A stretch of DNA of 64,000 nt from Gammaproteobacteria bacterium (GTDB lineage Bacteria > Pseudomonadota > Gammaproteobacteria > Ga0077554 > Ga007554), in NCBI GenBank assembly GCA_040183005.1, contig JAMPIW010000007.1, positions 682,001 through 746,000 of the forward strand, read 5' to 3'. This document shows positions 1-64,000 of the stretch, piece by piece. The notes under the pieces are model-generated. The model was not told the origin of the DNA. It saw only the letters and a program-made list of their open reading frames with translations, and searched no databases. Position numbers and translations under genes: made by a program. Position 1 is the first letter of the stretch; each line of letters opens with the position of its first letter.

Positions 1-436
1 GGTAGTCCAGTCCGTACTTGCTGAAGCGGTAAAAGTCACGCGGCTCTTCGTGCAGGTGCCAGATAAATGGGACGCTATAAATCGCCACGCCGCCCGGCTT
101 CAGTACGCGATAACACTCACGCAGAGCCTGTTCGGGCTCTTCCAAGTGTTCGAGAACAGCAGAGCAGAGCGCAGAGTCGAACGAAGAATCTTCCGCCGGG
201 ATAACATAAGCCGTACCAAAAAGATCGACATTGTCCTTGCTGTGGAACGTGCCTTCGTGATCAACGCCGACGTGTTCGGTGACGTATGACTTAAGAAGTT
301 CGGCGTAGGGTTTGGTACCGCAGCCGATGTCGATAATGCGACCAGAGATATACCTCTTACCCATATCGAACAATTCTCGCTGCACGATCCATTGTACAAG
401 AAGGTTCTTAGGGCTCGAATTGATTACTCCAAGCAT
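1..436 (-). CDS. class I SAM-dependent methyltransferase (3' end outside window)
   Basis: The minus-strand reading contains the SAM-binding motif IDIGCGTKPY, then the acidic VGVDHEG strand end, then LEHLEEPEQALRECYRVLKPGG, the usual post-I and motif III region of class I methyltransferases. About 145 residues are visible and the C-terminus lies beyond base 1. The ATG at 436 has AGGAA six bases upstream, and its A is the last base of the preceding gene's TAA, so the two are translationally coupled. It is the last visible gene of the exopolysaccharide operon and probably modifies a sugar or a polysaccharide intermediate. The substrate is not readable from the sequence. Confidence 0.85.
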   Translation of the reverse strand, partial: MLGVINSSPKNLLVQWIVQRELFDMGKRYISGRIIDIGCGTKPYAELLKSYVTEHVGVDHEGTFHSKDNVDLFGTAYVIPAEDSSFDSALCSAVLEHLEEPEQALRECYRVLKPGGVAIYSVPFIWHLHEEPRDFYRFSKYGLDY

Positions 437-978
437 TATTTGTTCCTGTTTAATATTTTGATAACTCTAGCCGGTGCTCCACCAACCAGAGCATTGCTAG
501 GCACATCTTGCGTAACTACAGAGCCCGCAGCAATGACTGAATCATCACCAATCCTCACGCCGGGTCCAATAACAGCATGGGCATAAACAATGACCCGATC
601 ACCAATTATTACCGGAGCAAAACAATGATGTTCTGGCCCTTTTAGGTAGTCTGTCCGGCTTGAAAAAATTCCAACCCCTGGTCCACAATCAAAGTTTTTG
701 CCGATGCGAATTCCACCGGGACCTGCACCATAAAATACACAGTGAGGCGAAATCACGGCCTCGTCACCGATTTCCAGAACACCCTGTCGCTCGCACCAAT
801 CCATGCCACCAAGATGTAAAACAACACCAGTTTGAATTTGGACATTTTTACCAAGCTTCAAATTGGCTATAGCTCCCTTAATAACCACACCTTGCTCAAT
901 CTTCGCAGTAGGAAATTGCCTACTAATTCGTTGGATAGCAAGGAATACCCTCAACATATTCAGAATCGCGGCAATCAC
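436..978 (-). CDS. hexapeptide-repeat (left-handed beta-helix) acyltransferase, WbbJ-like
   Basis: A 180-residue protein with the imperfect hexapeptide spacing of left-handed beta-helix acyltransferases. The end (VIGPGVRIGDDSVIAAGSVV, then a short VP..ALVGGAPARVI tail) is diagnostic of the maltose/galactoside acetyltransferase-like group. It probably transfers an acetyl or other acyl group to a sugar of the exopolysaccharide in the cytosol. The start is GTG at 978, with AAGGAG nine bases upstream, and overlaps the stop of the preceding gene by 3 bases. A His within the FYGAGPGG..YLKGPEHHCF stretch is a plausible catalytic base. The acceptor sugar is unknown. Confidence 0.9.
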   Translation of the reverse strand: MIAAILNMLRVFLAIQRISRQFPTAKIEQGVVIKGAIANLKLGKNVQIQTGVVLHLGGMDWCERQGVLEIGDEAVISPHCVFYGAGPGGIRIGKNFDCGPGVGIFSSRTDYLKGPEHHCFAPVIIGDRVIVYAHAVIGPGVRIGDDSVIAAGSVVTQDVPSNALVGGAPARVIKILNRNK

Positions 979-1964
979 TTTACGAATCTCCTTGCAACTT
1001 GTATGGCGGCAGTAGCGGTCGAGACCAGTCTCGATGTTGCTACTATCACGTTGGATTCGATTGCTTGCGCACCGAAGCTACGCTTAAATGCCATGACACC
1101 CTCAAGTCCCCCGCTGGGATTAAAGTCAAACCACTTAGAGCCCCGCTCAGAAGCGTCTTTGATTACTTCATACATCAGCAAGTTTACCGGTCTTAATTCG
1201 AAATGGCTTGATAGTGCCGCCCCATGCCAGTACACAACATGCGTCGGAGAATAGAAACAGAGCGCCCCTGCAATCATTAAACCATCATGCTTGGCTAACC
1301 AAAGCCTGACATTGGGTGATGTCCGCCGAAAAACTGCTTCGAAAATATCCCAAGAGTAAGCTGACGTTGTGTTTTCGCCCCAGCGATTCAATGAGTCCTC
1401 GTACACACGAAAATAGTTTTTCCAGTCTTCTAGGGTTTCGGCTACGCATACCTCGACCCGTGCTTTGCGTGCTTTGCGTGCAGCCGATGCGTGCCCCTTT
1501 GTCCAGCCACGATAGATTTCTTCGAAACCGATAGATAAATCCAAGGCATGGGTCTCGCCCTCGGTTAGGCAGCCAAGTCCGCCAGGATGTAATACCTTTT
1601 CATAAGGATTAAAGCGCCATATCAAATCGGGATAACGCTTGACGATCAATTGCATCAGCAATTTTTGCTGTGGCTCATCAAGCGAGACTTTGGCAAGCCA
1701 CCCGCCAAACGTACCGCCTGGCGAGGAAATATGTCGCTTTGCGAGACCTTTGAGTGTTTTTTCTTTACTGAACGGCAAAACAATCTGCGTCCCATCAGAA
1801 AGTGCAATCCCCAGAGGATCGGGTGTAATTTTTCCCTGACTGTAATCCGCCCATATCTCAACCCACTCTCTACTATGGAAATAGGTTGAGTACAGACAAT
1901 TACGCCATGCATCATCCCACTCGCCCGCTAATGGCACCCAAGTTTTTACAATGCTCAAAGTCAT
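975..1964 (-). CDS. FemAB/BioF2-like GNAT-fold acyltransferase
   Basis: A 329-residue protein of the FemAB-like or BioF2-like double-GNAT group found in exopolysaccharide and PEP-CTERM loci. Features seen are WRFNPYEKVL near residue 115, the basic stretch GHASAARKARKARV around 159-172, MIAGALCFYSP near 230 and the C-terminal WFDFNPSGGLEGVMAFKRSF typical of the second GNAT domain. The ATG at 1964 overlaps the preceding aminotransferase's stop (ATGA), and its own stop overlaps the next gene's start. It may acylate an amino sugar made by that aminotransferase; this is inferred from gene order only. Confidence 0.8.
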   Translation of the reverse strand: MTLSIVKTWVPLAGEWDDAWRNCLYSTYFHSREWVEIWADYSQGKITPDPLGIALSDGTQIVLPFSKEKTLKGLAKRHISSPGGTFGGWLAKVSLDEPQQKLLMQLIVKRYPDLIWRFNPYEKVLHPGGLGCLTEGETHALDLSIGFEEIYRGWTKGHASAARKARKARVEVCVAETLEDWKNYFRVYEDSLNRWGENTTSAYSWDIFEAVFRRTSPNVRLWLAKHDGLMIAGALCFYSPTHVVYWHGAALSSHFELRPVNLLMYEVIKDASERGSKWFDFNPSGGLEGVMAFKRSFGAQAIESNVIVATSRLVSTATAAIQVARRFVK

Positions 1965-3130
1965 TGCTTGGTCAGTGCTGCTTTTACCGCAACGACGACA
2001 TTTTGCTGGTCTTGTTCCGTCAGCTTCGCCGAAATCGGCAAACTCACAATCTGCCGTCCAATGCGCATCGCATTAGGATAATTCTCTGGTTTCCAGCCGA
2101 AGGTTTGCTGGTAGTAAGGATGTTCCGGGATGCTCATGTAATGCACACCCACACCAATGCCTTCGGCGGTCATGCGATCAAGGAACTCATCCCGCGAGAC
2201 ACCAGTTTTCTCTTTATCAATAAGAATGGTGAACAGGTGGTAGGCGTGGCGGGTATTTGCTTCTACCGGGGCGGGCAGGCCGATGGGCAAATCCCAGAAG
2301 GCTTTCATGTAATGCTGCCAGATTTGGCTACGCCGCTGCCCATAGGCTTCGACACGCTTCAGCTGGTGAACACCGAGCGCGGCTTGCATATCCATCATGT
2401 TGTATTTGAAACCACACTCCACTACTTGGTAATGCTTGAAACCTTCATCCCCAAAGCGTTTCCAGGCATCTTTGCTCATGCCGTGCAGGCCGAGTACCTT
2501 AAGGCGGGCAATATCTTCGTCGCGCTTGGCGAGCACCATGCCGCCTTCGCCAGTCACGATGTTCTTGGTGGAATAGAAGCTGAAACAGCCAAAATCGCCG
2601 AAGGTTCCGGCCTTACGGCCTTTGTATTCGGTTTCAATGGCGTGGGCGCAGTCTTCAATGACCTTGAGGTTGTGTTTTTCGGCGATGCTCATGATGGCAT
2701 CCATATCGCATGCCCGCCCCGCAAAATGCACCGGGAGGATGGCTCGGGTACGCGGGGTGATGCGGCGATCGATCTCGTTCGGGTCAATATTCATGGTTGC
2801 CGGATCAACATCGGCCAGTACCGGTGTGGCGCCAGCGTGAATGATGGCGTTAACCGTGGCGCAGAAGGTGAGCGGCGTAGTGATAACTTCGTCGCCAGGC
2901 TTAAGATTTGCCACCAGCAGACTGAGATGCAGCGCCGCCGTGCAGGAATTGAGGGCGACGGCTTGGGGGACACCTTTGTATGCGGCAAAGTCGGATTCAA
3001 ACTGGGCCACGCGTGGGCCAGTGCCGATCCACGAACTTTTCAGGCAGGCGATGACTTCATCGATTTCAGCCTCTTCGATGAGCGGTGAACCGAAAATGAG
3101 AAAATTTTCTTTGGGGCGTATCGGATTCAT
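1961..3130 (-). CDS. DegT/DnrJ/EryC1/StrS-family PLP-dependent sugar aminotransferase
   Basis: A 389-residue fold-type I aminotransferase that makes amino sugars from nucleotide-linked keto sugars. The family motifs are EDCAHAIET (cofactor-binding Asp), GCFSFYSTKNIVTGEGGM (the Lys of STKN is the Schiff-base lysine) and GFKYNMMDMQAALG. The reading frame stays open 49 codons upstream to 3277, but homology begins at MNPIRPKENFLIFGSP, so the start is set at 3130. GAAGGG lies 12 bases before it, a weak ribosome site. It heads the run of four overlapping genes that ends at the left edge. Its keto-sugar substrate is not identifiable here. Confidence 0.9.
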   Translation of the reverse strand: MNPIRPKENFLIFGSPLIEEAEIDEVIACLKSSWIGTGPRVAQFESDFAAYKGVPQAVALNSCTAALHLSLLVANLKPGDEVITTPLTFCATVNAIIHAGATPVLADVDPATMNIDPNEIDRRITPRTRAILPVHFAGRACDMDAIMSIAEKHNLKVIEDCAHAIETEYKGRKAGTFGDFGCFSFYSTKNIVTGEGGMVLAKRDEDIARLKVLGLHGMSKDAWKRFGDEGFKHYQVVECGFKYNMMDMQAALGVHQLKRVEAYGQRRSQIWQHYMKAFWDLPIGLPAPVEANTRHAYHLFTILIDKEKTGVSRDEFLDRMTAEGIGVGVHYMSIPEHPYYQQTFGWKPENYPNAMRIGRQIVSLPISAKLTEQDQQNVVVAVKAALTKQ

Positions 3131-3292
3131 GGGTGCGTGTTTCCCTTCAATTGAATTTTTGTTGTGGCGCGACATGTTCAGCGGCATAACAATTCCACGG
3201 GTCGACCGACAACCGACTTTGCTTTTTCTCACCAGATGCAGTGCGGGGATTATCCACGGATTCCGGTAATCAAACATGCAGTCGATTGTCGC

Positions 3293-3394
3293 TCATGACT
3301 TGTACGTGTAGCGGTAGACATAGCCCTTGTACCCGTAACGGTAGCGCTGACGCGTGGTATCCAAATCGTTGAACACGAAGCCCTTGACCTGCAC
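3293..3394 (-). pseudogene. C-terminal remnant of a second exopolysaccharide tyrosine kinase
   Basis: 34 codons encode the same tail as the complete kinase that ends at 6414: VQVKGFVFNDLDTTRQ followed by the tyrosine cluster RYRYGYKGYVYRYTYKS and stop. About 106 bp align with 5 mismatches, and those inside the codons are synonymous. This looks like an old paralogue or recombined gene end rather than a fresh duplication. The similarity stops abruptly at about 3394, where a dispersed palindromic repeat begins, so the rest of this kinase copy has been deleted. Confidence 0.85.
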
Positions 3395-3400
3395 CCCCCC

Positions 3401-3469
3401 GTTCGCCCTGAGCCTGTCGAAGGGTTCAGGATGCGTGGCGGGTGGTTCGACAAGCTCACCACGAACGGT
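3401..3469. repeat. dispersed palindromic repeat (GTTCGCCCTGAG family)
   Basis: The unit GTTCGCCCTGAGCCTGTCGA is followed by GGTTCGACAAGCTCACCACG in opposite sense and can fold into an imperfect hairpin. The same unit, whole or in part, recurs at 4010-4069, 4372-4398, 6121-6178 and 55481-55538. It abuts the truncated kinase end. Confidence 0.85.
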
Positions 3470-3552
3470 TAAACGAACAGTATTGGCACAGGTGATACAT
3501 GTTGCGTTCGCATTCGCGCCATGCGTCTTGCAGCCGAAGTATTGAAACAATG

Positions 3553-3860
3553 TTATTCATAGCAAAATACCGGTTTGTTTGGCAATAAAAAAATGGGTGG
3601 TCGGATTTTACGTGAAGGGTAATCCAGCAATACATCTATTTTTTGCTCTCCCAGTTTCATTTGAATCTTGGCCTGAAAGGTACAACAGCTCGCGCTATTG
3701 CATCGACATCAACTTGATCTGTTTCGATCAAAAGGTCGATGTCCCCTCCTCGTTTGTTGTCATCCACTCTTGATCCAAACAGCCACACATCCGCTCCCAT
3801 ACCAAAGGTTTCAGCAACGGCTGCGCGAATGATGGTGCGCTGTTGATCTGTTAGTCGCAT
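3553..3860 (-). pseudogene. MNT-type nucleotidyltransferase, apparent frameshift
   Basis: The ATG at 3860 follows AAGGATAG, a good ribosome site. The first 67 codons hold the nucleotidyltransferase signature GSRVDDNKRGGDIDLLIE (GS-R then D-x-D). This frame ends soon after VVPF, whereas the next frame continues with FQAKIQMKLGEQKIDVLL, the normal end of this small family, and stops at 3553. A one-base change near 3672-3685 explains the split. Intact relatives of about 100 residues are usually antitoxin partners of HEPN proteins, but no partner is adjacent. A sequencing error or recoding would also fit. Confidence 0.75.
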
Positions 3861-3977
3861 ATCTATCCTTGTATCGTACCTTGTTGTTGAGCACGAGCGC
3901 GCCAGCAACTTTCACCGCCACGGCGATCCCGTTGAGCAGGCTAGTCTTAACGGCTCTATGTGGAATACAGTGGGCAA

Positions 3978-4341
3978 TCAACTTTCAACCTCAGGCAGAA
4001 GATCTAAATCCGTTCGTCCTGACCCTTCGTCTGCGCTCAGGATTAAAGGTATTGTCGAAGGATGAGCGGATTTACTTTTCGCCAAGCGAGAAACTTCTGT
4101 CCAATCGCCACGCATCATGGCTTCTTTTTTCTTACGGCTCCATCCTTTGATTTGCATCTCGGCCGTTAAGGCTTCTTCTCGAGTGACACACTCCTGCGAC
4201 CAAGCAAGCTCTATCGGACGGCGCGTTGCGGTATAACCCGCACATTCTCCGGCTAGATATTGCCCCATTCGCCTTTCAAGATTGTCGGTGTGCCCGGCGT
4301 GAGCTACCGTCGGCACAGCGGAGAATGTAAACCCAAAACAT
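3978..4341 (-). pseudogene. GIY-YIG nuclease-like gene, frameshifted and with altered C-terminus
   Basis: From the ATG at 4341, with AAAGGA upstream, the frame reads MFWVYILRCADGS, the GIY-YIG N-terminus of the YhbQ/UPF0213 group. It then loses frame near 4305, where about two bases are missing at the usual YY(A/V)GHT position. The adjacent frame continues with GHTDNLERRMGQYL, RRPIELAWSQE and QIKGWSRKKKEAMM, all typical of the family. The last 20 or so codons (around SADEGSGRTDL) are encoded by an inserted copy of the dispersed repeat at 4010-4069. The product is probably not functional. Confidence 0.8.
4010..4069. repeat. degenerate copy of the GTTCGCCCTGAG-family repeat
   Basis: CGTTCGTCCTGACCCTTCGT and the downstream ATTGTCGAAGGATGAGCGG match the two arms of the repeat at 3401-3469 with changes. 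The copy forms the artificial C-terminus of the GIY-YIG pseudogene. Confidence 0.65.
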
Positions 4342-4371
4342 TTCATTTGTCCTTTTCAGACCATCCGTCCA

Positions 4372-4398
4372 TTCTTCGACAGGCTCAGGACGAACGGT
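4372..4398. repeat. single arm of the GTTCGCCCTGAG-family repeat
   Basis: TTCGACAGGCTCAGGACGAA is one arm of the family. It lies just upstream of the GIY-YIG pseudogene and about 90 bp from the end of an open frame that starts MTMEPKITGKFPIIP on the minus strand, which it appears to truncate. Confidence 0.75.
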
Positions 4399-4474
4399 TG
4401 GTGGTGGACACACGCGGCGTTTCTATCTGGAATTGGAATAATGGGGAATTTCCCTGTTATCTTGGGCTCCATCG

Positions 4475-4585
4475 TCATAATAATTGCCCATCTTTGAAGG
4501 CAATATCGTGGATGGGCAGACGCATGAGGTTGGGTGCGCTGAGCAGCACGTCCACCCTGCGTCCGTGCATGGTGCGTGACGCTAA
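4475..4585 (-). pseudogene. 3' fragment of a gene split by the toxin-antitoxin element
   Basis: If the element at 4586-5630 is removed with one copy of its TAA target duplication, the epimerase-like frame at 5631-5757 runs in phase into this fragment (LASRTMHGRRVDVLL and on to IAFKDGQLL) and stops at 4475. In-phase continuation supports a single ancestral gene, but the C-terminal residues are not recognised as epimerase sequence. An ATG (MTMEPKIT) overlaps the stop and may be the start of a following gene, cut off by the repeat at 4372. Confidence 0.5.
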
Positions 4586-4612
4586 GGGCCTGTTCATAAA
4601 ACGTCTCTCCAT

Positions 4613-5023
4613 TTAACCGTGTTTTCTCACCATTTCATTGGCGAACATCGCGAGATCGTCACAATGCGTTGCAATGATGCTGCGCACAATCGCCCAATCA
4701 ATCTCGCGGTAATCATGCACAGCAATATTGCGAAAGCCGATCATCTTCTTAAGATGGTCGGCAAGCGGTAAGGATATTTCCTGCGCCCGTTCCAGCAAGT
4801 CGAACGCCGATTTGCTGTCCTTGGGCAATCCGAGCCTCTGCAATCTGACGACGTGCATGGCAAGGTCTATCGCCGCCTCGCAGGCGCGTTGCAGGTTGAG
4901 CACGATGGCATCCTGTGCATCGAAAGACTGATCCAAATCCTGCTGATGGCGGGCATAGGTGTCATGCACTCGCGCCAAAGCGCGCTCTATTATCTCTGCC
5001 TTGTTCAGCACAATGTCGTTCAT
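4613..5023 (-). CDS. hepT: HepT-like HEPN ribonuclease toxin (DUF86)
   Basis: A 136-residue all-helical protein with the HEPN signature RNIAVHDY (R-x4-H-x-Y) near residue 105, the RNase active site that is also the site modified by the partner. In this family the toxin cleaves RNA, and the MntA antitoxin silences it by adding AMP to the motif tyrosine. The ATG overlaps the mntA stop by 4 bases (ATGA), so the two are co-translated. The stop is only 13 bp from the left inverted repeat of the surrounding element. All motif residues are present, so it should be active. Confidence 0.9.
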   Translation of the reverse strand: MNDIVLNKAEIIERALARVHDTYARHQQDLDQSFDAQDAIVLNLQRACEAAIDLAMHVVRLQRLGLPKDSKSAFDLLERAQEISLPLADHLKKMIGFRNIAVHDYREIDWAIVRSIIATHCDDLAMFANEMVRKHG

Positions 5024-5469
5024 GTTGGGCGCGCCTCTGCGCCAAAGACGCTGCCCCGCTGTTTGATGGCGGAGATGATCTCTGCCCGCTCTTCGTTCAG
5101 CCGTGCGTATTTGGACAGCGCGGTCATTTCAAAGCGCTGCGCCGCCGTTTCATCACCGGTATAAATACGTTCGCCACTGCTCACAACATGCGCGACAAAA
5201 ACAGTATCGCATCGGTGCAGGTCGGCGATGTCGAGATTATCCTCACGACAGGCCTTCTGCAATTCAGCGGAAAACGACATCGATTTTTCAAGCGCTAGTG
5301 GCCGTTCAGAAAGAAAGGCAAGATCAATGTCGCTATCGGCACGCATGTATTCCGTGCCAAAAGAACCATGCAGATACACCGCGATCATTTTCAATCCGGT
5401 TGCCTCAATCGCCAACGCTATGGATTGACGGAACTTGCTCAGATCATCTCGTTTGATGGTGCGCATCAC
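5020..5469 (-). CDS. mntA: MntA-like nucleotidyltransferase antitoxin
   Basis: A 149-residue protein with the minimal nucleotidyltransferase motif GSFGTEYMRADSDIDLA around residues 35-51 (GSxG then DxD). It is the length expected of MntA antitoxins, which AMPylate the HEPN toxin. The start is GTG at 5469 (GGAGG nine bases upstream) or ATG at 5466. The stop of a small upstream frame overlaps the start as TGATG, so translation is coupled. It is intact, unlike the stand-alone nucleotidyltransferase at 3553-3860, and is cotranscribed with hepT. Confidence 0.9.
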   Translation of the reverse strand: MMRTIKRDDLSKFRQSIALAIEATGLKMIAVYLHGSFGTEYMRADSDIDLAFLSERPLALEKSMSFSAELQKACREDNLDIADLHRCDTVFVAHVVSSGERIYTGDETAAQRFEMTALSKYARLNEERAEIISAIKQRGSVFGAEARPT

Positions 5470-5612
5470 ACTAACTGTCCTCCGATTTCTTGCTCGCGTC
5501 GCTTGGCGATACCTTCTTCAAGCCATGAGGTCACGTCTTGCATCAACACATTAATCTCCTTAGCGCCAAACAACACCGCAGAGCGCCCGTCAGTGACGTT
5601 CAAATATAACAC
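5466..5612 (-). CDS. small open frame coupled to mntA, function unknown
   Basis: A 48-codon frame (GTG at 5612; MLYLNVTDGRSAVLFGAKE and on to EEGIAKRREQEIGGQLV) fills the space between the right inverted repeat and mntA. An AAGGAG at 5556-5561 sits six bases before an internal GTG at 5549, giving a possible 27-codon leader. Its TGA overlaps the mntA ATG. The basic, amphipathic C-terminal part is real-looking protein, but it is not a family I recognise. It could be a leader peptide, a third module member or the end of a lost gene. Confidence 0.4.
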   Translation of the reverse strand: MLYLNVTDGRSAVLFGAKEINVLMQDVTSWLEEGIAKRREQEIGGQLV

Positions 5613-5630
5613 TTATTTATGAACAGACCC

Positions 5631-5757
5631 TAAGTGTTGAACGTACCAAACCATCGCCACTTTCAGCCCTTCGCTTATGCGGTGGGTGGGTTGATGGCCC
5701 AATAACGTGGCGGATTTTCTGATATCGGCCAGTAATTTAGTTGTTAGGATCGTAAAG
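5631..5757 (-). pseudogene. C-terminal fragment of an NAD-dependent sugar epimerase/dehydratase
   Basis: The frame reads TKLLADIRKSATLLGHQPTH then RISEGLKVAMVWYVQH. It matches the usual end of extended short-chain dehydrogenase epimerases (DI-KA-LLGY-P...EGL...WY). No Rossmann N-terminus is present: the upstream sequence is the unrelated winged-helix fragment at 5759-6076. The toxin-antitoxin element is inserted in the codons right after WYVQH. It is probably a relic of the polysaccharide cluster. Confidence 0.65.
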
Positions 5758-5758
5758 C

Positions 5759-6076
5759 TCATTTATGTTTTGCTTTCTGGTTAAGCAATTGCGCTTGCCC
5801 TGTTTGGGTGAGGCGATATTTCTGAAGGCGGCTATTGGGCTTGTCTGGGATGGTGAGTTCGATCATCGCTTCAAACAAGAGATCGCGCATGGTTTTATTC
5901 AATTGACCAGATACTTCTTTTTGTCCCAGTTTAGCTGAAATATCTTTTTTTGCCATTTCTCCATCAGCTAATAATACAAGCACACGTTCCACTAACGACT
6001 CTGGCTGTGACTGTCCAAGCAGATTATTACTCCACCACGCTGTGAAAACGACGCCATCACACCGCCAGCGAATTCC
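5759..6076 (-). pseudogene. truncated winged-helix C-terminus of an AlbA_2- or Fic-type protein
   Basis: About 105 codons are open from 6076. The segment ADGEMAKKDISAKLGQKE...NKTMRDLLFEAMIELTIPDKPNS...YRLTQTGQAQLL is the C-terminal winged-helix found on AlbA_2/DUF4062-like ATP-binding regulators and on some Fic proteins. The catalytic or DNA-binding N-terminus is missing. The frame is interrupted exactly at the TTAA end of the miniature element at 6077, which creates an in-frame TAA. A GTG at 5992 could start a 77-residue stand-alone helix-turn-helix peptide. Confidence 0.6.
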
Positions 6077-6206
6077 TTAATCCCAGATTGTCCATTTGGC
6101 GAAATAGCGCGTACAACGTCGTTCGTGGTGAGCTGGTCGAACCATGAACGGCCCTTCGACAGGCTCAGTGCGAACGGTTTTGGGGCTAATGGGCAATCTG
6201 GGTTAA
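6077..6206. mobile_element. 130-bp miniature inverted-repeat element, copy A
   Basis: The element begins TTAATCCCAGATTGTCCATT and ends GGGCAATCTGGGTTAA, so its ends are inverted repeats. The core holds the GTTCGCCCTGAG-family palindrome (6121-6178). A second copy in opposite orientation is at 55449-55578. The two align over almost their whole length when one is reversed, with scattered differences. It has no coding capacity. Confidence 0.75.
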
Positions 6207-6413
6207 TTTCAATTTCAATTTCTGGGTAGTCGCGCAGTCTCCTCACTCTTTGCCTGATAACACTCACCGCCAGCGCCCTGCTTATGACTTTTGTCTGGCT
6301 TCTGCGCGCATTCAAGATTCCTCTCGAACCGCTATCGCTCGTAATGCTTGCGCATTGTTCTGAAAGGGTGGGCGGTGTCCTGTCCACACAGCTTGTGTGG
6401 TGTGTGCCTCGCG
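6207..6413. other. intergenic spacer after the tyrosine kinase
   Basis: No gene, hairpin terminator or recognised repeat is visible between the miniature element and the stop codon of the kinase. On the minus strand a short low-complexity TTCAATTTCAATTTC-type tract lies next to the element. Confidence 0.5.
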
Positions 6414-8648
6414 TCATGACTTGTACGTGTAGCGGTAGACATAACCCTTGTACCCATAACGGTAGCGCTGACGCGTGGTGTCCAGGTCGTTGAACACGAA
6501 GCCCTTGACCTGCACACCGGCCTGATTGAGGCGTTTGACTGCCTGTTCCAGCTCACGAATGGGGTGCATGCCGGCGCGTGCCACCAGCAGGGTTGCGCCG
6601 GTCAGCCTGCCTATGATGGCGGCATCGGATACCGCCAGTATGGGCGGGGCATCGACGATGACGATGTCGTGCAGCTCGCTTATGCGCTGCAGCAGTTCCT
6701 CGAAGCGCGGGTGCATGAGCAACTCGGAGGGGTTGGGCGGCATCTGACCGGTGGTGATTAACGTGAGGCCTGGCACCTGGGTGGGCTTAAGGATGTCATT
6801 GAGACTAACACTGCCGCTGACGAATTCCGATACGCCGGACTCGCGCTTCATGCCGAACTCGCGATGGAGATGGCCCTTGCGCAGGTCGGCGTCGATGATG
6901 GCTACCTTCTTGCCGGACTGTGCCATCACCGCACCCAGATTCTTGGAGATGAAACTTTTGCCAACACCTTGTCTGGAGCCGGTGATGAGTATCGAGCCCT
7001 TGGCCGCGTCCAGCAGGGCGAAGTGGATAGTGGCACGCAGGCTGCGCAGGCTTTCTATTGCGTCGTCGTCCGGGTAGTCCACTGCCAGCATTTCACCCTT
7101 GCCCTTGCCGGGTTTTAACGTGCGCGACAGGGCGATTTCCGTTTTGCTGTGCGGGACAGACGCGTAAACCGGCAGGCTCAGTTGTTGTTCGATTTTTTCC
7201 GGGTCTTCCACCACTACGCGCAAGGAGCGCAACAGCCAGATGATGACAATACTGGCCAGCAAACCCAGCAACAGGGAGATACCCATGATGAGCGGCCCCT
7301 TGGGTTCCACCGGATGGCTGCTAACCACGGCCTGATCGATGATGCGAGCGTCGCCTACTGTGCCGGCCTTGGAAACACGTAGCTGCTGGGCGGTATTGAG
7401 CAGTTCGGTGTAGAGGCGGTTAGAGACTTCCACGTCCCGTTTCAGACGCACGACAGCCTGTTGGGTATCGGGTAGCCGGGACACGGTGGCGTTGAGCAGG
7501 CTCCGCTTGGACTTGAGCCGCTCCAGCATGGAATCCGTGGCCTGGATGCGGGGGTGGTCGGGGGTGAAGTTCTGGCGCAGCAGGTCCCGCTCTTGCTGCA
7601 GCTTCACCGTCTCTTTGTCCAGATCCACCAGCGAGGCCAGCACGCCCTGGGTCTCGATATCCAGGTCCACGGAACCCCGGCTCTGGCGATAGTTGTTATA
7701 GGCCGCCTCGGCCGCATCCGACTGTTTTTTTAGAATGGGCAGTTGGGTCTCCAGGAATTTGAGGGTGTTTGCCGCCTCGGCGGAGCGATATTCCACGTTT
7801 TGGCGGACATAGGCGTTGATGATGTCGTTCAATATCACGGCGGTCTGGGTGGCATCGGCGCCTTTGAGGGTGGCCTCGATGATACCGGATAGCTTGACGC
7901 GTTCGTTCACAGCGAAATTGGCACGTAGCCGGTTAATAGCATCCTCTTGCGAGACTCTGGTGAGGATGAAGTGGGTGCCCGGCCGGGCTTTGAGCTGGGA
8001 GATGTACAAGGACATGTCCTTGCCTACGGCGGGTTCGCCCACCGCGCCTTGCAACAGGGGGGCATTGTGGTCATCGAGGAGCTGATAGCGGCCGTTGTCA
8101 CCCGCCACCAGGGTAAGGCGCATGCCCAGCAGGGGGCGGGGCACCTCCAGACTCTCCACCTTGATGAGTTCACCGCCCCAGGCGTATTTTGGTTCGCCAA
8201 ACAGTGGCTCGGCCAAGACAGGCCCATCATGCCACCGCGCCATGGCGGCGCCCATGACGGGCATGTGGGCGGGTGTGGCGACGATGTCCAGCTTGAGATT
8301 ATCCACTACCCGGCCCAGGATCATGCGGGACTTGATGATTTCCAGTTGGGAACTGACGCTGGTGGAATCTTCCTCCATGAGGGGTTGCAGTTCCTTCAGA
8401 GCAGAGACACCTTTCTGCCCCTCTATCTGCAGCAGGGCGTCTGCCTGGTAGATGGGTGTGGAAATAAATAACCAGCCCGCACCCAGGATCACCGCCAGAC
8501 CGGTGACGGCCAGCATCAACCATTTGTATTCCAGGGCCGTGGCGATCATCTCGCCCAGGCTGATTACGTCATCGCCTTCATCCATGGGCAGCTGCGGGGC
8601 TTGTGGACTTGTCGGGGTCTGGACCATGTGGGGCAGATCTGTGGGCAT
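6414..8648 (-). CDS. Wzc/GumC-like chain-length determinant and tyrosine autokinase
   Basis: A 744-residue inner-membrane protein. A Wzz domain has its first membrane helix near residues 42-62. A long periplasmic coiled-coil part follows, then a second helix (LIMGISLLLGLLASIVIIWL) near 440-460. The cytosolic bacterial tyrosine kinase has Walker A GSRQGVGKS near 560, Walker A' VAIIDADLRKG near 590 and Walker B IVIVDAPP near 658. The tail RYRYGYKGYVYRYTYKS is the autophosphorylated tyrosine cluster. It controls polymer length and export together with the Wza-like lipoprotein and the phosphatase just upstream. The ATG at 8648 follows 61 bp after the Wza-like gene. Confidence 0.93.
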   Translation of the reverse strand: MPTDLPHMVQTPTSPQAPQLPMDEGDDVISLGEMIATALEYKWLMLAVTGLAVILGAGWLFISTPIYQADALLQIEGQKGVSALKELQPLMEEDSTSVSSQLEIIKSRMILGRVVDNLKLDIVATPAHMPVMGAAMARWHDGPVLAEPLFGEPKYAWGGELIKVESLEVPRPLLGMRLTLVAGDNGRYQLLDDHNAPLLQGAVGEPAVGKDMSLYISQLKARPGTHFILTRVSQEDAINRLRANFAVNERVKLSGIIEATLKGADATQTAVILNDIINAYVRQNVEYRSAEAANTLKFLETQLPILKKQSDAAEAAYNNYRQSRGSVDLDIETQGVLASLVDLDKETVKLQQERDLLRQNFTPDHPRIQATDSMLERLKSKRSLLNATVSRLPDTQQAVVRLKRDVEVSNRLYTELLNTAQQLRVSKAGTVGDARIIDQAVVSSHPVEPKGPLIMGISLLLGLLASIVIIWLLRSLRVVVEDPEKIEQQLSLPVYASVPHSKTEIALSRTLKPGKGKGEMLAVDYPDDDAIESLRSLRATIHFALLDAAKGSILITGSRQGVGKSFISKNLGAVMAQSGKKVAIIDADLRKGHLHREFGMKRESGVSEFVSGSVSLNDILKPTQVPGLTLITTGQMPPNPSELLMHPRFEELLQRISELHDIVIVDAPPILAVSDAAIIGRLTGATLLVARAGMHPIRELEQAVKRLNQAGVQVKGFVFNDLDTTRQRYRYGYKGYVYRYTYKS

Positions 8649-8709
8649 GAGCGGTGAGTAACCTATCCTGATTATGAGTTGAATTGTGGAGGGGTGGTTC
8701 GAAAACTCA

Positions 8710-9933
8710 TCACGGCTGACTGCCCCCGAAGAGCGGGAATCTGATAAGGCCGGTGGTGTTCAGCAAGGTGGCGGTGGGCAGGACGTTGCTGATCACACGG
8801 TTCCAGCGGGCCACTTCCGCGGCATCCACATAAACGATGTCGCGCGGACGCAGGGGGAAGCGGTCGGCCAGCAGCAGGGCGTCGGGGGACTTGGAGTCCA
8901 GGTGGTAAAGTTCGGGGCTGTCGGTCTGGCCGCGCATGACGAAGATCCAGTGCGGGTTGGCACTGAACTGGTTGATGTAACCGGCTTCAGCCAGGGCCTC
9001 GGCCAGGGAGATGCGCTTTTTATTCATGAAGTAGGAGCCAGGCTTTTGCACCTCGCCCAAAACGAAGACCTTGTTGAACTGACGGTCTGGGACATTGACG
9101 ATGTCGTTGGGCGCCAGCAGGACGTTCTGGCTGACGACGCCTTGCTCGTACAATGCCTGCAGGTCCACTCGCCAGGTAATGCCGGCGCGAGTGAGGAGCA
9201 TTTGGCTATGATCCGCATCCTTGGTGAATCCGCCGGCACGATTGACTGCTTCCAATATGGTCATGGGAATGTCGTCGATCGATTGCTGGCCGGGCTTATT
9301 GATCTCGCCCACCACGTAAACCCGCTTGCTGCGGTAGGAGATGATGCGCACATCGACCTGCGGCTTCTCGATGGTCTTGGCGAGCAACTGAACCAGGATG
9401 ACGCTCACCTCGCGCGCGGTCTTGCCGGCCACTTGGAAGACGCCGGCATAGGGATAGAAGATGGTGCCGTTTTCGGCCACCAAGTTGCCGGACGCTTCGG
9501 GGGTGCGGAAGGAGCCGGCGGGGATGGTGAGTTCGGGGTGATCCCAGACGGTGATACTGAGGATGTCTCCAGGGCCAATTTTGTAGTCGGCCACAATATC
9601 TCGGGCAACCTTGTCCGTATTTTTGTTCTCGGCCTGTTCGATTTCAGTCTGCGTCTGGCTGGCGCTGGCGGCCCTGATCGCCTTCTCCTGTTCGATGATC
9701 AATTCGGCGGTGATGGGCTTGACCTTGACGTTGGCTGGAACCGTCTCGATGTCCTGTTTCACCGGCAGTTTGACTGCAGACTGCTCGCGCATACCGTAGG
9801 TATTGGTACCGGGAATGACGCTACAAGCGGCCAATCCGCCCATCAGCATGGACATTAGGATGAAACGGAAAATGCTGGCAATTCTCTCCGGCCATTTCAG
9901 GATGGTTGCAGGCAGTTGAATGAATACTGTCAT
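8710..9933 (-). CDS. Wza-like polysaccharide export outer-membrane lipoprotein
   Basis: The start at 9933 gives MTVFIQLPATILKWPERIAS, then a hydrophobic stretch and the lipobox GGLAAC, so the mature protein starts at a lipid-modified Cys. The polysaccharide export (Poly_export) domain is seen in DYKIGPGDILSITVWDHPEL, followed by SLBB repeats around VYVVGEINKPGQQSI and VFVLGEVQKPGSYFM. It should form the outer-membrane channel for the polymer. The frame is open to 10062, but the added N-terminus is not signal-peptide-like. It lies between the phosphatase and the kinase, the classical wza-wzb-wzc set. Confidence 0.92.
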   Translation of the reverse strand: MTVFIQLPATILKWPERIASIFRFILMSMLMGGLAACSVIPGTNTYGMREQSAVKLPVKQDIETVPANVKVKPITAELIIEQEKAIRAASASQTQTEIEQAENKNTDKVARDIVADYKIGPGDILSITVWDHPELTIPAGSFRTPEASGNLVAENGTIFYPYAGVFQVAGKTAREVSVILVQLLAKTIEKPQVDVRIISYRSKRVYVVGEINKPGQQSIDDIPMTILEAVNRAGGFTKDADHSQMLLTRAGITWRVDLQALYEQGVVSQNVLLAPNDIVNVPDRQFNKVFVLGEVQKPGSYFMNKKRISLAEALAEAGYINQFSANPHWIFVMRGQTDSPELYHLDSKSPDALLLADRFPLRPRDIVYVDAAEVARWNRVISNVLPTATLLNTTGLIRFPLFGGSQP

Positions 9934-10065
9934 ATTGAGGTTACAATCGCCGTTTTTAAGATACATTAGAATGCTTGTTACTTTGGGCAAAAGCGCAAGG
10001 GATTTTACTATGAATAAAATCCTTTCGTGAATCGGTCTTAACCGTGCGCGCTCATGAATCACAAC

Positions 10066-10515
10066 TTAGTCCTGTGTCTCCAGCTTCCTGACCCAGGGAT
10101 CAAGGCTGGCCTCGATAAGCCGCATGGCATTGGAGTGGGCCTCGCCTCCACGACGGTAGGGATCGGGGATTTCCTGACCGGTCCAGTGCCCCAGCAGGAA
10201 GGTCTTGCCACGGGCGGTGGGGTCCATCTCCACCACCGCATCCCGGTGATGCTTCTCCATGACCAGGATGAGTTCGGCCCAGCACGACAGCTCGGGCGTC
10301 AGTTGCCTGGCCCGGTGGGGGGTGAGATCCAACCCTTTGGCCTGCATCAAGGCCGAGGTAGTTTCTTCCGCAGGATGGTTAACCAAGGCAGCGATGCCTG
10401 CCGAACGGATTTCCACGCCACGCCCCATCTGGCTAAGGTGCTGTCGCAGCAGATACTCAGCCATGGGGCTGCGGCAAATGTTCCCGGTGCAGATGATGAG
10501 AATTTTATTAAACAC
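10066..10515 (-). CDS. low-molecular-weight protein tyrosine phosphatase (Wzb-like)
   Basis: A 149-residue protein with the P-loop CTGNICRS (C-x5-R-S) at residues 10-17 and the general-acid motif DPYRRG near 120, so the catalytic set is complete. In such loci it dephosphorylates the tyrosine tail of the Wzc-like kinase, a cycle needed for polymer assembly. The start is GTG at 10515. It lies 132 bp upstream of the Wza-like gene and 154 bp downstream of the WecA-like gene, all on one strand. Confidence 0.93.
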   Translation of the reverse strand: MFNKILIICTGNICRSPMAEYLLRQHLSQMGRGVEIRSAGIAALVNHPAEETTSALMQAKGLDLTPHRARQLTPELSCWAELILVMEKHHRDAVVEMDPTARGKTFLLGHWTGQEIPDPYRRGGEAHSNAMRLIEASLDPWVRKLETQD

Positions 10516-10669
10516 GTCAGTTCACCTACACATAGCGGCAGACTCATTCACCCGTGTCGGCCGAACGATGTGGCCGAAAAACTGCTCCTGCGCTTTCGGC
10601 AACCCCCCTCGCTTCGCTCTCCCCATCCATGGCGGTCGGATGACGTAGCCAACGCCGTAATCGGAAAAT

Positions 10670-12169
10670 TTACGCTGGTTCGCCACTAGGGTTAACCTCG
10701 GATTTTTTTTCTGTTGGGTAGATCAGTGTCTTGGCTTGCTGATAGCGGCGATCAATATTCGGGCTGTCGCCGTCAGGCGATGTACGGCGGTGCATGAGCT
10801 GGCGTACCTGGACTCCAGGCTGTCCTACCAAGCGCTTTTTGAGTGCGCCTATCAGACGTTTGACTTCACCCAAAGAAATATCATCATCGCTAAGGCGCAT
10901 TTCCAGAACAGCATACACGCTACGCCCACCACGGGTCTCATGATCTATTTCGTGCAGGCTCAGATGATAGTCGTGGCTATTACCCAGTTCCTTGGTCAGG
11001 GTATTCAGGAAGGTTTGCGCCTCCGTTCGCTGGACATAGCCAATGAAGATACCTTGGGCCTGCGCCGAGGGTAGCCCCAGGCGGGCGTTCAATCTGCACA
11101 GGGCGGGCACGAGCCGCCAGGGGCGGGCGATGACGTAGCCATAGGTGGCGAAAGAAAACAGGTAGAGAGCGAACATCAGGTAATCCGGCACGCCCAGCAG
11201 CAGACCTGCTATGCCAATCATTCCAAATGCGAGCTGGATGATGGCGATGATGTGCACAGTGTCGGACACTCTGAAGCCGGCACGTAAGAAAAGATGGTGC
11301 AAATGGTCCCGGTCGGCATGGAAGGGGGACTTACCCAACCAGACGCGGCGCAGCATCACCCCCATGGTATCCATGAGCGGCAGGGCGAATAGCCACAAGG
11401 CGGTGACGGGGGGCATGGCCCTGTCTGGCCCCTGGGACAGATCAATGAAAATCCAGGCGAACATAAAGCCTAGCAGCATGCTGCCGTTATTGCCCAAGAA
11501 GACACGCGCCCGGCTATTGGTGGGATAGCGCAGGTTATAATAAAGAAAGCCCGCCACGCCACCCATAAGGGCAATGATCAAAGTGAGATGGCTGCCTTGG
11601 TCGCCCAAATAGGCGACCAAGGCAGCGAGCGCCAGGCTGACCAGGGACACTGCGCCGGACAGGCCGTCGATTCCATCGATCATGTTGAGGGCGTTGATAA
11701 CGCCGATGGTGGCGAAGACCGTGAATGGGACGGACAGCAGACCCAGATTTAGGTACAGACCGGGCAGGAGCTCGCCCAAGTCACTGAGTACGACTCCGCC
11801 CAGAAAGACCATGAACAGGGCGGCTACAGCTTGTGCGAAAAACCGCACCTTGAAATTAAGATTCCAGATGTCATCGGCCAAACCGGTCAAAAAGATCACC
11901 ACCGCTCCCAGGGCGATGGTCCGCATTTGACCGAGGGAGGTGGAAGGAAAGCGCAAATAGAGCGCCACCAGATAGAGCGAGACAATCAACACGGTCATGA
12001 TGATGCCCGCCCCACCTACAAATGGCGTGCTGGTGCCGTGCTGTTTGTGCCCGCCTGGATGATCCATGATACCGAAACGGCCCGCCAGCGCGATGCTTAT
12101 TCGAATCGTAAGGCCAGAAACCAGCAGACACATACAAAAAAACACGACAAAAGACACAAAAACCTCCAT
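10670..12169 (-). CDS. WecA-like undecaprenyl-phosphate GlcNAc-1-phosphate transferase with C-terminal extension
   Basis: A polytopic membrane enzyme that starts polymer synthesis by moving a sugar-1-phosphate to the lipid carrier. Motifs in order are DHPGGHKQHGTSTPFVGG, the Mg-binding LADDIWNLNFKVRF, NALNMIDGIDGLSGA, FLGNNGSMLLGF and DRDHLHHLFLRAGF. About eleven hydrophobic helices end near residue 325. A soluble tail of roughly 170 residues follows; it is absent from E. coli WecA and contains LNTLTKELGNSHDYHLSLHE and a basic end. ATG 12169 is chosen by homology; the frame stays open to 12277. No strong ribosome site is seen. Confidence 0.88.
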   Translation of the reverse strand: MEVFVSFVVFFCMCLLVSGLTIRISIALAGRFGIMDHPGGHKQHGTSTPFVGGAGIIMTVLIVSLYLVALYLRFPSTSLGQMRTIALGAVVIFLTGLADDIWNLNFKVRFFAQAVAALFMVFLGGVVLSDLGELLPGLYLNLGLLSVPFTVFATIGVINALNMIDGIDGLSGAVSLVSLALAALVAYLGDQGSHLTLIIALMGGVAGFLYYNLRYPTNSRARVFLGNNGSMLLGFMFAWIFIDLSQGPDRAMPPVTALWLFALPLMDTMGVMLRRVWLGKSPFHADRDHLHHLFLRAGFRVSDTVHIIAIIQLAFGMIGIAGLLLGVPDYLMFALYLFSFATYGYVIARPWRLVPALCRLNARLGLPSAQAQGIFIGYVQRTEAQTFLNTLTKELGNSHDYHLSLHEIDHETRGGRSVYAVLEMRLSDDDISLGEVKRLIGALKKRLVGQPGVQVRQLMHRRTSPDGDSPNIDRRYQQAKTLIYPTEKKSEVNPSGEPA

Positions 12170-12618
12170 GTTTTTTTGATTAACACCAAAACCCCGCCAA
12201 ACGGTGGAGCCGTTATTCCGGGATCTACCCTTGTGAACAACCCTGGAATAAGCTACTGAGTATTGGTAGGGGGGCAATCAAGATTTTTTAGACCATTATT
12301 TCGGCCCAACGCCAGCCACACCCTTTGGAAGCGTAAATTAATTACTTGGACAAAATTTTCGCCGAGCATAGACTTGAAAGATGGACTCAGACGCACGGTG
12401 AGTGAAATTACGCCATTCCACATTTATTTATGATTACTTATGGTAAGGGTGCGGCTAGGTATCGCTCGCCAACGCTCCGGATCGTTACGGCGCCCGCATG
12501 CAGCTAAGGATCCGTCCATAAATAACTTGAACAGTTTGTGGACAATAAAGGCCAACAACACGGCGAACGGAACTACTCAGTTGCCGTAAACTGTTCATGT
12601 TAATTGTGGACAGGTGTA
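12170..12618. other. intergenic region upstream of the exopolysaccharide operon
   Basis: No convincing gene. TTGAACAGTTT near 12525 and AAACTGTTC near 12590 are inverted copies about 55 bp apart. GTGGACA-type words recur around 12538 and 12605. The region must contain the promoter for the WecA-like gene and the end of the PEP-CTERM transcript, but no clear -35/-10 pair or T-tract terminator stands out. Confidence 0.4.
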
Positions 12619-13419
12619 CTAAGTCACCAGTAGTGGCCGGCGACGACTGGCAAGCAGACCAGCGAGACCAGCCCCAAACAGCCACAGAATGCCCGGCAGC
12701 GGCACCTGGTAGTTGCCGGTGTAGGACTGATCCAAGGGGAATGCAGTAGTGTGATAACCAGAGGGAGTGGCGGAAAAGCCATACCTATAGTCGGTAATGC
12801 CATTGTATGTAACCTTCACCACCTCGCTAGCCTGCTTACCGGAAGGTAACGGGATGCCGCTGATAGCCGTAAGAAATGGGCTAGCATCCAGCAGACCGGC
12901 AAGTCCGATGTACACGCTGCTACTATCGCCGTAGACGTAGGAGATGTTGGGGTCGCTGACCAACTGCCAAGGCTTGTGGCCGCCTACATTCAGGTTGTAG
13001 AAATTGGTGAGCGCAGTAGCAAACTGCACCGCATTCAGAGGGGCACCAAAGGCCGCCATGGCTGCATCCTGGATATATTGCGTCGCCAGGGCATTGCCGC
13101 CGACTGTCCAGTCACTCAGCACTAGGCTGCTCAGGACGATGGGGTTGCCAGCGATGTCGCCGCTCAGGGTCGTGACTGGACCACCGAACTTGCTCAGCTC
13201 GACGTTGCCGGTGGGGTCGGCGGCATTGCCGGTCAGAGCAGTGGCGATGCTTGCAGGAGTGGAGGAAACAGGCGCTAGAGTGTTAGGTGCAACAACCCCC
13301 CAGACGATGTGTGTACCGGTCACTATGGGGTTGGTTAATGGCACAGCCCAAGCGCCCACGGATGCGGACATCGCCAAAGCGATAAGAGCCAGCTTGGTCG
13401 TACTACGAAATATATTCAT
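12619..13419 (-). CDS. exported protein with PEP-CTERM-type (VPLP variant) sorting tail
   Basis: A 266-residue protein. The N-terminus (FRSTTKLALIALAMSASVGAWA) is a Sec signal peptide. The C-terminus has VPLPG, a hydrophobic helix ILWLFGAGLAGLLA and a basic end SRRRP, the three-part signal recognised by exosortases in exopolysaccharide-making Gram-negatives. The body is Ser/Thr/Gly-rich with no recognised enzyme domain. ATG 13419 is preferred over GTG 13425 because GGAGGG lies five to six bases upstream. Its place beside the polysaccharide operon suggests a matrix or surface protein. No exosortase gene is in the window. Confidence 0.85.
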   Translation of the reverse strand: MNIFRSTTKLALIALAMSASVGAWAVPLTNPIVTGTHIVWGVVAPNTLAPVSSTPASIATALTGNAADPTGNVELSKFGGPVTTLSGDIAGNPIVLSSLVLSDWTVGGNALATQYIQDAAMAAFGAPLNAVQFATALTNFYNLNVGGHKPWQLVSDPNISYVYGDSSSVYIGLAGLLDASPFLTAISGIPLPSGKQASEVVKVTYNGITDYRYGFSATPSGYHTTAFPLDQSYTGNYQVPLPGILWLFGAGLAGLLASRRRPLLVT

Positions 13420-13704
13420 GATCACCCTCCCTATTGGTAAATTACGCTCCGTTATGAAGCTTTTTAAACCACACCATTAATAGCACAATATTGCGCTCTT
13501 ATGCAACACTGTTGGCGCGCACCCAGGATAAATTTGTTCTCAGAAATTTGCCAGAAAAAACAACGATAGAGGTTTTTAACGAAGCGCGTCCAATCAAATG
13601 GTTATGTCGAGAGCAAATTTACCGTGGGCGCGCGCCGTTGATGGCGGCACCGGCGCGGTTTATGTGCTGCTCAAGCGAAGGCCTTCTTGAGGAATGGATG
13701 TTTC

Positions 13705-14451
13705 CTAAATCAGCGGCAGCACATGCTCCAGCATTGTGCGTACTTTATCCATGCCGGTTTTCACAGTGGCTTCGATTTCTTCCATTTTAATGATATCCCC
13801 CTCGCCTCCCCGCCCGGCCGCCCAGTTGACGACGACAGCGCAGGTCGCGTAGTGCAGATCAAGCTCGCGTGCTAGAGCAGCCTCGGGCATGCCCGTCATG
13901 CCTACCATTGCGCAACCGTCGCGCTCCATGCGGTTGATCTCGGCAATAGTCTCAAGACGTGGGCCTTGGGTTACGCCATAGACACCGTCCGCACAAATAT
14001 CGATTTTCCCGGACTTGCACCCCTGTATCAGAATGTTGCGCAACTCTTCGCTATAGGGATAGGTGAAGTCGATATGGGTAACCTGGGTGAGTCCGTCTTC
14101 AAAGAAGGTGTTTTTGCGCGACCAGGTGTAATCAATGATCTGGTCGGGAACCGCCAGACAGCCCGGCAGCATATCGTTACGGATGCCGCCGACCGCCGCA
14201 ATGGCGATCACTTTTTTGACGCCGGCATGCTGCAACGCCCACATATTGGCGCGGTAGTTGATTTTGTGAGGCGGGATGGTATGGCCGTAGCCATGCCGGG
14301 CGAGAAACATCACTTCCTTGCCAAACAATACGCCGTGGGTTAATGGGCCTGAGGCCTCGCCGTAGGGCGTGTGGACAACCTCACGCCGGATGATTTCCAG
14401 GGATTTGAGGGATGTTAATCCCGTGCCGCCGATGATCGCCAATTCAGTCAT
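13705..14451 (-). CDS. S-methyl-5'-thioinosine/thioadenosine phosphorylase
   Basis: A 248-residue nucleoside phosphorylase of the MTAP/PNP class. Motifs are IIGGTGL at the N-terminus, RHGYGHTIPPHKINYRAN (phosphate and ribose site), TQGPRLET and VGMTGMPEAALARELDL. It releases methylthioribose-1-phosphate and a purine base from methylthio-nucleosides. Proteins with this length and an Asn in VVVNWAAG in place of the adenine-specific Asp are usually methylthioinosine phosphorylases, as in Pseudomonas. The gene lies 18 bp downstream of the phosphoribosyltransferase, which would reuse the hypoxanthine released. Confidence 0.88.
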   Translation of the reverse strand: MTELAIIGGTGLTSLKSLEIIRREVVHTPYGEASGPLTHGVLFGKEVMFLARHGYGHTIPPHKINYRANMWALQHAGVKKVIAIAAVGGIRNDMLPGCLAVPDQIIDYTWSRKNTFFEDGLTQVTHIDFTYPYSEELRNILIQGCKSGKIDICADGVYGVTQGPRLETIAEINRMERDGCAMVGMTGMPEAALARELDLHYATCAVVVNWAAGRGGEGDIIKMEEIEATVKTGMDKVRTMLEHVLPLI

Positions 14452-14469
14452 GGGTATACGTTTACCAGT

Positions 14470-15027
14470 TTAAGAGTTATCACCAGATACAGCGTAAATA
14501 CCTGGGGCATTACGAAAATAGCCCTTGTAATCCATGCCATACCCAAATACATAGCGGTCTTCCACATCAAGCCCTTTAAAAGTGGCCTGCAGGCCATTCT
14601 TGCGATCATGCAATTTTTCTACCAGCACGGCGGAATAAACCTCGCGCGCACCGGCGGCTTTGCAGAAGTCGATGATGGCGGCCAGCGTTACACCCTCGTC
14701 GAGAATGTCGTCAATTAAAAGTACGACGCGATCTTCCAACGAGCAGGAAGGTTTGACGACCCAGTGCAGTACGCCGCCCTGGGTGGCGCCACGATAGCGC
14801 GAGGCATGGATGTAATCGATCTGCAAAGGGAAATCCAGGCGCGGCAGCAACCCGCCAGCCGGGATCAACCCGCCTATCATTACGCACAATGCCAGTGGAT
14901 TGCTGTCCTCTAATTTTGCGGTGATATCCGCAGCCATGCGATCAAGCGCGGCGTCCACGTCCTCGCGTGACCAAAGCAGATCAGCCTTGGCGTAGATCGC
15001 CTGCGCTTCTTGTAGAGTATTCGACAT
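14470..15027 (-). CDS. hypoxanthine-guanine phosphoribosyltransferase
   Basis: 185 residues from the ATG at 15027 (MSNTLQEAQAIYAKADLLWS). The PRPP-binding motif VVLLIDDILDEGVTLAAI is near residues 100-118, and YVFGYGMDYKGYFRN is the base-binding end. It converts hypoxanthine or guanine plus PRPP to IMP or GMP. It is followed 18 bp later by the methylthioinosine phosphorylase, a salvage pair. The frame is open 20 codons further upstream, but those codons are not part of the family. Confidence 0.9.
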   Translation of the reverse strand: MSNTLQEAQAIYAKADLLWSREDVDAALDRMAADITAKLEDSNPLALCVMIGGLIPAGGLLPRLDFPLQIDYIHASRYRGATQGGVLHWVVKPSCSLEDRVVLLIDDILDEGVTLAAIIDFCKAAGAREVYSAVLVEKLHDRKNGLQATFKGLDVEDRYVFGYGMDYKGYFRNAPGIYAVSGDNS

Positions 15028-15094
15028 TATTAAAATTAAACCCCTGTTGTTGTGACGGCGCATTATATCAATCAAATGAGCGCGCAATCCGTTC

Positions 15095-16162
15095 CTATTC
15101 GATTACGCTGCTATTCGGCGTTGCAGGCAGCCTCGGCAACGCCTGCTTCGGGAATTCGCCGGTCAAGCTGTTGAGAAAGGCAGCGATGTCTTTCACTTGC
15201 TGATCAGTAAGATCCTTGTTCAATTGCGTCTTGCCCATCACGCGCACCGCCTCTTCCAGCGTTTTGACCGCACCGTTGTGAAAATAGGGGGCAGTCACCG
15301 CGACATTACGCAGGCCTGGCACGCGCCACATGCGCCGGTCTGTTTCGATACCGGTAATATTGTAGCGGCCTATATCATCCGCGAGTTGATAGCGCTTTTC
15401 ATATTCCGTGCCTGGATAATTGGGAAACAGTTCATAAAAGCCTTCACCCATCTGGAACGCCAATCCCGGTACCGGACCTGCAAGATTCACCCAAAAATGG
15501 CAGGAGACACACTGCACTTTCTGAAATTCTTCAAGGCCACGTTTGGCGTCTGCGGAAAGAGCCTTTTTATCGCCGCGCAGGTAATGATCATAGGCGCTGT
15601 TTGGGGTTACCAAAGTGCGTTCGTAAGTGGAAATCGCCTTGGCGATGTTGTCATAGCTGACCGGTTCCTTACCGCCAAATACCTTGGAAAACTGGCTGCG
15701 ATAACCGGGGATAGCGGCGATGCGCGCCACGACCGCCTGCTCATCCGGCATCCCCATTTCGGTGGGGCTCAACAAGTGGCTTTTGACCTGCTCTTCCAGG
15801 CTGCGCGCGCGGCCATCCCGGTACAGCACAGTGCTGAACGCCGCATTCCAGACTGTAGGTGCCGAACGCGTACCAACCTTGCCGTTCACACCTACGGAAA
15901 CCGCGCGCCCATCATCACCGCCCGCCATCACATTGTGACAGGAGTTGCAGGAGTGTGTGCCAGTAACCGACAAACGCGTATCGAAATACAGCTGCTTGCC
16001 CAACGCCACCTTGGCGGGGGTCATGGGGTTATCCTGCGGGATGGGTGGTTGTTTTGGCAAGGGCTGCAAGGCATTAAAAGTGCCGGCCTGTGCGGACATG
16101 CCAACCAACATCATCAATCCGCCACCAGCCATCGCCGACAGCGCACGACGTACTACTTTCAT
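15095..16162 (-). CDS. di-haem cytochrome c peroxidase (CcpA/MacA family)
   Basis: A 355-residue periplasmic protein with signal peptide MKVVRRALSAMAGGGLMMLV..AQA. Two haem-c sites are seen, CNSCH near residue 72 and CVSCH near 218. Family motifs FDTRLSVTGTHSCNSCH, WNAAFSTVLYRDGRA, MGMPDE and VPGLRNVAVTAPYFHNGAVKTLEEAV are all present. It reduces hydrogen peroxide using electrons from small cytochromes. AGAGGAG lies eight bases before the ATG. It appears monocistronic, and together with rubrerythrin further right it suggests peroxide exposure. Confidence 0.93.
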   Translation of the reverse strand: MKVVRRALSAMAGGGLMMLVGMSAQAGTFNALQPLPKQPPIPQDNPMTPAKVALGKQLYFDTRLSVTGTHSCNSCHNVMAGGDDGRAVSVGVNGKVGTRSAPTVWNAAFSTVLYRDGRARSLEEQVKSHLLSPTEMGMPDEQAVVARIAAIPGYRSQFSKVFGGKEPVSYDNIAKAISTYERTLVTPNSAYDHYLRGDKKALSADAKRGLEEFQKVQCVSCHFWVNLAGPVPGLAFQMGEGFYELFPNYPGTEYEKRYQLADDIGRYNITGIETDRRMWRVPGLRNVAVTAPYFHNGAVKTLEEAVRVMGKTQLNKDLTDQQVKDIAAFLNSLTGEFPKQALPRLPATPNSSVIE

Positions 16163-16179
16163 GGATACTCCTCTAGGTT

Positions 16180-17127
16180 TTATGGACGCAATTCTAATAG
16201 CTTGCAGGCGGCGGCAAACACATCATGATATTGCCGCAGTTTGTCGTATGTCAGCAGAAACACCCCATGCCCGCCGCGCTCAAACTCCAGCCACATGAAT
16301 GGCACATCTGGGTAGTGCTGCGCCAGGGCTGTTTCAGCATTGCCAACTTCGACAATCAGGATGCCACCAGGCGCCAGGTAATCAATCGCATCGCGCAGCA
16401 GGCGCACCACGATATCCAACCCCTCCTCGCCTGCCACCAGGGCCAGCTCCGGCTCATGATGGTACTCCTCCGGCAAGGCGGCCATTTCATGAACAGCGGC
16501 ATAAGGGGGATTGCTGATAATTACCTCATATTTCCGGCCGGCCAGGGCGCTGAATAGGTCGGATTCGACGGCGTGGACACGCTCTTCCATGCCGTGACGC
16601 TCAATATTGATATTGGCAACTTCCAAGGCATCCAGGGATACGTCCACGGCATCCACCTCAGCCTCCGGAAAGGCGTGCGCGCAGGCGATGGCGATGCAGC
16701 CGCTGCCGGTACACAGGTCGAGAATACGTTCCACATGCCCATGCTCCAGCCAGGGAGAAAATCGCGATTCAATCAACTCTGAAGTAGGCGAACGGGGTAT
16801 AAGCACGCGCTCGTCGACATAAAAACCCAGACCGGCAAACCAGGCCTCATGGGTAAGATACGGCGCAGGAAGACGCTCGTTGATGCGCCGCCGCAGCAGA
16901 CCGACAATGGCACGCCTCTCCGCCATAGTGAGGTTGGATTGCATCAGCTCGGCGGGCAAACCGTGCGGCAGATGCAGGGCGTGCAACACCAGGAAAAGGG
17001 CTTCGTCTACGGCATTGTCCGTGCCATGCCCAAAAAATACGCCGGCCTCATTGAAAATGCTTGTCCCCCAGCGCACAAAATCCCGCAGGGTATGAAGTTG
17101 TTCGATTGCGTCGTGATCCGAATCCAT
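16180..17127 (-). CDS. prmB: ribosomal protein L3 N5-glutamine methyltransferase
   Basis: 315 residues from [20 protein letters not shown]. The HemK-like N-terminal helical domain is followed by the SAM site [16 protein letters not shown] near residue 145, acidic VDAVDVS, and the glutamine-binding catalytic motif ISNPPY near 210. [15 protein letters not shown] and the N-terminal [18 protein letters not shown] are features of PrmB rather than PrmC. It methylates Gln of ribosomal protein L3. The frame is open to 17268 but homology begins at 17127. Confidence 0.9.
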
Positions 17128-17172
17128 TAAAGATAACACCCGTCGTTCAGTGAGTGCGCATGATACCTGATT

Positions 17173-17238
17173 CGCAGGCTGTTGAAAAACAACCTGCGCG
17201 GGATAAGGGCGTTCTGAAAAGGCGGTGGGCGGCCTTTT
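17173..17238. repeat. pair of intergenic hairpins upstream of prmB
   Basis: CGCAGGCTGTTGAAAAACAA followed by CCTGCG (17173-17198) and AAAAGGCGGTGGGCGGCCTTTT (17217-17238) can each form a stem. They lie between two divergent genes, so they are not terminators of a known transcript. A repeat or regulatory role is possible. Confidence 0.5.
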
Positions 17239-17272
17239 CCAGCATCCTTTTAACGCCGCCCTTGGCACCCAC

Positions 17273-17293
17273 GGTATACTATTGGGGTATACC
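17273..17293. promoter_or_regulatory. perfect dyad GGTATAC-7-GTATACC, possible operator for tamA
   Basis: GGTATAC and GTATACC are perfect inverted heptamers separated by TATTGGG, 40 bp before the tamA start and between divergent prmB and tamA. The size and symmetry fit a dimeric regulator site overlapping the tamA promoter. The cognate protein is unknown. Confidence 0.4.
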
Positions 17294-17332
17294 TAAAGAG
17301 TCACGCCAAGAACGGATGCCATTATAACTATA

Positions 17333-19093
17333 ATGCTAAAACACATATTGATCATGCTGCTGATGACTCTCATCAGCTATGCAAGCGTAGTCCGTGCGGC
17401 AGAAACCGTAGTGGTTAAAATCGACGGCGTGGAGGGCGCCGTTCTTGAGAATGTACGCAAATTCCTGGGCATCGAACAGCAGAAGAACGATCCCGAACTT
17501 TTCGAGGCACGCATACGCCGCCTGCATCGTAATGCCACTGCCGAAATCAAACAGGCGCTGGAGCCCTTCGGCTATTATGACTCGCAGGTCCGTTCCGAGC
17601 TTGCGCAGCAGACTGGCGGCTGGCTGGCAACCTATCACATCGTCCCAGGAGCGCCGGCACATGTGGAGAACATTGACATTCAATTGCTGGGCGAGGGTAC
17701 GAAGGACGAAGAATTCCAGAGGCTCATCGCAGACTTCCCTCTCCACAAGGGCGACGTCCTCGAACATGCTAAATATGAGGCGGGCAAGCGCGCCCTCCAG
17801 GCGCTCGCCGCCGAGCGCGGCTATCTGAATGCACAACTATCAAGGCATGAGGTATATGTCCAACCTGATCAACACTCGGCTAATGTGACCCTTCATTTTG
17901 ACACTGGACCGCGTTACCGCTTCGGCAAGGTGAGCTTTATTCAGCCAGCCGGCCATGAAAAAACCCATTTAGACCCGGAATTCCTCGCGCGCTTTGTCCC
18001 CTTTGAACAGGGCGAACCGTTTTCCACAAGCCGCCTGTTTACCCTGCAAAACATACTCAGTGACAGCGACTACTTCAACAGCGTGGACGCCAAGGCGCGC
18101 CGCGATCTTATCGAGAATCGTGAAATCCCTGTGGAAATCATGCTGGAACCTCGCAACAAACACCGTTATACCGCCGGTCTTGGTTATGGTACGGATACAG
18201 GGGTGCGCGGAAGTCTAGCTTGGGAAAACCGCCATATCAACGACCAGGGGCATCGCCTTAGAACCGAGCTTAGGCTCTCTGAAATTAAAAACAGTTTCAT
18301 CGCCCGCTATCGCATCCCCACCCGCAACCCACGCACCGACCGCATTGAGCTCACTGCTGGCTGGCTGGAGAACAATCCTCAAACCAGCCGGAGTCAGATC
18401 GCTGTGCTCGGAGCCAGCCACACGCTGCTCAGGGGCAGCGGCTGGCTTGAAACGATATACATTAATTATCAGGCCGAAACATTTACTGTGGGTAGCGATA
18501 GCGGCCATAGCAAGCTGTTGTTGCCGGGTATCAGTTGGTCACGCGTCGATGCCGACAACCGTATTTACACGCGGCACGGCACGCGCCTGTCAATCGACAT
18601 CAGAGGAACTCATCCGTTATTGGGTTCGGATATCCAGTTATTGCAAATGCGGCTGCAAGGCAAGCTGATTCGCCCTCTCGGAGAAAATGGCCGTGTCATC
18701 TTGCGCGGTGATGCGGGTCTCAGCCGCGTCGGCGAGTTTGCCAAGCTGCCCGCATCGTTGCGCTTCTTCAGCGGCGGCGACCAAAGCGTACGCGGTTATG
18801 GCTACAACACCCTGGGACCACGGGATGCGGCCAGCAATCGGGTCATCGGTGGCGAACAATTGCTGGTCGGCAGTACCGAATATGAATATTCGTGGACAGA
18901 CAAATGGAGCAGCGCTGTCTTTTTCGATATCGGAAACGCCCTGGATAACTGGACGGAAAAACTCAAACAAGGCGCGGGCGTGGGTGTGCGCTGGAAAACC
19001 CCCATCGGCCTGATACGCTTTGATCTGGCCTGGGCAGTGAGCGAACCAAACAACCCCATGAAATTTCATCTTGTGATCGGCCCCGATCTATGA
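17333..19093 (+). CDS. tamA: TamA, outer-membrane Omp85-family translocation and assembly protein
   Basis: A 586-residue protein with signal peptide (HILIMLLMTLISYASVVRA), three POTRA domains (about residues 25-265; GYYDSQVRSEL and GPRYRFGKVSF are typical) and a C-terminal 16-strand barrel beginning near RYTAGLGYGTDTGVRG. The L6 motif is FFSGGDQSVRGYGYNTLGPRD (VRGY). With TamB it inserts a subset of outer-membrane proteins and helps lipid homeostasis. Its stop overlaps the tamB start (ATGA). A dyad at 17273 may regulate the pair. Confidence 0.93.
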   Translation: MLKHILIMLLMTLISYASVVRAAETVVVKIDGVEGAVLENVRKFLGIEQQKNDPELFEARIRRLHRNATAEIKQALEPFGYYDSQVRSELAQQTGGWLATYHIVPGAPAHVENIDIQLLGEGTKDEEFQRLIADFPLHKGDVLEHAKYEAGKRALQALAAERGYLNAQLSRHEVYVQPDQHSANVTLHFDTGPRYRFGKVSFIQPAGHEKTHLDPEFLARFVPFEQGEPFSTSRLFTLQNILSDSDYFNSVDAKARRDLIENREIPVEIMLEPRNKHRYTAGLGYGTDTGVRGSLAWENRHINDQGHRLRTELRLSEIKNSFIARYRIPTRNPRTDRIELTAGWLENNPQTSRSQIAVLGASHTLLRGSGWLETIYINYQAETFTVGSDSGHSKLLLPGISWSRVDADNRIYTRHGTRLSIDIRGTHPLLGSDIQLLQMRLQGKLIRPLGENGRVILRGDAGLSRVGEFAKLPASLRFFSGGDQSVRGYGYNTLGPRDAASNRVIGGEQLLVGSTEYEYSWTDKWSSAVFFDIGNALDNWTEKLKQGAGVGVRWKTPIGLIRFDLAWAVSEPNNPMKFHLVIGPDL

Positions 19094-22000
19094 GCGATAC
19101 TGAAAATTCTGGCGTGGATTCTGCTTCTGAGCCCAAGCGGCGCAAATTGCCGTGGATTTTATTGCTGGCGCTGATACTCATTACCCTTGCCGGCACGGCG
19201 GCTTTCGTGGCCACCACCGAAACCGGGTTAAAATGGATGTTTGATTTGGCTGCGCGCACCATGCCTGGCGAATTACGGGTGGAACGCCTCCAGGGACGGC
19301 TGATTGATTCCGTCACCGCGCATGGGTTGCGCTACAAAACCAAAGATGCCCGTACCACCGTAGCCATTGATGACATCAAGTTGGAGATACGGCCTGTTGC
19401 CTTGCTCTATGAACAACTGCATATCACCAGATTGAATATCACAGGATTAAATTATACCCAACTAAAAAGCCCTGAGCCGCTGAAAAAACTGCCCGATATC
19501 CGGCTGCCACTTGGCATAAAGCTAGACAAGGCCATCATCAACAAAATCATAGTCAATCTGCCGGACAGGGGGTTCTCCTACCCCATCGAGAACATTACCC
19601 TGGCCGGCAGATTCCGCTTCCAGCGCCTGCATATCGACAATCTCGACATGCGATCTCCCCTCCTTCATGCCACCCTGCGCGGCACAGTAAAACCGCAGGG
19701 TGATTACCCTCTGAATGCACGTATCCTGTGGACGACTACACCGAAGGGATACAGCACCTTCTCGGGAGAAACCACCTTCAAAGGAGAGCTCCTCGATGAA
19801 ATCGGCGCCACAACGGATATCGTCGCCCCCTTCAAAGCAGCGCTGCACGGTAAAGTCACAGGCCTGCTCGCGGAAACGCGGTGGCAGGCCAGCCTTGAGT
19901 TGGATGGATTAAGCACGCGCAACATCAACGCACGCTGGCCGCAACTGGATGTTACCGGAAAGCTCCGTGCCGACGGCGACCTCAGCCATGCGAACGTGCA
20001 AAGCGCGCTGCAGATCAAACAAAAGCAATACGCTGTAAATACACATCTTCAGGCACGCTATGAAGATAAAAAAATACAGATCCGCGAACTAACGCTAGCC
20101 CTGCCGGACCACACCGCCCGCATCACCGCCCAAGGCATCGTCACCGGCGAACTGATCAAAGACCCACGGCTTCGCCTGACAGGAACATGGCGCTCGCTCG
20201 CCTGGCCGCTCCTTGGAGAAGCGGTTATCAGTAGTGAACGGGGGAGTTTCAAACTTTCCGGCGGTCTTGACAAATATATGCTGGAATTTGACGCGGCGCT
20301 GGCAGGCAAGAATATCCCAACAGGGCGTTGGATCGCGGCTGGAGAGGGCAGCCGCACCAGTCTCAACCTGGCTGACATACACGGAGATATCCTTGACGGC
20401 AAGGTCACAGGGCGTGGAGCGCTTGCTTGGCAACCACAGCTTGCATGGAACCTTGACATCACCGGCAACGATCTGAATCCCGGGCAGCAGTGGCCACAAT
20501 GGCCGGGACAACTTTCATTAGAGGCGGGGATCAGCGGCATACAGGCGGACGGACAACACGTTACTACACTTGACCTCCGCCAGCTCAATGGACAACTACG
20601 TGACATCCCGCTGGACGGTTCAGCGTTCTTGATCGTAAGCAAGGATGGCTATGAATTGCCACATCTTAATGTCTCTTCCGGCTCAGCAAACCTCGCGGCT
20701 TCAGGCCGGCTGGACGAGAAATGGGATCTTCGGTGGAAGCTGGATGTTCAGGATCTTGGAAGAGCTCTCGCCGCACAAGGCATAACAAGCAGCGGTACGG
20801 CGCATGCCAGCGGCAGCCTATCCGGGCCACTGCAGACGCCGCGCATCATTGCCGTTCTCAATGGTAAAGATTTGGCATTTAATGAATATCGCGCCACCGA
20901 CCTGCATCTAAGCACGGATGTAGACATGCAGGATCAACTGCCTTCGCAGCTTAATCTGCGCGCCACTGGGTTGCGCATCGGCACTCAAGCTATCGACTCT
21001 GTCACCATCGATGGCAGTGGCCTGGCTACGCGACACGAATTAAATGCAACACTAAACATGCCGCGAGAATCGCTGGTGCTGCACGCCCAGGGTGGTCTCA
21101 CTCCCGGAGGGCACGTTGAAAAAATGGGCGAACAGAGCATCGCCTGGAAGGGTATGCTCACCCGTGCCGATGCCACGTCTCAAGCCTTTGGACGTTGGAG
21201 CCTGGCCGCCCCCGGCCCACTTGCAGTTGCCAAAGACAACGCACAGCTTGGCCCATGGTGCTGGAAACAGACTGCGTCCCAAGTATGCTTCGATGCCAAC
21301 CAGCAAATCAATAGTGGCTGGCAAGGCAATGCACAGGGCAAAAACCTGCCCATGATCTGGTTCAAGCCTCTGCTCCCGCCAAATGCCGCTCTGTCCGGCG
21401 CCTTCGATGCCTCCCTTTCAGGACATTACAGTCCCGCCGGCGATGCACATGGATGTGCGAGTGCCGCAGGCACAGGATGCGCAGGAGCGGCCCTGCTGAC
21501 TGGCGAGGGAAAATTCATCCCCACCCCTGGAAGCATCGTTTACCCGCTCGGCCCGGATCAAGAGCTCGTCATTGCCTATACCGACGGCAGTGTGGAAGCT
21601 AGCCTGGGGCCGGACACATTGAACACACGGGCCAGATTAAGGCTGCTCGACAGGGGCACCGCAGAGGGCACGCTCGCCCTGCCCCGCTCAGGCTTGCCTG
21701 CGGCACTCAAGAATACCGCATCCTCCGTATCCCAGCTCACTGGACAAGTGAACGCGGAAATCCACCAGCTTGATTTGCTGCCCGATCTGCTGCCAGGCGT
21801 AGAAAATACCCAAGGCAAGGTCAGCATCGCGCTTGCCTTGGCCGGCACGATGGATAAGCCACGCTTCACAGGAGAAGCAAAACTCGAACAAGGTACTGCC
21901 TTGGTGCCACGCTTCGGTCTGCGCTTGCGCGACATCCAGATGCTCATCACCGGCAATGACGAAAGCAGCCTCACGCTCAAAGGGCAAGCCCGCTCCGGTG

Positions 22001-23103
22001 ATGGAATAGTGTATCTGGCCGGACAGGCACAAGCCGATGCGCAACGAAAGTGGGGAGCAAATTTGACAGTCAAAGGTGAGCGTTTTGAAGCAGCCAGAAC
22101 GCCGGAGATCAGGGCAAATGTCACCCCCGATCTCACCGTCAAGATCTCGCAGCACAAAATTGATGTCAATGGCAACCTGCTCATCCCGGAAGCCAGCATC
22201 GAGCCGCGCGACCTAAGCGCCGCTGTTCGGCCCTCGGAAGATGTCATCGTCGAAAAGGCGGGCGAAGCGGAAATCCGCGCCAGCCGCTGGGAAATCAGCA
22301 GCCTGATCGGCCTCAAGCTCGGCGACCAGGTGAAGTTCAAGGGATTCGGCCTCAGCGGACGCTTCACCGGTGATATCGCCCTGATAGACATGCCGGGACA
22401 GCTCACTACCGCCTTGGGTGAGATACGTATCGAAGACGGTGGAGAATACAGCGCCTTTAATCAAAAATTCGCCGTAAAAAAGGGAGGACGTCTACTGTTT
22501 GCCGGCGGCCCCATCAACAATCCTGGGCTGGATGCACGTGCCATACGCCAGATTCCCCAGATTGGCGTATCCACCCCTATCATAGTCGGGCTCAACGTGC
22601 GCGGCACATTGCAAAGCCCGGTTTTATCCGCATTTTCCGAACCGGCCATGCCAGAAGCCGACGCCCTATCCTATCTATTATTGGGCCGTCCCATGAGTCA
22701 AGCCTCCGCTGCTGAGGGTCAACAGCTATCAAACGCAGCACTGGGACTAGGATTGGCTGGCGGTGAAGTGCTTGCCCAGAAGATCGGCAAGGCCTTCGGC
22801 ATCGAAGAGGTACGCATGGAGACAAGAGTCGCCCCCATCACCGGCGCAACCATACTTCCAGGCGCGCTCCCAAGCGCCGTGACAGGAACCGCTCCAGGCA
22901 CCGCGTCAGCAACAGCAAACGCCGCTCTCGTCCTTGGCAAATATCTAACGCCCAGGCTTTATATAAGCTATGGCGTAGGTGTAGTTGATAGACTCCAAAC
23001 CCTACGCCTGCGCTATCAACTCAGCCGCCGCTGGACACTTGAGGCAGAAGGCAGCGGCCTGCAAAGCGGCGCCGATCTACTCTACAATCTTGAGAGAAAG
23101 TAA
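19090..23103 (+). CDS. tamB: TamB, inner-membrane-anchored translocation and assembly module protein
   Basis: 1,337 residues. A cytosolic basic segment KRRK is followed by one membrane helix (residues 19-41, LPWILLLALILITLAGTAAF). A very long beta-rich periplasmic part then ends in the TamB (DUF490) domain with LNVRGTLQSPVLSAFSEPAMPEADALSYLLLGRP near 1,170-1,205 and YISYGVGVVDRLQTLRLRYQL near the end. It spans the periplasm to TamA and is implicated in phospholipid transport to the outer membrane. The start overlaps the tamA stop, so stoichiometric translation is likely. The C-terminal beta strand after ..LLYNLERK is complete. Confidence 0.95.
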   Translation: MSDTENSGVDSASEPKRRKLPWILLLALILITLAGTAAFVATTETGLKWMFDLAARTMPGELRVERLQGRLIDSVTAHGLRYKTKDARTTVAIDDIKLEIRPVALLYEQLHITRLNITGLNYTQLKSPEPLKKLPDIRLPLGIKLDKAIINKIIVNLPDRGFSYPIENITLAGRFRFQRLHIDNLDMRSPLLHATLRGTVKPQGDYPLNARILWTTTPKGYSTFSGETTFKGELLDEIGATTDIVAPFKAALHGKVTGLLAETRWQASLELDGLSTRNINARWPQLDVTGKLRADGDLSHANVQSALQIKQKQYAVNTHLQARYEDKKIQIRELTLALPDHTARITAQGIVTGELIKDPRLRLTGTWRSLAWPLLGEAVISSERGSFKLSGGLDKYMLEFDAALAGKNIPTGRWIAAGEGSRTSLNLADIHGDILDGKVTGRGALAWQPQLAWNLDITGNDLNPGQQWPQWPGQLSLEAGISGIQADGQHVTTLDLRQLNGQLRDIPLDGSAFLIVSKDGYELPHLNVSSGSANLAASGRLDEKWDLRWKLDVQDLGRALAAQGITSSGTAHASGSLSGPLQTPRIIAVLNGKDLAFNEYRATDLHLSTDVDMQDQLPSQLNLRATGLRIGTQAIDSVTIDGSGLATRHELNATLNMPRESLVLHAQGGLTPGGHVEKMGEQSIAWKGMLTRADATSQAFGRWSLAAPGPLAVAKDNAQLGPWCWKQTASQVCFDANQQINSGWQGNAQGKNLPMIWFKPLLPPNAALSGAFDASLSGHYSPAGDAHGCASAAGTGCAGAALLTGEGKFIPTPGSIVYPLGPDQELVIAYTDGSVEASLGPDTLNTRARLRLLDRGTAEGTLALPRSGLPAALKNTASSVSQLTGQVNAEIHQLDLLPDLLPGVENTQGKVSIALALAGTMDKPRFTGEAKLEQGTALVPRFGLRLRDIQMLITGNDESSLTLKGQARSGDGIVYLAGQAQADAQRKWGANLTVKGERFEAARTPEIRANVTPDLTVKISQHKIDVNGNLLIPEASIEPRDLSAAVRPSEDVIVEKAGEAEIRASRWEISSLIGLKLGDQVKFKGFGLSGRFTGDIALIDMPGQLTTALGEIRIEDGGEYSAFNQKFAVKKGGRLLFAGGPINNPGLDARAIRQIPQIGVSTPIIVGLNVRGTLQSPVLSAFSEPAMPEADALSYLLLGRPMSQASAAEGQQLSNAALGLGLAGGEVLAQKIGKAFGIEEVRMETRVAPITGATILPGALPSAVTGTAPGTASATANAALVLGKYLTPRLYISYGVGVVDRLQTLRLRYQLSRRWTLEAEGSGLQSGADLLYNLERK

Positions 23104-23498
23104 AAGAAGTTGGTCACGGGCTCACCTCTTGCTCTCGCACAGATCACTGCGAGCGGAATTCCCGCACAAGGCTCTTGCCTTGGAAGAGTGACGTGGCAAT
23201 CTGGCCGGGCAGGGTTTTTTTCGTTCGAGATGGGGTTATGTGCATCGGTTTAGAATGCGCCCGGATGCAACCGGACAGTATTCGTGATGCTGTCACACCC
23301 CCTGATCGCTTTCTCATCGGTGTACGGCGAGGCTGTCCCGTTGCTCAGGCCGCCTGCTGATATTTGGATATCTACCGCAGGACGACGGTTATCGGCTGAG
23401 TCGTGGTAGCTATTGAAGACGAACCGATGGATGACATTACCTTGTCAGTCATGGTGGGCAGTCGCCGGTTGTTAGTGGGGTGGCTATTTAAGTGAAAT
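23104..23498. other. intergenic region after tamB, no gene recognised
   Basis: About 400 bp without a convincing coding frame. A run of seven T at 23215-23221 follows a GC-rich stretch and could end the tam transcript. No tRNA-end copy or integrase fragment marking an island boundary is seen. Confidence 0.4.
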
Positions 23499-23529
23499 AT
23501 TGCAGAGTGCGCTCCATGCACTCTGCAAT
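23499..23529. terminator. strong hairpin, likely transcription terminator
   Basis: ATTGCAGAGTGC and GCACTCTGCAAT are perfect 12-base arms around GCTCCAT. An A/T-rich stretch follows on the plus strand and a weaker one on the minus strand. It lies 33 bp beyond the stop of the minus-strand gene at 23562 and could end that transcript. Confidence 0.65.
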
Positions 23530-23561
23530 AAAATAATTTTCGTTTTTAATACAAATTGGCA

Positions 23562-24554
23562 TTATTGGCCTTCTTGCGCTACTTTGCAGGCCGCATCCGA
23601 ATCCCAGCGGCCAGAGCACATGCGCCACCGGCAGAACTCCCCCTCAAAAAAACCTAGCTGCTTGCAGCGCTGCAGTAGACTTTCCGTCGAATCGTTTGGT
23701 TTACGTTCCACGAAATCGCGGTTGTGCTCCCTTGTTTTTGCAATGGTTGTCGATACGGGCTGCTGATTGTTTTTAGCGCTTTTTTTCGGACTTTCCGGCG
23801 CGCGGACAGGTTGTTCGGTGGCGTGAGCTACCAATGCTTCCAGCAGAGCGACGTCGCGGTCTGCCGTTTGCCCCTTCGTGGCGACAGCACCCTGCTTTTC
23901 AGTGCTTATGGCGGGGCTGCTTTTGTTGCTGGAATCAGGGTGGCGAGCGGCGGGCACAGTAGCTGCCGCATGGGCTTGTGTGTGGGTGCCGGTGATGGAT
24001 TTGGGTGAAGAAGCCGAATTTTTCTGGATGCTGTTTAACCCAGCTTGCGGCAGTTTACTGCTGATATCAGGCCCCCTCCCCGTCTCTTGCGAATTAACTG
24101 CAAGAGACGGGTTAGCTGATCTGGCTGCGATGCCGGGGACGCCTGCGCCCGAAAGATTTTTTGCTATCGCAACTGGCTCATTGACAATGAGCGCCGCCAA
24201 GCCTTCTGGCTCAGCCTCGGGTGCGGGAACAGATATAACAGGTATTGAGTCGGTTTTTTTGGCAATCAAATCGGTGTGCGGGCTGTCTGCCTGCAGTGGC
24301 GTGCGCTGTACTGGTGACGCTGCATTATTTTGGTATACGATAATTGCCGCGCCAACACCGAGGATGGTTAATAATCCAACAATGAGGTTAGTCACGGCAG
24401 ATCGACGACTAATCGGTTTTTTTGGCGCAAAAAAACCTTTGTCGTCCTGCTCAAGTCCCGCCAAGATTCTGCTGTTTGCAGTTACAGCATCGTCAGAGCC
24501 GGATAAAAGACTAGGTTTTTTGACGACTTGCTGACTTTCTTCAGATCTTTGCAA
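23562..24554 (-). CDS. single-pass membrane protein with Cys-rich C-terminus, function unknown (type VI-linked position)
   Basis: A protein of about 330 residues from a TTG at 24554 that directly follows an in-frame stop. The cytosolic part runs to about residue 50, and one membrane helix (VTNLIVGLLTILGVGAAIIV) spans about 53-73. A long low-complexity Ser/Ala/Pro-rich linker leads to a compact end with four cysteines: LLQRCKQLGFFEGEFCRWRMCSG and AACKVAQ. The layout suggests a small disulfide-bonded domain on a flexible periplasmic arm. It is divergent from the type VI genes, with about 150 bp between the starts. I do not recognise the family. Confidence 0.6.
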   Translation of the reverse strand: MQRSEESQQVVKKPSLLSGSDDAVTANSRILAGLEQDDKGFFAPKKPISRRSAVTNLIVGLLTILGVGAAIIVYQNNAASPVQRTPLQADSPHTDLIAKKTDSIPVISVPAPEAEPEGLAALIVNEPVAIAKNLSGAGVPGIAARSANPSLAVNSQETGRGPDISSKLPQAGLNSIQKNSASSPKSITGTHTQAHAAATVPAARHPDSSNKSSPAISTEKQGAVATKGQTADRDVALLEALVAHATEQPVRAPESPKKSAKNNQQPVSTTIAKTREHNRDFVERKPNDSTESLLQRCKQLGFFEGEFCRWRMCSGRWDSDAACKVAQEGQ

Positions 24555-24702
24555 AATTCAAGACCCCATCGCGACAAAAAATGCCATCAAATTATGATTG
24601 CTAACACACTAAATATTCAATTATTATAATGGGCTGTTTGAAAATAAACAATTGGCGAATAAGTTGCTGTTTTTATAGCAGCATCAACTTAAAAGGCTCT
24701 CC

Positions 24703-25542
24703 GTGCTTTTTTTATTCGTAGCGCTGTATTTTCTGCTGGCTTGTTTTATCGCGTGGCTTATTTTTTTTCCTGCTGGTCGAGAAACCGCAACAAAAGTCGC
24801 GTCTAAAGCCTGGTCACGAACCGAAGGCTATTATCGCCGACTAAAGTCAAGTAAAAATAAAAGATTATATTTATTGAAATCCTCCGCCAACGCTTTCGCA
24901 TTAAGCGCTGGACAGGTAATAAAACATCATTACTTGCTATTTTTGGCGGGCGCGGCAATTATCTGCTTGCCTCCATTATTCGCCTGGCTGATCAGCGGCA
25001 GGAGCATGCTGGACGGTTTTGATGTTTCGACGCGCGATGTCAACGTGCAGGTTGCTGATCTGCTCAAGGGTGAGCTGCTTGTGCCGCCGATGCCATTGCC
25101 GCCGGCCGTTTTCACAACACAAGAAGTCATGCAGGCGCGTCCGATGTTGGTCGGCGCCAGTCGAAATTGGCAACTGCTTAATCATGACTTTATGCAGCGC
25201 TTATTATTGATTTTCAAGATAATGAAGCAAAAACACGGCTATGATATGACGATTCTTGAAGGTTATCGTAGCCCCGAGCGACAAAACATGCTGGCCAGCA
25301 TGGGTGAGAATGTGACCAACGCCGCTGCTTTTCAAAGCTATCATCAATACGGCTTGGCCGCCGATTGTGCATTTTTGCGCGATGGGAAACTGGTGATCTC
25401 AGAGAAGGATCCTTGGGCAATGCAGGGTTACAAGCTTTATGGCGAGGTCGCAGAGTCGGTCGGAATGCATTGGGGCGGGCGCTGGAAAATGATGGATTTT
25501 GGCCATTTGGAATTACGCTCTCCTGGCGTTCATTTAAAATAG
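24703..25542 (+). CDS. membrane-anchored M15-family peptidoglycan peptidase
   Basis: A 279-residue protein from GTG 24703. One membrane helix is at residues 1-20 and another at about 79-98 (LFLAGAAIICLPPLFAWLI). The C-terminal half is a VanY/endolysin-like M15 domain: LEGYRSPERQNMLAS, the zinc ligands in SYHQYGLAADCAF (His near 213, Asp near 221) and DFGHLEL (His near 267). It probably cuts peptide crosslinks in the periplasm. It sits 34 bp before the PAAR-M15 effector and may open the wall for secretion-apparatus assembly rather than be secreted. That role is inferred from position. Confidence 0.82.
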   Translation: MLFLFVALYFLLACFIAWLIFFPAGRETATKVASKAWSRTEGYYRRLKSSKNKRLYLLKSSANAFALSAGQVIKHHYLLFLAGAAIICLPPLFAWLISGRSMLDGFDVSTRDVNVQVADLLKGELLVPPMPLPPAVFTTQEVMQARPMLVGASRNWQLLNHDFMQRLLLIFKIMKQKHGYDMTILEGYRSPERQNMLASMGENVTNAAAFQSYHQYGLAADCAFLRDGKLVISEKDPWAMQGYKLYGEVAESVGMHWGGRWKMMDFGHLELRSPGVHLK

Positions 25543-25576
25543 AATTTTACTTTAGCCAACAAAACAGGAAAATAAA

Positions 25577-26398
25577 ATGGCTCGCGCACTGATCAGGCTG
25601 GGTGATTCAACCTCACACGGCGGCACCGTCATTGAAGCATCAGGGATGTCAGGCAGCGGCAATATGGGTATTTCCCGTGTCGGTGATAAAGTCACATGCC
25701 CCATCCCAGGACACGGCACGAATCCGATCGTTAGCGGCGATCCGACGTTTATCGTGGATGGGCAGCCTGTTGCACGCGAAGGCGATCAAACTGCCTGTGG
25801 CGCCACGCTTATGCCCAGCCAGTTTGTCACAACGGCGTCGAATGAGTCGGCTCAGGCGGTGGCTGCACGCCCAGCCGGCCGAGCTTTCAACGCATCGGCG
25901 GCGGGGGCATCAGCAGTGATTCCGGCGGTACTCGCTGCCGCGACGACGCCACCCAGCCTGCCCCAATGGAGCGGTGACAGCGCTCAGTGGTCGCAGGATA
26001 AGAAACTGCAAAGCATGAACCCGACGTTGCGGCCCAAGGTTCAGGCCGTACTGGCGGCTCTGACACAACGCGGCTTTCAACCGAAGATAGTCTATGGCTG
26101 GCGATCCGTTGCCGTCCAATTGCAGCTATTCCAGCAGGGTAACAGCAAAGTGAAGTTCAGCTTTCACAACGCCCAAAAGCCCGACGGAACGCCGAATGCC
26201 TATGCCGCAGACATTATCGACAGCCGCTACGCCTGGACCCCGCAGGCAGAAACTTCCGGTTTCTGGAAAGCCCTCGGCGAAGAAGCCAAGAAACAGGACC
26301 TTTATTGGGGCGGCGACTGGTCGAAGCCTGATTGGGCACATGTCCAGTTGGCCGCAAACTCCGAGTTGGCGCGAGTGAAAACTGAGAGCGGTTTGTGA
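25577..26398 (+). CDS. PAAR-domain type VI effector with C-terminal M15-like peptidoglycan peptidase
   Basis: A 273-residue protein. Residues 1-85 are a PAAR domain (LGDSTSHGGTV, GHGTNPIVSGDPTFIVDG, REGDQTACG), the sharp tip that caps VgrG. An Ala-rich linker follows to about 130. The rest resembles M15 carboxypeptidases: YGWRSVAVQLQLFQQGNSKV, then His near 196 in FSFHN, Asp near 212 in AADIID, and His near 255 in WAHVQL, which together would bind zinc. It should be delivered into the periplasm of rival cells to cut peptidoglycan. ACAGGAAAATAAA precedes the ATG. The next gene overlaps its stop, the usual place for immunity. Confidence 0.88.
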   Translation: MARALIRLGDSTSHGGTVIEASGMSGSGNMGISRVGDKVTCPIPGHGTNPIVSGDPTFIVDGQPVAREGDQTACGATLMPSQFVTTASNESAQAVAARPAGRAFNASAAGASAVIPAVLAAATTPPSLPQWSGDSAQWSQDKKLQSMNPTLRPKVQAVLAALTQRGFQPKIVYGWRSVAVQLQLFQQGNSKVKFSFHNAQKPDGTPNAYAADIIDSRYAWTPQAETSGFWKALGEEAKKQDLYWGGDWSKPDWAHVQLAANSELARVKTESGL

Positions 26399-27174
26399 GA
26401 CGAGCTCTGCTTGCAGCGGTACTGATTTTCGGCGTCGTGCTGCCAGCCCAGGCGGAACGCCTCTGGCTGGTCATAGGCGCTAGCGACGGTTCGCCAGCAG
26501 GAATAGCCCAGAAGAGCAAGGTACTCACTCCGCTTTCCGCCAAGGGATTTGTTGTCCAGACCAACGACTGCGGCGACAAGAGGAACATTTTCGCCTGGGT
26601 CGCCGAGGCTGCAAGCTCGGCCGAGGCAGCGCAATCCGGGTTGTCGCGCTTGCGCGAGAAGATCAAGGACGCCTATGTGAAACGCTGTGACGTGAAGCCG
26701 CGAACATTGCTGGCGTTTCGCGTCTCCGCCGTCGATGCGTCAATCTCCGACGTGCCACAAGGTGCAGTGAATTGGCAGGATGAGGATCGGATCTCATCTA
26801 TCCAACCACTTTCCGATGGCCGCGCCATTGTCATTGTCCGCCACTACGTCGATGAAGATGATCCGTTCGAAGGCAGGCGTGCGCGCGTGGTGGTAGTCGA
26901 CACGGCTGGCAAGCGCCTGACACTGGAAGAGGACTGCGGCTTTCCAGGTCCCGTCGCTTTGCAACAGGGGAAAATCGCATTCGACTGCGTGCGGGAGATA
27001 GCAGCCGACCTTTCGCTGCACAGTGTCGTAGTCTTCAGAACGACAGGGGAAAAACTCGCGGAGATCAAGCATTGCCGCAAACCACGGTGGTCACGCGAGC
27101 GGACTATCGCTTGCGATGCAGAGACGGTTGGACCAGATGGTCGGCTGAAGCTGCTCCAGAAGCAGACTAACTAG
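26395..27174 (+). CDS. secreted periplasmic protein, candidate immunity protein for the PAAR-M15 effector
   Basis: A 259-residue protein. The GTG start at 26395 overlaps the effector's TGA. Signal peptide RRALLAAVLIFGVVLPAQA directs it to the periplasm, where an M15 effector would act. The mature part contains several Cys (NDCGDK, KRCDVKP, EEDCGFPG, FDCVREI, KHCRKP, IACDAE), so disulfides are likely. No catalytic motif and no known domain are recognised. Overlapping translation, export to the target compartment and absence of its own enzyme motif are the arguments for immunity. It could instead be an effector accessory protein. Confidence 0.6.
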   Translation: MRRALLAAVLIFGVVLPAQAERLWLVIGASDGSPAGIAQKSKVLTPLSAKGFVVQTNDCGDKRNIFAWVAEAASSAEAAQSGLSRLREKIKDAYVKRCDVKPRTLLAFRVSAVDASISDVPQGAVNWQDEDRISSIQPLSDGRAIVIVRHYVDEDDPFEGRRARVVVVDTAGKRLTLEEDCGFPGPVALQQGKIAFDCVREIAADLSLHSVVVFRTTGEKLAEIKHCRKPRWSRERTIACDAETVGPDGRLKLLQKQTN

Positions 27175-27341
27175 TGTAAATCATATGAAACCCAGTATCG
27201 CGGTGTCAGGTCGCACAATGCAACACACTTTTGGAAATAAACGACATAGCATCATATGCAGACACTACCATGCCAAAGTGAAACTCCGGTGCTGACTGTC
27301 AAGAGAAACACGCGAATTTCAACTTTGGAGCGCAGGCTATA

Positions 27342-28799
27342 ATGCGACCGTGGATAAGCCGCACCTTGCTGGTTTTTGGTGTTTTTATCACCGTTTGGTT
27401 TGCCATGATATTGTATTGGCGTGCCAGCAATCAGATGCCTACCCCCTCGGATGTAGTGCTTTATCTCCTTGCCATTCCGGCAGCGTTGCTGGCGGCGCTC
27501 TGGCTCATTCTCAAAGGCGTAGCGGTATTTTCCGCCAAGTCAGATGACCATACAGCAGCGTCACAAATAAAACCAGATGCCGAAGCTCTCGCTCAAGCAC
27601 AGACTGCCCAGCAGGAACGCGCCTTGACGCTTATCATTCTTGCCAGCGCACTCAGGGCGGCGCATGGCCAGTCCGCAGATGAGTTGACCAGCGCCTTGGC
27701 ATCTAAAAAAGCAAAGCTTGGACTCGACAGTGAATTAAAAAATGGCGACGGCTATCCCATTTTGAGTGGCCGGATTGAAAGCGTGGATGAGGATGCCCAA
27801 CGCAAAGCAATCTCAGCATGGCTGGCCACGCGCAACATGCAAGAAATAATCTGGACCAGCGAGCAGTTGCGCGCGCAGGCACTGGGCAGCGAGGTTGTGA
27901 TCGAGCTGGCACAACAGGCAATTACGCATCCGCAGCTTGAAAGTTACATGGCGACGCCGCCATCCAAACGCAGCACGATGGTTTTGCCGACGCTGCAGTT
28001 GCGCGCCCTGCTGCCGACGCACTGGGAGGCGGAAAAACGTAAGATCACGGCAGAATGGTTCATTCACTTGATTGAACAGCAAGGCTGGCCTTCGGAGAAA
28101 ATCGCGCTTAAACCTGAATTGCCAAACGATCACATGGCGCCGATAAGCATGGTGGATCGTTTATCCGTAGATAGCTATCGTCAGTCATTGCCCTGCTTTG
28201 GCATGGTATTGGCGTGTGAGTCGCATATTGGGGAGCTAACCGTGAGCGACTGGGAAAATACCGGGCGATTATTCACGGGGGCAAGCAATCATGGGCAGAT
28301 ACCTGGCGAGGGGGCTGCTGGTTTGCTGTTGGCTGATGCGCAACAAGCAACCCTGATAAATCCGAAGTCCGCAGCGAAAACTAATCGGATTGCGCAAAAC
28401 CGGCGTGAAAAGTCAGCGGATGATAGAGGCCGCTCCAGTGCTGAAACATTGACCGCGTTAACCAAAGATGCATTTCTTGTCGCCGCCATCAACCCTGAAA
28501 AAATAACCCTTGTGACTGCCGATACAGACCTACGTACAAGCAGGGTTGCCGAGCTAATGAAAATGGGAGTCGCCACGTTCCCAGATTTGGATCTCAGCAC
28601 GCAATGTTTCAAAATTGCCGCCAGCTGTGGCTCGGCAGGGGCTGTATCAAGCTTAACGGCGCTGGCGCTGGCGCATCATGAAGCGGCAGAAAATTCAAAC
28701 TTTGCATTATGCGTTAACAATCAAGATGGTTTCGCGCGGGCTGCAGTTATTGTCAGCCCCTGGATACCCGAAACCACTTCGTTACAAACTGCCACATAA
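27342..28799 (+). CDS. type VI-associated membrane protein with thiolase/ketosynthase-like sequence features
   Basis: A 485-residue protein with two N-terminal membrane helices (about 5-25 and 38-60, DVVLYLLAIPAALLAALWLI). A large cytosolic part follows. Near the end, FKIAASCGSAGAVSSLTALALAHHEA resembles the C-terminal glycine-rich turn of ketosynthases, but no catalytic Cys-His-His set can be assigned. It lies 24 bp before tssM and after the effector pair, so it is probably an accessory of the secretion membrane complex. I do not recognise a named Tss/Tag family. Confidence 0.6.
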   Translation: MRPWISRTLLVFGVFITVWFAMILYWRASNQMPTPSDVVLYLLAIPAALLAALWLILKGVAVFSAKSDDHTAASQIKPDAEALAQAQTAQQERALTLIILASALRAAHGQSADELTSALASKKAKLGLDSELKNGDGYPILSGRIESVDEDAQRKAISAWLATRNMQEIIWTSEQLRAQALGSEVVIELAQQAITHPQLESYMATPPSKRSTMVLPTLQLRALLPTHWEAEKRKITAEWFIHLIEQQGWPSEKIALKPELPNDHMAPISMVDRLSVDSYRQSLPCFGMVLACESHIGELTVSDWENTGRLFTGASNHGQIPGEGAAGLLLADAQQATLINPKSAAKTNRIAQNRREKSADDRGRSSAETLTALTKDAFLVAAINPEKITLVTADTDLRTSRVAELMKMGVATFPDLDLSTQCFKIAASCGSAGAVSSLTALALAHHEAAENSNFALCVNNQDGFARAAVIVSPWIPETTSLQTAT

Positions 28800-28823
28800 A
28801 CACAACCTAAGCAGCCATACACC

Positions 28824-31800
28824 ATGCAACGAATTTTACAGATTCTAACCAAGAATCGTATTTTTGCCGTAATCGGCTTTTTAGCACTCGCTGCCTTTTT
28901 ATTGTTGGGAGCGAGCATCTTGCAGATCTCGGTAGTGTGGGTGGGTGTTGCGCTTGGCGTTGCCATACTCGCCTGGGCAACAGCAAGATGGATCCGAAGA
29001 TCACGCGCGAAAAAATCGTCACAACAATTAGGCGACATGTTGGAACAGCAAGCCAATAAACCTTCCACCAAAGCTGATGCACTTAAGCGCGATGAAGTGG
29101 AAACCATTCGCACACGCATGCTAGAGGCGATTTCAACGCTCAAATCATCGAAATTGGGGTTACTCTCAGGATCAGCCGCTTTATACGAATTGCCATGGTA
29201 CATGGTCATTGGCAATCCAGCAGCCGGCAAGAGCACGGCCATTGTCAATTCGGGATTGAAATTCCCTTTTGCCGACAGCAACGGAAAGATCATTCACGGC
29301 ATCGGCGGTACGCGAAATTGTGATTGGTTCTTTACAACAGACGGTATCTTGCTAGATACAGCAGGCCGCTACTCAGTGCACGAGGAAGATCGTGAAGAGT
29401 GGTTTGGCTTTTTGGCGTTATTAAAAAAATATCGCAAGAAAGCGCCCATTAACGGCATCATTATTGCCGTCAGCATCACTGAACTCACAGGAAACAGGCC
29501 TGAGTTTGGCATCAATCTGGCCAAGAACCTTCGTCAACGCGTTCAGGAACTCACCGAACGGCTGGAAGTATTTGCGCCGGTCTACGTCTTGTTCACAAAA
29601 GCTGATTTAATAAATGGTTTCAATGAGTTTTTTCTTGATACTGAGCGTGAGGAACAAGACCGCGTGTGGGGTGCAACGCTGCCCTACAATCTCAACAATA
29701 CTAACCAGGATGTGCTGGCGTTTTTCGACGACCGTTTCGATGAGCTATATGACGGCCTGAAAGAAATGAGCTTGGCCAGTATGGCCTTGAATCGTGGTGA
29801 TCGGATGCCTCCTGGCGTCTTTACTTTTCCGTTGGAATTTTCTTCAATCAAAGGTCCGCTGCGCGCATTTGTCGCCACGCTCTTCGAGGAAAATCCATTC
29901 CAGTTCAAACCCGTCTTTCGCGGCTTCTATTTTACCAGCGCCCTGCAAGAAGGCTCTTCCGTGAGCACTTCGTCGGAGCGCGTCGCCGAACGCTTTAATC
30001 TGACATATCAACCACAGGAGCAATCCGAAGGCTCGTTTAAACACGGCTTCTTCTTGTTAAATTTGTTTCGGAAAGTCATTTTTGCTGATAAAGAACTGGT
30101 CTCTCAATATGCAAGCCGCAATAAGACCCGGCTGCGTTACGCCATGTTTTTCGCGGCCACCGCCTTGGTTGGCTTGTCTCTGGGCGGATGGAGCTGGTCA
30201 TACATGGGCAATAAGCAATTGGCGGAAAATGTCCAAGCTGACTTGGAAATGGCGACAAAACTGCAAGACAAGCAGTATGATTTGCAATCTCGCTTTGAAG
30301 CACTTGAAATCCTGCAGGATCGCATTGAACAGCTCGAAAAATATCGTGAAAGTCGACCCATATCCCTGGGATTGGGGCTCTATCAAGGCGAGCTCCTCGA
30401 GCGTAAGTTAAGAGAGGAATATTTTTCTGGTATAAGGGAGGTCATGCTCAAGCCAGTGACGGCTAATCTTGAATCTTTCTTATCCGAGATGAATGCGGGT
30501 GCTGACAAGCTGATGCCCTCGTCACGTCCTCCACAGCTTGCGGGTTCAAGCATTGCAACCTCTACGACGACGGCCAGCATCAGTGGCGCGGCACAACCAT
30601 ACGAAGATGCATCGCCCACAAACGCAGAGGATGGTTACAATGCACTAAAAACTTATCTGATGCTGGGTGATAGAACGCGCGCGGAACCGAGTCACCTCAA
30701 TGATCAGTTGACCCGTTTTTGGCGTGGCTGGCTGGAGAGCAACCGTGGCGCAATGCCACGTGAACAAATGATTCGGAGCGCCGAGCGTCTGATTTCATAT
30801 TCCCTCTCACAAATCAATGATCCCTCATGGCCACTGATTGAAAACAACTTATCATTGGTGGATCAATCGCGCGACAATTTACGTAGTGTCGTGCGTGGCA
30901 TGCCCGCGCGTGACCGTGTCTATGCTGACGTAAAAGCACGCGCATCAACGCGCTTCCCCGCCATGACCGTGGCGCGCATTGTCGGCGACGAGGACAAAGA
31001 ACTTATAGTCGGCAGCTATGCCATCCCTGGTACATTCACGCGTGACGCTTGGGAAAAGTTCATTGAAGATGCCTTCAAGGAAGCTTCGAACAAGGCGCTG
31101 CAAAGCGCTGATTGGGTACTCAAAACAGCCTCGAATGACGATTTGACGCTGGAGGGTAGTCCTGAGCAAATACAAAAAGCGCTGGTCAATCAGTACAAAA
31201 CGGAATACGCCAGCGAATGGAAAAAATTCATACAGGGTGTGTCCATTACAGACTTGAACGGTTTTGAGGGTGCAGTAACAGCGATGAATCGCTTGGGTGA
31301 CCCGCAGACTTCACCTATCAATAAACTGGTTGTCACAACATATCAAGAGACCTCCTGGGATAATCCCTCACTGGTCAACGAAGGCTTGCAACGCGCGCAG
31401 AGCGGCATCATAGGCTGGTTCAAGGAAACCATTCTTCGCCAGTCACCTTCGCAACTCAACGTCAATGTGAATGTGAACGCGGCCAAGGCGGGAATCCCCA
31501 TGGGCCCAATCGGAAAGGAATTTGGGGGCATTGCCAAGCTTGTGGTGACCAGGGATAAAGGCACGACATTGTTGCAGGGCTATTTGGGGACTTTATCCAA
31601 ATTACGCAGCCGGTTTAATCAACTAAAAAATCAAGGTGACACAGGTCCGGGTGCTAAACAGCTCATGCAACAGACGCTGGAAGGCAGTGGCTCCGAACTG
31701 GCTGATGCACTCAAGTACGTCGATGAGCAAATGCTCATGGGCATGACCGACACTCAAAAACAGGCAATCCGGCCAATTTTGGTCAGGCCGTTAGTGCAGT

Positions 31801-32633
31801 CATTTGCGGTCATTATCAAGCCGGCCGAATCCGAGATGAACAAAACCTGGCAGGCTCAAGTTTATGAACCATACCAAAAGACCTTGGCGGGCAAATATCC
31901 ATTCGATCCAGACTCCAGAATCGAAGCAAATGCCGCTGAAATTGGCAAGATATTTGGCGCTGAAGGTGCGATTGCCAAGTTTGTCAACACTTCGATGGGG
32001 CCACTGGTTGTCAGGCGCGGTGATGTGCTTGAGCCGAAAACCTGGGCCAACATGGGCATCACCTTGTCGCCTGTGGTAGTGTCTGAGTTTCCCGGTTGGG
32101 TCGCACCGTTAAGTGAAGGTGGTGCTGTGGCCTCTTCTCCGAGTGCCGCCGAGGCGCAAACGGTTTTCCAGATGCGACTTTTGCCTGCACCTGGCACATT
32201 GGAATATACCGTCGAAATTGATGGTCAACATCTTCGCTATCGTAACACCCAATCAGAATGGTCAAGCCTCGTTTGGCCTAACCCCCAAGGCGTGCCAGGC
32301 GCCCGGATTACAGCCGTAACCTTCAACGGGCAGACAGTTGAGGTGGTCAATCACCCTGGGCGTTTTGGATTGGAGCGCATGATTAACGCCGCCACACGCA
32401 AGCGCAAAGACGGCGGCGTGTTTGAACTCACTTGGGCCACTGGAAACGTTGCGGTATCTGTGGATTTGAAAATTATCAGCAGCCCCCAAGTCACCGGCGC
32501 AGCCAGTGGCTCCAGCACACCACAAAAAACAGGATTCCGCGACATGAAACTACCCGCAACCATCGTGGGCGGCCCAGACCAGCCTAATACAGCGCAATCT
32601 TCCGCGCCACAATCCGTGGGGGCTTCACAATGA
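28824..32633 (+). CDS. tssM: TssM (IcmF), type VI secretion inner-membrane complex protein
   Basis: 1,269 residues. Two N-terminal helices (about 12-32 and 35-52) are followed by a cytosolic NTPase-like domain with Walker A GNPAAGKS at 129-137 and the LLDTAGRYS switch. A third helix is near 440-458 (YAMFFAATALVGLSLGGW). The long periplasmic part carries the IcmF-related and DUF1215-like C-terminal domains (GVFELTWATGNVAVSVDLKI near the end). It spans the envelope and links TssJ to TssL. The stop overlaps tagF (ATGA). It is full length and intact, so the system is probably not decaying. Confidence 0.95.
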   Translation: MQRILQILTKNRIFAVIGFLALAAFLLLGASILQISVVWVGVALGVAILAWATARWIRRSRAKKSSQQLGDMLEQQANKPSTKADALKRDEVETIRTRMLEAISTLKSSKLGLLSGSAALYELPWYMVIGNPAAGKSTAIVNSGLKFPFADSNGKIIHGIGGTRNCDWFFTTDGILLDTAGRYSVHEEDREEWFGFLALLKKYRKKAPINGIIIAVSITELTGNRPEFGINLAKNLRQRVQELTERLEVFAPVYVLFTKADLINGFNEFFLDTEREEQDRVWGATLPYNLNNTNQDVLAFFDDRFDELYDGLKEMSLASMALNRGDRMPPGVFTFPLEFSSIKGPLRAFVATLFEENPFQFKPVFRGFYFTSALQEGSSVSTSSERVAERFNLTYQPQEQSEGSFKHGFFLLNLFRKVIFADKELVSQYASRNKTRLRYAMFFAATALVGLSLGGWSWSYMGNKQLAENVQADLEMATKLQDKQYDLQSRFEALEILQDRIEQLEKYRESRPISLGLGLYQGELLERKLREEYFSGIREVMLKPVTANLESFLSEMNAGADKLMPSSRPPQLAGSSIATSTTTASISGAAQPYEDASPTNAEDGYNALKTYLMLGDRTRAEPSHLNDQLTRFWRGWLESNRGAMPREQMIRSAERLISYSLSQINDPSWPLIENNLSLVDQSRDNLRSVVRGMPARDRVYADVKARASTRFPAMTVARIVGDEDKELIVGSYAIPGTFTRDAWEKFIEDAFKEASNKALQSADWVLKTASNDDLTLEGSPEQIQKALVNQYKTEYASEWKKFIQGVSITDLNGFEGAVTAMNRLGDPQTSPINKLVVTTYQETSWDNPSLVNEGLQRAQSGIIGWFKETILRQSPSQLNVNVNVNAAKAGIPMGPIGKEFGGIAKLVVTRDKGTTLLQGYLGTLSKLRSRFNQLKNQGDTGPGAKQLMQQTLEGSGSELADALKYVDEQMLMGMTDTQKQAIRPILVRPLVQSFAVIIKPAESEMNKTWQAQVYEPYQKTLAGKYPFDPDSRIEANAAEIGKIFGAEGAIAKFVNTSMGPLVVRRGDVLEPKTWANMGITLSPVVVSEFPGWVAPLSEGGAVASSPSAAEAQTVFQMRLLPAPGTLEYTVEIDGQHLRYRNTQSEWSSLVWPNPQGVPGARITAVTFNGQTVEVVNHPGRFGLERMINAATRKRKDGGVFELTWATGNVAVSVDLKIISSPQVTGAASGSSTPQKTGFRDMKLPATIVGGPDQPNTAQSSAPQSVGASQ

Positions 32634-33616
32634 AAGTTGCGACGACGCAAGCCGAAATTGGCTATTTTGGAAAAATACCGACTAGGGGCGATTTCATTAA
32701 GGCAACGGATAATATGCCTTTAGTCACAGTGCTTGATGATTGGCTGGCCCAGGCGATGACTCTTCTTTCTGCTGATCTGCGTTGGAAAATCACTTATGAC
32801 GCAGTACAGCCAATGCACTTCGCATTCATAGGGCCGCGCAGAAAGCGTGCCATTGCCGGCCATCTCATTGCCAGCTATGATCATGCCCACCGGCGCTTTC
32901 CATTTCTCACGATGAGCACAATGGAAATTGAAGACCCTTCCGATTTTGTTGCCCGCAGCCCGATGGTGTTATCGCGCTTGTGGAACCGTCTCGAAACGCA
33001 GACAGTTGGCGTGATATCGGCCTCTGACCCTGCCGCCCAGCTCCAAGCCCTTTCCTCTACGGCCATTGATATAAAGCTAGGTGCTTTAGCATACGATGCA
33101 GTTTTCACTGATTTCCTGGACATTCAAACAATCGGGGCTCTCGATCTAATGCTTGCCCAAGCAGGCTTTAAAGGAACGTCACGTCAAACACTGCTTGCAC
33201 TTGGTTTTTTATTGCAGCCCGTGATGGCAAGCGGTTCATCACGCCTGGAAAAGAGCCTAATCTTGCCATTGCCCTACGATCCCATGTATCGATACCTGGT
33301 AGCTTCTTTCTGGATGAATGTGATCACGCCATTTTTACTCAGGGCGGATTTCGAGCTGGCACTTTTTTTTACTAATACCCATGAAAGCCCCACGATGGTT
33401 GTTGGGTTCAGCGGTGCGTCCTCGCGCACGCTTCATGCAATTATGGATCCGCAAACCGGTCTGGAACACCACATTGCATTCGAAGATGCGCAATGGGTAG
33501 AAGAACAGGTTGAGGCTGATTACGGAATGAAAAAACTATCCAGTTATCTTGTTCAGCCTAATCTTTCCTTGAAATCAGCGCTCGAGTCGTTTCACGCAGC
33601 CTTTATTGGAGGTTAG
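32630..33616 (+). CDS. tagF: TagF-like type VI secretion accessory protein (DUF2094)
   Basis: 328 residues. The start IGYFGKIPTRGDFIK...LDDWLAQAM is the hallmark of TagF. In other bacteria TagF holds the system inactive until a threonine kinase/phosphatase pathway or a partner relieves it. The ATG overlaps the tssM stop. The C-terminal part lacks the PppA-like phosphatase fused in some homologues. No ppkA, pppA or fha gene is in the window, so the regulatory partners must lie elsewhere or be absent. Confidence 0.9.
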   Translation: MKVATTQAEIGYFGKIPTRGDFIKATDNMPLVTVLDDWLAQAMTLLSADLRWKITYDAVQPMHFAFIGPRRKRAIAGHLIASYDHAHRRFPFLTMSTMEIEDPSDFVARSPMVLSRLWNRLETQTVGVISASDPAAQLQALSSTAIDIKLGALAYDAVFTDFLDIQTIGALDLMLAQAGFKGTSRQTLLALGFLLQPVMASGSSRLEKSLILPLPYDPMYRYLVASFWMNVITPFLLRADFELALFFTNTHESPTMVVGFSGASSRTLHAIMDPQTGLEHHIAFEDAQWVEEQVEADYGMKKLSSYLVQPNLSLKSALESFHAAFIGG

Positions 33617-33620
33617 TATC

Positions 33621-34397
33621 ATGCGTTGGATCTGGTTAGTCTTGTCCATCGTCTCCACTCAGGGTTGGGCGCAAAACTTCGCACCCCCACTTGAGACCCC
33701 GAAACCTGGGCAAGTATTGGTGACCGGAACCGTCCCGGACGAAACAAGCAAAGCAGGTGTGCTCGCTCGCCTACGTGAGTTATATGGCGCTGAGAAGGTG
33801 GTCGATCAAATTTCCGTCGGGTCGGTTGTTATGCCAGCGAATTGGGACACCTATGTAAAAAAGCTGATTAATCCCAATCTGAAATTGATTAGCCGTGGGC
33901 AATTGAAGATTGATGGCAATATAATCAATGTGCGAGGTGAAGTCGCTAACGAAGCGCAACGTCAGCAAATCACCAGTGACATGGCCACCATGTTAAACCC
34001 AACCTACACCATTAAAAATAGCCTGCATGTTTCTGCGGCTGAGCAAAACATACTGGATACGACTTTAGCCAACCGTATTATTGAATTTGATATCGGCAAA
34101 GCAACGCTGACACCCGCAGGCAAGACTATTCTTGACGAGATGGTCGGCCCATTGCGTAAGCTTAATGGCAAGAAAGTGGACATCATTGGACATACCGATA
34201 ACCAGGGCCTGCGCGCAAGTAATTTATCTCTCAGCCTGGCCCGTGCTGACGCGGTGAAAGCCTTTCTTGCGACGAAGGGCATCAACGTAGACATGGTCAC
34301 GACCTCTGGGCAAGGGCCTGATAGGCCCGTCGCCAGTAACGATACGCCGGATGGCCGTACTCGAAATCGGCGTATAGAGTTTAGGATTGCGCAGTAG
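33621..34397 (+). CDS. OmpA-family peptidoglycan-binding protein of the type VI locus (TagL-like)
   Basis: 258 residues from the ATG at 33621, chosen because GGAGG lies eight bases before it. Signal peptide MRWIWLVLSIVSTQGWA. A BON-like or TssL-like middle part (GQLKIDGNIINVRGEVANE) precedes a C-terminal OmpA domain: IEFDIGKATLTPAGKTILDEM, IIGHTDNQGLRASNLSLSLARADAVKAFL and NRRIEF, which contacts diaminopimelate. It probably anchors the secretion membrane complex to the cell wall. It follows tagF by 4 bp and ends the plus-strand run. Confidence 0.85.
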   Translation: MRWIWLVLSIVSTQGWAQNFAPPLETPKPGQVLVTGTVPDETSKAGVLARLRELYGAEKVVDQISVGSVVMPANWDTYVKKLINPNLKLISRGQLKIDGNIINVRGEVANEAQRQQITSDMATMLNPTYTIKNSLHVSAAEQNILDTTLANRIIEFDIGKATLTPAGKTILDEMVGPLRKLNGKKVDIIGHTDNQGLRASNLSLSLARADAVKAFLATKGINVDMVTTSGQGPDRPVASNDTPDGRTRNRRIEFRIAQ

Positions 34398-34523
34398 CTG
34401 TTAAAGGCGCTTGTTTTGTCGTTGGGATGGCAAGGCGTATCATAAAAATTACCGGCGGGTGCGCAAAAAGAGGGGGCATTTAGATTCTATTGACAGATAT
34501 ATCGCAACTCAGAAGCCCCCAGT

Positions 34524-35585
34524 CTACTTCTCTGACGACGAAGGGGTCTGAAGTCCCAGAAGTTCTTCTACATGAGCGAGAGAAGTTGGATCTTTTATCA
34601 CGGTATTCAACCAAGAGTGCAGGGACATATCTCCCCAGGCAGCGGCCTTGTCTGCCAAATAAGCAACAGGGCTATGGGGTTCGGTACGGCGAAAGAAATC
34701 AGCGACGATGCGCAGCTGCTCCAACGCTTGCGCACGTGTTTGAATTGTTCCAGTCACCGGTGTAGAGGATGGGAGATTGTTGTTGTCTTCGGCATTTTGT
34801 GTTGAATCATTTGTCGATAGGGCTTGCTTGTGGACGCCGGCGTCCTGCGCAAAGCGCGATAAGGTGCGAATAACGCCGTCCAGCGATTCCTTGGCCGCAG
34901 AAAACCCCGGGCCATCTATTCCAAGGCGCTCGTCAACCGACTTTTCCAGTTGGTTCAACGCCCGTTGGCAATGCTGCGAATCAGCCAAGAGCTTTTCAAA
35001 AAATGCTCGAGAACTTTTACGGCGCGCCGCATCCAGTTCCCCCAATTTCGGGGCAACTTCCGGCCTGCCATGCTCTGCAGCGGCTTTTTCTGCGCTTGTT
35101 GAGCGCGTCCGTGCGGTATCAAAATCATTGGTGGAAAACGCCGTGCCCTTTCCTTCTGTGATCGGTATTTCGCGTACCAACCGGGCGGAGCGCGATAGCA
35201 ACCAATTTAAATTACCTATCCTCTGTTCCTGCCCCTCCTCGTCGGGCAAGGGATAGAGCCCATCCCAGAACTGATCACACAACCCAGCGAGTAATAAATA
35301 GCCATCACCTAACCCGGCGAAATGGTTAATTTTTGCATTGGCCTCAGTCAGCCAGACCGCCAAACGTAAATCTTTGCTCTTTGACCCAATCAATTTGGCG
35401 CAACGCTCAACGACAAAGCCCCAGTCGGCCTCTTTCAGCTCGGTCTCCCACTCTCCTTGATCCAAGGTAGAGTCGTCGAACCGGCGGGCCTCTGCAATGG
35501 CATCAAGATCACTTGAGAAAGATAAATCCTCACCACAAGGCTGAACACTATTTATTGGGTTGAGTAGTTGCTTCACCACGAACAT
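34524..35585 (-). CDS. tssA: TssA-like type VI secretion protein (ImpA N-terminal domain)
   Basis: 353 residues from MFVVKQLLNPINSVQPCGEDL, the ImpA_N signature (PCGEDLSFSSDLDAI...EADWGFV) that recurs in TssA proteins, which start and cap sheath growth. DQFWDGLYPLPDEEG and GNLNWLL are also typical. The C-terminal part (RAQALEQLRIVADFFRRTEPHSPVAYLADKAAAWG) matches short TssA forms with the conserved VasJ-like tail. It converges with the OmpA-like gene across 127 bp. The palindromic GATTATAATC at 35646-35655 could supply a -10 element. Confidence 0.9.
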   Translation of the reverse strand: MFVVKQLLNPINSVQPCGEDLSFSSDLDAIAEARRFDDSTLDQGEWETELKEADWGFVVERCAKLIGSKSKDLRLAVWLTEANAKINHFAGLGDGYLLLAGLCDQFWDGLYPLPDEEGQEQRIGNLNWLLSRSARLVREIPITEGKGTAFSTNDFDTARTRSTSAEKAAAEHGRPEVAPKLGELDAARRKSSRAFFEKLLADSQHCQRALNQLEKSVDERLGIDGPGFSAAKESLDGVIRTLSRFAQDAGVHKQALSTNDSTQNAEDNNNLPSSTPVTGTIQTRAQALEQLRIVADFFRRTEPHSPVAYLADKAAAWGDMSLHSWLNTVIKDPTSLAHVEELLGLQTPSSSEK

Positions 35586-35803
35586 ATGCGAGACGAGTCC
35601 CATAACAAAAAATCATTTGACGGCGCTGATAATCCTGAAAAAAGTGATTATAATCTACCCGGCATAGAACTCCGACATATAGTGCCGCAACCTGCCAGAA
35701 ATTCGACCTTGCAAAAAAATCTCAACCCGCTCGCTCGATTGACGCTTGGTTGACACTGCAAAAACGAAAAATCGTGGCTAGTATCGCAACTATTTGATTT
35801 TAT

Positions 35804-35890
35804 TGGTGCCCGGGACCGGACTCGAACCGGTACAGCCGCAAGGCCGAGGGATTTTAAGTCCCTTGCGTCTACCAATTTCGCCACCCGGGC
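35804..35890 (-). tRNA. tRNA-Leu (anticodon UAA)
   Basis: The minus strand reads GCCCGGGTGGCGAAATTGGT at the 5' end, has anticodon loop CTTAAAAT (anticodon TAA), a long variable arm typical of leucine tRNA, T arm GGTTCGAGTCC and encoded CCA. It is the third of a Gly-Cys-Leu set, the order found after uvrC-pgsA in enterobacteria (glyW-cysT-leuZ). Confidence 0.96.
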
Positions 35891-35950
35891 AAACAGTAAT
35901 AAAAGCGGTGAGGGATACGAATGAGTGCTGCGGGATACTGCCAATAAAAA

Positions 35951-36024
35951 TGGAGGCTGGGGTCGGAATCGAACCGGCGTCCACGGCTTTGCAGGCCGCT
36001 GCATAACCCCTCTGCCACCCAGCC
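35951..36024 (-). tRNA. tRNA-Cys (anticodon GCA)
   Basis: The minus strand reads GGCTGGGTGGCAGAGGGGTT, anticodon loop CCTGCAAAG with GCA, T arm GGTTCGATTCC and encoded CCA, with complementary acceptor GGCTGGG/CCCAGCC. Second of the three-tRNA cluster. Confidence 0.96.
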
Positions 36025-36073
36025 TGCGATTACTTTCCTCTTGGAGCGTGAGGATTATTCCTGAAAAAGAATT

Positions 36074-36148
36074 TGGAGCGGGAAACGAGATTCGAACTCG
36101 CGACCCCAACCTTGGCAAGGTTGTGCTCTACCACTGAGCTATTCCCGC
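36074..36148 (-). tRNA. tRNA-Gly (anticodon GCC)
   Basis: The minus strand reads GCGGGAATAGCTCAGTGGTA, anticodon loop CTTGCCAAG with GCC, T arm GAGTTCGAATCTC and encoded CCA. First of the cluster, 88 bp after the pgsA stop and probably transcribed with it. Confidence 0.96.
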
Positions 36149-36236
36149 TTGTTGTGTGGCGCTTGGAGGTTGCATATTATTAGGAAAAGGCGCTTTTCTG
36201 TCAAGCCGAATTTCTAATTAATTTTTATTATTATTT

Positions 36237-36800
36237 TCAATTACGACCGCTTCCGGACCTCAACGCAGGCCAAGCGGCGTGAATGTACACGATCATCGAC
36301 CAAAGCGTCAACCCTGCTGCCACGTAAAGGAGGATCAATCCTCCGAGTCTTACGGGCAAACCTGCGAACGGGGCCTGATACAGCAGCAGCAAGATAGCAA
36401 GCATTTGAGCCGTGGTTTTGAATTTCCCGATAGCAGATACCGCCACATGCGCACGCGCGCCGATTTCGGCCATCCACTCGCGCAGCGCGGAAACAGCTAT
36501 CTCACGGCAGACGATGACAGCAGCCGGGATAGCAAGCCATGGCGTAGGATCCGCTTGCACCAGCAGCACCAGCGCCATCGCCACCATGAGCTTGTCTGCC
36601 ACCGGGTCGAGAAAGGCGCCCAGCGCGGAGGTTTGGTTGAGCCTGCGCGCCAGATAACCGTCCAGCCAATCGGTGATGGCTGCGAGACCAAAAATAAGCG
36701 CGGTCCAGGCGCGCGCACTGTCGATGGGCAAATAGAAAATCACCAGGAACACTGGTATTAAAACAATGCGCAGCAAGGTGAGAAGGGTTGGGATGTTCAT
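36237..36800 (-). CDS. pgsA: CDP-diacylglycerol-glycerol-3-phosphate 3-phosphatidyltransferase
   Basis: 187 residues from MNIPTLLTLLRIVLIPVFLV. The CDP-alcohol transferase motif DGYLARRLNQTSALGAFLDP (D-G-x2-A-R-x8-G-x3-D) continues with VADKL, supplying the metal-binding aspartates. About five membrane helices. It makes phosphatidylglycerol phosphate, the precursor of phosphatidylglycerol and cardiolipin. One base separates its ATG from the uvrC stop, so the two are coupled. Three tRNA genes follow. Confidence 0.95.
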   Translation of the reverse strand: MNIPTLLTLLRIVLIPVFLVIFYLPIDSARAWTALIFGLAAITDWLDGYLARRLNQTSALGAFLDPVADKLMVAMALVLLVQADPTPWLAIPAAVIVCREIAVSALREWMAEIGARAHVAVSAIGKFKTTAQMLAILLLLYQAPFAGLPVRLGGLILLYVAAGLTLWSMIVYIHAAWPALRSGSGRN

Positions 36801-36801
36801 C

Positions 36802-38622
36802 TTAATTGTTATCGGCGTGAAAGGCGTCGTATATAAGCTGCGCGAGCTGCTTGCTGATTCCCTGCACATTGGCCAGATCTTCAACCCCTGCCCTCGCTAC
36901 ACCTTGCATCCCCCCAAATTGATTGAGCAATTGGCGGCGTCGCCGCGCCCCGATGCCAGGTATTTTCTCCAAAGGCGAGGTGTTGCGCGCTTTGGCGCGC
37001 CGCTGCCGGTGACCGGTGATAGCGAAGCGATGGGCTTCATCGCGGATCTGCTGGACAAGATGCAACGCAGGTGAATCAGGGGGCAGTATAATGGGCGTCT
37101 CGCTGCCGAACAAGAAAAGTGTTTCCAGGCCGGGTTTTCGTCCGGGGCCTTTGGCCACACCCACCAGGGTTACGCCGCTCACCTGCAACTCCTCCAGCGC
37201 CTGCGCTACTGCACTCACCTGACCTTTACCGCCGTCAATGAAGAGAATGTCGGGCAACTTGCCCTCCCCGGCCTTGATACGCGTGTAGCGGCGCGTCAAG
37301 GCCTGGTGCATTGCTGCATAATCGTCACCGGGGGTGATATTTTCGATATTGAAACGCCGGTAATCAGATTTGAGCGGGCCACTGCCATCAAACACTACGC
37401 AAGACGCCACAGGCAGCTCGCCCATGGTGTGGCTGATATCGAAGCACTCCAGGCGTTGTGGCAGGCTGTCCAGGTCCAGCGCCTCTTGCAGAGCCTCGTA
37501 GCGCTGCCGTATATCCGCCTTGCCTGCCGTATACTGGGCAAGGGCGTATTGGGCGTTGGTGGCGGCCATGGCAAGCCAGCGGGCACGTTCACCGCGCACA
37601 CGGTGCGTTATTGTAACCTTGCGCCCAGCCTGCTTCCCCAGTACATGCTCCAACAATGTTGCATCCTCCAAGTCATGGCTTATGAGGATCTCTGACGGCG
37701 TTTCCCTGTCGAGATAATACTGCGGCAAAAACGCGGCGAGGATTTCAGCAGCATCGGCATCACCGTTGTGGCGGGGAAAGAAAGTCTTATTACCCAGGCT
37801 CCGCCCGCCGCGAATATAGAATACCTGCACGCACCCCGCGCCGTTATGGACGGCACTGGCAACCACATCCAGATCACCCCCCTCCCCGCTCACATACTGT
37901 TTTTCTTGCACGCGGCGCAGGCTGACGATCTGGTCGCGCAGGTGGGCGGCACGCTCAAAGTCGAGATTGGTGGCGGCGGCCTCCATGCGTGCCGCCAGTT
38001 CGTTGATGACCTCATGATTCTTACCCTCCAGAAACATCACCGCATGACGCACATCCTGCTGATAGGTCTCCTTGTCCACCAGCCCTACGCACGGTCCAGT
38101 ACAGCGTTTAATCTGGTATTGCAGGCAAGGCCGCGAGCGGTTACGGTAAAAACTGTCCTCGCACTGACGCACCGGGAAGATTTTCTGCAACAGGTTAAGG
38201 CTATCACGCACCGCGCCCGCGCTGGGGTATGGGCCAAAAAAACGCCCTTTTTCACGTCTTGCCCCACGATAGAATCCCAGTCGTGGAAAATCCTCATGAT
38301 CGGAGAGGTATATATACGGATAGCTCTTGTCGTCGCGCAACAGGATGTTGTAGCGGGGTTTCAACTCCTTGATGAGATTATTCTCAAGAAGCAGTGCCTC
38401 GCCCTCGCTATGCGTGACGGTGACATCAATGCCCTGGATGTGCGCCACCAGCGCGCGTGTTTTGGGTGACAGCCCCGTCGCACGAAAGTAGCTGGCGACG
38501 CGGTTCTTGAGGTTGGCAGCCTTGCCAACGTAGATCACTTCCCCCTTGGCATCAAGCATGCGATACACGCCCGGCATGGTGGTCAGCGTCTTGAGAAAGG
38601 TAGTGGCGTCAAATGGAACCAT
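36802..38622 (-). CDS. uvrC: UvrABC excinuclease subunit C
   Basis: 606 residues from MVPFDATTFLKTLTTMPGVY. The GIY-YIG nuclease domain at the N-terminus (GVYRMLDAKGEVIYVGKAANLKNR) makes the 3' incision. UVR domain HEVINELAARMEAAATNLDFERAAHLRDQI is near 200-230. The RNase H-like 5' incision domain contains ECFDISHTMGELPVASCVVF and ILFIDGGKGQ. The tandem HhH end reads LEKIPGIGARRRRQLLNQFG. It cuts both sides of lesions marked by UvrAB. The ATG at 38622 is set by homology. Confidence 0.96.
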   Translation of the reverse strand: MVPFDATTFLKTLTTMPGVYRMLDAKGEVIYVGKAANLKNRVASYFRATGLSPKTRALVAHIQGIDVTVTHSEGEALLLENNLIKELKPRYNILLRDDKSYPYIYLSDHEDFPRLGFYRGARREKGRFFGPYPSAGAVRDSLNLLQKIFPVRQCEDSFYRNRSRPCLQYQIKRCTGPCVGLVDKETYQQDVRHAVMFLEGKNHEVINELAARMEAAATNLDFERAAHLRDQIVSLRRVQEKQYVSGEGGDLDVVASAVHNGAGCVQVFYIRGGRSLGNKTFFPRHNGDADAAEILAAFLPQYYLDRETPSEILISHDLEDATLLEHVLGKQAGRKVTITHRVRGERARWLAMAATNAQYALAQYTAGKADIRQRYEALQEALDLDSLPQRLECFDISHTMGELPVASCVVFDGSGPLKSDYRRFNIENITPGDDYAAMHQALTRRYTRIKAGEGKLPDILFIDGGKGQVSAVAQALEELQVSGVTLVGVAKGPGRKPGLETLFLFGSETPIILPPDSPALHLVQQIRDEAHRFAITGHRQRRAKARNTSPLEKIPGIGARRRRQLLNQFGGMQGVARAGVEDLANVQGISKQLAQLIYDAFHADNN

Positions 38623-38639
38623 TTGGGCGCTCAGCGAAC

Positions 38640-38660
38640 GTAGGGTGCGTTCCACGCACC
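38640..38660. repeat. GTAGGGTGCG palindromic repeat, single unit
   Basis: GTAGGGTGCGTTCCACGCAC followed by C contains GGTGCGT/ACGCACC arms. The same unit is at 55419, 56953/56989 and 61303/61333. It lies in the 58-bp space between uvrC and the glycosylase gene. Confidence 0.8.
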
Positions 38661-38680
38661 AAGAAATTCTAGTGCCCGGA

Positions 38681-39319
38681 TCAAGCGTTTATCCGTCGCC
38701 GCGCCAGCTCAAAGACAGCCCTGAACATGTCTTCTGTCAAGCGCCGCGTCTGGGTGTTGTAGCGGCTACAGTGGTAGGAATCGATCAGCCAGCGCTCATC
38801 AGGCAGGGTGTGCTGGTTGCCATGACCAAACGGATAGGCGCTTGCCTTCAGCTCCAACGCGCGCAACACTGCGGCATGGGCGATGGTACCCAGAGCCAGG
38901 ATCACAGCGCCTTTTTTTAGGCGCGCCATTTCGTTTTTCAGATAGGTGTTGCAGACCTTGATTTCAACGGGCAGTGGCTTGTTTTGTGGCGGAAGACACT
39001 TGACTGCATTGGTAATGCGACAGCCGTGCAGTTTCAGTCCGTCAGTACTGGATGTCGATGCAGGGCTGCTGCTAAAGCCAAATTCAAACAAGGTCTTATA
39101 AAGCAATATTCCAGCAAAGTCTCCGGTGAATGGCCGTCCGCTGGCATTCGCTCCGTGCATCCCCGGCGCCAGCCCGACGACCAGAAGATCGGGGTTGGGC
39201 GCGCCAAACGGCGCCACTGGCCGTGCATGGTAATCGGGATAGTCTGCGCGTACTTCGTCGAGGAAACCCGCCAGGCGGGGGCAGAGGCGGCAATCGGCAT
39301 CAAAGGACAGATCAGTCAT
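38681..39319 (-). CDS. uracil-DNA glycosylase superfamily protein, family 5 (UDGb)-like
   Basis: 212 residues from MTDLSFDADCRLCPRLAGFL. An Fe-S-type cysteine pair CRLC is at the N-terminus. Motif A is VVGLAPGMHGANASGRPFTGD, the family-5 form, and the C-terminal motif is DSYHCSRYNTQTRRLT, where family 5 usually has HPS. C-terminal helices follow. It should remove uracil or other deaminated bases from DNA. An alternative ATG at 39355 would add 12 residues. An insertion sequence sits 53 bp upstream of the chosen start and separates the gene from its ancestral promoter region. Confidence 0.85.
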   Translation of the reverse strand: MTDLSFDADCRLCPRLAGFLDEVRADYPDYHARPVAPFGAPNPDLLVVGLAPGMHGANASGRPFTGDFAGILLYKTLFEFGFSSSPASTSSTDGLKLHGCRITNAVKCLPPQNKPLPVEIKVCNTYLKNEMARLKKGAVILALGTIAHAAVLRALELKASAYPFGHGNQHTLPDERWLIDSYHCSRYNTQTRRLTEDMFRAVFELARRRINA

Positions 39320-39371
39320 GGGTAATATCGGGAGATGGTCTTGCCAGGTGGACATTCTTAATAGTGACGGT

Positions 39372-40692
39372 CAGAAGTGTCCGGTAATTTAATTGAATAG
39401 ATTCAATTGGTTATTGTCTTTCTGCATGCTCATTTGCGTCTCCGCATTTTTAAGTAATTGATCGAGTGGCGTTTTCTCGAAAAGAGTCAGGCTCAAAATC
39501 TGTAGGATTGTGTAAAGCGAAGCCTCGGTATTGAGCCGCTTTTTCACGATGGCGACCACGACGTAAACCGCGATGGCGATCCATATTTGCGTCTTGACTG
39601 CATTCTCGGTGGTGCCATAGAACCGCTTGATTCGAAGATGCTGTTTGATCCACTTGAAGAATAGCTCGACCTGCCAGCGGCAACGATAAAGCTGAGCGAT
39701 GGTCAGCGCAGGCAGGTCGAAGTTGTTGGTCAGAAAGACCAGAAACCTGTCGTGTTCGGCATCGTAGAACTTGATGCGTCGCAGGTGCTGCGGGTAATCC
39801 TTGCTGGCCTTGCGAGCAGTCAATGCAATGGTCTGGTCGCAGCGCAGTCCAGTGGACTTGTCCACGGTGCGAGAGTAGACGCGACGAAAGAGCAGATTGG
39901 ATTTGCCACGGATGACAAAGAACGCCTGTGCTTGATGCAGGGTGAACCAGCGAGCGAAGTCGGTGAAGCCACGATCCATGATGTAAAAGCTGCCGGCTTC
40001 GGGTATCAGGATATCGAGCACATTGACCTCGTGCATCTTGCCATCGCTGATGTGGATGAAGGTTGGAATGTTGCCGCGCAGGTCGAGCAGCGTATGCATC
40101 TTGACGGCAGCTTTGGTGGAGCGGAAGCGTGCCCACGGAAAGACGCTCAAGCACAGGTCGATGGTCGTGGTATCGAGTGCGTAGACCGTCTGTTCCAGTT
40201 CGACCGCAAAGCTGTCGCTGGCGTAAAGCTTTCTGGCGGTCTGGATTAAGCTCATCGCGAAATCCGCGTAGATGCGACAGTCGCGTTGCTCGTTGGCATC
40301 GGCCAGCGTGCTCTTGGCGATGTTGCCTCGTATGCCCAAGTGATAGAGCTTGGCTTGGTGGGCGCGCAGACAGGTTTCGATGTCGCGAAGGCTTTCGCGG
40401 TAAGTCAGCTGCGCGAACGCCATGCAGAGAAATTGATCGAGATGCGAAAAAGTCTTGGTGGGATATTTGGAAGGGTAGCGCTGCACGCAGCGACGGAATG
40501 TGTGAAGGGGCAAATGCTCCATGAGTTGTGCGAACACCAACTGGCCTGAATACATGACGGAAACTCCTGGGGGGAAAGCCCCAGTTTCCCAAAAAATTCA
40601 CGTTCAAGTCGGTGACACCCCTAAACACACACTTTCCTATTCAACATCATCATGTTATATAGCCGTCTTTGCGAAATTGCCGGACACTTCTG
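39372..40692 (-). mobile_element. IS4-family insertion sequence, copy 1 (1,321 bp)
   Basis: Terminal inverted repeats CAGAAGTGTCCGG (left) and CCGGACACTTCTG (right) bound one transposase gene. The direct repeat AGTGACGGT flanks the element at 39363-39371 and 40693-40701, a 9-bp target duplication that proves a simple insertion. A near-identical copy lies at 45748-47068. Confidence 0.95.
39389..40555 (-). CDS. IS4-family DDE transposase, copy 1
   Basis: A 388-residue transposase. The N-terminal DUF4372-like region (AQLMEHLPLHTFRRCVQRYP) precedes an RNase H-fold DDE core: the first Asp is in VYALDTTTIDLCLS, the second in SFYIMDRGFTDFARW, and the Glu is in the IS4 YREK-like box YRCRWQVELFFKWIKQHLRI. 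It is intact and carries all three catalytic residues. It differs from copy 2 by one residue (Cys here, Arg there, in NEQRDxRIYADF) and one further synonymous change. Confidence 0.95.
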   Translation of the reverse strand: MYSGQLVFAQLMEHLPLHTFRRCVQRYPSKYPTKTFSHLDQFLCMAFAQLTYRESLRDIETCLRAHQAKLYHLGIRGNIAKSTLADANEQRDCRIYADFAMSLIQTARKLYASDSFAVELEQTVYALDTTTIDLCLSVFPWARFRSTKAAVKMHTLLDLRGNIPTFIHISDGKMHEVNVLDILIPEAGSFYIMDRGFTDFARWFTLHQAQAFFVIRGKSNLLFRRVYSRTVDKSTGLRCDQTIALTARKASKDYPQHLRRIKFYDAEHDRFLVFLTNNFDLPALTIAQLYRCRWQVELFFKWIKQHLRIKRFYGTTENAVKTQIWIAIAVYVVVAIVKKRLNTEASLYTILQILSLTLFEKTPLDQLLKNAETQMSMQKDNNQLNLFN

Positions 40693-40786
40693 AGTGACGG
40701 TATAGGATAACATCAAACCGTGCTTGCCCGCCTGGTTCTGGCGGCAAAACCGGTGTCTGCCCCGCCAAGTCAATCAGGAGGACACC

Positions 40787-42082
40787 ATGGGTGCCCACAA
40801 AACAAGGATAGGCATGACCATCGCCCTGCTCTGCGCGCTGCCCGCGCTGGCACATGCCAAGGATATGTTCTTCAACGATGAATCCCATCGTCTGCCGGCA
40901 GACAGCTTCAACCCGCCATTAACCGACACGCTGGCGGTGCTGCTCACCGACCTGGACGGCGACAAGGACCTGGACATCTTCCTCGTCCAAGGCACATCGA
41001 GCCTCGACGGCCGGCAGAATCGCATCCTCATCAACGACGGGCGCGGCAACTTCAGCGACGAGACGACCACGCGCCTGCCGCAGGCGATGAACAACAGCGC
41101 CGGGGCCGACGCGGCAGACATCGACCGCGATGGCGACATTGATATCATCGTCGCAAACCTCGGACCCGAACAGCTGCTTCTCAACGATGGGCGCGGCCGT
41201 TTCACGGATGTGAGCGCCGCCCGCCTTCCCCCGCCGCTGACCAACGTGATGGAAGACATCAGCGCCGAAGCGCGCTTCTTCGATGTCGACCGTGATGGCG
41301 ATCTGGACATTTTGGTCGGCAACGAAAATCCCTTTTCTAGGAACCCCTTGGGCGGCGCTCAAAATCGCCTGTGGATTAATGACGGCCATGGTCGCTTCGC
41401 CGACGAGACGGCGGCACGCTTGCCGTCGATCACCGATCAAACGGCAGCCTTTGCATTTGGCGATATCGACGGTGACGGCGATGGCGACCTGGTAGTAGCT
41501 AATGCTGGTCAAGACCGTGTTCTGATCAACAATGGCCGAGGCGTCTTCACGGACGAAACTGCGGCACGATTCCCCGCATTGAGCGACGCTAGCCGTGACG
41601 CCAAGTTGGGCGATGTCGACGGTGACGGTAAACTCGATCTCTTCGTGGTCAACAGCCGCGCCCAACAAAACCGGCTCTATTTCAATAATGGCCGAGGCGT
41701 CTTCACCGATGTCACCAGCGCGCGCCTTCCCGTGCCTCTCGATACCAGCAATGGTCTCGCGCTGGCCGACCTCGATGGCGATGGGGATCTCGACGCCTAT
41801 ATCGCCAACTCCGGGCCATTCCTGCGCGACGCGCACGACTTTGCCGGTGAGCAGAACCGGCTCTACCTCAACAACGGCCACGGCCGCTTCCGCGACAAAA
41901 CCTTGAAATACTCCCCGCCCCTGGCCGACCCCAGCACGGGTGTGGCAGTCGGCGATATCAATGGCGACGGACTACCCGACATCCTCGTCACCAACTCCGG
42001 CGCCAACAATGGCGCGGAGCGGCTTTATATTCAGGTGAGAAAACGCGACAAGGTCAAAGCTCTAGACACTGACGAGGACTGA
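40787..42082 (+). CDS. secreted FG-GAP/VCBS repeat protein
   Basis: 431 residues from the ATG at 40787, with CAGGAGGA upstream. Signal peptide ends at ALPALAHA. The rest is about seven repeats, each with a calcium-binding loop (D-x-D-G-D-x-D-L/I-D, e.g. LDGDKDLDIF, DRDGDIDIIV, DGDGDGDLVV, DGDGKLDLFV, NGDGLPDILV), then a ..LLxNDGRGxFxD strand and a link ARLP. This predicts a seven-bladed propeller on the cell surface or in the periplasm. No catalytic domain is seen. It is GC-rich compared with neighbours and converges on sucC with 55 bp between stops. Confidence 0.85.
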   Translation: MGAHKTRIGMTIALLCALPALAHAKDMFFNDESHRLPADSFNPPLTDTLAVLLTDLDGDKDLDIFLVQGTSSLDGRQNRILINDGRGNFSDETTTRLPQAMNNSAGADAADIDRDGDIDIIVANLGPEQLLLNDGRGRFTDVSAARLPPPLTNVMEDISAEARFFDVDRDGDLDILVGNENPFSRNPLGGAQNRLWINDGHGRFADETAARLPSITDQTAAFAFGDIDGDGDGDLVVANAGQDRVLINNGRGVFTDETAARFPALSDASRDAKLGDVDGDGKLDLFVVNSRAQQNRLYFNNGRGVFTDVTSARLPVPLDTSNGLALADLDGDGDLDAYIANSGPFLRDAHDFAGEQNRLYLNNGHGRFRDKTLKYSPPLADPSTGVAVGDINGDGLPDILVTNSGANNGAERLYIQVRKRDKVKALDTDED

Positions 42083-42137
42083 CGTGGTCAAATAAGCAAG
42101 GCGGGCGGGGGCTTTGCGAAAACGGAGAGATTAACCG

Positions 42138-43298
42138 TCACGCAGCCGCAGCCACCGCCTTGCGTGCCGCATCATCCAGCCCTTCCGCCGCAATGATGTT
42201 CAACCCGCTGTTGCGCAGCATGTCACGACCCTGGATGGCGTTGGTGCCTTCCAGGCGCACCACCACTGGAATGCTGACGCCCACCTCCTGTACCGCCTTG
42301 ATAATACCCTCAGCGATCAGATCACAGCGTACGATACCGCCGAAGATGTTGACCAGCACGGCCTTGACCTTAGTGTCGGAGAGGATGAGCTTGAAGGCCT
42401 CGGCGACCTTGCCCGCCGTGGTGCCGCCGCCGACATCGAGAAAATTGGCGGGCTCTCCACCGTGCAGCTTAATCAGATCCATAGTAGCCATGGCGAGTCC
42501 GGCACCATTCACCATGCAGGCGATGTTGCCGTCCAGCGTGATGTAGTTAAGGCCAAAGCGCGCCGCGATAGTCTCTTTTTCGTCTTCCTGCGTGACATCA
42601 CGCAACGCCTCAAGCGCTGGTTGCCGGTAAAGCGCATTCTCGTCAACGTTAAATTTTGCGTCGATGGCAAGCAGGTCGCCTTCAGCCGTCACCACCAGCG
42701 GATTGATCTCCAGCAGGCTGGCATCCTTTTCCGTGAACAGGCGGTATAGTCCAAGCATGATGTGCGTGAGCTTGGCGATTTGCGTAACACCAAGCTCCAG
42801 GCCAAAGCCAACCTGGCGGCATTGGTAGGGTTGCAAACCCACTACCGGATCAATCACCACCCTCAACAGTTTTTCGGGATGCGTGGCGGCAACTTCTTCG
42901 ATGTCCATGCCGCCGGCGGTGGAGGCTATCACGATAATGCGCTCACGGGCACGATCTACGACCATGCTGAGATACAGCTCACGCGCGAGGTTGGCAAGTG
43001 GCTCGATCAGCACTGTGTTTACCGGCAACCCGGCGGGGCCGGTTTGCTGCGTCACCAGATGTGATCCCAGCAAGCGATTCGCCACCACCGCCAATTCGGC
43101 AAAACCATGGGCACGCTGCACCCCGCCCGCCTTGCCGCGCCCACCTGCGTGTACCTGGGCCTTGACCACCCAGCCCTCCCCGCCCAACTCGCGACCCGCC
43201 GCCACGGCCTCGTCGACGTTGCGCGTTACCCGGCCGTTGGGAATGGGAATGCCGTATTCGGCGAAGAGTTGTTTGGTCTGGTATTCGTGGAGGTTCAT
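42138..43298 (-). CDS. sucC: succinyl-CoA synthetase (ADP-forming) beta subunit, without adjacent alpha subunit
   Basis: 386 residues, normal length. The ATP-grasp domain starts [18 protein letters not shown], with [15 protein letters not shown]. The metal and nucleotide residues EINPLVV and [13 protein letters not shown] are present, as is the C-terminal CoA-ligase domain with [29 protein letters not shown] and [16 protein letters not shown]. It forms the TCA-cycle enzyme with SucD. Only 55 bp separate its stop from the convergent FG-GAP gene, so sucD is not in the usual next position. A related malate-CoA ligase role is less likely from length alone. Confidence 0.9.
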
Positions 43299-43413
43299 TT
43301 TTGCCGCACCGATTGTCTTTTGATTCGAATGGGAAACAATAACAAACCGCGTCCATGAGGAGAAGTGTGCATGGTAAAATTATCTGCAATCAATGAGAAA
43401 CAAGGTGAAACGC

Positions 43414-45510
43414 ATGCTAAAGGAAACTGTACCCACCAAAAAAATGGGCTTATTGGGTATATTGATATGGATCGGCGTCGCAATCCTCGGCGCATCCGCC
43501 GTGGGCGGCATCGCGCTGCACCGCGGCGAGTCCATTAACAGCCTGTGGTTTATCGTCGCGGCAGTGTGCGTATACGCCATTGGCTACCGCTTTTATAGCG
43601 CGTTCATCGCCGCCAAGGTATTGGTATTGGATGCAACCCGCGCCACCCCGGCGGAACGCATCAACGATGGCCGCGACTTCATTCCCACCAACAAATGGGT
43701 GGTGTTCGGCCACCACTTCGCCGCCATTGCCGGACCGGGGCCGCTGATCGGGCCAACGCTGGCGGCTCAGTTCGGCTATCTGCCCGGTACGCTGTGGATC
43801 CTGATCGGCGCGGTATTGGGTGGCTGCGTGCAGGACTTTGTCACGCTGTTCTTCTCTATACGCCGCAATGGCCGTTCTCTGGGCCAAATGGCCCGCGACG
43901 AGCTTGGACCTATCGGCGGCGTGGCGGCACTCGTGGGAGTGATGATGATCATGATCATCCTGATCGCCGTACTGGGACTGGTGGTGGTCAATGCCATGAA
44001 GCATAGCCCGTGGGCCACGTCCACGGTGGCGGCGACTATTCCTATCGCGGTGCTGATCGGCTTGTACATGCGCAATATCCGCCCTGGCCGAGTGCTTGAA
44101 GCCACGCTGATCGGCGTTGCCCTGCTGCTGATCGCGGTGGCGGGTGGCGGGTGGCTGGATCACCAGCCAGATCTGCGCCAGTGGTTTGATTATGACGGCC
44201 CGCAGCTCGCGTTGATGATTATTGCTTATGGCTTTGCTGCGGCGGTGGTGCCGGTATGGTTGCTGCTGGCGCCGCGCGATTATCTCTCCACCTTCATGAA
44301 GATCGGCACCGTGCTTGCCTTGGCGATTGCCATCGTGATCCTGCGCCCCGAAGTCAAGATGCCCGCACTTACGCAGTTCATTGACGGCACCGGCCCGATT
44401 TTCGGTGGAGCGCTGTTCCCCTTCGTCTTCATCACCATTGCCTGCGGCGCGATTTCAGGCTTTCACTCGCTGATTGCTTCCGGCACTACGCCTAAGCTGC
44501 TTGCCAATGAAGCGGACGCACGCTTCATCGGTTATGGCGCAATGATGATGGAATCGTTTGTTGCCATCATGGCGATGATCGCAGCCACCGTACTCGATCC
44601 CGGCGTCTATTTCGCCATCAACAGCCCGGCGGGCATTGTCGGCAAGGAGGCCGCCGACGCAGTCGCCAAGATCAATAGCTGGGGTTTCCCAGTGACCGTG
44701 GCGCAGATGGAGCAACTCGCCGCAAGCATGGGTGAGACTAGCCTGTTCGCCCGCACCGGCGGGGCGCCCTCGTTTGCCGTAGGCATGGCCAGCATCTTCG
44801 CCAGCGCCTTCGGTAACGCCTTTCTCGCCCTGTGGTATCACTTCGCGATCATGTTCGAAGCATTGTTCATCCTCACCACGCTGGACGCGGGCACACGCGT
44901 GGGCCGTTTCATGCTCCAGGATATGCTCGGCAACATCTACAAACCGCTAGGGCGCACCAGCTGGTATCCCGGCGTGCTGCTCACCAGCGCGCTGGTGGTC
45001 GGCGCATGGGGTTATTTTCTCTATATGGGTACACTCGACCCGCTGGGCGGCATCAATAGCCTATGGCCGTTGTTCGGCATCGCCAATCAGATGCTGGCAG
45101 CAATAGCCCTATGCGTGGGCACCACCATTCTTATCAAATCCGGCAAACTACGCTACGCATGGGTTACTGCCCTGCCTCTTGCCTGGCTGGTGACCATCAC
45201 TAGCGCTGCCGCGTGGGAAAAACTGTTCAGCCCTGAGCTGCGGATAGGCTTCCTCGCTCATGCCAAGGATCTGGCTGACAAACTGGCTGCGGGCGCATTG
45301 CCGCCGGATAAAATGATCACGGCACCCCAATTGATCTTTAATGATTATGTGGACGCCGCCCTTACCGCATTCTTCTTGGTCACGACATGGGTGCTTGTGC
45401 TGGATACACTACGCGTGTCTTACCGCATCGCCACTGGCGGCGCCCATCCGCCCTCCTCTGAGGCGCCCCACGAACCGAGCCGCTTGGTGGAAGATTGGGT
45501 GCGGGATTAG
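43414..45510 (+). CDS. cstA: CstA-family peptide/pyruvate transporter
   Basis: 698 residues from MLKETVPTKKMGLL, preceded by AAGGTG. An in-frame ATG at 43393 is the alternative. About 16-18 membrane helices. CstA hallmarks are DGRDFIPTNKWVVFGHHFAAIAGPGPLIGPTLAAQFG, VQDFVTLFFSIRRNGRSLGQMARDE and AISGFHSLIASGTTPKLLANE. Family members import peptides or pyruvate under carbon limitation. It is followed 14 bp later by a YbdD-like gene, as in E. coli, and is divergent from sucC. Confidence 0.94.
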   Translation: MLKETVPTKKMGLLGILIWIGVAILGASAVGGIALHRGESINSLWFIVAAVCVYAIGYRFYSAFIAAKVLVLDATRATPAERINDGRDFIPTNKWVVFGHHFAAIAGPGPLIGPTLAAQFGYLPGTLWILIGAVLGGCVQDFVTLFFSIRRNGRSLGQMARDELGPIGGVAALVGVMMIMIILIAVLGLVVVNAMKHSPWATSTVAATIPIAVLIGLYMRNIRPGRVLEATLIGVALLLIAVAGGGWLDHQPDLRQWFDYDGPQLALMIIAYGFAAAVVPVWLLLAPRDYLSTFMKIGTVLALAIAIVILRPEVKMPALTQFIDGTGPIFGGALFPFVFITIACGAISGFHSLIASGTTPKLLANEADARFIGYGAMMMESFVAIMAMIAATVLDPGVYFAINSPAGIVGKEAADAVAKINSWGFPVTVAQMEQLAASMGETSLFARTGGAPSFAVGMASIFASAFGNAFLALWYHFAIMFEALFILTTLDAGTRVGRFMLQDMLGNIYKPLGRTSWYPGVLLTSALVVGAWGYFLYMGTLDPLGGINSLWPLFGIANQMLAAIALCVGTTILIKSGKLRYAWVTALPLAWLVTITSAAAWEKLFSPELRIGFLAHAKDLADKLAAGALPPDKMITAPQLIFNDYVDAALTAFFLVTTWVLVLDTLRVSYRIATGGAHPPSSEAPHEPSRLVEDWVRD

Positions 45511-45524
45511 AGATTAATTCGATA

Positions 45525-45719
45525 ATGACTGTACTCAAAAATCCACTTCGAAAATTCTGGTGCGGATTGCGACACATCAGCGGTGACGACGCCTACGAAC
45601 GCTATCTGGAACATTGGCGCGTCCACCACGCCACGGAAGGAGCCTCCCCCCTGGATCGCAAGGCATTTTTCAGGGCCGAGCAGGAGCGTAAATGGAATGG
45701 GGTAAAGCGCTGCTGTTAG
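45525..45719 (+). CDS. YbdD/YjiX-family small protein associated with CstA
   Basis: A 64-residue protein with the DUF466 pattern: FWCGLRHISGDDAYERYLEHWRVHHA, then PLDRKAFFRAEQERKW and a Cys-rich end VKRCC. Such proteins are encoded directly after cstA or yjiY and modulate the transporter. The start at 45525 is the only ATG that gives the usual length. A second insertion sequence begins 29 bp after the stop without damaging the gene. Confidence 0.88.
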   Translation: MTVLKNPLRKFWCGLRHISGDDAYERYLEHWRVHHATEGASPLDRKAFFRAEQERKWNGVKRCC

Positions 45720-45747
45720 CGGGCAAATACTGTTTTATGTATTTTGA

Positions 45748-47068
45748 CAGAAGTGTCCGGTAATTTAATTGAATAGATTCAATTGGTTATTGTCTTTCTG
45801 CATGCTCATTTGCGTCTCCGCATTTTTAAGTAATTGATCGAGTGGCGTTTTCTCGAAAAGAGTCAGGCTCAAAATCTGTAGGATTGTGTAAAGCGAAGCC
45901 TCGGTATTGAGCCGCTTTTTCACGATGGCGACCACGACGTAAACCGCGATGGCGATCCATATTTGCGTCTTGACTGCATTCTCGGTGGTGCCATAGAACC
46001 GCTTGATTCGAAGATGCTGTTTGATCCACTTGAAGAATAGCTCGACCTGCCAGCGGCAACGATAAAGCTGAGCGATGGTCAGCGCAGGCAGGTCGAAGTT
46101 GTTGGTCAGAAAGACCAGAAACCTGTCGTGTTCGGCATCGTAGAACTTGATGCGTCGCAGGTGCTGCGGGTAATCCTTGCTGGCCTTGCGAGCAGTCAAT
46201 GCAATGGTCTGGTCGCAGCGCAGTCCAGTGGACTTGTCCACGGTGCGAGAGTAGACGCGACGAAAGAGCAGATTGGATTTGCCACGGATGACAAAGAACG
46301 CCTGTGCTTGATGCAGGGTGAACCAGCGAGCGAAGTCGGTGAAGCCACGATCCATGATGTAAAAGCTGCCGGCTTCGGGTATCAGGATATCGAGCACATT
46401 GACCTCGTGCATCTTGCCATCGCTGATGTGGATGAAGGTTGGAATGTTGCCGCGCAGGTCGAGCAGCGTATGCATCTTGACGGCAGCTTTGGTGGAGCGG
46501 AAGCGTGCCCACGGAAAGACGCTCAAGCACAGGTCGATGGTCGTGGTATCGAGTGCGTAGACCGTCTGTTCCAGTTCGACCGCAAAGCTGTCGCTGGCGT
46601 AAAGCTTTCTGGCGGTCTGGATTAAGCTCATCGCGAAATCCGCGTAGATGCGACGGTCGCGTTGCTCGTTGGCATCGGCCAGCGTGCTCTTGGCGATGTT
46701 GCCTCGTATGCCCAAGTGATAGAGCTTGGCTTGGTGGGCGCGCAGACAGGTTTCGATGTCGCGCAGGCTTTCGCGGTAAGTCAGCTGCGCGAACGCCATG
46801 CAGAGAAATTGATCGAGATGCGAAAAAGTCTTGGTGGGATATTTGGAAGGGTAGCGCTGCACGCAGCGACGGAATGTGTGAAGGGGCAAATGCTCCATGA
46901 GTTGTGCGAACACCAACTGGCCTGAATACATGACGGAAACTCCTGGGGGGAAAGCCCCAGTTTCCCAAAAAATTCACGTTCAAGTCGGTGACACCCCTAA
47001 ACACACACTTTCCTATTCAACATCATCATGTTATATAGCCGTCTTTGCGAAATTGCCGGACACTTCTG
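45748..47068 (-). mobile_element. IS4-family insertion sequence, copy 2 (1,321 bp)
   Basis: Same terminal repeats as copy 1, CAGAAGTGTCCGG and CCGGACACTTCTG. The flanking direct repeat is GTATTTTGA at 45739-45747 and 47069-47077. The different target duplication shows that this copy inserted independently. The sequence differs from copy 1 by about two bases, so both are recent. Confidence 0.95.
45765..46931 (-). CDS. IS4-family DDE transposase, copy 2
   Basis: 388 residues, identical to copy 1 except for one Arg/Cys change (RDRRIYADF here). The catalytic residues LDTTTID, IMDRGF and the Glu of WQVELFF are intact. It has the same orientation as copy 1, so recombination between them would delete rather than invert the 5-kb segment with sucC and cstA. 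Confidence 0.95.
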   Translation of the reverse strand: MYSGQLVFAQLMEHLPLHTFRRCVQRYPSKYPTKTFSHLDQFLCMAFAQLTYRESLRDIETCLRAHQAKLYHLGIRGNIAKSTLADANEQRDRRIYADFAMSLIQTARKLYASDSFAVELEQTVYALDTTTIDLCLSVFPWARFRSTKAAVKMHTLLDLRGNIPTFIHISDGKMHEVNVLDILIPEAGSFYIMDRGFTDFARWFTLHQAQAFFVIRGKSNLLFRRVYSRTVDKSTGLRCDQTIALTARKASKDYPQHLRRIKFYDAEHDRFLVFLTNNFDLPALTIAQLYRCRWQVELFFKWIKQHLRIKRFYGTTENAVKTQIWIAIAVYVVVAIVKKRLNTEASLYTILQILSLTLFEKTPLDQLLKNAETQMSMQKDNNQLNLFN

Positions 47069-47119
47069 GTATTTTGATTATTATGCCACCCGTAAGGGTG
47101 CAATGCCTCATTGTCCCCT

Positions 47120-47845
47120 TCATGGGGATTTACTCGCCTCCGCCAGAAACGGTGCAAACAAATAGCGAATCTCATCCAGAGAGTCATTGATGGTATACGG
47201 CATCACTTTGGCAAAAAGATCAAGGAGGATAACGGCGTTCACGGCGGCATCCCTCTCGCTGGCGGCGCGCAGCCGAGCGGCAAGTGCGCTATTAATGATT
47301 TGAAGATTGCGGTAAATCTTAACCAAGCCATCCAACTCAAGATCCGGCTCTCCTCCCTGTTTGTGCAGAAAATACTGTGCCAGCAAATACATGGATGTAG
47401 CACGGTAAATGGTTTCGTCCTCGCTTGCAAAGGGAAGATGAAAGCGTGCCATAGGCTTGAAAAATTCAGCATGCGGGCAAGCGCTGGTTGCCATAGCCAA
47501 GCCCAGCAATGAACTGACACCAGCCTGCATGGTGGTATCTTTTGAGACTACTCGCTCAGGTGTCGTGACTTCCAGATGCACCTTATCGTAAGACCACAGA
47601 CCTCCACACTCCTCTGTCAACTTGACCAGATTCACAGCCACTGGACAGTGCGAGTGAGTATTGGCTTCCAATGGACAATTCGGGCATTGATGAAAATCCA
47701 GCGATGTCCAGGCCGGTGCTTTTTTTTGGTTGCTTTCGATTTGTTCCAGAGAATGTGGGTTTATAGACAAAGTAAAATCTAAACTTCCACCGTCTGGAAA
47801 ACAAAATCGATATTGAATATCCAGGGTTTTTATTTCTTTTCTCAC
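47120..47845 (-). CDS. cysteine-motif protein ending the signalling operon (DUF6901-like)
   Basis: 241 residues from a GTG at 47845 (AAAGGG nine bases upstream); the frame is open to 47887. A short beta-rich N-terminus leads to the motif HQCPNCPLEANTHSHCPVA (C-x2-C-x8-C plus His), a likely metal or Fe-S site. A helical region follows with TTMQAGVSSLLGLAMATSACPHAEFFKPMA and YLLAQYFL. It resembles the DUF6901 group, recalled from memory. It lies 51 bp after the receiver gene and is co-oriented, so it is probably part of that pathway. The second insertion sequence lies 51 bp beyond its stop. Confidence 0.65.
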   Translation of the reverse strand: MRKEIKTLDIQYRFCFPDGGSLDFTLSINPHSLEQIESNQKKAPAWTSLDFHQCPNCPLEANTHSHCPVAVNLVKLTEECGGLWSYDKVHLEVTTPERVVSKDTTMQAGVSSLLGLAMATSACPHAEFFKPMARFHLPFASEDETIYRATSMYLLAQYFLHKQGGEPDLELDGLVKIYRNLQIINSALAARLRAASERDAAVNAVILLDLFAKVMPYTINDSLDEIRYLFAPFLAEASKSP

Positions 47846-47896
47846 AACAATTACCCTTTCATAAGGCTGTTTGCCCTGAAATTGCAAAAGAAGCTT

Positions 47897-48427
47897 CTAA
47901 ATATCATCTTCTTCCATAACCACCGAACCATCCACTCCCCAATTGACCTTCGTCAATCCTGGATATTGTGATTCTAATTTTCGAATGGCAGCACTCTGCC
48001 TGTGAAGAATTTCTCGCTGTCGTCTGACCTGGTCGGCAAGACGGCGATTTTCCACAAGAATAGATCGGTGCAACAAGGCATGCTCTACAGTTGCCTGAAG
48101 ATCATAATCATCCCAGGGTTTTCTGACGAATCTAAATATTTCCGCTTCGTTAATGGCGCCTAATAATCCCTGCATATCAGCATAACCACTGATAATGATT
48201 CTCATGGATTCAGGCTGTAGTTTCTTTACTTCGCATAAAAAATTAACACCGTCCATATCAGGCATGCGGTAATCAGAGATTATCAGATCAAAAATGGCCA
48301 CTTGAGCTCGCCTAAGAGCTTCATGAGGATTTGAAAATAGCTCAACATCTTGATAATTTCTACTCAAAACACGCCGTAGTGCATGGAGGATATTATCCTC
48401 ATCATCTACCACCATGATTCTGTTCAT
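47897..48427 (-). CDS. stand-alone response regulator (receiver plus coiled coil)
   Basis: 176 residues from MNRIMVVDDEDNILHALRRV (GAAGG five bases upstream); a GTG at 48439 overlaps the previous stop. The receiver has the acidic pair in VVDDED, phospho-acceptor Asp in LIISDYRMPDMDG, Thr/Ser switch IIISGYAD and Lys in RFVRKPWDD. A helical segment VENRRLADQVRRQREILHRQ follows, with an acidic tail VMEEDDI. There is no DNA-binding or enzyme domain, so it probably acts by protein contact or as a phosphate carrier. Confidence 0.88.
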   Translation of the reverse strand: MNRIMVVDDEDNILHALRRVLSRNYQDVELFSNPHEALRRAQVAIFDLIISDYRMPDMDGVNFLCEVKKLQPESMRIIISGYADMQGLLGAINEAEIFRFVRKPWDDYDLQATVEHALLHRSILVENRRLADQVRRQREILHRQSAAIRKLESQYPGLTKVNWGVDGSVVMEEDDI

Positions 48428-48435
48428 GTTCACCT

Positions 48436-49761
48436 TCACTTTTCCTCTACATGAATCAGCAATGCTTTACCCGAATCACGCTCAAATGACTTTATTTTTT
48501 CGATCAACGCCCCTGTCAGACGATACCCCTTTGTCAGAAGCAGCATACCATCCGTATTAACAAGATCACGTGCGAGCACCATGCCCTCACGCATGTTGCC
48601 AGCGGTCAGCTTCACCTCCCTCATCAAGGGTGCCTGTTGAGGAAGACTATCAAGCATTTTCACAAAAGTGTCAGCCACCACTGGGTCATAACGTTGCCCA
48701 CGGCTGCTGACAATGAAAGCGCGCGCTTCAACATGAGAAGCAGGTTCATCAAGCAAAGATCCGATCAGCAATGCGTCATAGTCATTGACTACCGCCAAAA
48801 CACGCGCACCCATGGGGATCCGGTCTCCAAATAAAAGATCGGGATATCCTTTTCCATCAAACCGTTCGTGATGGGCTCGAATAATTTTAGCGGCGCCTTC
48901 CAGGGGTTCCAGAGCAAGCAAGGCAGCCTCCCCCATGACGGGATGCTTTTCCATCTGGGCTCTCTCTTGTGGAGACAGCCGGATATAGGGTCGATTAATC
49001 AGCGCATCGGGCAGGCCGATCTTGCCGACATCGTGCAATAATCCTGCGAAATAGATATTCTCAACTTCTTCTTCCGCCAAGCCCATTTTTTGAGCCAGCG
49101 CACGCGCCTGTTCGGCTACACGCCGACCATGACCAGCGGCGCTTCCCTCGCGCATTTCCACAAGGTTGGCAAATACCGGAATTGCAGTCACATAACTTCG
49201 CCTCAATTCATTAAAGGCCAAATCCAGCATGTCCGCAGTTTGTTGTATCTCCGCCGTACGAGCCTGGACCATCTTCTCTAGATTGGTATTAAACTCCCTT
49301 AATTCTTCATTCTGTTTACGCGTCAGCTCCTCAAGACGCTGCTTCTCATGCTCCAGAAACTTTCTTTCCAGGGCATTTTTAACGGTCGTCTTGATATCAT
49401 CATCTTCCCACGGCTTGCTGAGGTAACAATAAATGCGTCCCTGGTTAACAGCAGTAATGGTTGAGGTCAAGTCTGAGTAGCCCGTCAGCAGAATCCGGAC
49501 GGTATCAGGCCACTGCTTGGCCACCTCCGAAAGGAATTTTGCACCGTCCATTTCAGGCATACGCATATCGGAAATTATCAAATCTACTGTTTCTTTAGCC
49601 ATGACCTCCATGCCTTGAACGCCGCTCTGGGCGGTAAGAATGCGATAACCCAGAGGACGGAACAAGCGCCGCAGAGATGAAAGGATGTTCTCTTCATCAT
49701 CAACAAGCAACAATGTTGGCGTAAAGGCTTTCTCCATCACCTGTGACTCCATAGTATTCAT
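48436..49761 (-). CDS. HD-GYP response regulator (RpfG-like c-di-GMP phosphodiesterase)
   Basis: 441 residues from MNTMESQVMEKAFTPTLLLV, with AAAGGA ten bases upstream. The receiver (LLLVDDEENILSS, Asp in LIISDMRMPEMDG, Lys in YLSKPWEDDD) is followed by a coiled-coil linker. The HD-GYP domain has HGRRV, LLHDVGKIGLPDALINRPY and HHERFDGKGYPDLLFGDRIP. All metal ligands and the GYP turn are present, so it should hydrolyse cyclic di-GMP. A PilZ-like or beta-rich tail of about 80 residues follows. It lies between the histidine kinase and the small receiver gene and overlaps the latter's upstream region. Confidence 0.93.
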   Translation of the reverse strand: MNTMESQVMEKAFTPTLLLVDDEENILSSLRRLFRPLGYRILTAQSGVQGMEVMAKETVDLIISDMRMPEMDGAKFLSEVAKQWPDTVRILLTGYSDLTSTITAVNQGRIYCYLSKPWEDDDIKTTVKNALERKFLEHEKQRLEELTRKQNEELREFNTNLEKMVQARTAEIQQTADMLDLAFNELRRSYVTAIPVFANLVEMREGSAAGHGRRVAEQARALAQKMGLAEEEVENIYFAGLLHDVGKIGLPDALINRPYIRLSPQERAQMEKHPVMGEAALLALEPLEGAAKIIRAHHERFDGKGYPDLLFGDRIPMGARVLAVVNDYDALLIGSLLDEPASHVEARAFIVSSRGQRYDPVVADTFVKMLDSLPQQAPLMREVKLTAGNMREGMVLARDLVNTDGMLLLTKGYRLTGALIEKIKSFERDSGKALLIHVEEK

Positions 49762-49798
49762 TGTCTGTACGTCCTTTTCACTATCATTCACTGCAAGC

Positions 49799-51871
49799 TT
49801 ATGGAGCCTTGATTTCTCGTTCAGCATGTATATTTTCATGCCGTACCGGGAGCCATACCTTAAAGCTTGTTCCCTTACCGGCTTCACTCTGCACTTCTAT
49901 TCGCCCGCCATGTTTATTCACAATCCCATAAGACAGCGATAATCCCAAACCCGTCCCCTTCCCTACTGGCTTAGTTGTAAAAAATGGCTCAAAAATTCTC
50001 TTTATATTTTCAGGCGGTATACCTTTTCCTGTATCAGACACCTCCACCCATACCCAATCGTCCTGCTCTCCAGTACGCAGGATGATCATTCCCCGATCCT
50101 CGATAGCATGAGCGGCGTTCACCAGAAGGTTCATAAACACCTGATTCAACTGAGAGGCTAGGCATTCCACCAGCGGCAAATCCCCATACTCCTTTATCAC
50201 CTTTGCCTTATATTTTATCTCGTTGTGAGCAATATTAAGCGTGCTATCCAAACCTTTATGCAAGTCTACGGATTGCCATTCTGCCTCATCGACATGTGAG
50301 AAATCCTTTAGATCTTGAACGATATCCTTTACTCGTTTCACGCCTCCCAGAGACTCTTTTATAAGTTCGGCTATATCCACTTTCAAGAATTCCAGATCCG
50401 TTTCACTCTTGATTTCTTGAACATCATTTACTTCTTTTACGTTTTCGGGAAGTAGTGATTCCACTTTCTCATAAGCATCAATAACCCGAAATAGGTCTCC
50501 CACATAGTTATTCAACGAACCAAGATTAGAGCTGACATAACCAACCGGGTTGTTGATTTCATGCGCAACACCCGCTGCCAACTGACCGATTGATGCCATT
50601 TTCTCGGATTGCAATAATTGATTTTGGGCTTCCTGTAATTGCTTGATTAGGGATTTCTGCTGCTCCTTTTCAGACCGCAAAACCTCCTCCATTTTCTTTC
50701 GTTCGTCAATGTCAACCATGGAGCTCACAATCTCCAGAGGATTACCTTTCTCATTTCGTATCAAGCGCAGGGTGTCATGGACCCATAAATAGTTTCCGTT
50801 TTTATGACGGAAACGGTATTCGTGCATTTGTTGATCATCCACAAATATCTTGGAAAGGCTTGAGAATATGTCTGTTATATCGTCTGGATGTATGTGATTG
50901 AACCAGAAATTATGATCTTCTATCATTTCGCGCGGTTCATAACCAAAAACACGGGTCAGGTTTTCGCTGACAAAAGTGATTCTAAAATCACCCGAAGGTA
51001 CGCTGCTGCATATGATGGTCGAGCTATTGTCAATAAGATGTTGTAGTCGAGCGCTGGTTTTGGCGAGATTTTGCTGCGCCTCTTTGCGAGCAACAATATC
51101 TCTCATCAAAGCATGATTACTATCTCGAAGCGCTTCCAATAGTTCATTTCGCTCCAATATATCTATCACCTCCGCTGCGAGCATATTCATAATAATTTCA
51201 TCATCTTCAGAAAATGACCTTCCCTGGGCCTTATTGGCCAGATAAATCACACCTTTCGTAACTCCATTAACATTGAGAGGGAGGCCAAGCAGGCTTTTCA
51301 TCATCGGATGGCCCGATGGGAATCCGCATGAGCGCGGGTCACTGGAAATGTCGTCAACTCGAACTGCTTTACCCTCATGATAAAAAGCACCAAGTAAACC
51401 CTTCCCGGATGGCATCTCTCCTATGTCATTCTTTTCCTTATCAGATATTCCTTGTGTTATAAAATCCTTCACCCGGCCTTCCTTGTCTAAAATAGAAATA
51501 GCTCCGTAATCCACTCCGGTTACTTCCATAAAATTCTTGATAACATCCATATAAAGTGCGTTGATGTCGCCGCCACGGCGCATTTTGTCGTCGGCCTCTC
51601 TGATGCCAGCCACTGCCGAATTAATGAGAGACATGCGTATATTTGTGCTTGACAAGCTGGTTATATTATTTTCAAGACCATGAATTTTAGTGCGTGCGCC
51701 AGCGATCATTTTATTGATGCTTCTTGCAAGATCCGCCAATCTATCGTTACCATTACCGGGAACGCTTATTGTCCAATCATCTTCCTGCATCATGTAGTTA
51801 ATGACAGATATGAGCTCTTCTATACGCGACTCATTTGAGCTGGTGACTTTTCTACTTTCAGATGTGTACAT
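49799..51871 (-). CDS. soluble GAF-PAS hybrid-type histidine kinase
   Basis: 690 residues from the ATG at 51871, or 697 from a TTG at 51892 that overlaps the previous stop. No membrane helix. A HAMP-like helical start precedes a GAF domain (about 95-240, [32 protein letters not shown]). A PAS domain follows (about 280-400, [36 protein letters not shown]). The phospho-acceptor His is in [11 protein letters not shown], and ATP-binding boxes are [24 protein letters not shown] and [14 protein letters not shown]. It senses a cytosolic cue and probably phosphorylates the neighbouring receivers. Confidence 0.92.
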
Positions 51872-51888
51872 TTCAAATCGCTCGATAT

Positions 51889-52731
51889 TCAATCAAACGC
51901 AATGGAAGCATTGAGATGTTCTATCTCGGCAAAAATCGCTTCGCACTTGCCTATGTCCATCCCAATCCTTTGCGCCGCACCAGGCGACATATGTGACAGA
52001 AGCAGTTGGTTGTCGCCCTTCCCCTCGGCTATTGTGGACAGGATATCAGCGATATGCACCAGATCGACAACCGGGGAATGTTCCCTCTGATCTGGTGTAT
52101 GATGCCTCTCAATGGCCGCCCGTATCGGTGACGGAAAATTCCAGTGCGCTGCCAATTTTGCGCCAACCATGGTGTGATCCATTCCAAATACTGTAGCTTC
52201 GGCTTCCCAGGTTGAACAATTCTCAATATTACAATATTGTCTCACCTTGGAAAATTCCGTGGGAAAGCAGACCTCCAGAACCAGTTTCCCAATGTCATGC
52301 AACAGCCCGGCTGTAAAAGCCAGGTTCTGCTCATAACCATGATGCCTTGCCAAGACCTTGGCTGCTGTTCCAACATAAAATGCATGCTTCCAAAGAGCTG
52401 TGTAATCAATGGTTTCTTTCTGCGTTTGAGGAGAAAAAAACATATAAACAGCCGCTGTAATGGCAACATTGCGGATGGTGTACATCCCCAAAATGACACA
52501 AGCCTCTTTAGTGGAAGTTATTTCTCCTGAAAATCCGTAAAAAGGTGAATTTGCAATCCTCAATATCCGAGCAGACAGGCATTGATCCTGGCTAATTTTC
52601 TTTTCCAGCGTAGCAAGATCGCATCCCTCGCTGTCTATCATTCTCACCACTTCCATGGCAACCGTGGAAAGGGAAGGTAGCTTCTGGATAACCTGTTCGA
52701 TCTCTTCGTTACTGATCATGATTGCGCTCAT
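51889..52731 (-). CDS. HDOD-domain signalling protein
   Basis: 280 residues. The HDOD fold spans most of the protein: LPSLSTVAMEVVRMIDSEGCDL, the ISQDQCLSARILRIANSPFYG motif, and LAFTAGLLHDIGKLVLEVCFP with GMDHTMVGAKLAAHWNFP. Unlike most HDOD proteins it keeps the HD pair (LLHDIGK), so residual phosphohydrolase activity is possible. Its start overlaps the upstream receiver gene by 23 bp, and its stop overlaps the kinase's TTG, so the three are co-translated. Confidence 0.9.
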   Translation of the reverse strand: MSAIMISNEEIEQVIQKLPSLSTVAMEVVRMIDSEGCDLATLEKKISQDQCLSARILRIANSPFYGFSGEITSTKEACVILGMYTIRNVAITAAVYMFFSPQTQKETIDYTALWKHAFYVGTAAKVLARHHGYEQNLAFTAGLLHDIGKLVLEVCFPTEFSKVRQYCNIENCSTWEAEATVFGMDHTMVGAKLAAHWNFPSPIRAAIERHHTPDQREHSPVVDLVHIADILSTIAEGKGDNQLLLSHMSPGAAQRIGMDIGKCEAIFAEIEHLNASIAFD

Positions 52732-53542
52732 GTTTTCGTGGAATCATCACTAAAATCACACCGCCCGCCTGGCAGGCATGTAAAAATGGACTGCAATGCA
52801 CCTCAACATGATGCTCTTCCTCAAGTTGAGTGACACAACTTACAGAGGTCGTTTGTTCAGATGCATCCCGATATAATCCATGTATTGATGCAGGAAAAAC
52901 ATCGTCTGAAAGTTGGCCCACCAACCCGATACCATTACCAAACATTTCATGAGCAGCGCGGTTTGCCACCACAATTACTTTGTCACCTCCAATACCAAGC
53001 ACAGCCACCGGCAACTCTTCGAGTACTTTCTGGGAAATCTGCAGTGCACGTAAACCAAACTGTGCCTCTCGATTCTTTTCATCGTAACGTTTTTCTAAAT
53101 CATGATTAAGGTTCATCAACTCATTATTCGCAGCGCTCAAATTATCTGATGCACGCCCATTCTCCATTCGCAATTCAAAATCCCGAAACGCTTCCTGGAC
53201 ATTAGCGCGCAATTGATCGTCATCCCATGGCTTTGTCAGAAACTTATAGATAGCACCCTGATTAATAGCATCAGTGATGGATTCGAGCTCGGTATATCCG
53301 CTGAGCACCATACGTATGGTGTCTGGATATAATTCTTTAACCCTGCAGAGAAATTGTGTGCCCGTCATCTCCGGCATACGTTGATCCGAGATGATCACGT
53401 TCACAGCGTTATTAGCCAAAATTTCCAGTCCGCCCGCACCGCTATTTGCTCTTAAAATACGGTAGCCATCACGACGAAAAAGGCGCGCTAACGAAGAAAG
53501 GATGTTTTCTTCGTCGTCTACCAATAACAGAGTTCGTTCCAT
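52709..53542 (-). CDS. response regulator with C-terminal PAS domain
   Basis: 277 residues from MERTLLLVDDEENILSSLARLF (GGGAAGAA just upstream); the frame is open to 53710 but that part is not family-like. The receiver has Asp in VIISDQRMPEMTG and Lys in KFLTKPWDDD, followed by a coiled coil and a PAS-like sensor (LEELPVAVLGIGGDKVIVVANRAAHEMFG). Its receiver closely resembles those of the HD-GYP and small receiver proteins, suggesting duplication. It is the first gene of the operon. Confidence 0.9.
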   Translation of the reverse strand: MERTLLLVDDEENILSSLARLFRRDGYRILRANSGAGGLEILANNAVNVIISDQRMPEMTGTQFLCRVKELYPDTIRMVLSGYTELESITDAINQGAIYKFLTKPWDDDQLRANVQEAFRDFELRMENGRASDNLSAANNELMNLNHDLEKRYDEKNREAQFGLRALQISQKVLEELPVAVLGIGGDKVIVVANRAAHEMFGNGIGLVGQLSDDVFPASIHGLYRDASEQTTSVSCVTQLEEEHHVEVHCSPFLHACQAGGVILVMIPRKHERNHDQ

Positions 53543-53833
53543 TTCTTCCCGATTATTTCTTCTAAAAACAAAAGCCTGGCAGAGCTGGCACGACATATCT
53601 ACTATTGTTATCTTGCAGGTAATGCGCTCGCCAGGCAGGGCTTGATTACTTAGTGTTGTCGGCAAAAAGGTAAAAAACTTGATCAGGAGCGTACTTTCCA
53701 TCCCCACCACCTGGTTGGAGCGGTAGGGATTTTCATTGGCGTATGTTCCCGTTGGGTATTGTGCCGCTCGCTGAGCAACGTCGATTGATAGGGCCGGGAT
53801 TTTAACCAGGCGCCAAAAAGTAGGAGGAGGAAA
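53543..53833. promoter_or_regulatory. upstream region of the signalling operon
   Basis: The region before the first operon gene contains no family-like coding sequence. A promoter is expected here on the minus strand, but no clear -35/-10 pair can be assigned. Confidence 0.35.
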
Positions 53834-53926
53834 ATGGCTGGCACTTGCTATGAAAAATGCAGAAGACAGGAGAATGCAGGAGCAATTATCGGATGTGCGA
53901 AAGCAGCCCTACCACTTTTTCTGTAG
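53834..53926 (+). CDS. possible 30-residue small protein
   Basis: ATG preceded by TAGGAGGAGGAAA, an almost ideal ribosome site. The product MAGTCYEKCRRQENAGAIIG ends in CAKAALPLFL, with three Cys and a short hydrophobic end. It lies between the divergently placed signalling operon and the rlmJ stop. No family is recognised, and the strong ribosome site may be chance. Confidence 0.3.
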   Translation: MAGTCYEKCRRQENAGAIIGCAKAALPLFL

Positions 53927-53944
53927 ATTCAACTGAAGTCGAAT

Positions 53945-54781
53945 TTATTCCGGCACCAGCCACTCCACCCTCACCCGCCCCTTTGCGGCGTGTAACCCAG
54001 CCATCAACTTGGGTAACAGGTTTTGCAAGGTCTCGTCGAGCCGCCACGGTGGATTCATGATGATCATGCCGCACCCAAATAATTGCCCAGGCAGGGGTTC
54101 GGCATGAAGCTGGATCTCGGCCAGCAACAGTTTTCGCAGTCCGCTGGCAACGAGCTGTTGATGAAAACGCTGTACGACCTGCCAATCCTTTAGCGGATAC
54201 CACAGCGCATATATACCCGTGCTCCAGCGCTGGTGCGCGGTCTTCAGCCCTTCGAGCAACTGTTCAAAATCATCGGTTCTTTCAAATGGCGGATCTATCA
54301 GCACCAGGCCGCGTCTTTCTGGAGGGGGCAGAAAGCCCTTCAGACCGAGGAATCCATCCATCTCATGCACATGAACTTGCGCATCACCACGGAATTCCTG
54401 TTTTAGGGCATGCGCTTCTTCGGGATGCAACTCCATGAGTACCATACGGTCCTGCGGGCGCAGGAAGTGCCGCGCGATCCGCGGTGAGCCGGGATAATAG
54501 CGCAATGCATCGTCTTCATTGATAGCATGCACGGCGGAGAGATATCCCGCCATTTCCTGTGGCACATTCTGTGTTCCCCAGAAATGCCCGATCCCCTGCC
54601 GATATTCCCCGGTCTTTTGCGCGGGAGTGGCGTGCAGGTCATAAAGACCAGCACCTGCATGCGTGTCGAGATAACAGAATGGCTTTTCTTTGGCGTGCAA
54701 CGATTGCAGCAACAAGGACAGAACGGTGTGTTTGAATACATCGGCAAAATTGCCGGCGTGATAACTGTGGCGATAATTCAC
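53945..54781 (-). CDS. rlmJ: 23S rRNA (adenine-2030-N6)-methyltransferase
   Basis: 278 residues from a GTG. The RlmJ signature is MNYRHSYHAGNFADVFKHTVL. SAM and catalytic regions follow: YLDTHAGAGLYDL, and the amino-methyltransferase motif GLVLIDPPFERTDDF (DPPF near residue 165). FGCGMIIMNPPWRLDE is near the end. It methylates A2030 of 23S rRNA. It lies 22 bp downstream of the DUF3501 gene on the same strand. Confidence 0.94.
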   Translation of the reverse strand: MNYRHSYHAGNFADVFKHTVLSLLLQSLHAKEKPFCYLDTHAGAGLYDLHATPAQKTGEYRQGIGHFWGTQNVPQEMAGYLSAVHAINEDDALRYYPGSPRIARHFLRPQDRMVLMELHPEEAHALKQEFRGDAQVHVHEMDGFLGLKGFLPPPERRGLVLIDPPFERTDDFEQLLEGLKTAHQRWSTGIYALWYPLKDWQVVQRFHQQLVASGLRKLLLAEIQLHAEPLPGQLFGCGMIIMNPPWRLDETLQNLLPKLMAGLHAAKGRVRVEWLVPE

Positions 54782-54803
54782 TGTGTTTCTTCAGAAATAA
54801 TTA

Positions 54804-55388
54804 TTAATCAAAATCCGCAGCCAGCGCAGCACGCACTGCGTCAGGAGTAGAGTCTACATAATAGGTATAAGCCTCATGGCCTATTCCCATCGCGATGACC
54901 GCATCCGCCTTGGCTGCCGATACCATCTCCGGGGTTAATTCGAACCGGAGGAAGTGCACCGCAGAGGTTTTTTGCTCATTCTCACGCGCCAGATCCTCAT
55001 CGGCTATCGCCCAGATACGTTCAAAGCTATCAACCTGCACCCAGACACGGTCTTCGATGCCGATCATACCGGCGAGTGCCTTCTGGCGTTCACCGACATT
55101 AGTATATTCAATCATGAAGGTGGCCTTCCAGTTTCTGCCATCGGGAATCAGTGGATTATACGTCGCCAATTCCTCTTCGATGCCTTCGACCTCAAAAATC
55201 CGCTCAGCGCGCAGCATCTCCTGAATCTGGTATTGGACGGTAAAACGATCCTCAAAATACAGCATGGCATGCGGCCCGATGGGCACCTGGCGGTTTTTCT
55301 TGTGTGCCATCACCCAGCCACGGAACTCGGCGCGGACTTCGGCGTATTTTTCGAGGCTGTGTAAATCAGCGCGTGTCAGTTTTTGCAT
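54804..55388 (-). CDS. DUF3501 family protein
   Basis: 194 residues from MQKLTRADLHSLEKYAEVRA. Family features are FRGWVMAHKKNRQVPIGPHAMLYFEDR, EMLRAERIFE and FLRFELTPEMV. The function is unknown, but genes of this family recur next to a CCG-type Fe-S oxidoreductase and rubrerythrin, exactly as here. It may help a peroxide or electron-transfer pathway. A repeat unit and a miniature element now separate it from the oxidoreductase gene by 186 bp. Confidence 0.85.
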   Translation of the reverse strand: MQKLTRADLHSLEKYAEVRAEFRGWVMAHKKNRQVPIGPHAMLYFEDRFTVQYQIQEMLRAERIFEVEGIEEELATYNPLIPDGRNWKATFMIEYTNVGERQKALAGMIGIEDRVWVQVDSFERIWAIADEDLARENEQKTSAVHFLRFELTPEMVSAAKADAVIAMGIGHEAYTYYVDSTPDAVRAALAADFD

Positions 55389-55418
55389 CGCATGTTTTTC
55401 ACAAAAGTTCGGCAAACC

Positions 55419-55439
55419 GTAGGGGGCGTTCCACGCACT
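55419..55439. repeat. GTAGGGTGCG palindromic repeat, single unit
   Basis: GTAGGGGGCGTTCCACGCAC is a one-base variant of the unit at 38640. It lies ten bases from the end of miniature element copy B. Confidence 0.75.
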
Positions 55440-55448
55440 ATATGAAAA

Positions 55449-55578
55449 TTAAACCCAGATTGTCCATTAGCCCCAAAACCGTTCGCCCTGAGTCTGTCGA
55501 AGGGCCGTTCATGGTTCGACAAGCTCACCACGAACGGTGTTGTGCGTCCTATTTCGCCTAATGGACAATTTGGGTTAA
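55449..55578. mobile_element. 130-bp miniature inverted-repeat element, copy B
   Basis: Terminal inverted repeats TTAAACCCAGATTGTCCATT (55449) and, read inward from the other end, TTTAACCCAAATTGTCCATT. The core is the GTTCGCCCTGAG-family palindrome (55481-55538). It is the reverse of copy A at 6077-6206. Its right end contributes the TAA stop codon of the Fe-S oxidoreductase. Confidence 0.8.
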
Positions 55579-56921
55579 ATCCCATACGCCAGGCGCAGCA
55601 GCGTCATTGGGTGCTCTGGCTTGCTGCCGTCATCCAGACCATTTTCAATTTGATGACCTGCCATTGGGCAATCGCTGCTGTAATGGTCTGCCTTGGCCTG
55701 CCGCACGCGATTAAACACCGGCTTGCCGATCTTCATTGAGTTTTCGTGAAACTCGCTCTTCACGGCGTATGTGCCATTATGCCCTGAACAGCGCTCAATC
55801 GGATCAACCTGGGTATCCGGCACCAGTTGAAGAACATCACGGGTCTTGAGCCCAATATTCTGCACCCGCAGATGACAGGCCACATGATAAGAAATATTGC
55901 CTAACGACTGCTTGAAATCGGTATTCAGTCTGCCTTCCTTGTGGCGCAGCATCAGATATTCAAAAGGATCAAAGATCGCATCACGCACCTTGAGCACCTC
56001 TGGATCATCCGGAAACATCAGGGGCAGTTCCTGCTTGAACATCAGCACACAGGAAGGCACTGGCGCGACGATATCCCAACCCTCATCCACCAACCTTGCC
56101 AGCACTGGAATGTTGGCCTCTTTGGCGCGCTCTACCGCCTCCAGATCGCCTAGCTCCAGCTTGGGCATACCGCAGCATTGCTCTTTTTGCGCCAAGGTCA
56201 CGGGGATGCCGTTGTGCTCAAGTACCGTGATCAAATCCATGCCGATCTGCGGCTCATTGCGGTTGCCATAACAGGTGCCAAACAGCGCCACCTTGCCGCG
56301 CGTCTGCTCGGTTGGCACAGGGATTATTTCAACTGCGCGGCGCTGCGCTGCACGCTTGCGCAGGGCGTTGCCATGGAATTCCGGCAAGATGGCGTCCGGA
56401 TGCACGCCCATTATTTTGTCCATTATCTTGCGCACAGTCTTGTTCTTGTTAGCGGCATTCACTACTTGAACCACCACCGGTATGCCTGCCAGTACACCCA
56501 CAGTATCAGTCGAGGCGAGCATCCTGTCGCGGAGTTTGTATTCCCCTTTGCGGTGCTTGACCGCCTTGGCGCGCAGCATCAAATGCGGAAAATCAACATT
56601 CCACGGATGCGGCGGCACATAGGGACATTTGGTCATGTAGCACATGTCGCACAGGTAGCAGTGATCCACCACCCGCCAATAGACCTTTTTATCAACGCCA
56701 TCCAGCTCAAGGCTTTCCGACGAGTCTATGGCATCAAAAAGCGTGGGGAACGCCTGGCACAGGCTAAAACAACGCCGACAACCATGGCAGATGTCGAATA
56801 CCCGCTCGAGCTCTTGTAACAGAGATGTTTCATCATGAAAATCGGGATTTTTCCAGTCCAGCGGGTGACGGGTCGGCGCTTCGAGGCTGCCTTCCCGTTG
56901 GTTTGCAATCGGCTTTGACAT
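55575..56921 (-). CDS. Fe-S oxidoreductase with CCG domains (heterodisulfide reductase/GlcF-like)
   Basis: 448 residues from MSKPIANQREGSLEAPTRHP (GGGAG ten bases upstream). Two ferredoxin-type clusters are seen, CHGCRRCFSLCQAFP (about 63-76) and CYLCDMCYMTKCPYVPP (about 107-121). Two CCG-type cysteine domains follow: FGTCYGNR...EQCCGMPKLE and VACHLRVQ...RCSGHNGTY, ending SSDCPMAGHQI. It probably moves electrons to rubrerythrin in peroxide reduction. The stop codon is formed by the border of miniature element copy B, so the original C-terminus may have been slightly different. Confidence 0.9.
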   Translation of the reverse strand: MSKPIANQREGSLEAPTRHPLDWKNPDFHDETSLLQELERVFDICHGCRRCFSLCQAFPTLFDAIDSSESLELDGVDKKVYWRVVDHCYLCDMCYMTKCPYVPPHPWNVDFPHLMLRAKAVKHRKGEYKLRDRMLASTDTVGVLAGIPVVVQVVNAANKNKTVRKIMDKIMGVHPDAILPEFHGNALRKRAAQRRAVEIIPVPTEQTRGKVALFGTCYGNRNEPQIGMDLITVLEHNGIPVTLAQKEQCCGMPKLELGDLEAVERAKEANIPVLARLVDEGWDIVAPVPSCVLMFKQELPLMFPDDPEVLKVRDAIFDPFEYLMLRHKEGRLNTDFKQSLGNISYHVACHLRVQNIGLKTRDVLQLVPDTQVDPIERCSGHNGTYAVKSEFHENSMKIGKPVFNRVRQAKADHYSSDCPMAGHQIENGLDDGSKPEHPMTLLRLAYGI

Positions 56922-56952
56922 GGCGGCTCCCTGCGTGAATAGCGAAAGCTTC

Positions 56953-57009
56953 GTAGGGTGCGCCGCGCGCACCATTGCATTTTCATGTGGTGCGTGGAAC
57001 GCACCCTGC
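56953..57009. repeat. GTAGGGTGCG repeat, inverted pair
   Basis: GTAGGGTGCGCCGCGCGCAC (56953) and GGTGCGTGGAACGCACCCTG (56989) are opposed units 15 bp apart that form a long hairpin between the rubrerythrin and Fe-S oxidoreductase genes. Confidence 0.8.
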
Positions 57010-57069
57010 GCTCAATGCCGTTAAGGAAACGCCGATCAGATCCGATCGGATTAATAAATCGGCGATTCC

Positions 57070-57489
57070 TTAGCTGCCCAGGCTATCCAACGCCTTCTTG
57101 AAGCGGTTGGCATGAGAACGCTCGGCCTTGGCGAGGGTCTCGAACCAGTCTGCGATCTCATCAAAGCCTTCTTCACGCGCCGCCTTGGCCATGCCGGGGT
57201 ACATGTCGGTGTATTCGTGGGTTTCACCGGCAATCGCCGCCTTCAGGTTGTCGGCGGTAGCACCAATGGGCAGGCCGGTAGCTGGATCACCGCAGACCTC
57301 CAGATATTCCAGGTGGCCATGCGCATGGCCTGTCTCACCTTCCGCAGTTGAACGGAACACTGCGGATACATCATTGTAGCCTTCCACATCGGCCTTGGCG
57401 GCGAAATACAGGTAACGGCGATTAGCCTGGGATTCGCCCGCGAAGGCGGCCTGCAGATTCTCTTCGGTTTTGCTGCCTTTCAGGTTCAT
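57070..57489 (-). CDS. rubrerythrin (di-iron only, no rubredoxin domain)
   Basis: 139 residues from [20 protein letters not shown], preceded by AAGGAG. Four-helix ferritin-like fold with di-iron ligands in [42 protein letters not shown] and [16 protein letters not shown]. The C-terminal rubredoxin domain of classical rubrerythrin is missing, so electrons must come from another protein, plausibly the adjacent Fe-S oxidoreductase. It likely reduces hydrogen peroxide. First gene of the trio. Confidence 0.92.
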
Positions 57490-57838
57490 GACCATCTCCT
57501 TACAAATGTTCGTCAGCATCAACTGCCTGAGGATCGTTTCATTCACGTCAACGCTTAGACTTTGTCTAACCGACATCTTCGAAGTATAAGGTATCCTGCC
57601 CCTGTGTCAATAGTCCGCTCAAGGCGTTCAGCCTGGACGAAGTCGAGCACTGAGCGCGGCACTCTCTGGCGATGGGAACGTCTGTGGTTTCCGTCGGACT
57701 AGCCTGCAATACAGTGCTGGACAAGCTGAAAACCGCGATCAATGGGACGTAACTGGATTCGCACCTGTGCGGGGATAATGAAAAACCCAGACCGGACTTG
57801 CACCTATCCTCACTACCCCCTATTTTCAAAGGGTGAAT
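57490..57838. other. intergenic region between rubrerythrin and the helicase-nuclease
   Basis: No gene recognised. It contains the rubrerythrin promoter region on the minus strand and a GCTCAAGGCGTTCAGCCTGG-type stretch near 57612 with weak resemblance to the GTTCGCCCTGAG repeat. Confidence 0.4.
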
Positions 57839-60800
57839 TTATTCTTGGTACGGCCACTCGCGCCATGCGCCGAGGAGGGGAAAATAGAGTCCGAGGTGGA
57901 GGGTGTGTTTGTCATCCAGTTTGCTCATCAATAACGCATAGCGCTCCAGCTGTCCACGATAGCGGTTTTGTTCGTTGTCGAGAAAGGTGTCTGTATCCGT
58001 GCCTTCATGGCCGCCTGTTTTGTAATCGATAATCCAGCGCATGCCCTGTTGATCGACGAAGGTGCGGTCGATGATGACGTTGACGGGTTTGCCATCGACA
58101 ATGCCGGTCAACGCATACTCGCATTGTGCGTCATGGTGCTGATGATCCAGCAGCCAGCGTCCACGTTCGCTTCTCAGTGTGCGCGTCAGTGCGGTTTCGA
58201 CGCGTTGCGCGGCTTCATCCAATTCCCGCGCGGGCACACCCAACTGCATCAGGAGTATGCGATAACGGGGGCGTTGCGCGGCAATGAGTTCGCCGCTCCA
58301 GAAGCCTGCCCCCTGCTGGGCAATTTTGCGCAGGATGCGATGCACTACGGTGCCGATATGCCGTGCAGTGTCACTGGCCCAGAGGAATTCGATGTTTTCC
58401 TCTGAATTACAGGGGGTTGGCCGCGTCATAACAGAGGGGAGCGTTACCGATGCGGGCGCATCGGGCAAGCACCAGCCCGACTTGAGACGACGCAGACCAG
58501 GAAGAGGGATGAAAGATGCCATTAGCGCCGCATCTCCCGTCGGCTGGGCAATTCCTGGGCCAGCAACAAACTCCTTCTCAACCACGTCCCACAACTGGCT
58601 CAGCAGTGAGCCGCTTTGCGGTTTTTTCACCGCGCCGTCTTTTTCTGAAAGCGTGGTATGGCCCAGCAAATGCAGCTTTTTCTTGGCGCGGGTAGCGGCC
58701 ACATAGAGCAACCGCCCTGCCTCATACACACCCTTTTGCTGATCCATGATTTTGATATAGCTATAAATCAGATCGTCCTTCTGGCCATTACCCTTGATCG
58801 GTGCGAGCAGCAAGTCGCCTTCCTCGCGCGCCAGCGCGGGCCGTTCCATCCACATCAGCAGGCGACTTTCGTCCGATGGCATGCGCCGTCCTAAGGCGGG
58901 CACGATGACGGTATCGAATTCCAGACCTTTGGCCTTGTGAATGGTCATTAATTGCAACGATTCATCGGCCTCCATATCGGGTAGCGCAAAAAGTTTTTCG
59001 ACCCGCTCCTCAATGCGCATAAAGCCGCTGGGATTACCCTCCGTGTGCATGTTCTCCAGGAGTTCGAAAAACACGCGCGCATCTTCAAGATCCGTCCCTG
59101 CTTGCACGCAGGCCGGCCCACCCAGCGCCAACCACACGCCTTCGACCCAGCGCCGCAAGGTGCGGCGCTGGCGTTGGGCAAGCGCGGTTTGCAGGACGCT
59201 ACGCACGCACTCAAGGCGGCACTTTCCATCGGCACTCAGGAGATCAATGATGGCGGGGTTCTGCATGAGATCCCACAGTGCGGCGTTATGGTCGTCCGCA
59301 GCCAACGCGTGCAGATCGGCGAGCGTCAATCCGCACCATGGCGCGCGCAGTATCGCCAGCCAGGCGATGCGATCGGCGGGATGCAGCAGCGCGCGGGTGA
59401 GCGCAAGCAGATCTTGAATTACTGGGCGATGCCCCAGACGTTCGATTTCGATAGCGCGGTAACGCAGCCCTGCCGTCTGCAAGACGGAGGCAATCTGCGC
59501 CAGGTGACTGCGCGCACGCACCAGAATCGCCACGGTGCCGTTGGGGTTGATCTGCCGCGCCTGTTTCACCAGATCAACCACCTTGGACGCTTCGGCGTTC
59601 ACGTAATTGATGAAGAACGGATGCACCTCTACGGCGCGGTGTTCGCCCATTTCATGCGATGCCTGGGATGGACTGTACGCAACCGCGCCGCTGGAGATAT
59701 CTTCCAGCACCGGAAAAACCTGCTCGAAGCTCCGATTGACCCATTCCACAATACCCGCCTGGGAACGGAAATTGACGCTGAGGGTTAACGGCGTGAGCCG
59801 AATCGATCCGACGCCTTGCTGGCGGGCGCGCAGAAACAGGCCCACCTCCGCCTCGCGGAAGCGATAGATCGACTGCATGGGATCGCCCACCACGAACAGC
59901 GTGCGTCCATCATCATGCTGCCAGCCAGCGGTAAGCCGCTCCAGTAATTGATATTGTCCAAAGGAGGTATCCTGAAATTCGTCCACCAAGATGTGCTGCA
60001 TGCGATAATCGAGCGCCAGTGCGAGGTCGGTGGGATTGTCCGGCTCGCCTAACGCCTCCAGCGCACACTGCGCCACTTCACTGAAGTCCACTTGGCCCTT
60101 CTCGCGGAAGACTATTTTTAATTGTGCGACCGCAACCGGCAGCAGGTCGAACAACGCCTGCATCACCTGCCATTGGTCTTCGGTGTAACGCTCGGGCGGG
60201 AGGCGTCGCAAGGCATCCAGATGGACACGTGATGCGTCGCCCTCTTTTGTGAGATCACCCAGCAATGCCTGGAAGTGTTCCTTTAATGCCTGGTAGTGCG
60301 CCTTTTCTCCGGCGTCTTTCGTGGAACTCGGAGCGGGAAAACCAATATTTTTGTTGACTGTCTTACGCCACTCCCCGTCATTGGTCAGCAGCAGTGTGGC
60401 TATGCCACGCCACATTTGCAGATCCTCAGTAGTGCTGCCCGGAAGACATTCCATGTCACGGCAAAATGCGAGATCGGAATTATTTACATCATCCAGATTC
60501 GACGCCGCAAACCGCGCAAGCTCCACGATCCTCCCGCCCGCGTCCGCAGGCAGGGTTCGCGCCGTTGCAGCCAGCGCTTCTTCGATGACGCTTTTAAACG
60601 CAGTCTCCAGGCTCGCGCGTTGCTGTTCACGATCTGAATCTTTCACCACATGCCGCAACCACTGGTCACGTCGCGCTAGCATGTTGGCGAGCAATCCTTC
60701 CACCAATGCCAGGTCGTTATCCAGATGACGCAGCAGCCGCTCCACCGCGGGCGACCATTGCACACCCTCCTCAAGCAACGCCAGTGTCGCGCGCGCGGCA

Positions 60801-61258
60801 TCGCGGTAGAGATCGGCGGCATCGGTAGTGGTGGCGGGCACCGCACCAAAGCGCGACAACACCGGCATTTGCCGCGTCAATGCGTTGCACAGCGAATCGA
60901 TGGTCTGGATGCGCAGCCGCGCCGGGTGAGACAGCACATCCCACCCGAGATGTTCATTCCGTGCCAGCACCGCGCGCGCCAGAGCCCAGGTGGCGCGCTC
61001 ATACGCGGCATCGGGCGGCGGTGCATCGCGCGCCTCGTGCAACGCCTCAAGAATGCGACTACGCATTTCTGCCGCAGCCTTGCGTGTAAAAGTGATTGCC
61101 ACGATCTCTTCCGGGGATTCCACCCGCGCCAGCAAGGTGAGATAACGTTGCGTCAGGAGGCTGGTCTTGCCCGATCCGGCGGGGGCTTGAACAATAAACG
61201 AGCGAGAGGGGTCGAGCGCCTCGCGGCGCTGTTCTGCATCGGGTGAAACATTGGACAT
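57839..61258 (-). CDS. AddA/RecB-like UvrD-family helicase with C-terminal nuclease
   Basis: 1,139 residues. Superfamily 1 helicase motifs: I VQAPAGSGKTSLL (about 24-36), Ia AITFTRKAAAEMRSRI, II ILVDEFQDTS (about 420), III LFVVGDPMQSIYRFREAEV, V LMTIHKAKGLEFDTVIVP and VI LLYVAATRAKKKLHLLGH. The C-terminal PD-(D/E)XK nuclease shows VIIDRTFVDQQGMRWIIDYKTG. It should resect double-strand ends to start recombination. The usual AddB-type partner is not beside it: a repeat pair and pyrD lie upstream. The partner could be elsewhere. Confidence 0.9.
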   Translation of the reverse strand: MSNVSPDAEQRREALDPSRSFIVQAPAGSGKTSLLTQRYLTLLARVESPEEIVAITFTRKAAAEMRSRILEALHEARDAPPPDAAYERATWALARAVLARNEHLGWDVLSHPARLRIQTIDSLCNALTRQMPVLSRFGAVPATTTDAADLYRDAARATLALLEEGVQWSPAVERLLRHLDNDLALVEGLLANMLARRDQWLRHVVKDSDREQQRASLETAFKSVIEEALAATARTLPADAGGRIVELARFAASNLDDVNNSDLAFCRDMECLPGSTTEDLQMWRGIATLLLTNDGEWRKTVNKNIGFPAPSSTKDAGEKAHYQALKEHFQALLGDLTKEGDASRVHLDALRRLPPERYTEDQWQVMQALFDLLPVAVAQLKIVFREKGQVDFSEVAQCALEALGEPDNPTDLALALDYRMQHILVDEFQDTSFGQYQLLERLTAGWQHDDGRTLFVVGDPMQSIYRFREAEVGLFLRARQQGVGSIRLTPLTLSVNFRSQAGIVEWVNRSFEQVFPVLEDISSGAVAYSPSQASHEMGEHRAVEVHPFFINYVNAEASKVVDLVKQARQINPNGTVAILVRARSHLAQIASVLQTAGLRYRAIEIERLGHRPVIQDLLALTRALLHPADRIAWLAILRAPWCGLTLADLHALAADDHNAALWDLMQNPAIIDLLSADGKCRLECVRSVLQTALAQRQRRTLRRWVEGVWLALGGPACVQAGTDLEDARVFFELLENMHTEGNPSGFMRIEERVEKLFALPDMEADESLQLMTIHKAKGLEFDTVIVPALGRRMPSDESRLLMWMERPALAREEGDLLLAPIKGNGQKDDLIYSYIKIMDQQKGVYEAGRLLYVAATRAKKKLHLLGHTTLSEKDGAVKKPQSGSLLSQLWDVVEKEFVAGPGIAQPTGDAALMASFIPLPGLRRLKSGWCLPDAPASVTLPSVMTRPTPCNSEENIEFLWASDTARHIGTVVHRILRKIAQQGAGFWSGELIAAQRPRYRILLMQLGVPARELDEAAQRVETALTRTLRSERGRWLLDHQHHDAQCEYALTGIVDGKPVNVIIDRTFVDQQGMRWIIDYKTGGHEGTDTDTFLDNEQNRYRGQLERYALLMSKLDDKHTLHLGLYFPLLGAWREWPYQE

Positions 61259-61302
61259 TGCTGCACCTTATTCTATTTCGATTTCAAAATGCCAATAATT
61301 AT

Positions 61303-61353
61303 GTAGGGTGCGTCTCACGCACCAATGATTATGGTGCGTGAGACGCACCCTAC
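61303..61353. repeat. GTAGGGTGCG repeat, perfect inverted pair
   Basis: GTAGGGTGCGTCTCACGCAC plus C (61303-61323) and its exact reverse complement (61333-61353) are separated by nine bases. Each arm is itself a small palindrome. It lies between pyrD and the helicase gene and may act as a terminator or REP-like element. Confidence 0.85.
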
Positions 61354-61386
61354 GATTCTACTATTGATTTAGAAATGGAATTAGGT

Positions 61387-62472
61387 TTAAACATCCCTGC
61401 CAATCGCCGAGCTAATATGATCTATCCCATCGCGGCGCAGCAATTCGATGAGTTCTGCCTTGATGCGCCGCGCAATCGCTGGCCCTTCATAGATAAATGC
61501 TGTGTATATTTGCACCAGGCTGGCCCCAGCGCGGATTTTCTCATAGGCATCCTGGCCGCTGGCTATACCGCCCACGCCGATAATGGGCACCTGTTTACCT
61601 GTGATGCGATACAGCGTGCGAATCACCTCCGTGCTGCGCACGCGCAGCGGCGTGCCGCTTAGCCCTCCGGCCTCATCCACGGACTGCTTGAGTCCTTCAC
61701 GGCTCAGCGTGGTATTGGTAGCGATAAGGCCGTCGATAGTGGGCCCCAGCGCCAGCGTGGCAATGGCTTCGAGATCTTCCTGGGCGAGATCGGGGGCGAT
61801 TTTCAGCAGGCATGGCAAGGGCTGGCGGCCATGCTGCGCGGCGAGGCGCCGGTTGGCGGCCTGCACTTCGGCCATCAGCGTATCCAGATAATCGGCGCCC
61901 TGTAATAAGCGTAGTCCGGGTGTATTTGGCGAGCTGACATTGACGACACAATAGTCACCATAAGGGAAAAGTTTTTCCAATGCCGCGACATAATCGGCAG
62001 CGGCATCTTCCAATGCGGTGTCTTTGTTCTTGCCGAGATTGATGCCTATCGGAACAGGCTGTTTGCCCAGCGCCGCCATACGCGCCGCCACAGCATCCGC
62101 TCCCTCATTGGGGAAGCCCATGCGATTGATTACGGCATGGTCCGCAGGCAGGCGGAAGATGCGCGGCCTGGGGTTGCCGGGCTGGGCGCGCGGTGTAACC
62201 GTGCCTATTTCAATAAAACCAAAACCCAGCGCCGTAAGGCCCTGAATGGCACGGGCGTTTTTATCGAACCCGGCGGCCATGCCCACCGGATTGACAAAAC
62301 GCAGCCCCCATAGGGTTTGGCTGAGCAGCGAATCTTCCAGATAATAAATGGATTTCGCAATGCCACGCGTTACACGGCAAGGGCCGGTCTTCTCCATCCA
62401 GCCCATAACAAGGTCATGAGCCTGTTCCGGGTCGATGCGGAAGAAAGCGGGTTTAATAAGTTCGTAAAACAT
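61387..62472 (-). CDS. pyrD: dihydroorotate dehydrogenase, class 2 (quinone-linked)
   Basis: 361 residues, normal for class 2. The N-terminal membrane-associating helices ([20 protein letters not shown]) are present. FMN-site motifs are [33 protein letters not shown] and NRMGFPNEG; the catalytic Ser is in [40 protein letters not shown] is near the end. It oxidises dihydroorotate to orotate in pyrimidine synthesis. CAGGAAAATC precedes the ATG. Confidence 0.96.
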
Positions 62473-62827
62473 GATTTTCCTGGTTTAATTTTTGCCTTAT
62501 ATGACTTGTTCCAATTCCATTTCAATCAGAGAGTTAGTGTATCCCCTCGCCCCGCTTGCTGGGAGAGCGCAATGCGTTGATCTAAAGTTTGCGAAACCCG
62601 CCGCATCAAACCAATATCCACCCCTACGCATATGATCCACTAACAATAAAAACCACCATCCACACCGCAATATTATCATCGCCCTCGATTGTTGGTTGGG
62701 CTTCATTTCATTCAGACCAACCTGCCGGGCTTATTCCCCAATCCCCGCGGGCATCAATCGACCTGTTGAATGGTCTTTAAACAGGTGCTATTGTAAGCGC
62801 TGATTAAAGGTCTTTTTGGAGGTTGTC
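62473..62827. other. intergenic region between pyrD and the toxin-antitoxin pair
   Basis: No convincing gene on either strand. It must hold the divergent promoters of pyrD and the Phd/ParE operon. The stretch is A/T-richer than the flanks near 62640-62690. Confidence 0.4.
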
Positions 62828-63097
62828 ATGACGATAAAATTTTCCGAGGATCTGGTTCCCTTGACGGACCTGAAGGTGAACCCGGGTCGTGTGGTGAAGC
62901 ATGTGACCGATGCCCATCGGCCCGTGCTACTCACCAGCCGGGGCCGAGGTGTCGCGGTGGTACAGGCGGTCGTCGATTACGAGAAGGCTGAGGAAGAGCG
63001 GGCTTTCATGCGGGCTGTGGTCGCAGGACTGGCGGACCTTGAGGCAGGGCGCGAGGTATCCTTCGACGAGTCCAGAGCACGGCTCGGCCTGAAATAG
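62828..63097 (+). CDS. Phd/YefM-family antitoxin
   Basis: 89 residues from the ATG at 62828 (GGAGG upstream). LVPLTDLKVNPGRVVKHVTDAHRPVLLTSRGRGVAVV is the Phd/YefM DNA-binding N-terminal fold. The charged C-terminal part (DYEKAEEERAF..EVSFDESRARLG) would wrap the toxin. It should bind its own promoter and neutralise the ParE-like protein encoded 4 bp downstream. Confidence 0.93.
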   Translation: MTIKFSEDLVPLTDLKVNPGRVVKHVTDAHRPVLLTSRGRGVAVVQAVVDYEKAEEERAFMRAVVAGLADLEAGREVSFDESRARLGLK

Positions 63098-63101
63098 AGC
63101 C

Positions 63102-63419
63102 ATGCCCCCGATGCTTATCAGCTTCGCCGAATCCGCGCTCCGCGATCTGGAAGAAGTGCGGACCTGGTACACGGAGCAAGGGGTACCTGCTGTCGGGGCG
63201 AGGCTGGTGGAAGAGGTATTCCAGCGCGTCCAGGCCTTGGCCAATCATCCTGACATGGGGCGTGTGGTTCCTGAATTCGAACAGCCCTTCTTGCGTGAGC
63301 TCATCCATCCACCGTTTCGGATTGTGTACCGGCGCGATCCCCAACGGGTGAGGATCGTGCGCGTCTGGCGTAGCGAGCGCCTGCTGCGACTTCCGCAAGC
63401 CGATCATGAAGTACCATAA
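63102..63419 (+). CDS. RelE/ParE-family toxin
   Basis: 105 residues. The ParE-like fold shows ISFAESALRDLEEVRTWYTEQG, RLVEEVFQRVQALANHPDMGR and the end ELIHPPFRIVYRRDPQRVRIVRVWRSERLL. It is either a gyrase poison or an mRNA interferase; the RELIHPPFRIVYR pattern favours the ParE side. It lies four bases after the antitoxin stop, and both are intact. Confidence 0.93.
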   Translation: MPPMLISFAESALRDLEEVRTWYTEQGVPAVGARLVEEVFQRVQALANHPDMGRVVPEFEQPFLRELIHPPFRIVYRRDPQRVRIVRVWRSERLLRLPQADHEVP

Positions 63420-63485
63420 AATCCGTTATTCGTGCGCACAGCGCACGCTACGCTGGCTTCATTTCATTCAGCACCAACTTACGCG

Positions 63486-64000
63486 CTACCGCGCCGCACC
63501 CATCTCGAGCGCGCGGCGATGGCTGGCTTCGGCTTCCATGGCATGTTGCGTTGCATCCCATTCTGCATCCGTCTCCGGCCAGCCTTGGGTATGCTTCTTT
63601 ACCAGATCGGCGAGTGCCTGCATGTGATCATCTCGGTCGTTCAACGCCGGGATGTAATGGTATTTTTCTCCGCCCGCCTCAAGAAACACGCCGCGATTGA
63701 GCATGGCCATTTCTTCCAGTGTCTCCAGGCAATCGGCGGAAAAGCCGGGACACACTATATCCACGCTTTTTACTCCCGCCTTACCCCAAGCCTCCAGGGT
63801 TTTATCGGTATAGGGCTTCAACCACTCCTCGCGGCCAAAGCGCGACTGAAACGCCAGTTGCCAACGGTCGGCGGGCAATCGGAGCTGCTCTGCCACCAGC
63901 CGCGCGGTCTTGTGACATTCACAATGATAGGGATCACCCGCCAGCAGGCAGCGTTTAGGTATGCCATGAAAGGAAAACAATAGGCGTTCGGCCTGACCGT
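63486..64000 (-). CDS. hemH: ferrochelatase (5' end outside window)
   Basis: The C-terminal ~171 residues of HemH. LLFSFHGIPKRCLLAGDPYHCEC is the conserved active-site His region of proteobacterial ferrochelatases. FQSRFGREEWLKPYT, VDIVCPGFSADCLETLEEM and YHYIPALND are also conserved. It inserts ferrous iron into protoporphyrin IX. The frame is open through base 64,000, so the gene begins outside. The stop is 66 bp from the convergent toxin gene's stop. Confidence 0.95.
   Translation of the reverse strand, partial: GQAERLLFSFHGIPKRCLLAGDPYHCECHKTARLVAEQLRLPADRWQLAFQSRFGREEWLKPYTDKTLEAWGKAGVKSVDIVCPGFSADCLETLEEMAMLNRGVFLEAGGEKYHYIPALNDRDDHMQALADLVKKHTQGWPETDAEWDATQHAMEAEASHRRALEMGAAR

Follow-up and report, generated by a model that had tools for sequence, protein, structure and literature searches.

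A MITE with apparent IS1380-type ends that very probably carries a separate dispersed palindrome as its passenger

What kind of DNA is the short segment, framed by terminal inverted repeats (TIRs), that lies beside a winged-helix gene frame in this stretch, and how does the palindrome at its centre relate to its ends? The window, that is, the whole stretch of 64,000 nucleotides analysed here, corresponds to C7:682001-746000 of a genome of 3.33 Mb in nine contigs (G000), which was searched in full. The element is genuinely present: the window contained four matches to its TIR pattern, a pair in each copy, and 100 shuffles gave none. Copies A and B, in opposite orientation, aligned over their full length, and the alignment ended a few bases from their target site duplications (TSDs). 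A reading of the sequence alone, hereafter the sequence-only reading, had described copy A as a 130 bp element (6077-6206) bordered by TTAA. The element with its TIRs (15-17 bp) stands, and its length was corrected to 121 bp (Table 1), because the duplications are 5 bp long and 4- or 6-bp comparisons agreed in none of 23 copies; TTAA is accordingly target DNA, namely the first four bases of TTAAT in copy A and of TTAAA in copy B. Copy A is shorter than 300 bp, has TIRs and contains no transposase gene. Both strands of the two copies folded far better than shuffled sequences (z -5.0 to -9.0; none of 200 shuffles equalled them). A weak TIR match near position 47670 had no second end there. Half a core unit stood alone at 4374-4400, with no shell around it.

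Table 1. Positions of the element copies, their parts and neighbouring features in the window
Feature	Position	Strand	Basis or remark
MITE copy A	6082..6202 (121 bp)	+	Copies aligned; TSDs
Copy A, left target duplication TTAAT	6077..6081	.	Same letters as 6203-6207
Copy A, right target duplication TTAAT	6203..6207	.	Locus L001
Copy A, left TIR (consensus CCCAGATTGTCCATTAG)	6082..6098	+	
Copy A, right TIR	6186..6202	-	
Copy A, core: inverted doublet of hairpin units CGTTCG-NNN-TGAGCYTGTCGAA-N'N'N'	6119..6177	.	Core shared with IS4-type shell and shell-free families; trinucleotide pairing
MITE copy B (locus L009)	55454..55574	-	TSD TTAAA at 55449-55453 and 55575-55579
Second-MITE remnant: doublet core (3399-3468) and right IS4-type TIR (3469-3485)	3399..3485	.	
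5'-truncated gene remnant, Fic-like_C winged-helix domain, directed away from the element	5761..6076	-	

A BLAST search of the genome with the element returned at least 39 matches (40 of 48 candidates were scored), which we sorted into 33 copies or fragments of the copy A-type element, four members of a second MITE type with the same core, the far end of one interrupted copy and one lone half unit. A 20-base TIR pattern matched 51 times, against once for the reversed control. The sequence-only reading had proposed such a TIR search and held that the element would fall if the genome contained two copies only, or if homology continued past the TIRs of both; neither is so, since the matches go far beyond two copies and the homology between A and B ends only a few bases from where their target duplications lie. 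We considered 30 loci of the 39 matches and called a copy near-complete when both ends had at most 4 mismatches to the TIR and its length was 60-170 bp. By this rule 23 loci were near-complete, and seven (L022, L023, L025-L028, and L030) were set aside as truncated, interrupted or more diverged at one end. Identical 5-bp TSDs flanked 16 of the 23 near-complete copies (TTAAA in four, TTAAT in two, ATGAA in two, and eight other duplications once each), and the remaining seven had no exact TSD. When ends were cross-paired between copies, the flanking bases agreed in 27 of 506 pairs.

The flanks of the 30 loci were also compared with loci collected from other genomes. In the related metagenome-assembled genome ND4_Bin_8 (JAKFXX), a clean empty site was found for the copy at C2:117004 (L005/L105; 121+5 bp), where a single TTAAA stands in place of TTAAA-element-TTAAA in G000. 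A second clean empty site in ND4_Bin_8 matched the copy at C7:1361700 (L029/L111; 79+5 bp). Three further copies (L025, L014, and L019) were absent from ND4_Bin_8 in a looser local alignment. The copy A-type element is thus well supported as a MITE. Eleven chosen 121-bp copies differed on average by 7.1% (3.3-10.7%), and copy A was 94.2% identical to their consensus. Because these copies differ by about 7% and a single, decayed IS1380 transposase of G000 scored above cut-off, movement in this genome has probably ceased or become rare.

The relation of copy A to its neighbouring gene did not support what the sequence-only reading had described, namely an element that ends the winged-helix frame by supplying an in-frame TAA from its TTAA border. 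The frame lies on the minus strand, runs from the element downwards and has its own TAA at 5763-5761; the TAA within TTAA (6079-6077) lies upstream of the 5'-truncated remnant. Its product contains a Fic-like_C domain (PF21247, E 2.6e-12) and aligns, from position 6058 downwards, with the last third (residues 234-339) of an ATP-binding protein from Legionella that is 340 residues long. Since the frame matches only the C-terminal part and, within positions 1-12000 of the window, nothing convincingly matched the N-terminal part of a Fic-type gene, copy A lies where the 5' end of a gene remnant is broken off. In a crude ORF call at 23 loci (L001-L021, L023, and L024, a set slightly different from that used for TSDs), ten copies lay between tandem genes, six between convergent genes and two between divergent genes, and five, including copy A, lay inside a called ORF. 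In another part of the window, about 105 bp from the 3' end of a Wzc-like gene (6414-6519) were seen duplicated at 3293-3398, abutting the remnant of an IS4-shell MITE that lacks its left end; the copied gene fragment occupies the position expected for that end.

Two elements with transposase sequence bear on the origin of the outer shell. A decayed IS1380 in G000 (1041 bp, C9:48359-49399) had CCGAGATTTTCCATTAG ends, the TSD ATAAA and pieces of a transposase gene (PF13701), and its TIR equalled the MITE TIR, for which the family consensus is CCCAGATTGTCCATTAG, at 15 of 17 positions. G004, a sister species in the same genus, contained an intact IS1380 of 1470 bp with CCCAGATAATCCATTAG and CCCAAATAATCCATTAG ends, which match the MITE TIR at 15 and 14 of 17 positions; it was flanked by ATAAA and encoded a transposase of 447 aa (NF033539, 255 bits against a cut-off of 180). 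The TSDs of the MITE and of both IS1380 copies have the same length, 5 bp. Because its TIRs agree at 14-15 of 17 positions and its TSDs are like those of IS1380 elements, the outer layer appears to be IS1380-type. In genus g2, where elements measured 49 to 226 bp, the usual MITE TIR was CCCAGATTTTCCATTAG. G004 also contained internally deleted IS1380 forms of 339 bp (C60:64137-64475, TSD TTTAA) and 329 bp (C59:24565-24893). In form, these two deleted copies were intermediate between IS and MITE.

The search for a partner with an identical TIR covered the genome itself and a minority of its relatives, in its family and in the class sample. A profile search of G000 for IS1380 transposases gave one decayed copy above cut-off and no intact partner with an identical TIR. 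With an IS1380 fragment as query, three of eight genomes of the family gave matches, none of them intact with an identical TIR. The class sample yielded matches in 28 of 369 genomes; among the 30 loci listed, TIRs within 2 mismatches were confined to G000 and G004. At none of the 13 named TIR loci did tblastn detect a convincing IS1380.

Four sub-cut-off PF13701 matches in G000 were considered as candidates for a driver. All lay in transposase genes, and the one protein tested belonged to the IS4 family (NF033592, 273.7 bits), its element having CAGAAGTGTCCGG ends; three of the four loci share one element, whose ends are quite unlike the MITE TIR. The CAGAAGTGTCCGG-ended element is not the driver of the MITE, because its protein is of the IS4 family and its ends are quite different. 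At least three near-identical copies of it (99.5-100%; L067-L069, on C7, C9, and C1 of G000) were observed. By its sequence, this IS4-family element would have been active recently in G000 and appears unrelated to either shell.

Inside the shell lies a doublet, in which two units of the form CGTTCG-NNN-TGAGCYTGTCGAA-N'N'N' are inverted around a spacer. Among 44 distinct doublets, the spacer was 7 nt in 23 and 18 nt in 10. Pairing between NNN and N'N'N' (G-T allowed) was kept in 112 of 116 distinct units among the collected loci, with ten combinations, against a mean of 46.8 and a maximum of 61 in 1000 shuffles, a count that is inflated since copies share ancestry and the 116 units are therefore not 116 independent events. 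Two types, CCC/GGG (51) and TGG/CCA (48), made up 99 of the 116, the rest being GGC/GCC (5) and others. As many as 42 of the 44 doublets joined two different unit types; in the consensus, the core of copy A has one TGG-type and one CCC-type unit. The sequence-only reading had called this core REP-like. By structure the comparison is apt, as the units are palindromic and form inverted dimers; it falls short in that the core has no terminal tag and was near none of the RAYT-type loci examined. The core consensus ends in CCGTTCG and CGAACGG, with neither a GTAG nor a CGTC tag at those ends, and an internal TGTC is its sole tag-like motif. No perfect unit lay in the flanking DNA analysed, at most 1.5 kb on either side, of the 25 Y1_Tnp (RAYT-type) loci examined, from 49 matches in eight genomes. 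A RAYT was accordingly rejected as mobiliser of the core, none of these 25 loci bearing it.

The core was found well beyond the elements of G000. In the class sample 31 of 369 genomes had it, 27 of these lying outside the family (no more than two candidates were scored in nearly every genome), and among plasmid records 38 of 72,556 did, mostly from Moraxella and Sphingobium. Of 26 loci fetched from outside the family, 22 had a perfect unit; one had an IS4 shell and none an IS1380 shell with TSD. At two loci from other families (L329 and L352), the core appeared by eye to lie within two further, different inverted-repeat ends.

A second shell enclosed the same core. Of the 31 places in genus g2 that matched the element, 29 covered the core region or part of it only, and many of them were bounded by CAATACTGTTCRNTTAA in place of the IS1380-type TIR. 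Among 19 loci of genome G001 with a CAATACTGTTCRNTTAA-type end, the core was visible by eye in 14 and absent from five (L316 and L320-L323). G001 also contained an IS4-family element of 1513 bp with CAATACTGTTAGTTTAA ends, a transposase scoring 231 bits with NF033592 and 10-bp flanks that were not exact (2 mismatches by eye). Nine distinct IS4-shell elements with a 10-bp TSD (seven exact, two with one mismatch) were present among the collected loci, and all nine carried the core. Eight of them had a perfect unit, whereas the ninth had two mismatches; one belonged to a genome of another family (G134, L334). By eye, the doublet spacer in IS4-shell elements was about 18 nt. Conversely, exact 5-bp TSDs flanked 34 distinct elements of IS1380 type, and the doublet core was present in 21 of them. 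Among the other 13, seven had alternative cores, namely CGTAGCGAGG-type (4), ATTCCCGC-type (2), and CCCCCT-type (1), three (339, 1041, and 1470 bp) held transposase sequence, and three (49, 70, and 70 bp) consisted of little more than TIRs; core flags for the intact 1470-bp IS1380 were treated as chance. Neither the 34 nor the nine elements form a census, many loci having been fetched for a matching core or TIR. Shell and core are thus modules that can be separated: the core also occurs in a second shell and shell-free, and IS1380-type shells also enclose different cores. This bears out, and extends, the nested structure of TIRs around a palindromic core that had been read from copies A and B.

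Two further palindromes were seen beside IS1380-type TIRs. At L062 1742-1815 (G000:C7:1393741-1393814), L225, and L103, a CGTCATTCCCGC palindrome replaced the doublet core between the TIRs. At L026 and L247-L252, a palindromic repeat GTTGGGTC...GACCCAAC lay inside or in place of the core, in several copies. This repeat is a third nesting layer.

We therefore favour a two-layer mobile element, very probably an IS1380-type MITE shell with a separate dispersed palindrome as its passenger. An IS1380-family transposase, acting in trans, would have recognised the terminal repeats of 15-17 bp and transferred the 121-bp unit to AT-rich targets of WTNAA-like sequence, each insertion creating a 5-bp duplication. 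The inner doublet would be a separate dispersed palindrome and no part of the IS1380 ends. It may have been captured by the shell or inserted into it, and then amplified as a passenger, and a parallel capture or insertion with passenger amplification may have taken place in the IS4-type MITE. A bolder version, which we put forward tentatively, would make the doublet a parasite of parasites that spreads independently, settles repeatedly in MITEs and rides on at least two unrelated transposases (IS1380 and IS4). Mix-and-match assembly, with shells also taking in CGTCATTCCCGC- and GTTGGGTC-type palindromes, is part of this same tentative proposal.

How the core came into its shells could also be explained if hairpins exchanged sequence, by recombining or by a switch of template during replication, and the core itself did not move. 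This is a possible account, to be held with reserve. Different cores at similar positions in IS1380 shells are consistent with it, as is the half core present in L029. L004 and L080 speak for it as well: the element and one flank are common to G000 and ND4_Bin_8, the other flank is different and matching TSDs are found in neither, a pattern that would fit recombination between copies. The wide occurrence of the core outside both shells stands against an immobile core, which would need some way to spread. A single lineage, in which the core was born inside the IS1380 shell and later passed to the IS4 shell, would account for the distribution of the 52 perfect units in G000 (IS1380-type copies contain 42, four IS4-type elements contain 8, and 2 stand alone). 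However, it does not explain the core in the 27 sampled genomes outside the family or the single IS4 shell and lack of TSD-bearing IS1380 shells among the 22 perfect-unit loci there, and the spacers differ, being 7 nt in 23 of 44 doublets against about 18 nt in IS4-shell elements; we consider this origin improbable. It is more doubtful still that the element is a functional RNA (terminator, RNase III site or attenuator) kept for gene regulation rather than as selfish DNA. Such a role would suit the strong folding of both strands and the scarcity of copies between divergent genes (2 of 23 in the crude ORF call), but Rfam gave a single match of 15.6 bits against a cut-off of 97 and hence no RNA family above cut-off, positions 5700-6450 contained no promoter- or terminator-like sites, and copies are absent at some orthologous sites. 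Finally, a REP/BIME-type palindrome cluster with no real transposon, its outer inverted repeats being the outer stem of a large palindrome, is hardly credible: although the whole unit folds as one long hairpin and inverted heterodimers prevail (42 of 44) as published for many REP families (PMC3733652), the 5-bp duplications and empty sites, the IS1380 elements with similar ends and the identical core in another shell with 10-bp duplications all contradict it.

The two-layer reading matters beyond this locus. REP-like palindromes are common in bacteria and their route of spread is often unclear, chiefly where no RAYT gene is nearby; a core that is found in shells of two different transposase families suggests such a route, amplification as a passenger. 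As the hairpin repeat also rides in a second, unrelated element, each layer can be examined as a genetic passenger in its own right, and a clean comparative test is possible because duplication length, TIR, and core type tell shell and core apart. For annotation, the element gives a name to many unexplained repeats of the host bacterial family and carries a warning that 'PFDRLRANG'-type peptides in predicted frames (e.g., 3293-3550) are translated repeats.

Among known systems, the IS1380 family (NF033539/PF13701) is closest to the shell. It has similar inverted repeats (CCC/CCG...TCCATTAG) and 5-bp AT-rich TSDs, and intact and internally deleted members occur within the same bacterial family as G000; unlike these, the MITE has no transposase, and an intact element with an identical TIR was not found in the sampled genomes. 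IS1380 has otherwise served as an outgroup to piggyBac (PMC10813416). The IS4 family (NF033592) supplies the second shell, with CAATACTGTT... ends and 10-bp duplications, the ends of the IS4-family element in G001 differing from CAATACTGTTCGCTTAA at 2 of 17 bases; neither copy A nor copy B has a shell related to it. The ATTCCCGC-type core resembles the CGTC-tagged class of REPs, a class in which Neisseria dRS3 is included (PMC3733652).

Miniature elements with the ends of a larger transposon are also represented by TIMEs, which are Tn3-derived and thought to be moved in trans; by the account cited, however, their Tn3-type ends are about 38 bp long and they are usually single copy (PMC4133298). 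QMITE2 of Coxiella burnetii, a MITE of 150-190 bp whose small copies resemble plain REPs, likewise carries a REP inside, but its direct repeats are 7-11 nt and its REP is GTAG-type; the main text of that report mentions neither IS1380 nor IS4, and its passages on QMITE2 consulted here describe no second shell with the same core (PMC5896051). REP dimers inserted in long palindromes have been described in A. variabilis, T. roseum, and H. neapolitanus, and heterodimers are preferred in most REP families (PMC3733652). These, too, are dimers of hairpin units nested within an outer palindrome. In the section devoted to them, those outer palindromes are not recognised as the ends of transposons (PMC3733652), whereas here the ends are IS1380- or IS4-type with TSDs; the present core also differs from those REPs in that neither of its ends carries a GTAG or CGTC tag. 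Among the literature matches listed, mostly non-subscription, none reported a bacterial MITE of IS1380 type or a core occurring in two shells, the MITE review checked does not mention IS1380, and the 13 papers whose text contains letters of the core or TIR look, judged by title, like matches to unrelated oligonucleotides. REPs inside MITEs (Coxiella QMITE2) or inside palindromes (REP dimers) are thus already published, by the accounts cited above; what is apparently new is the IS1380 and IS4 identity of the shells and the presence of one core in two unrelated shells.
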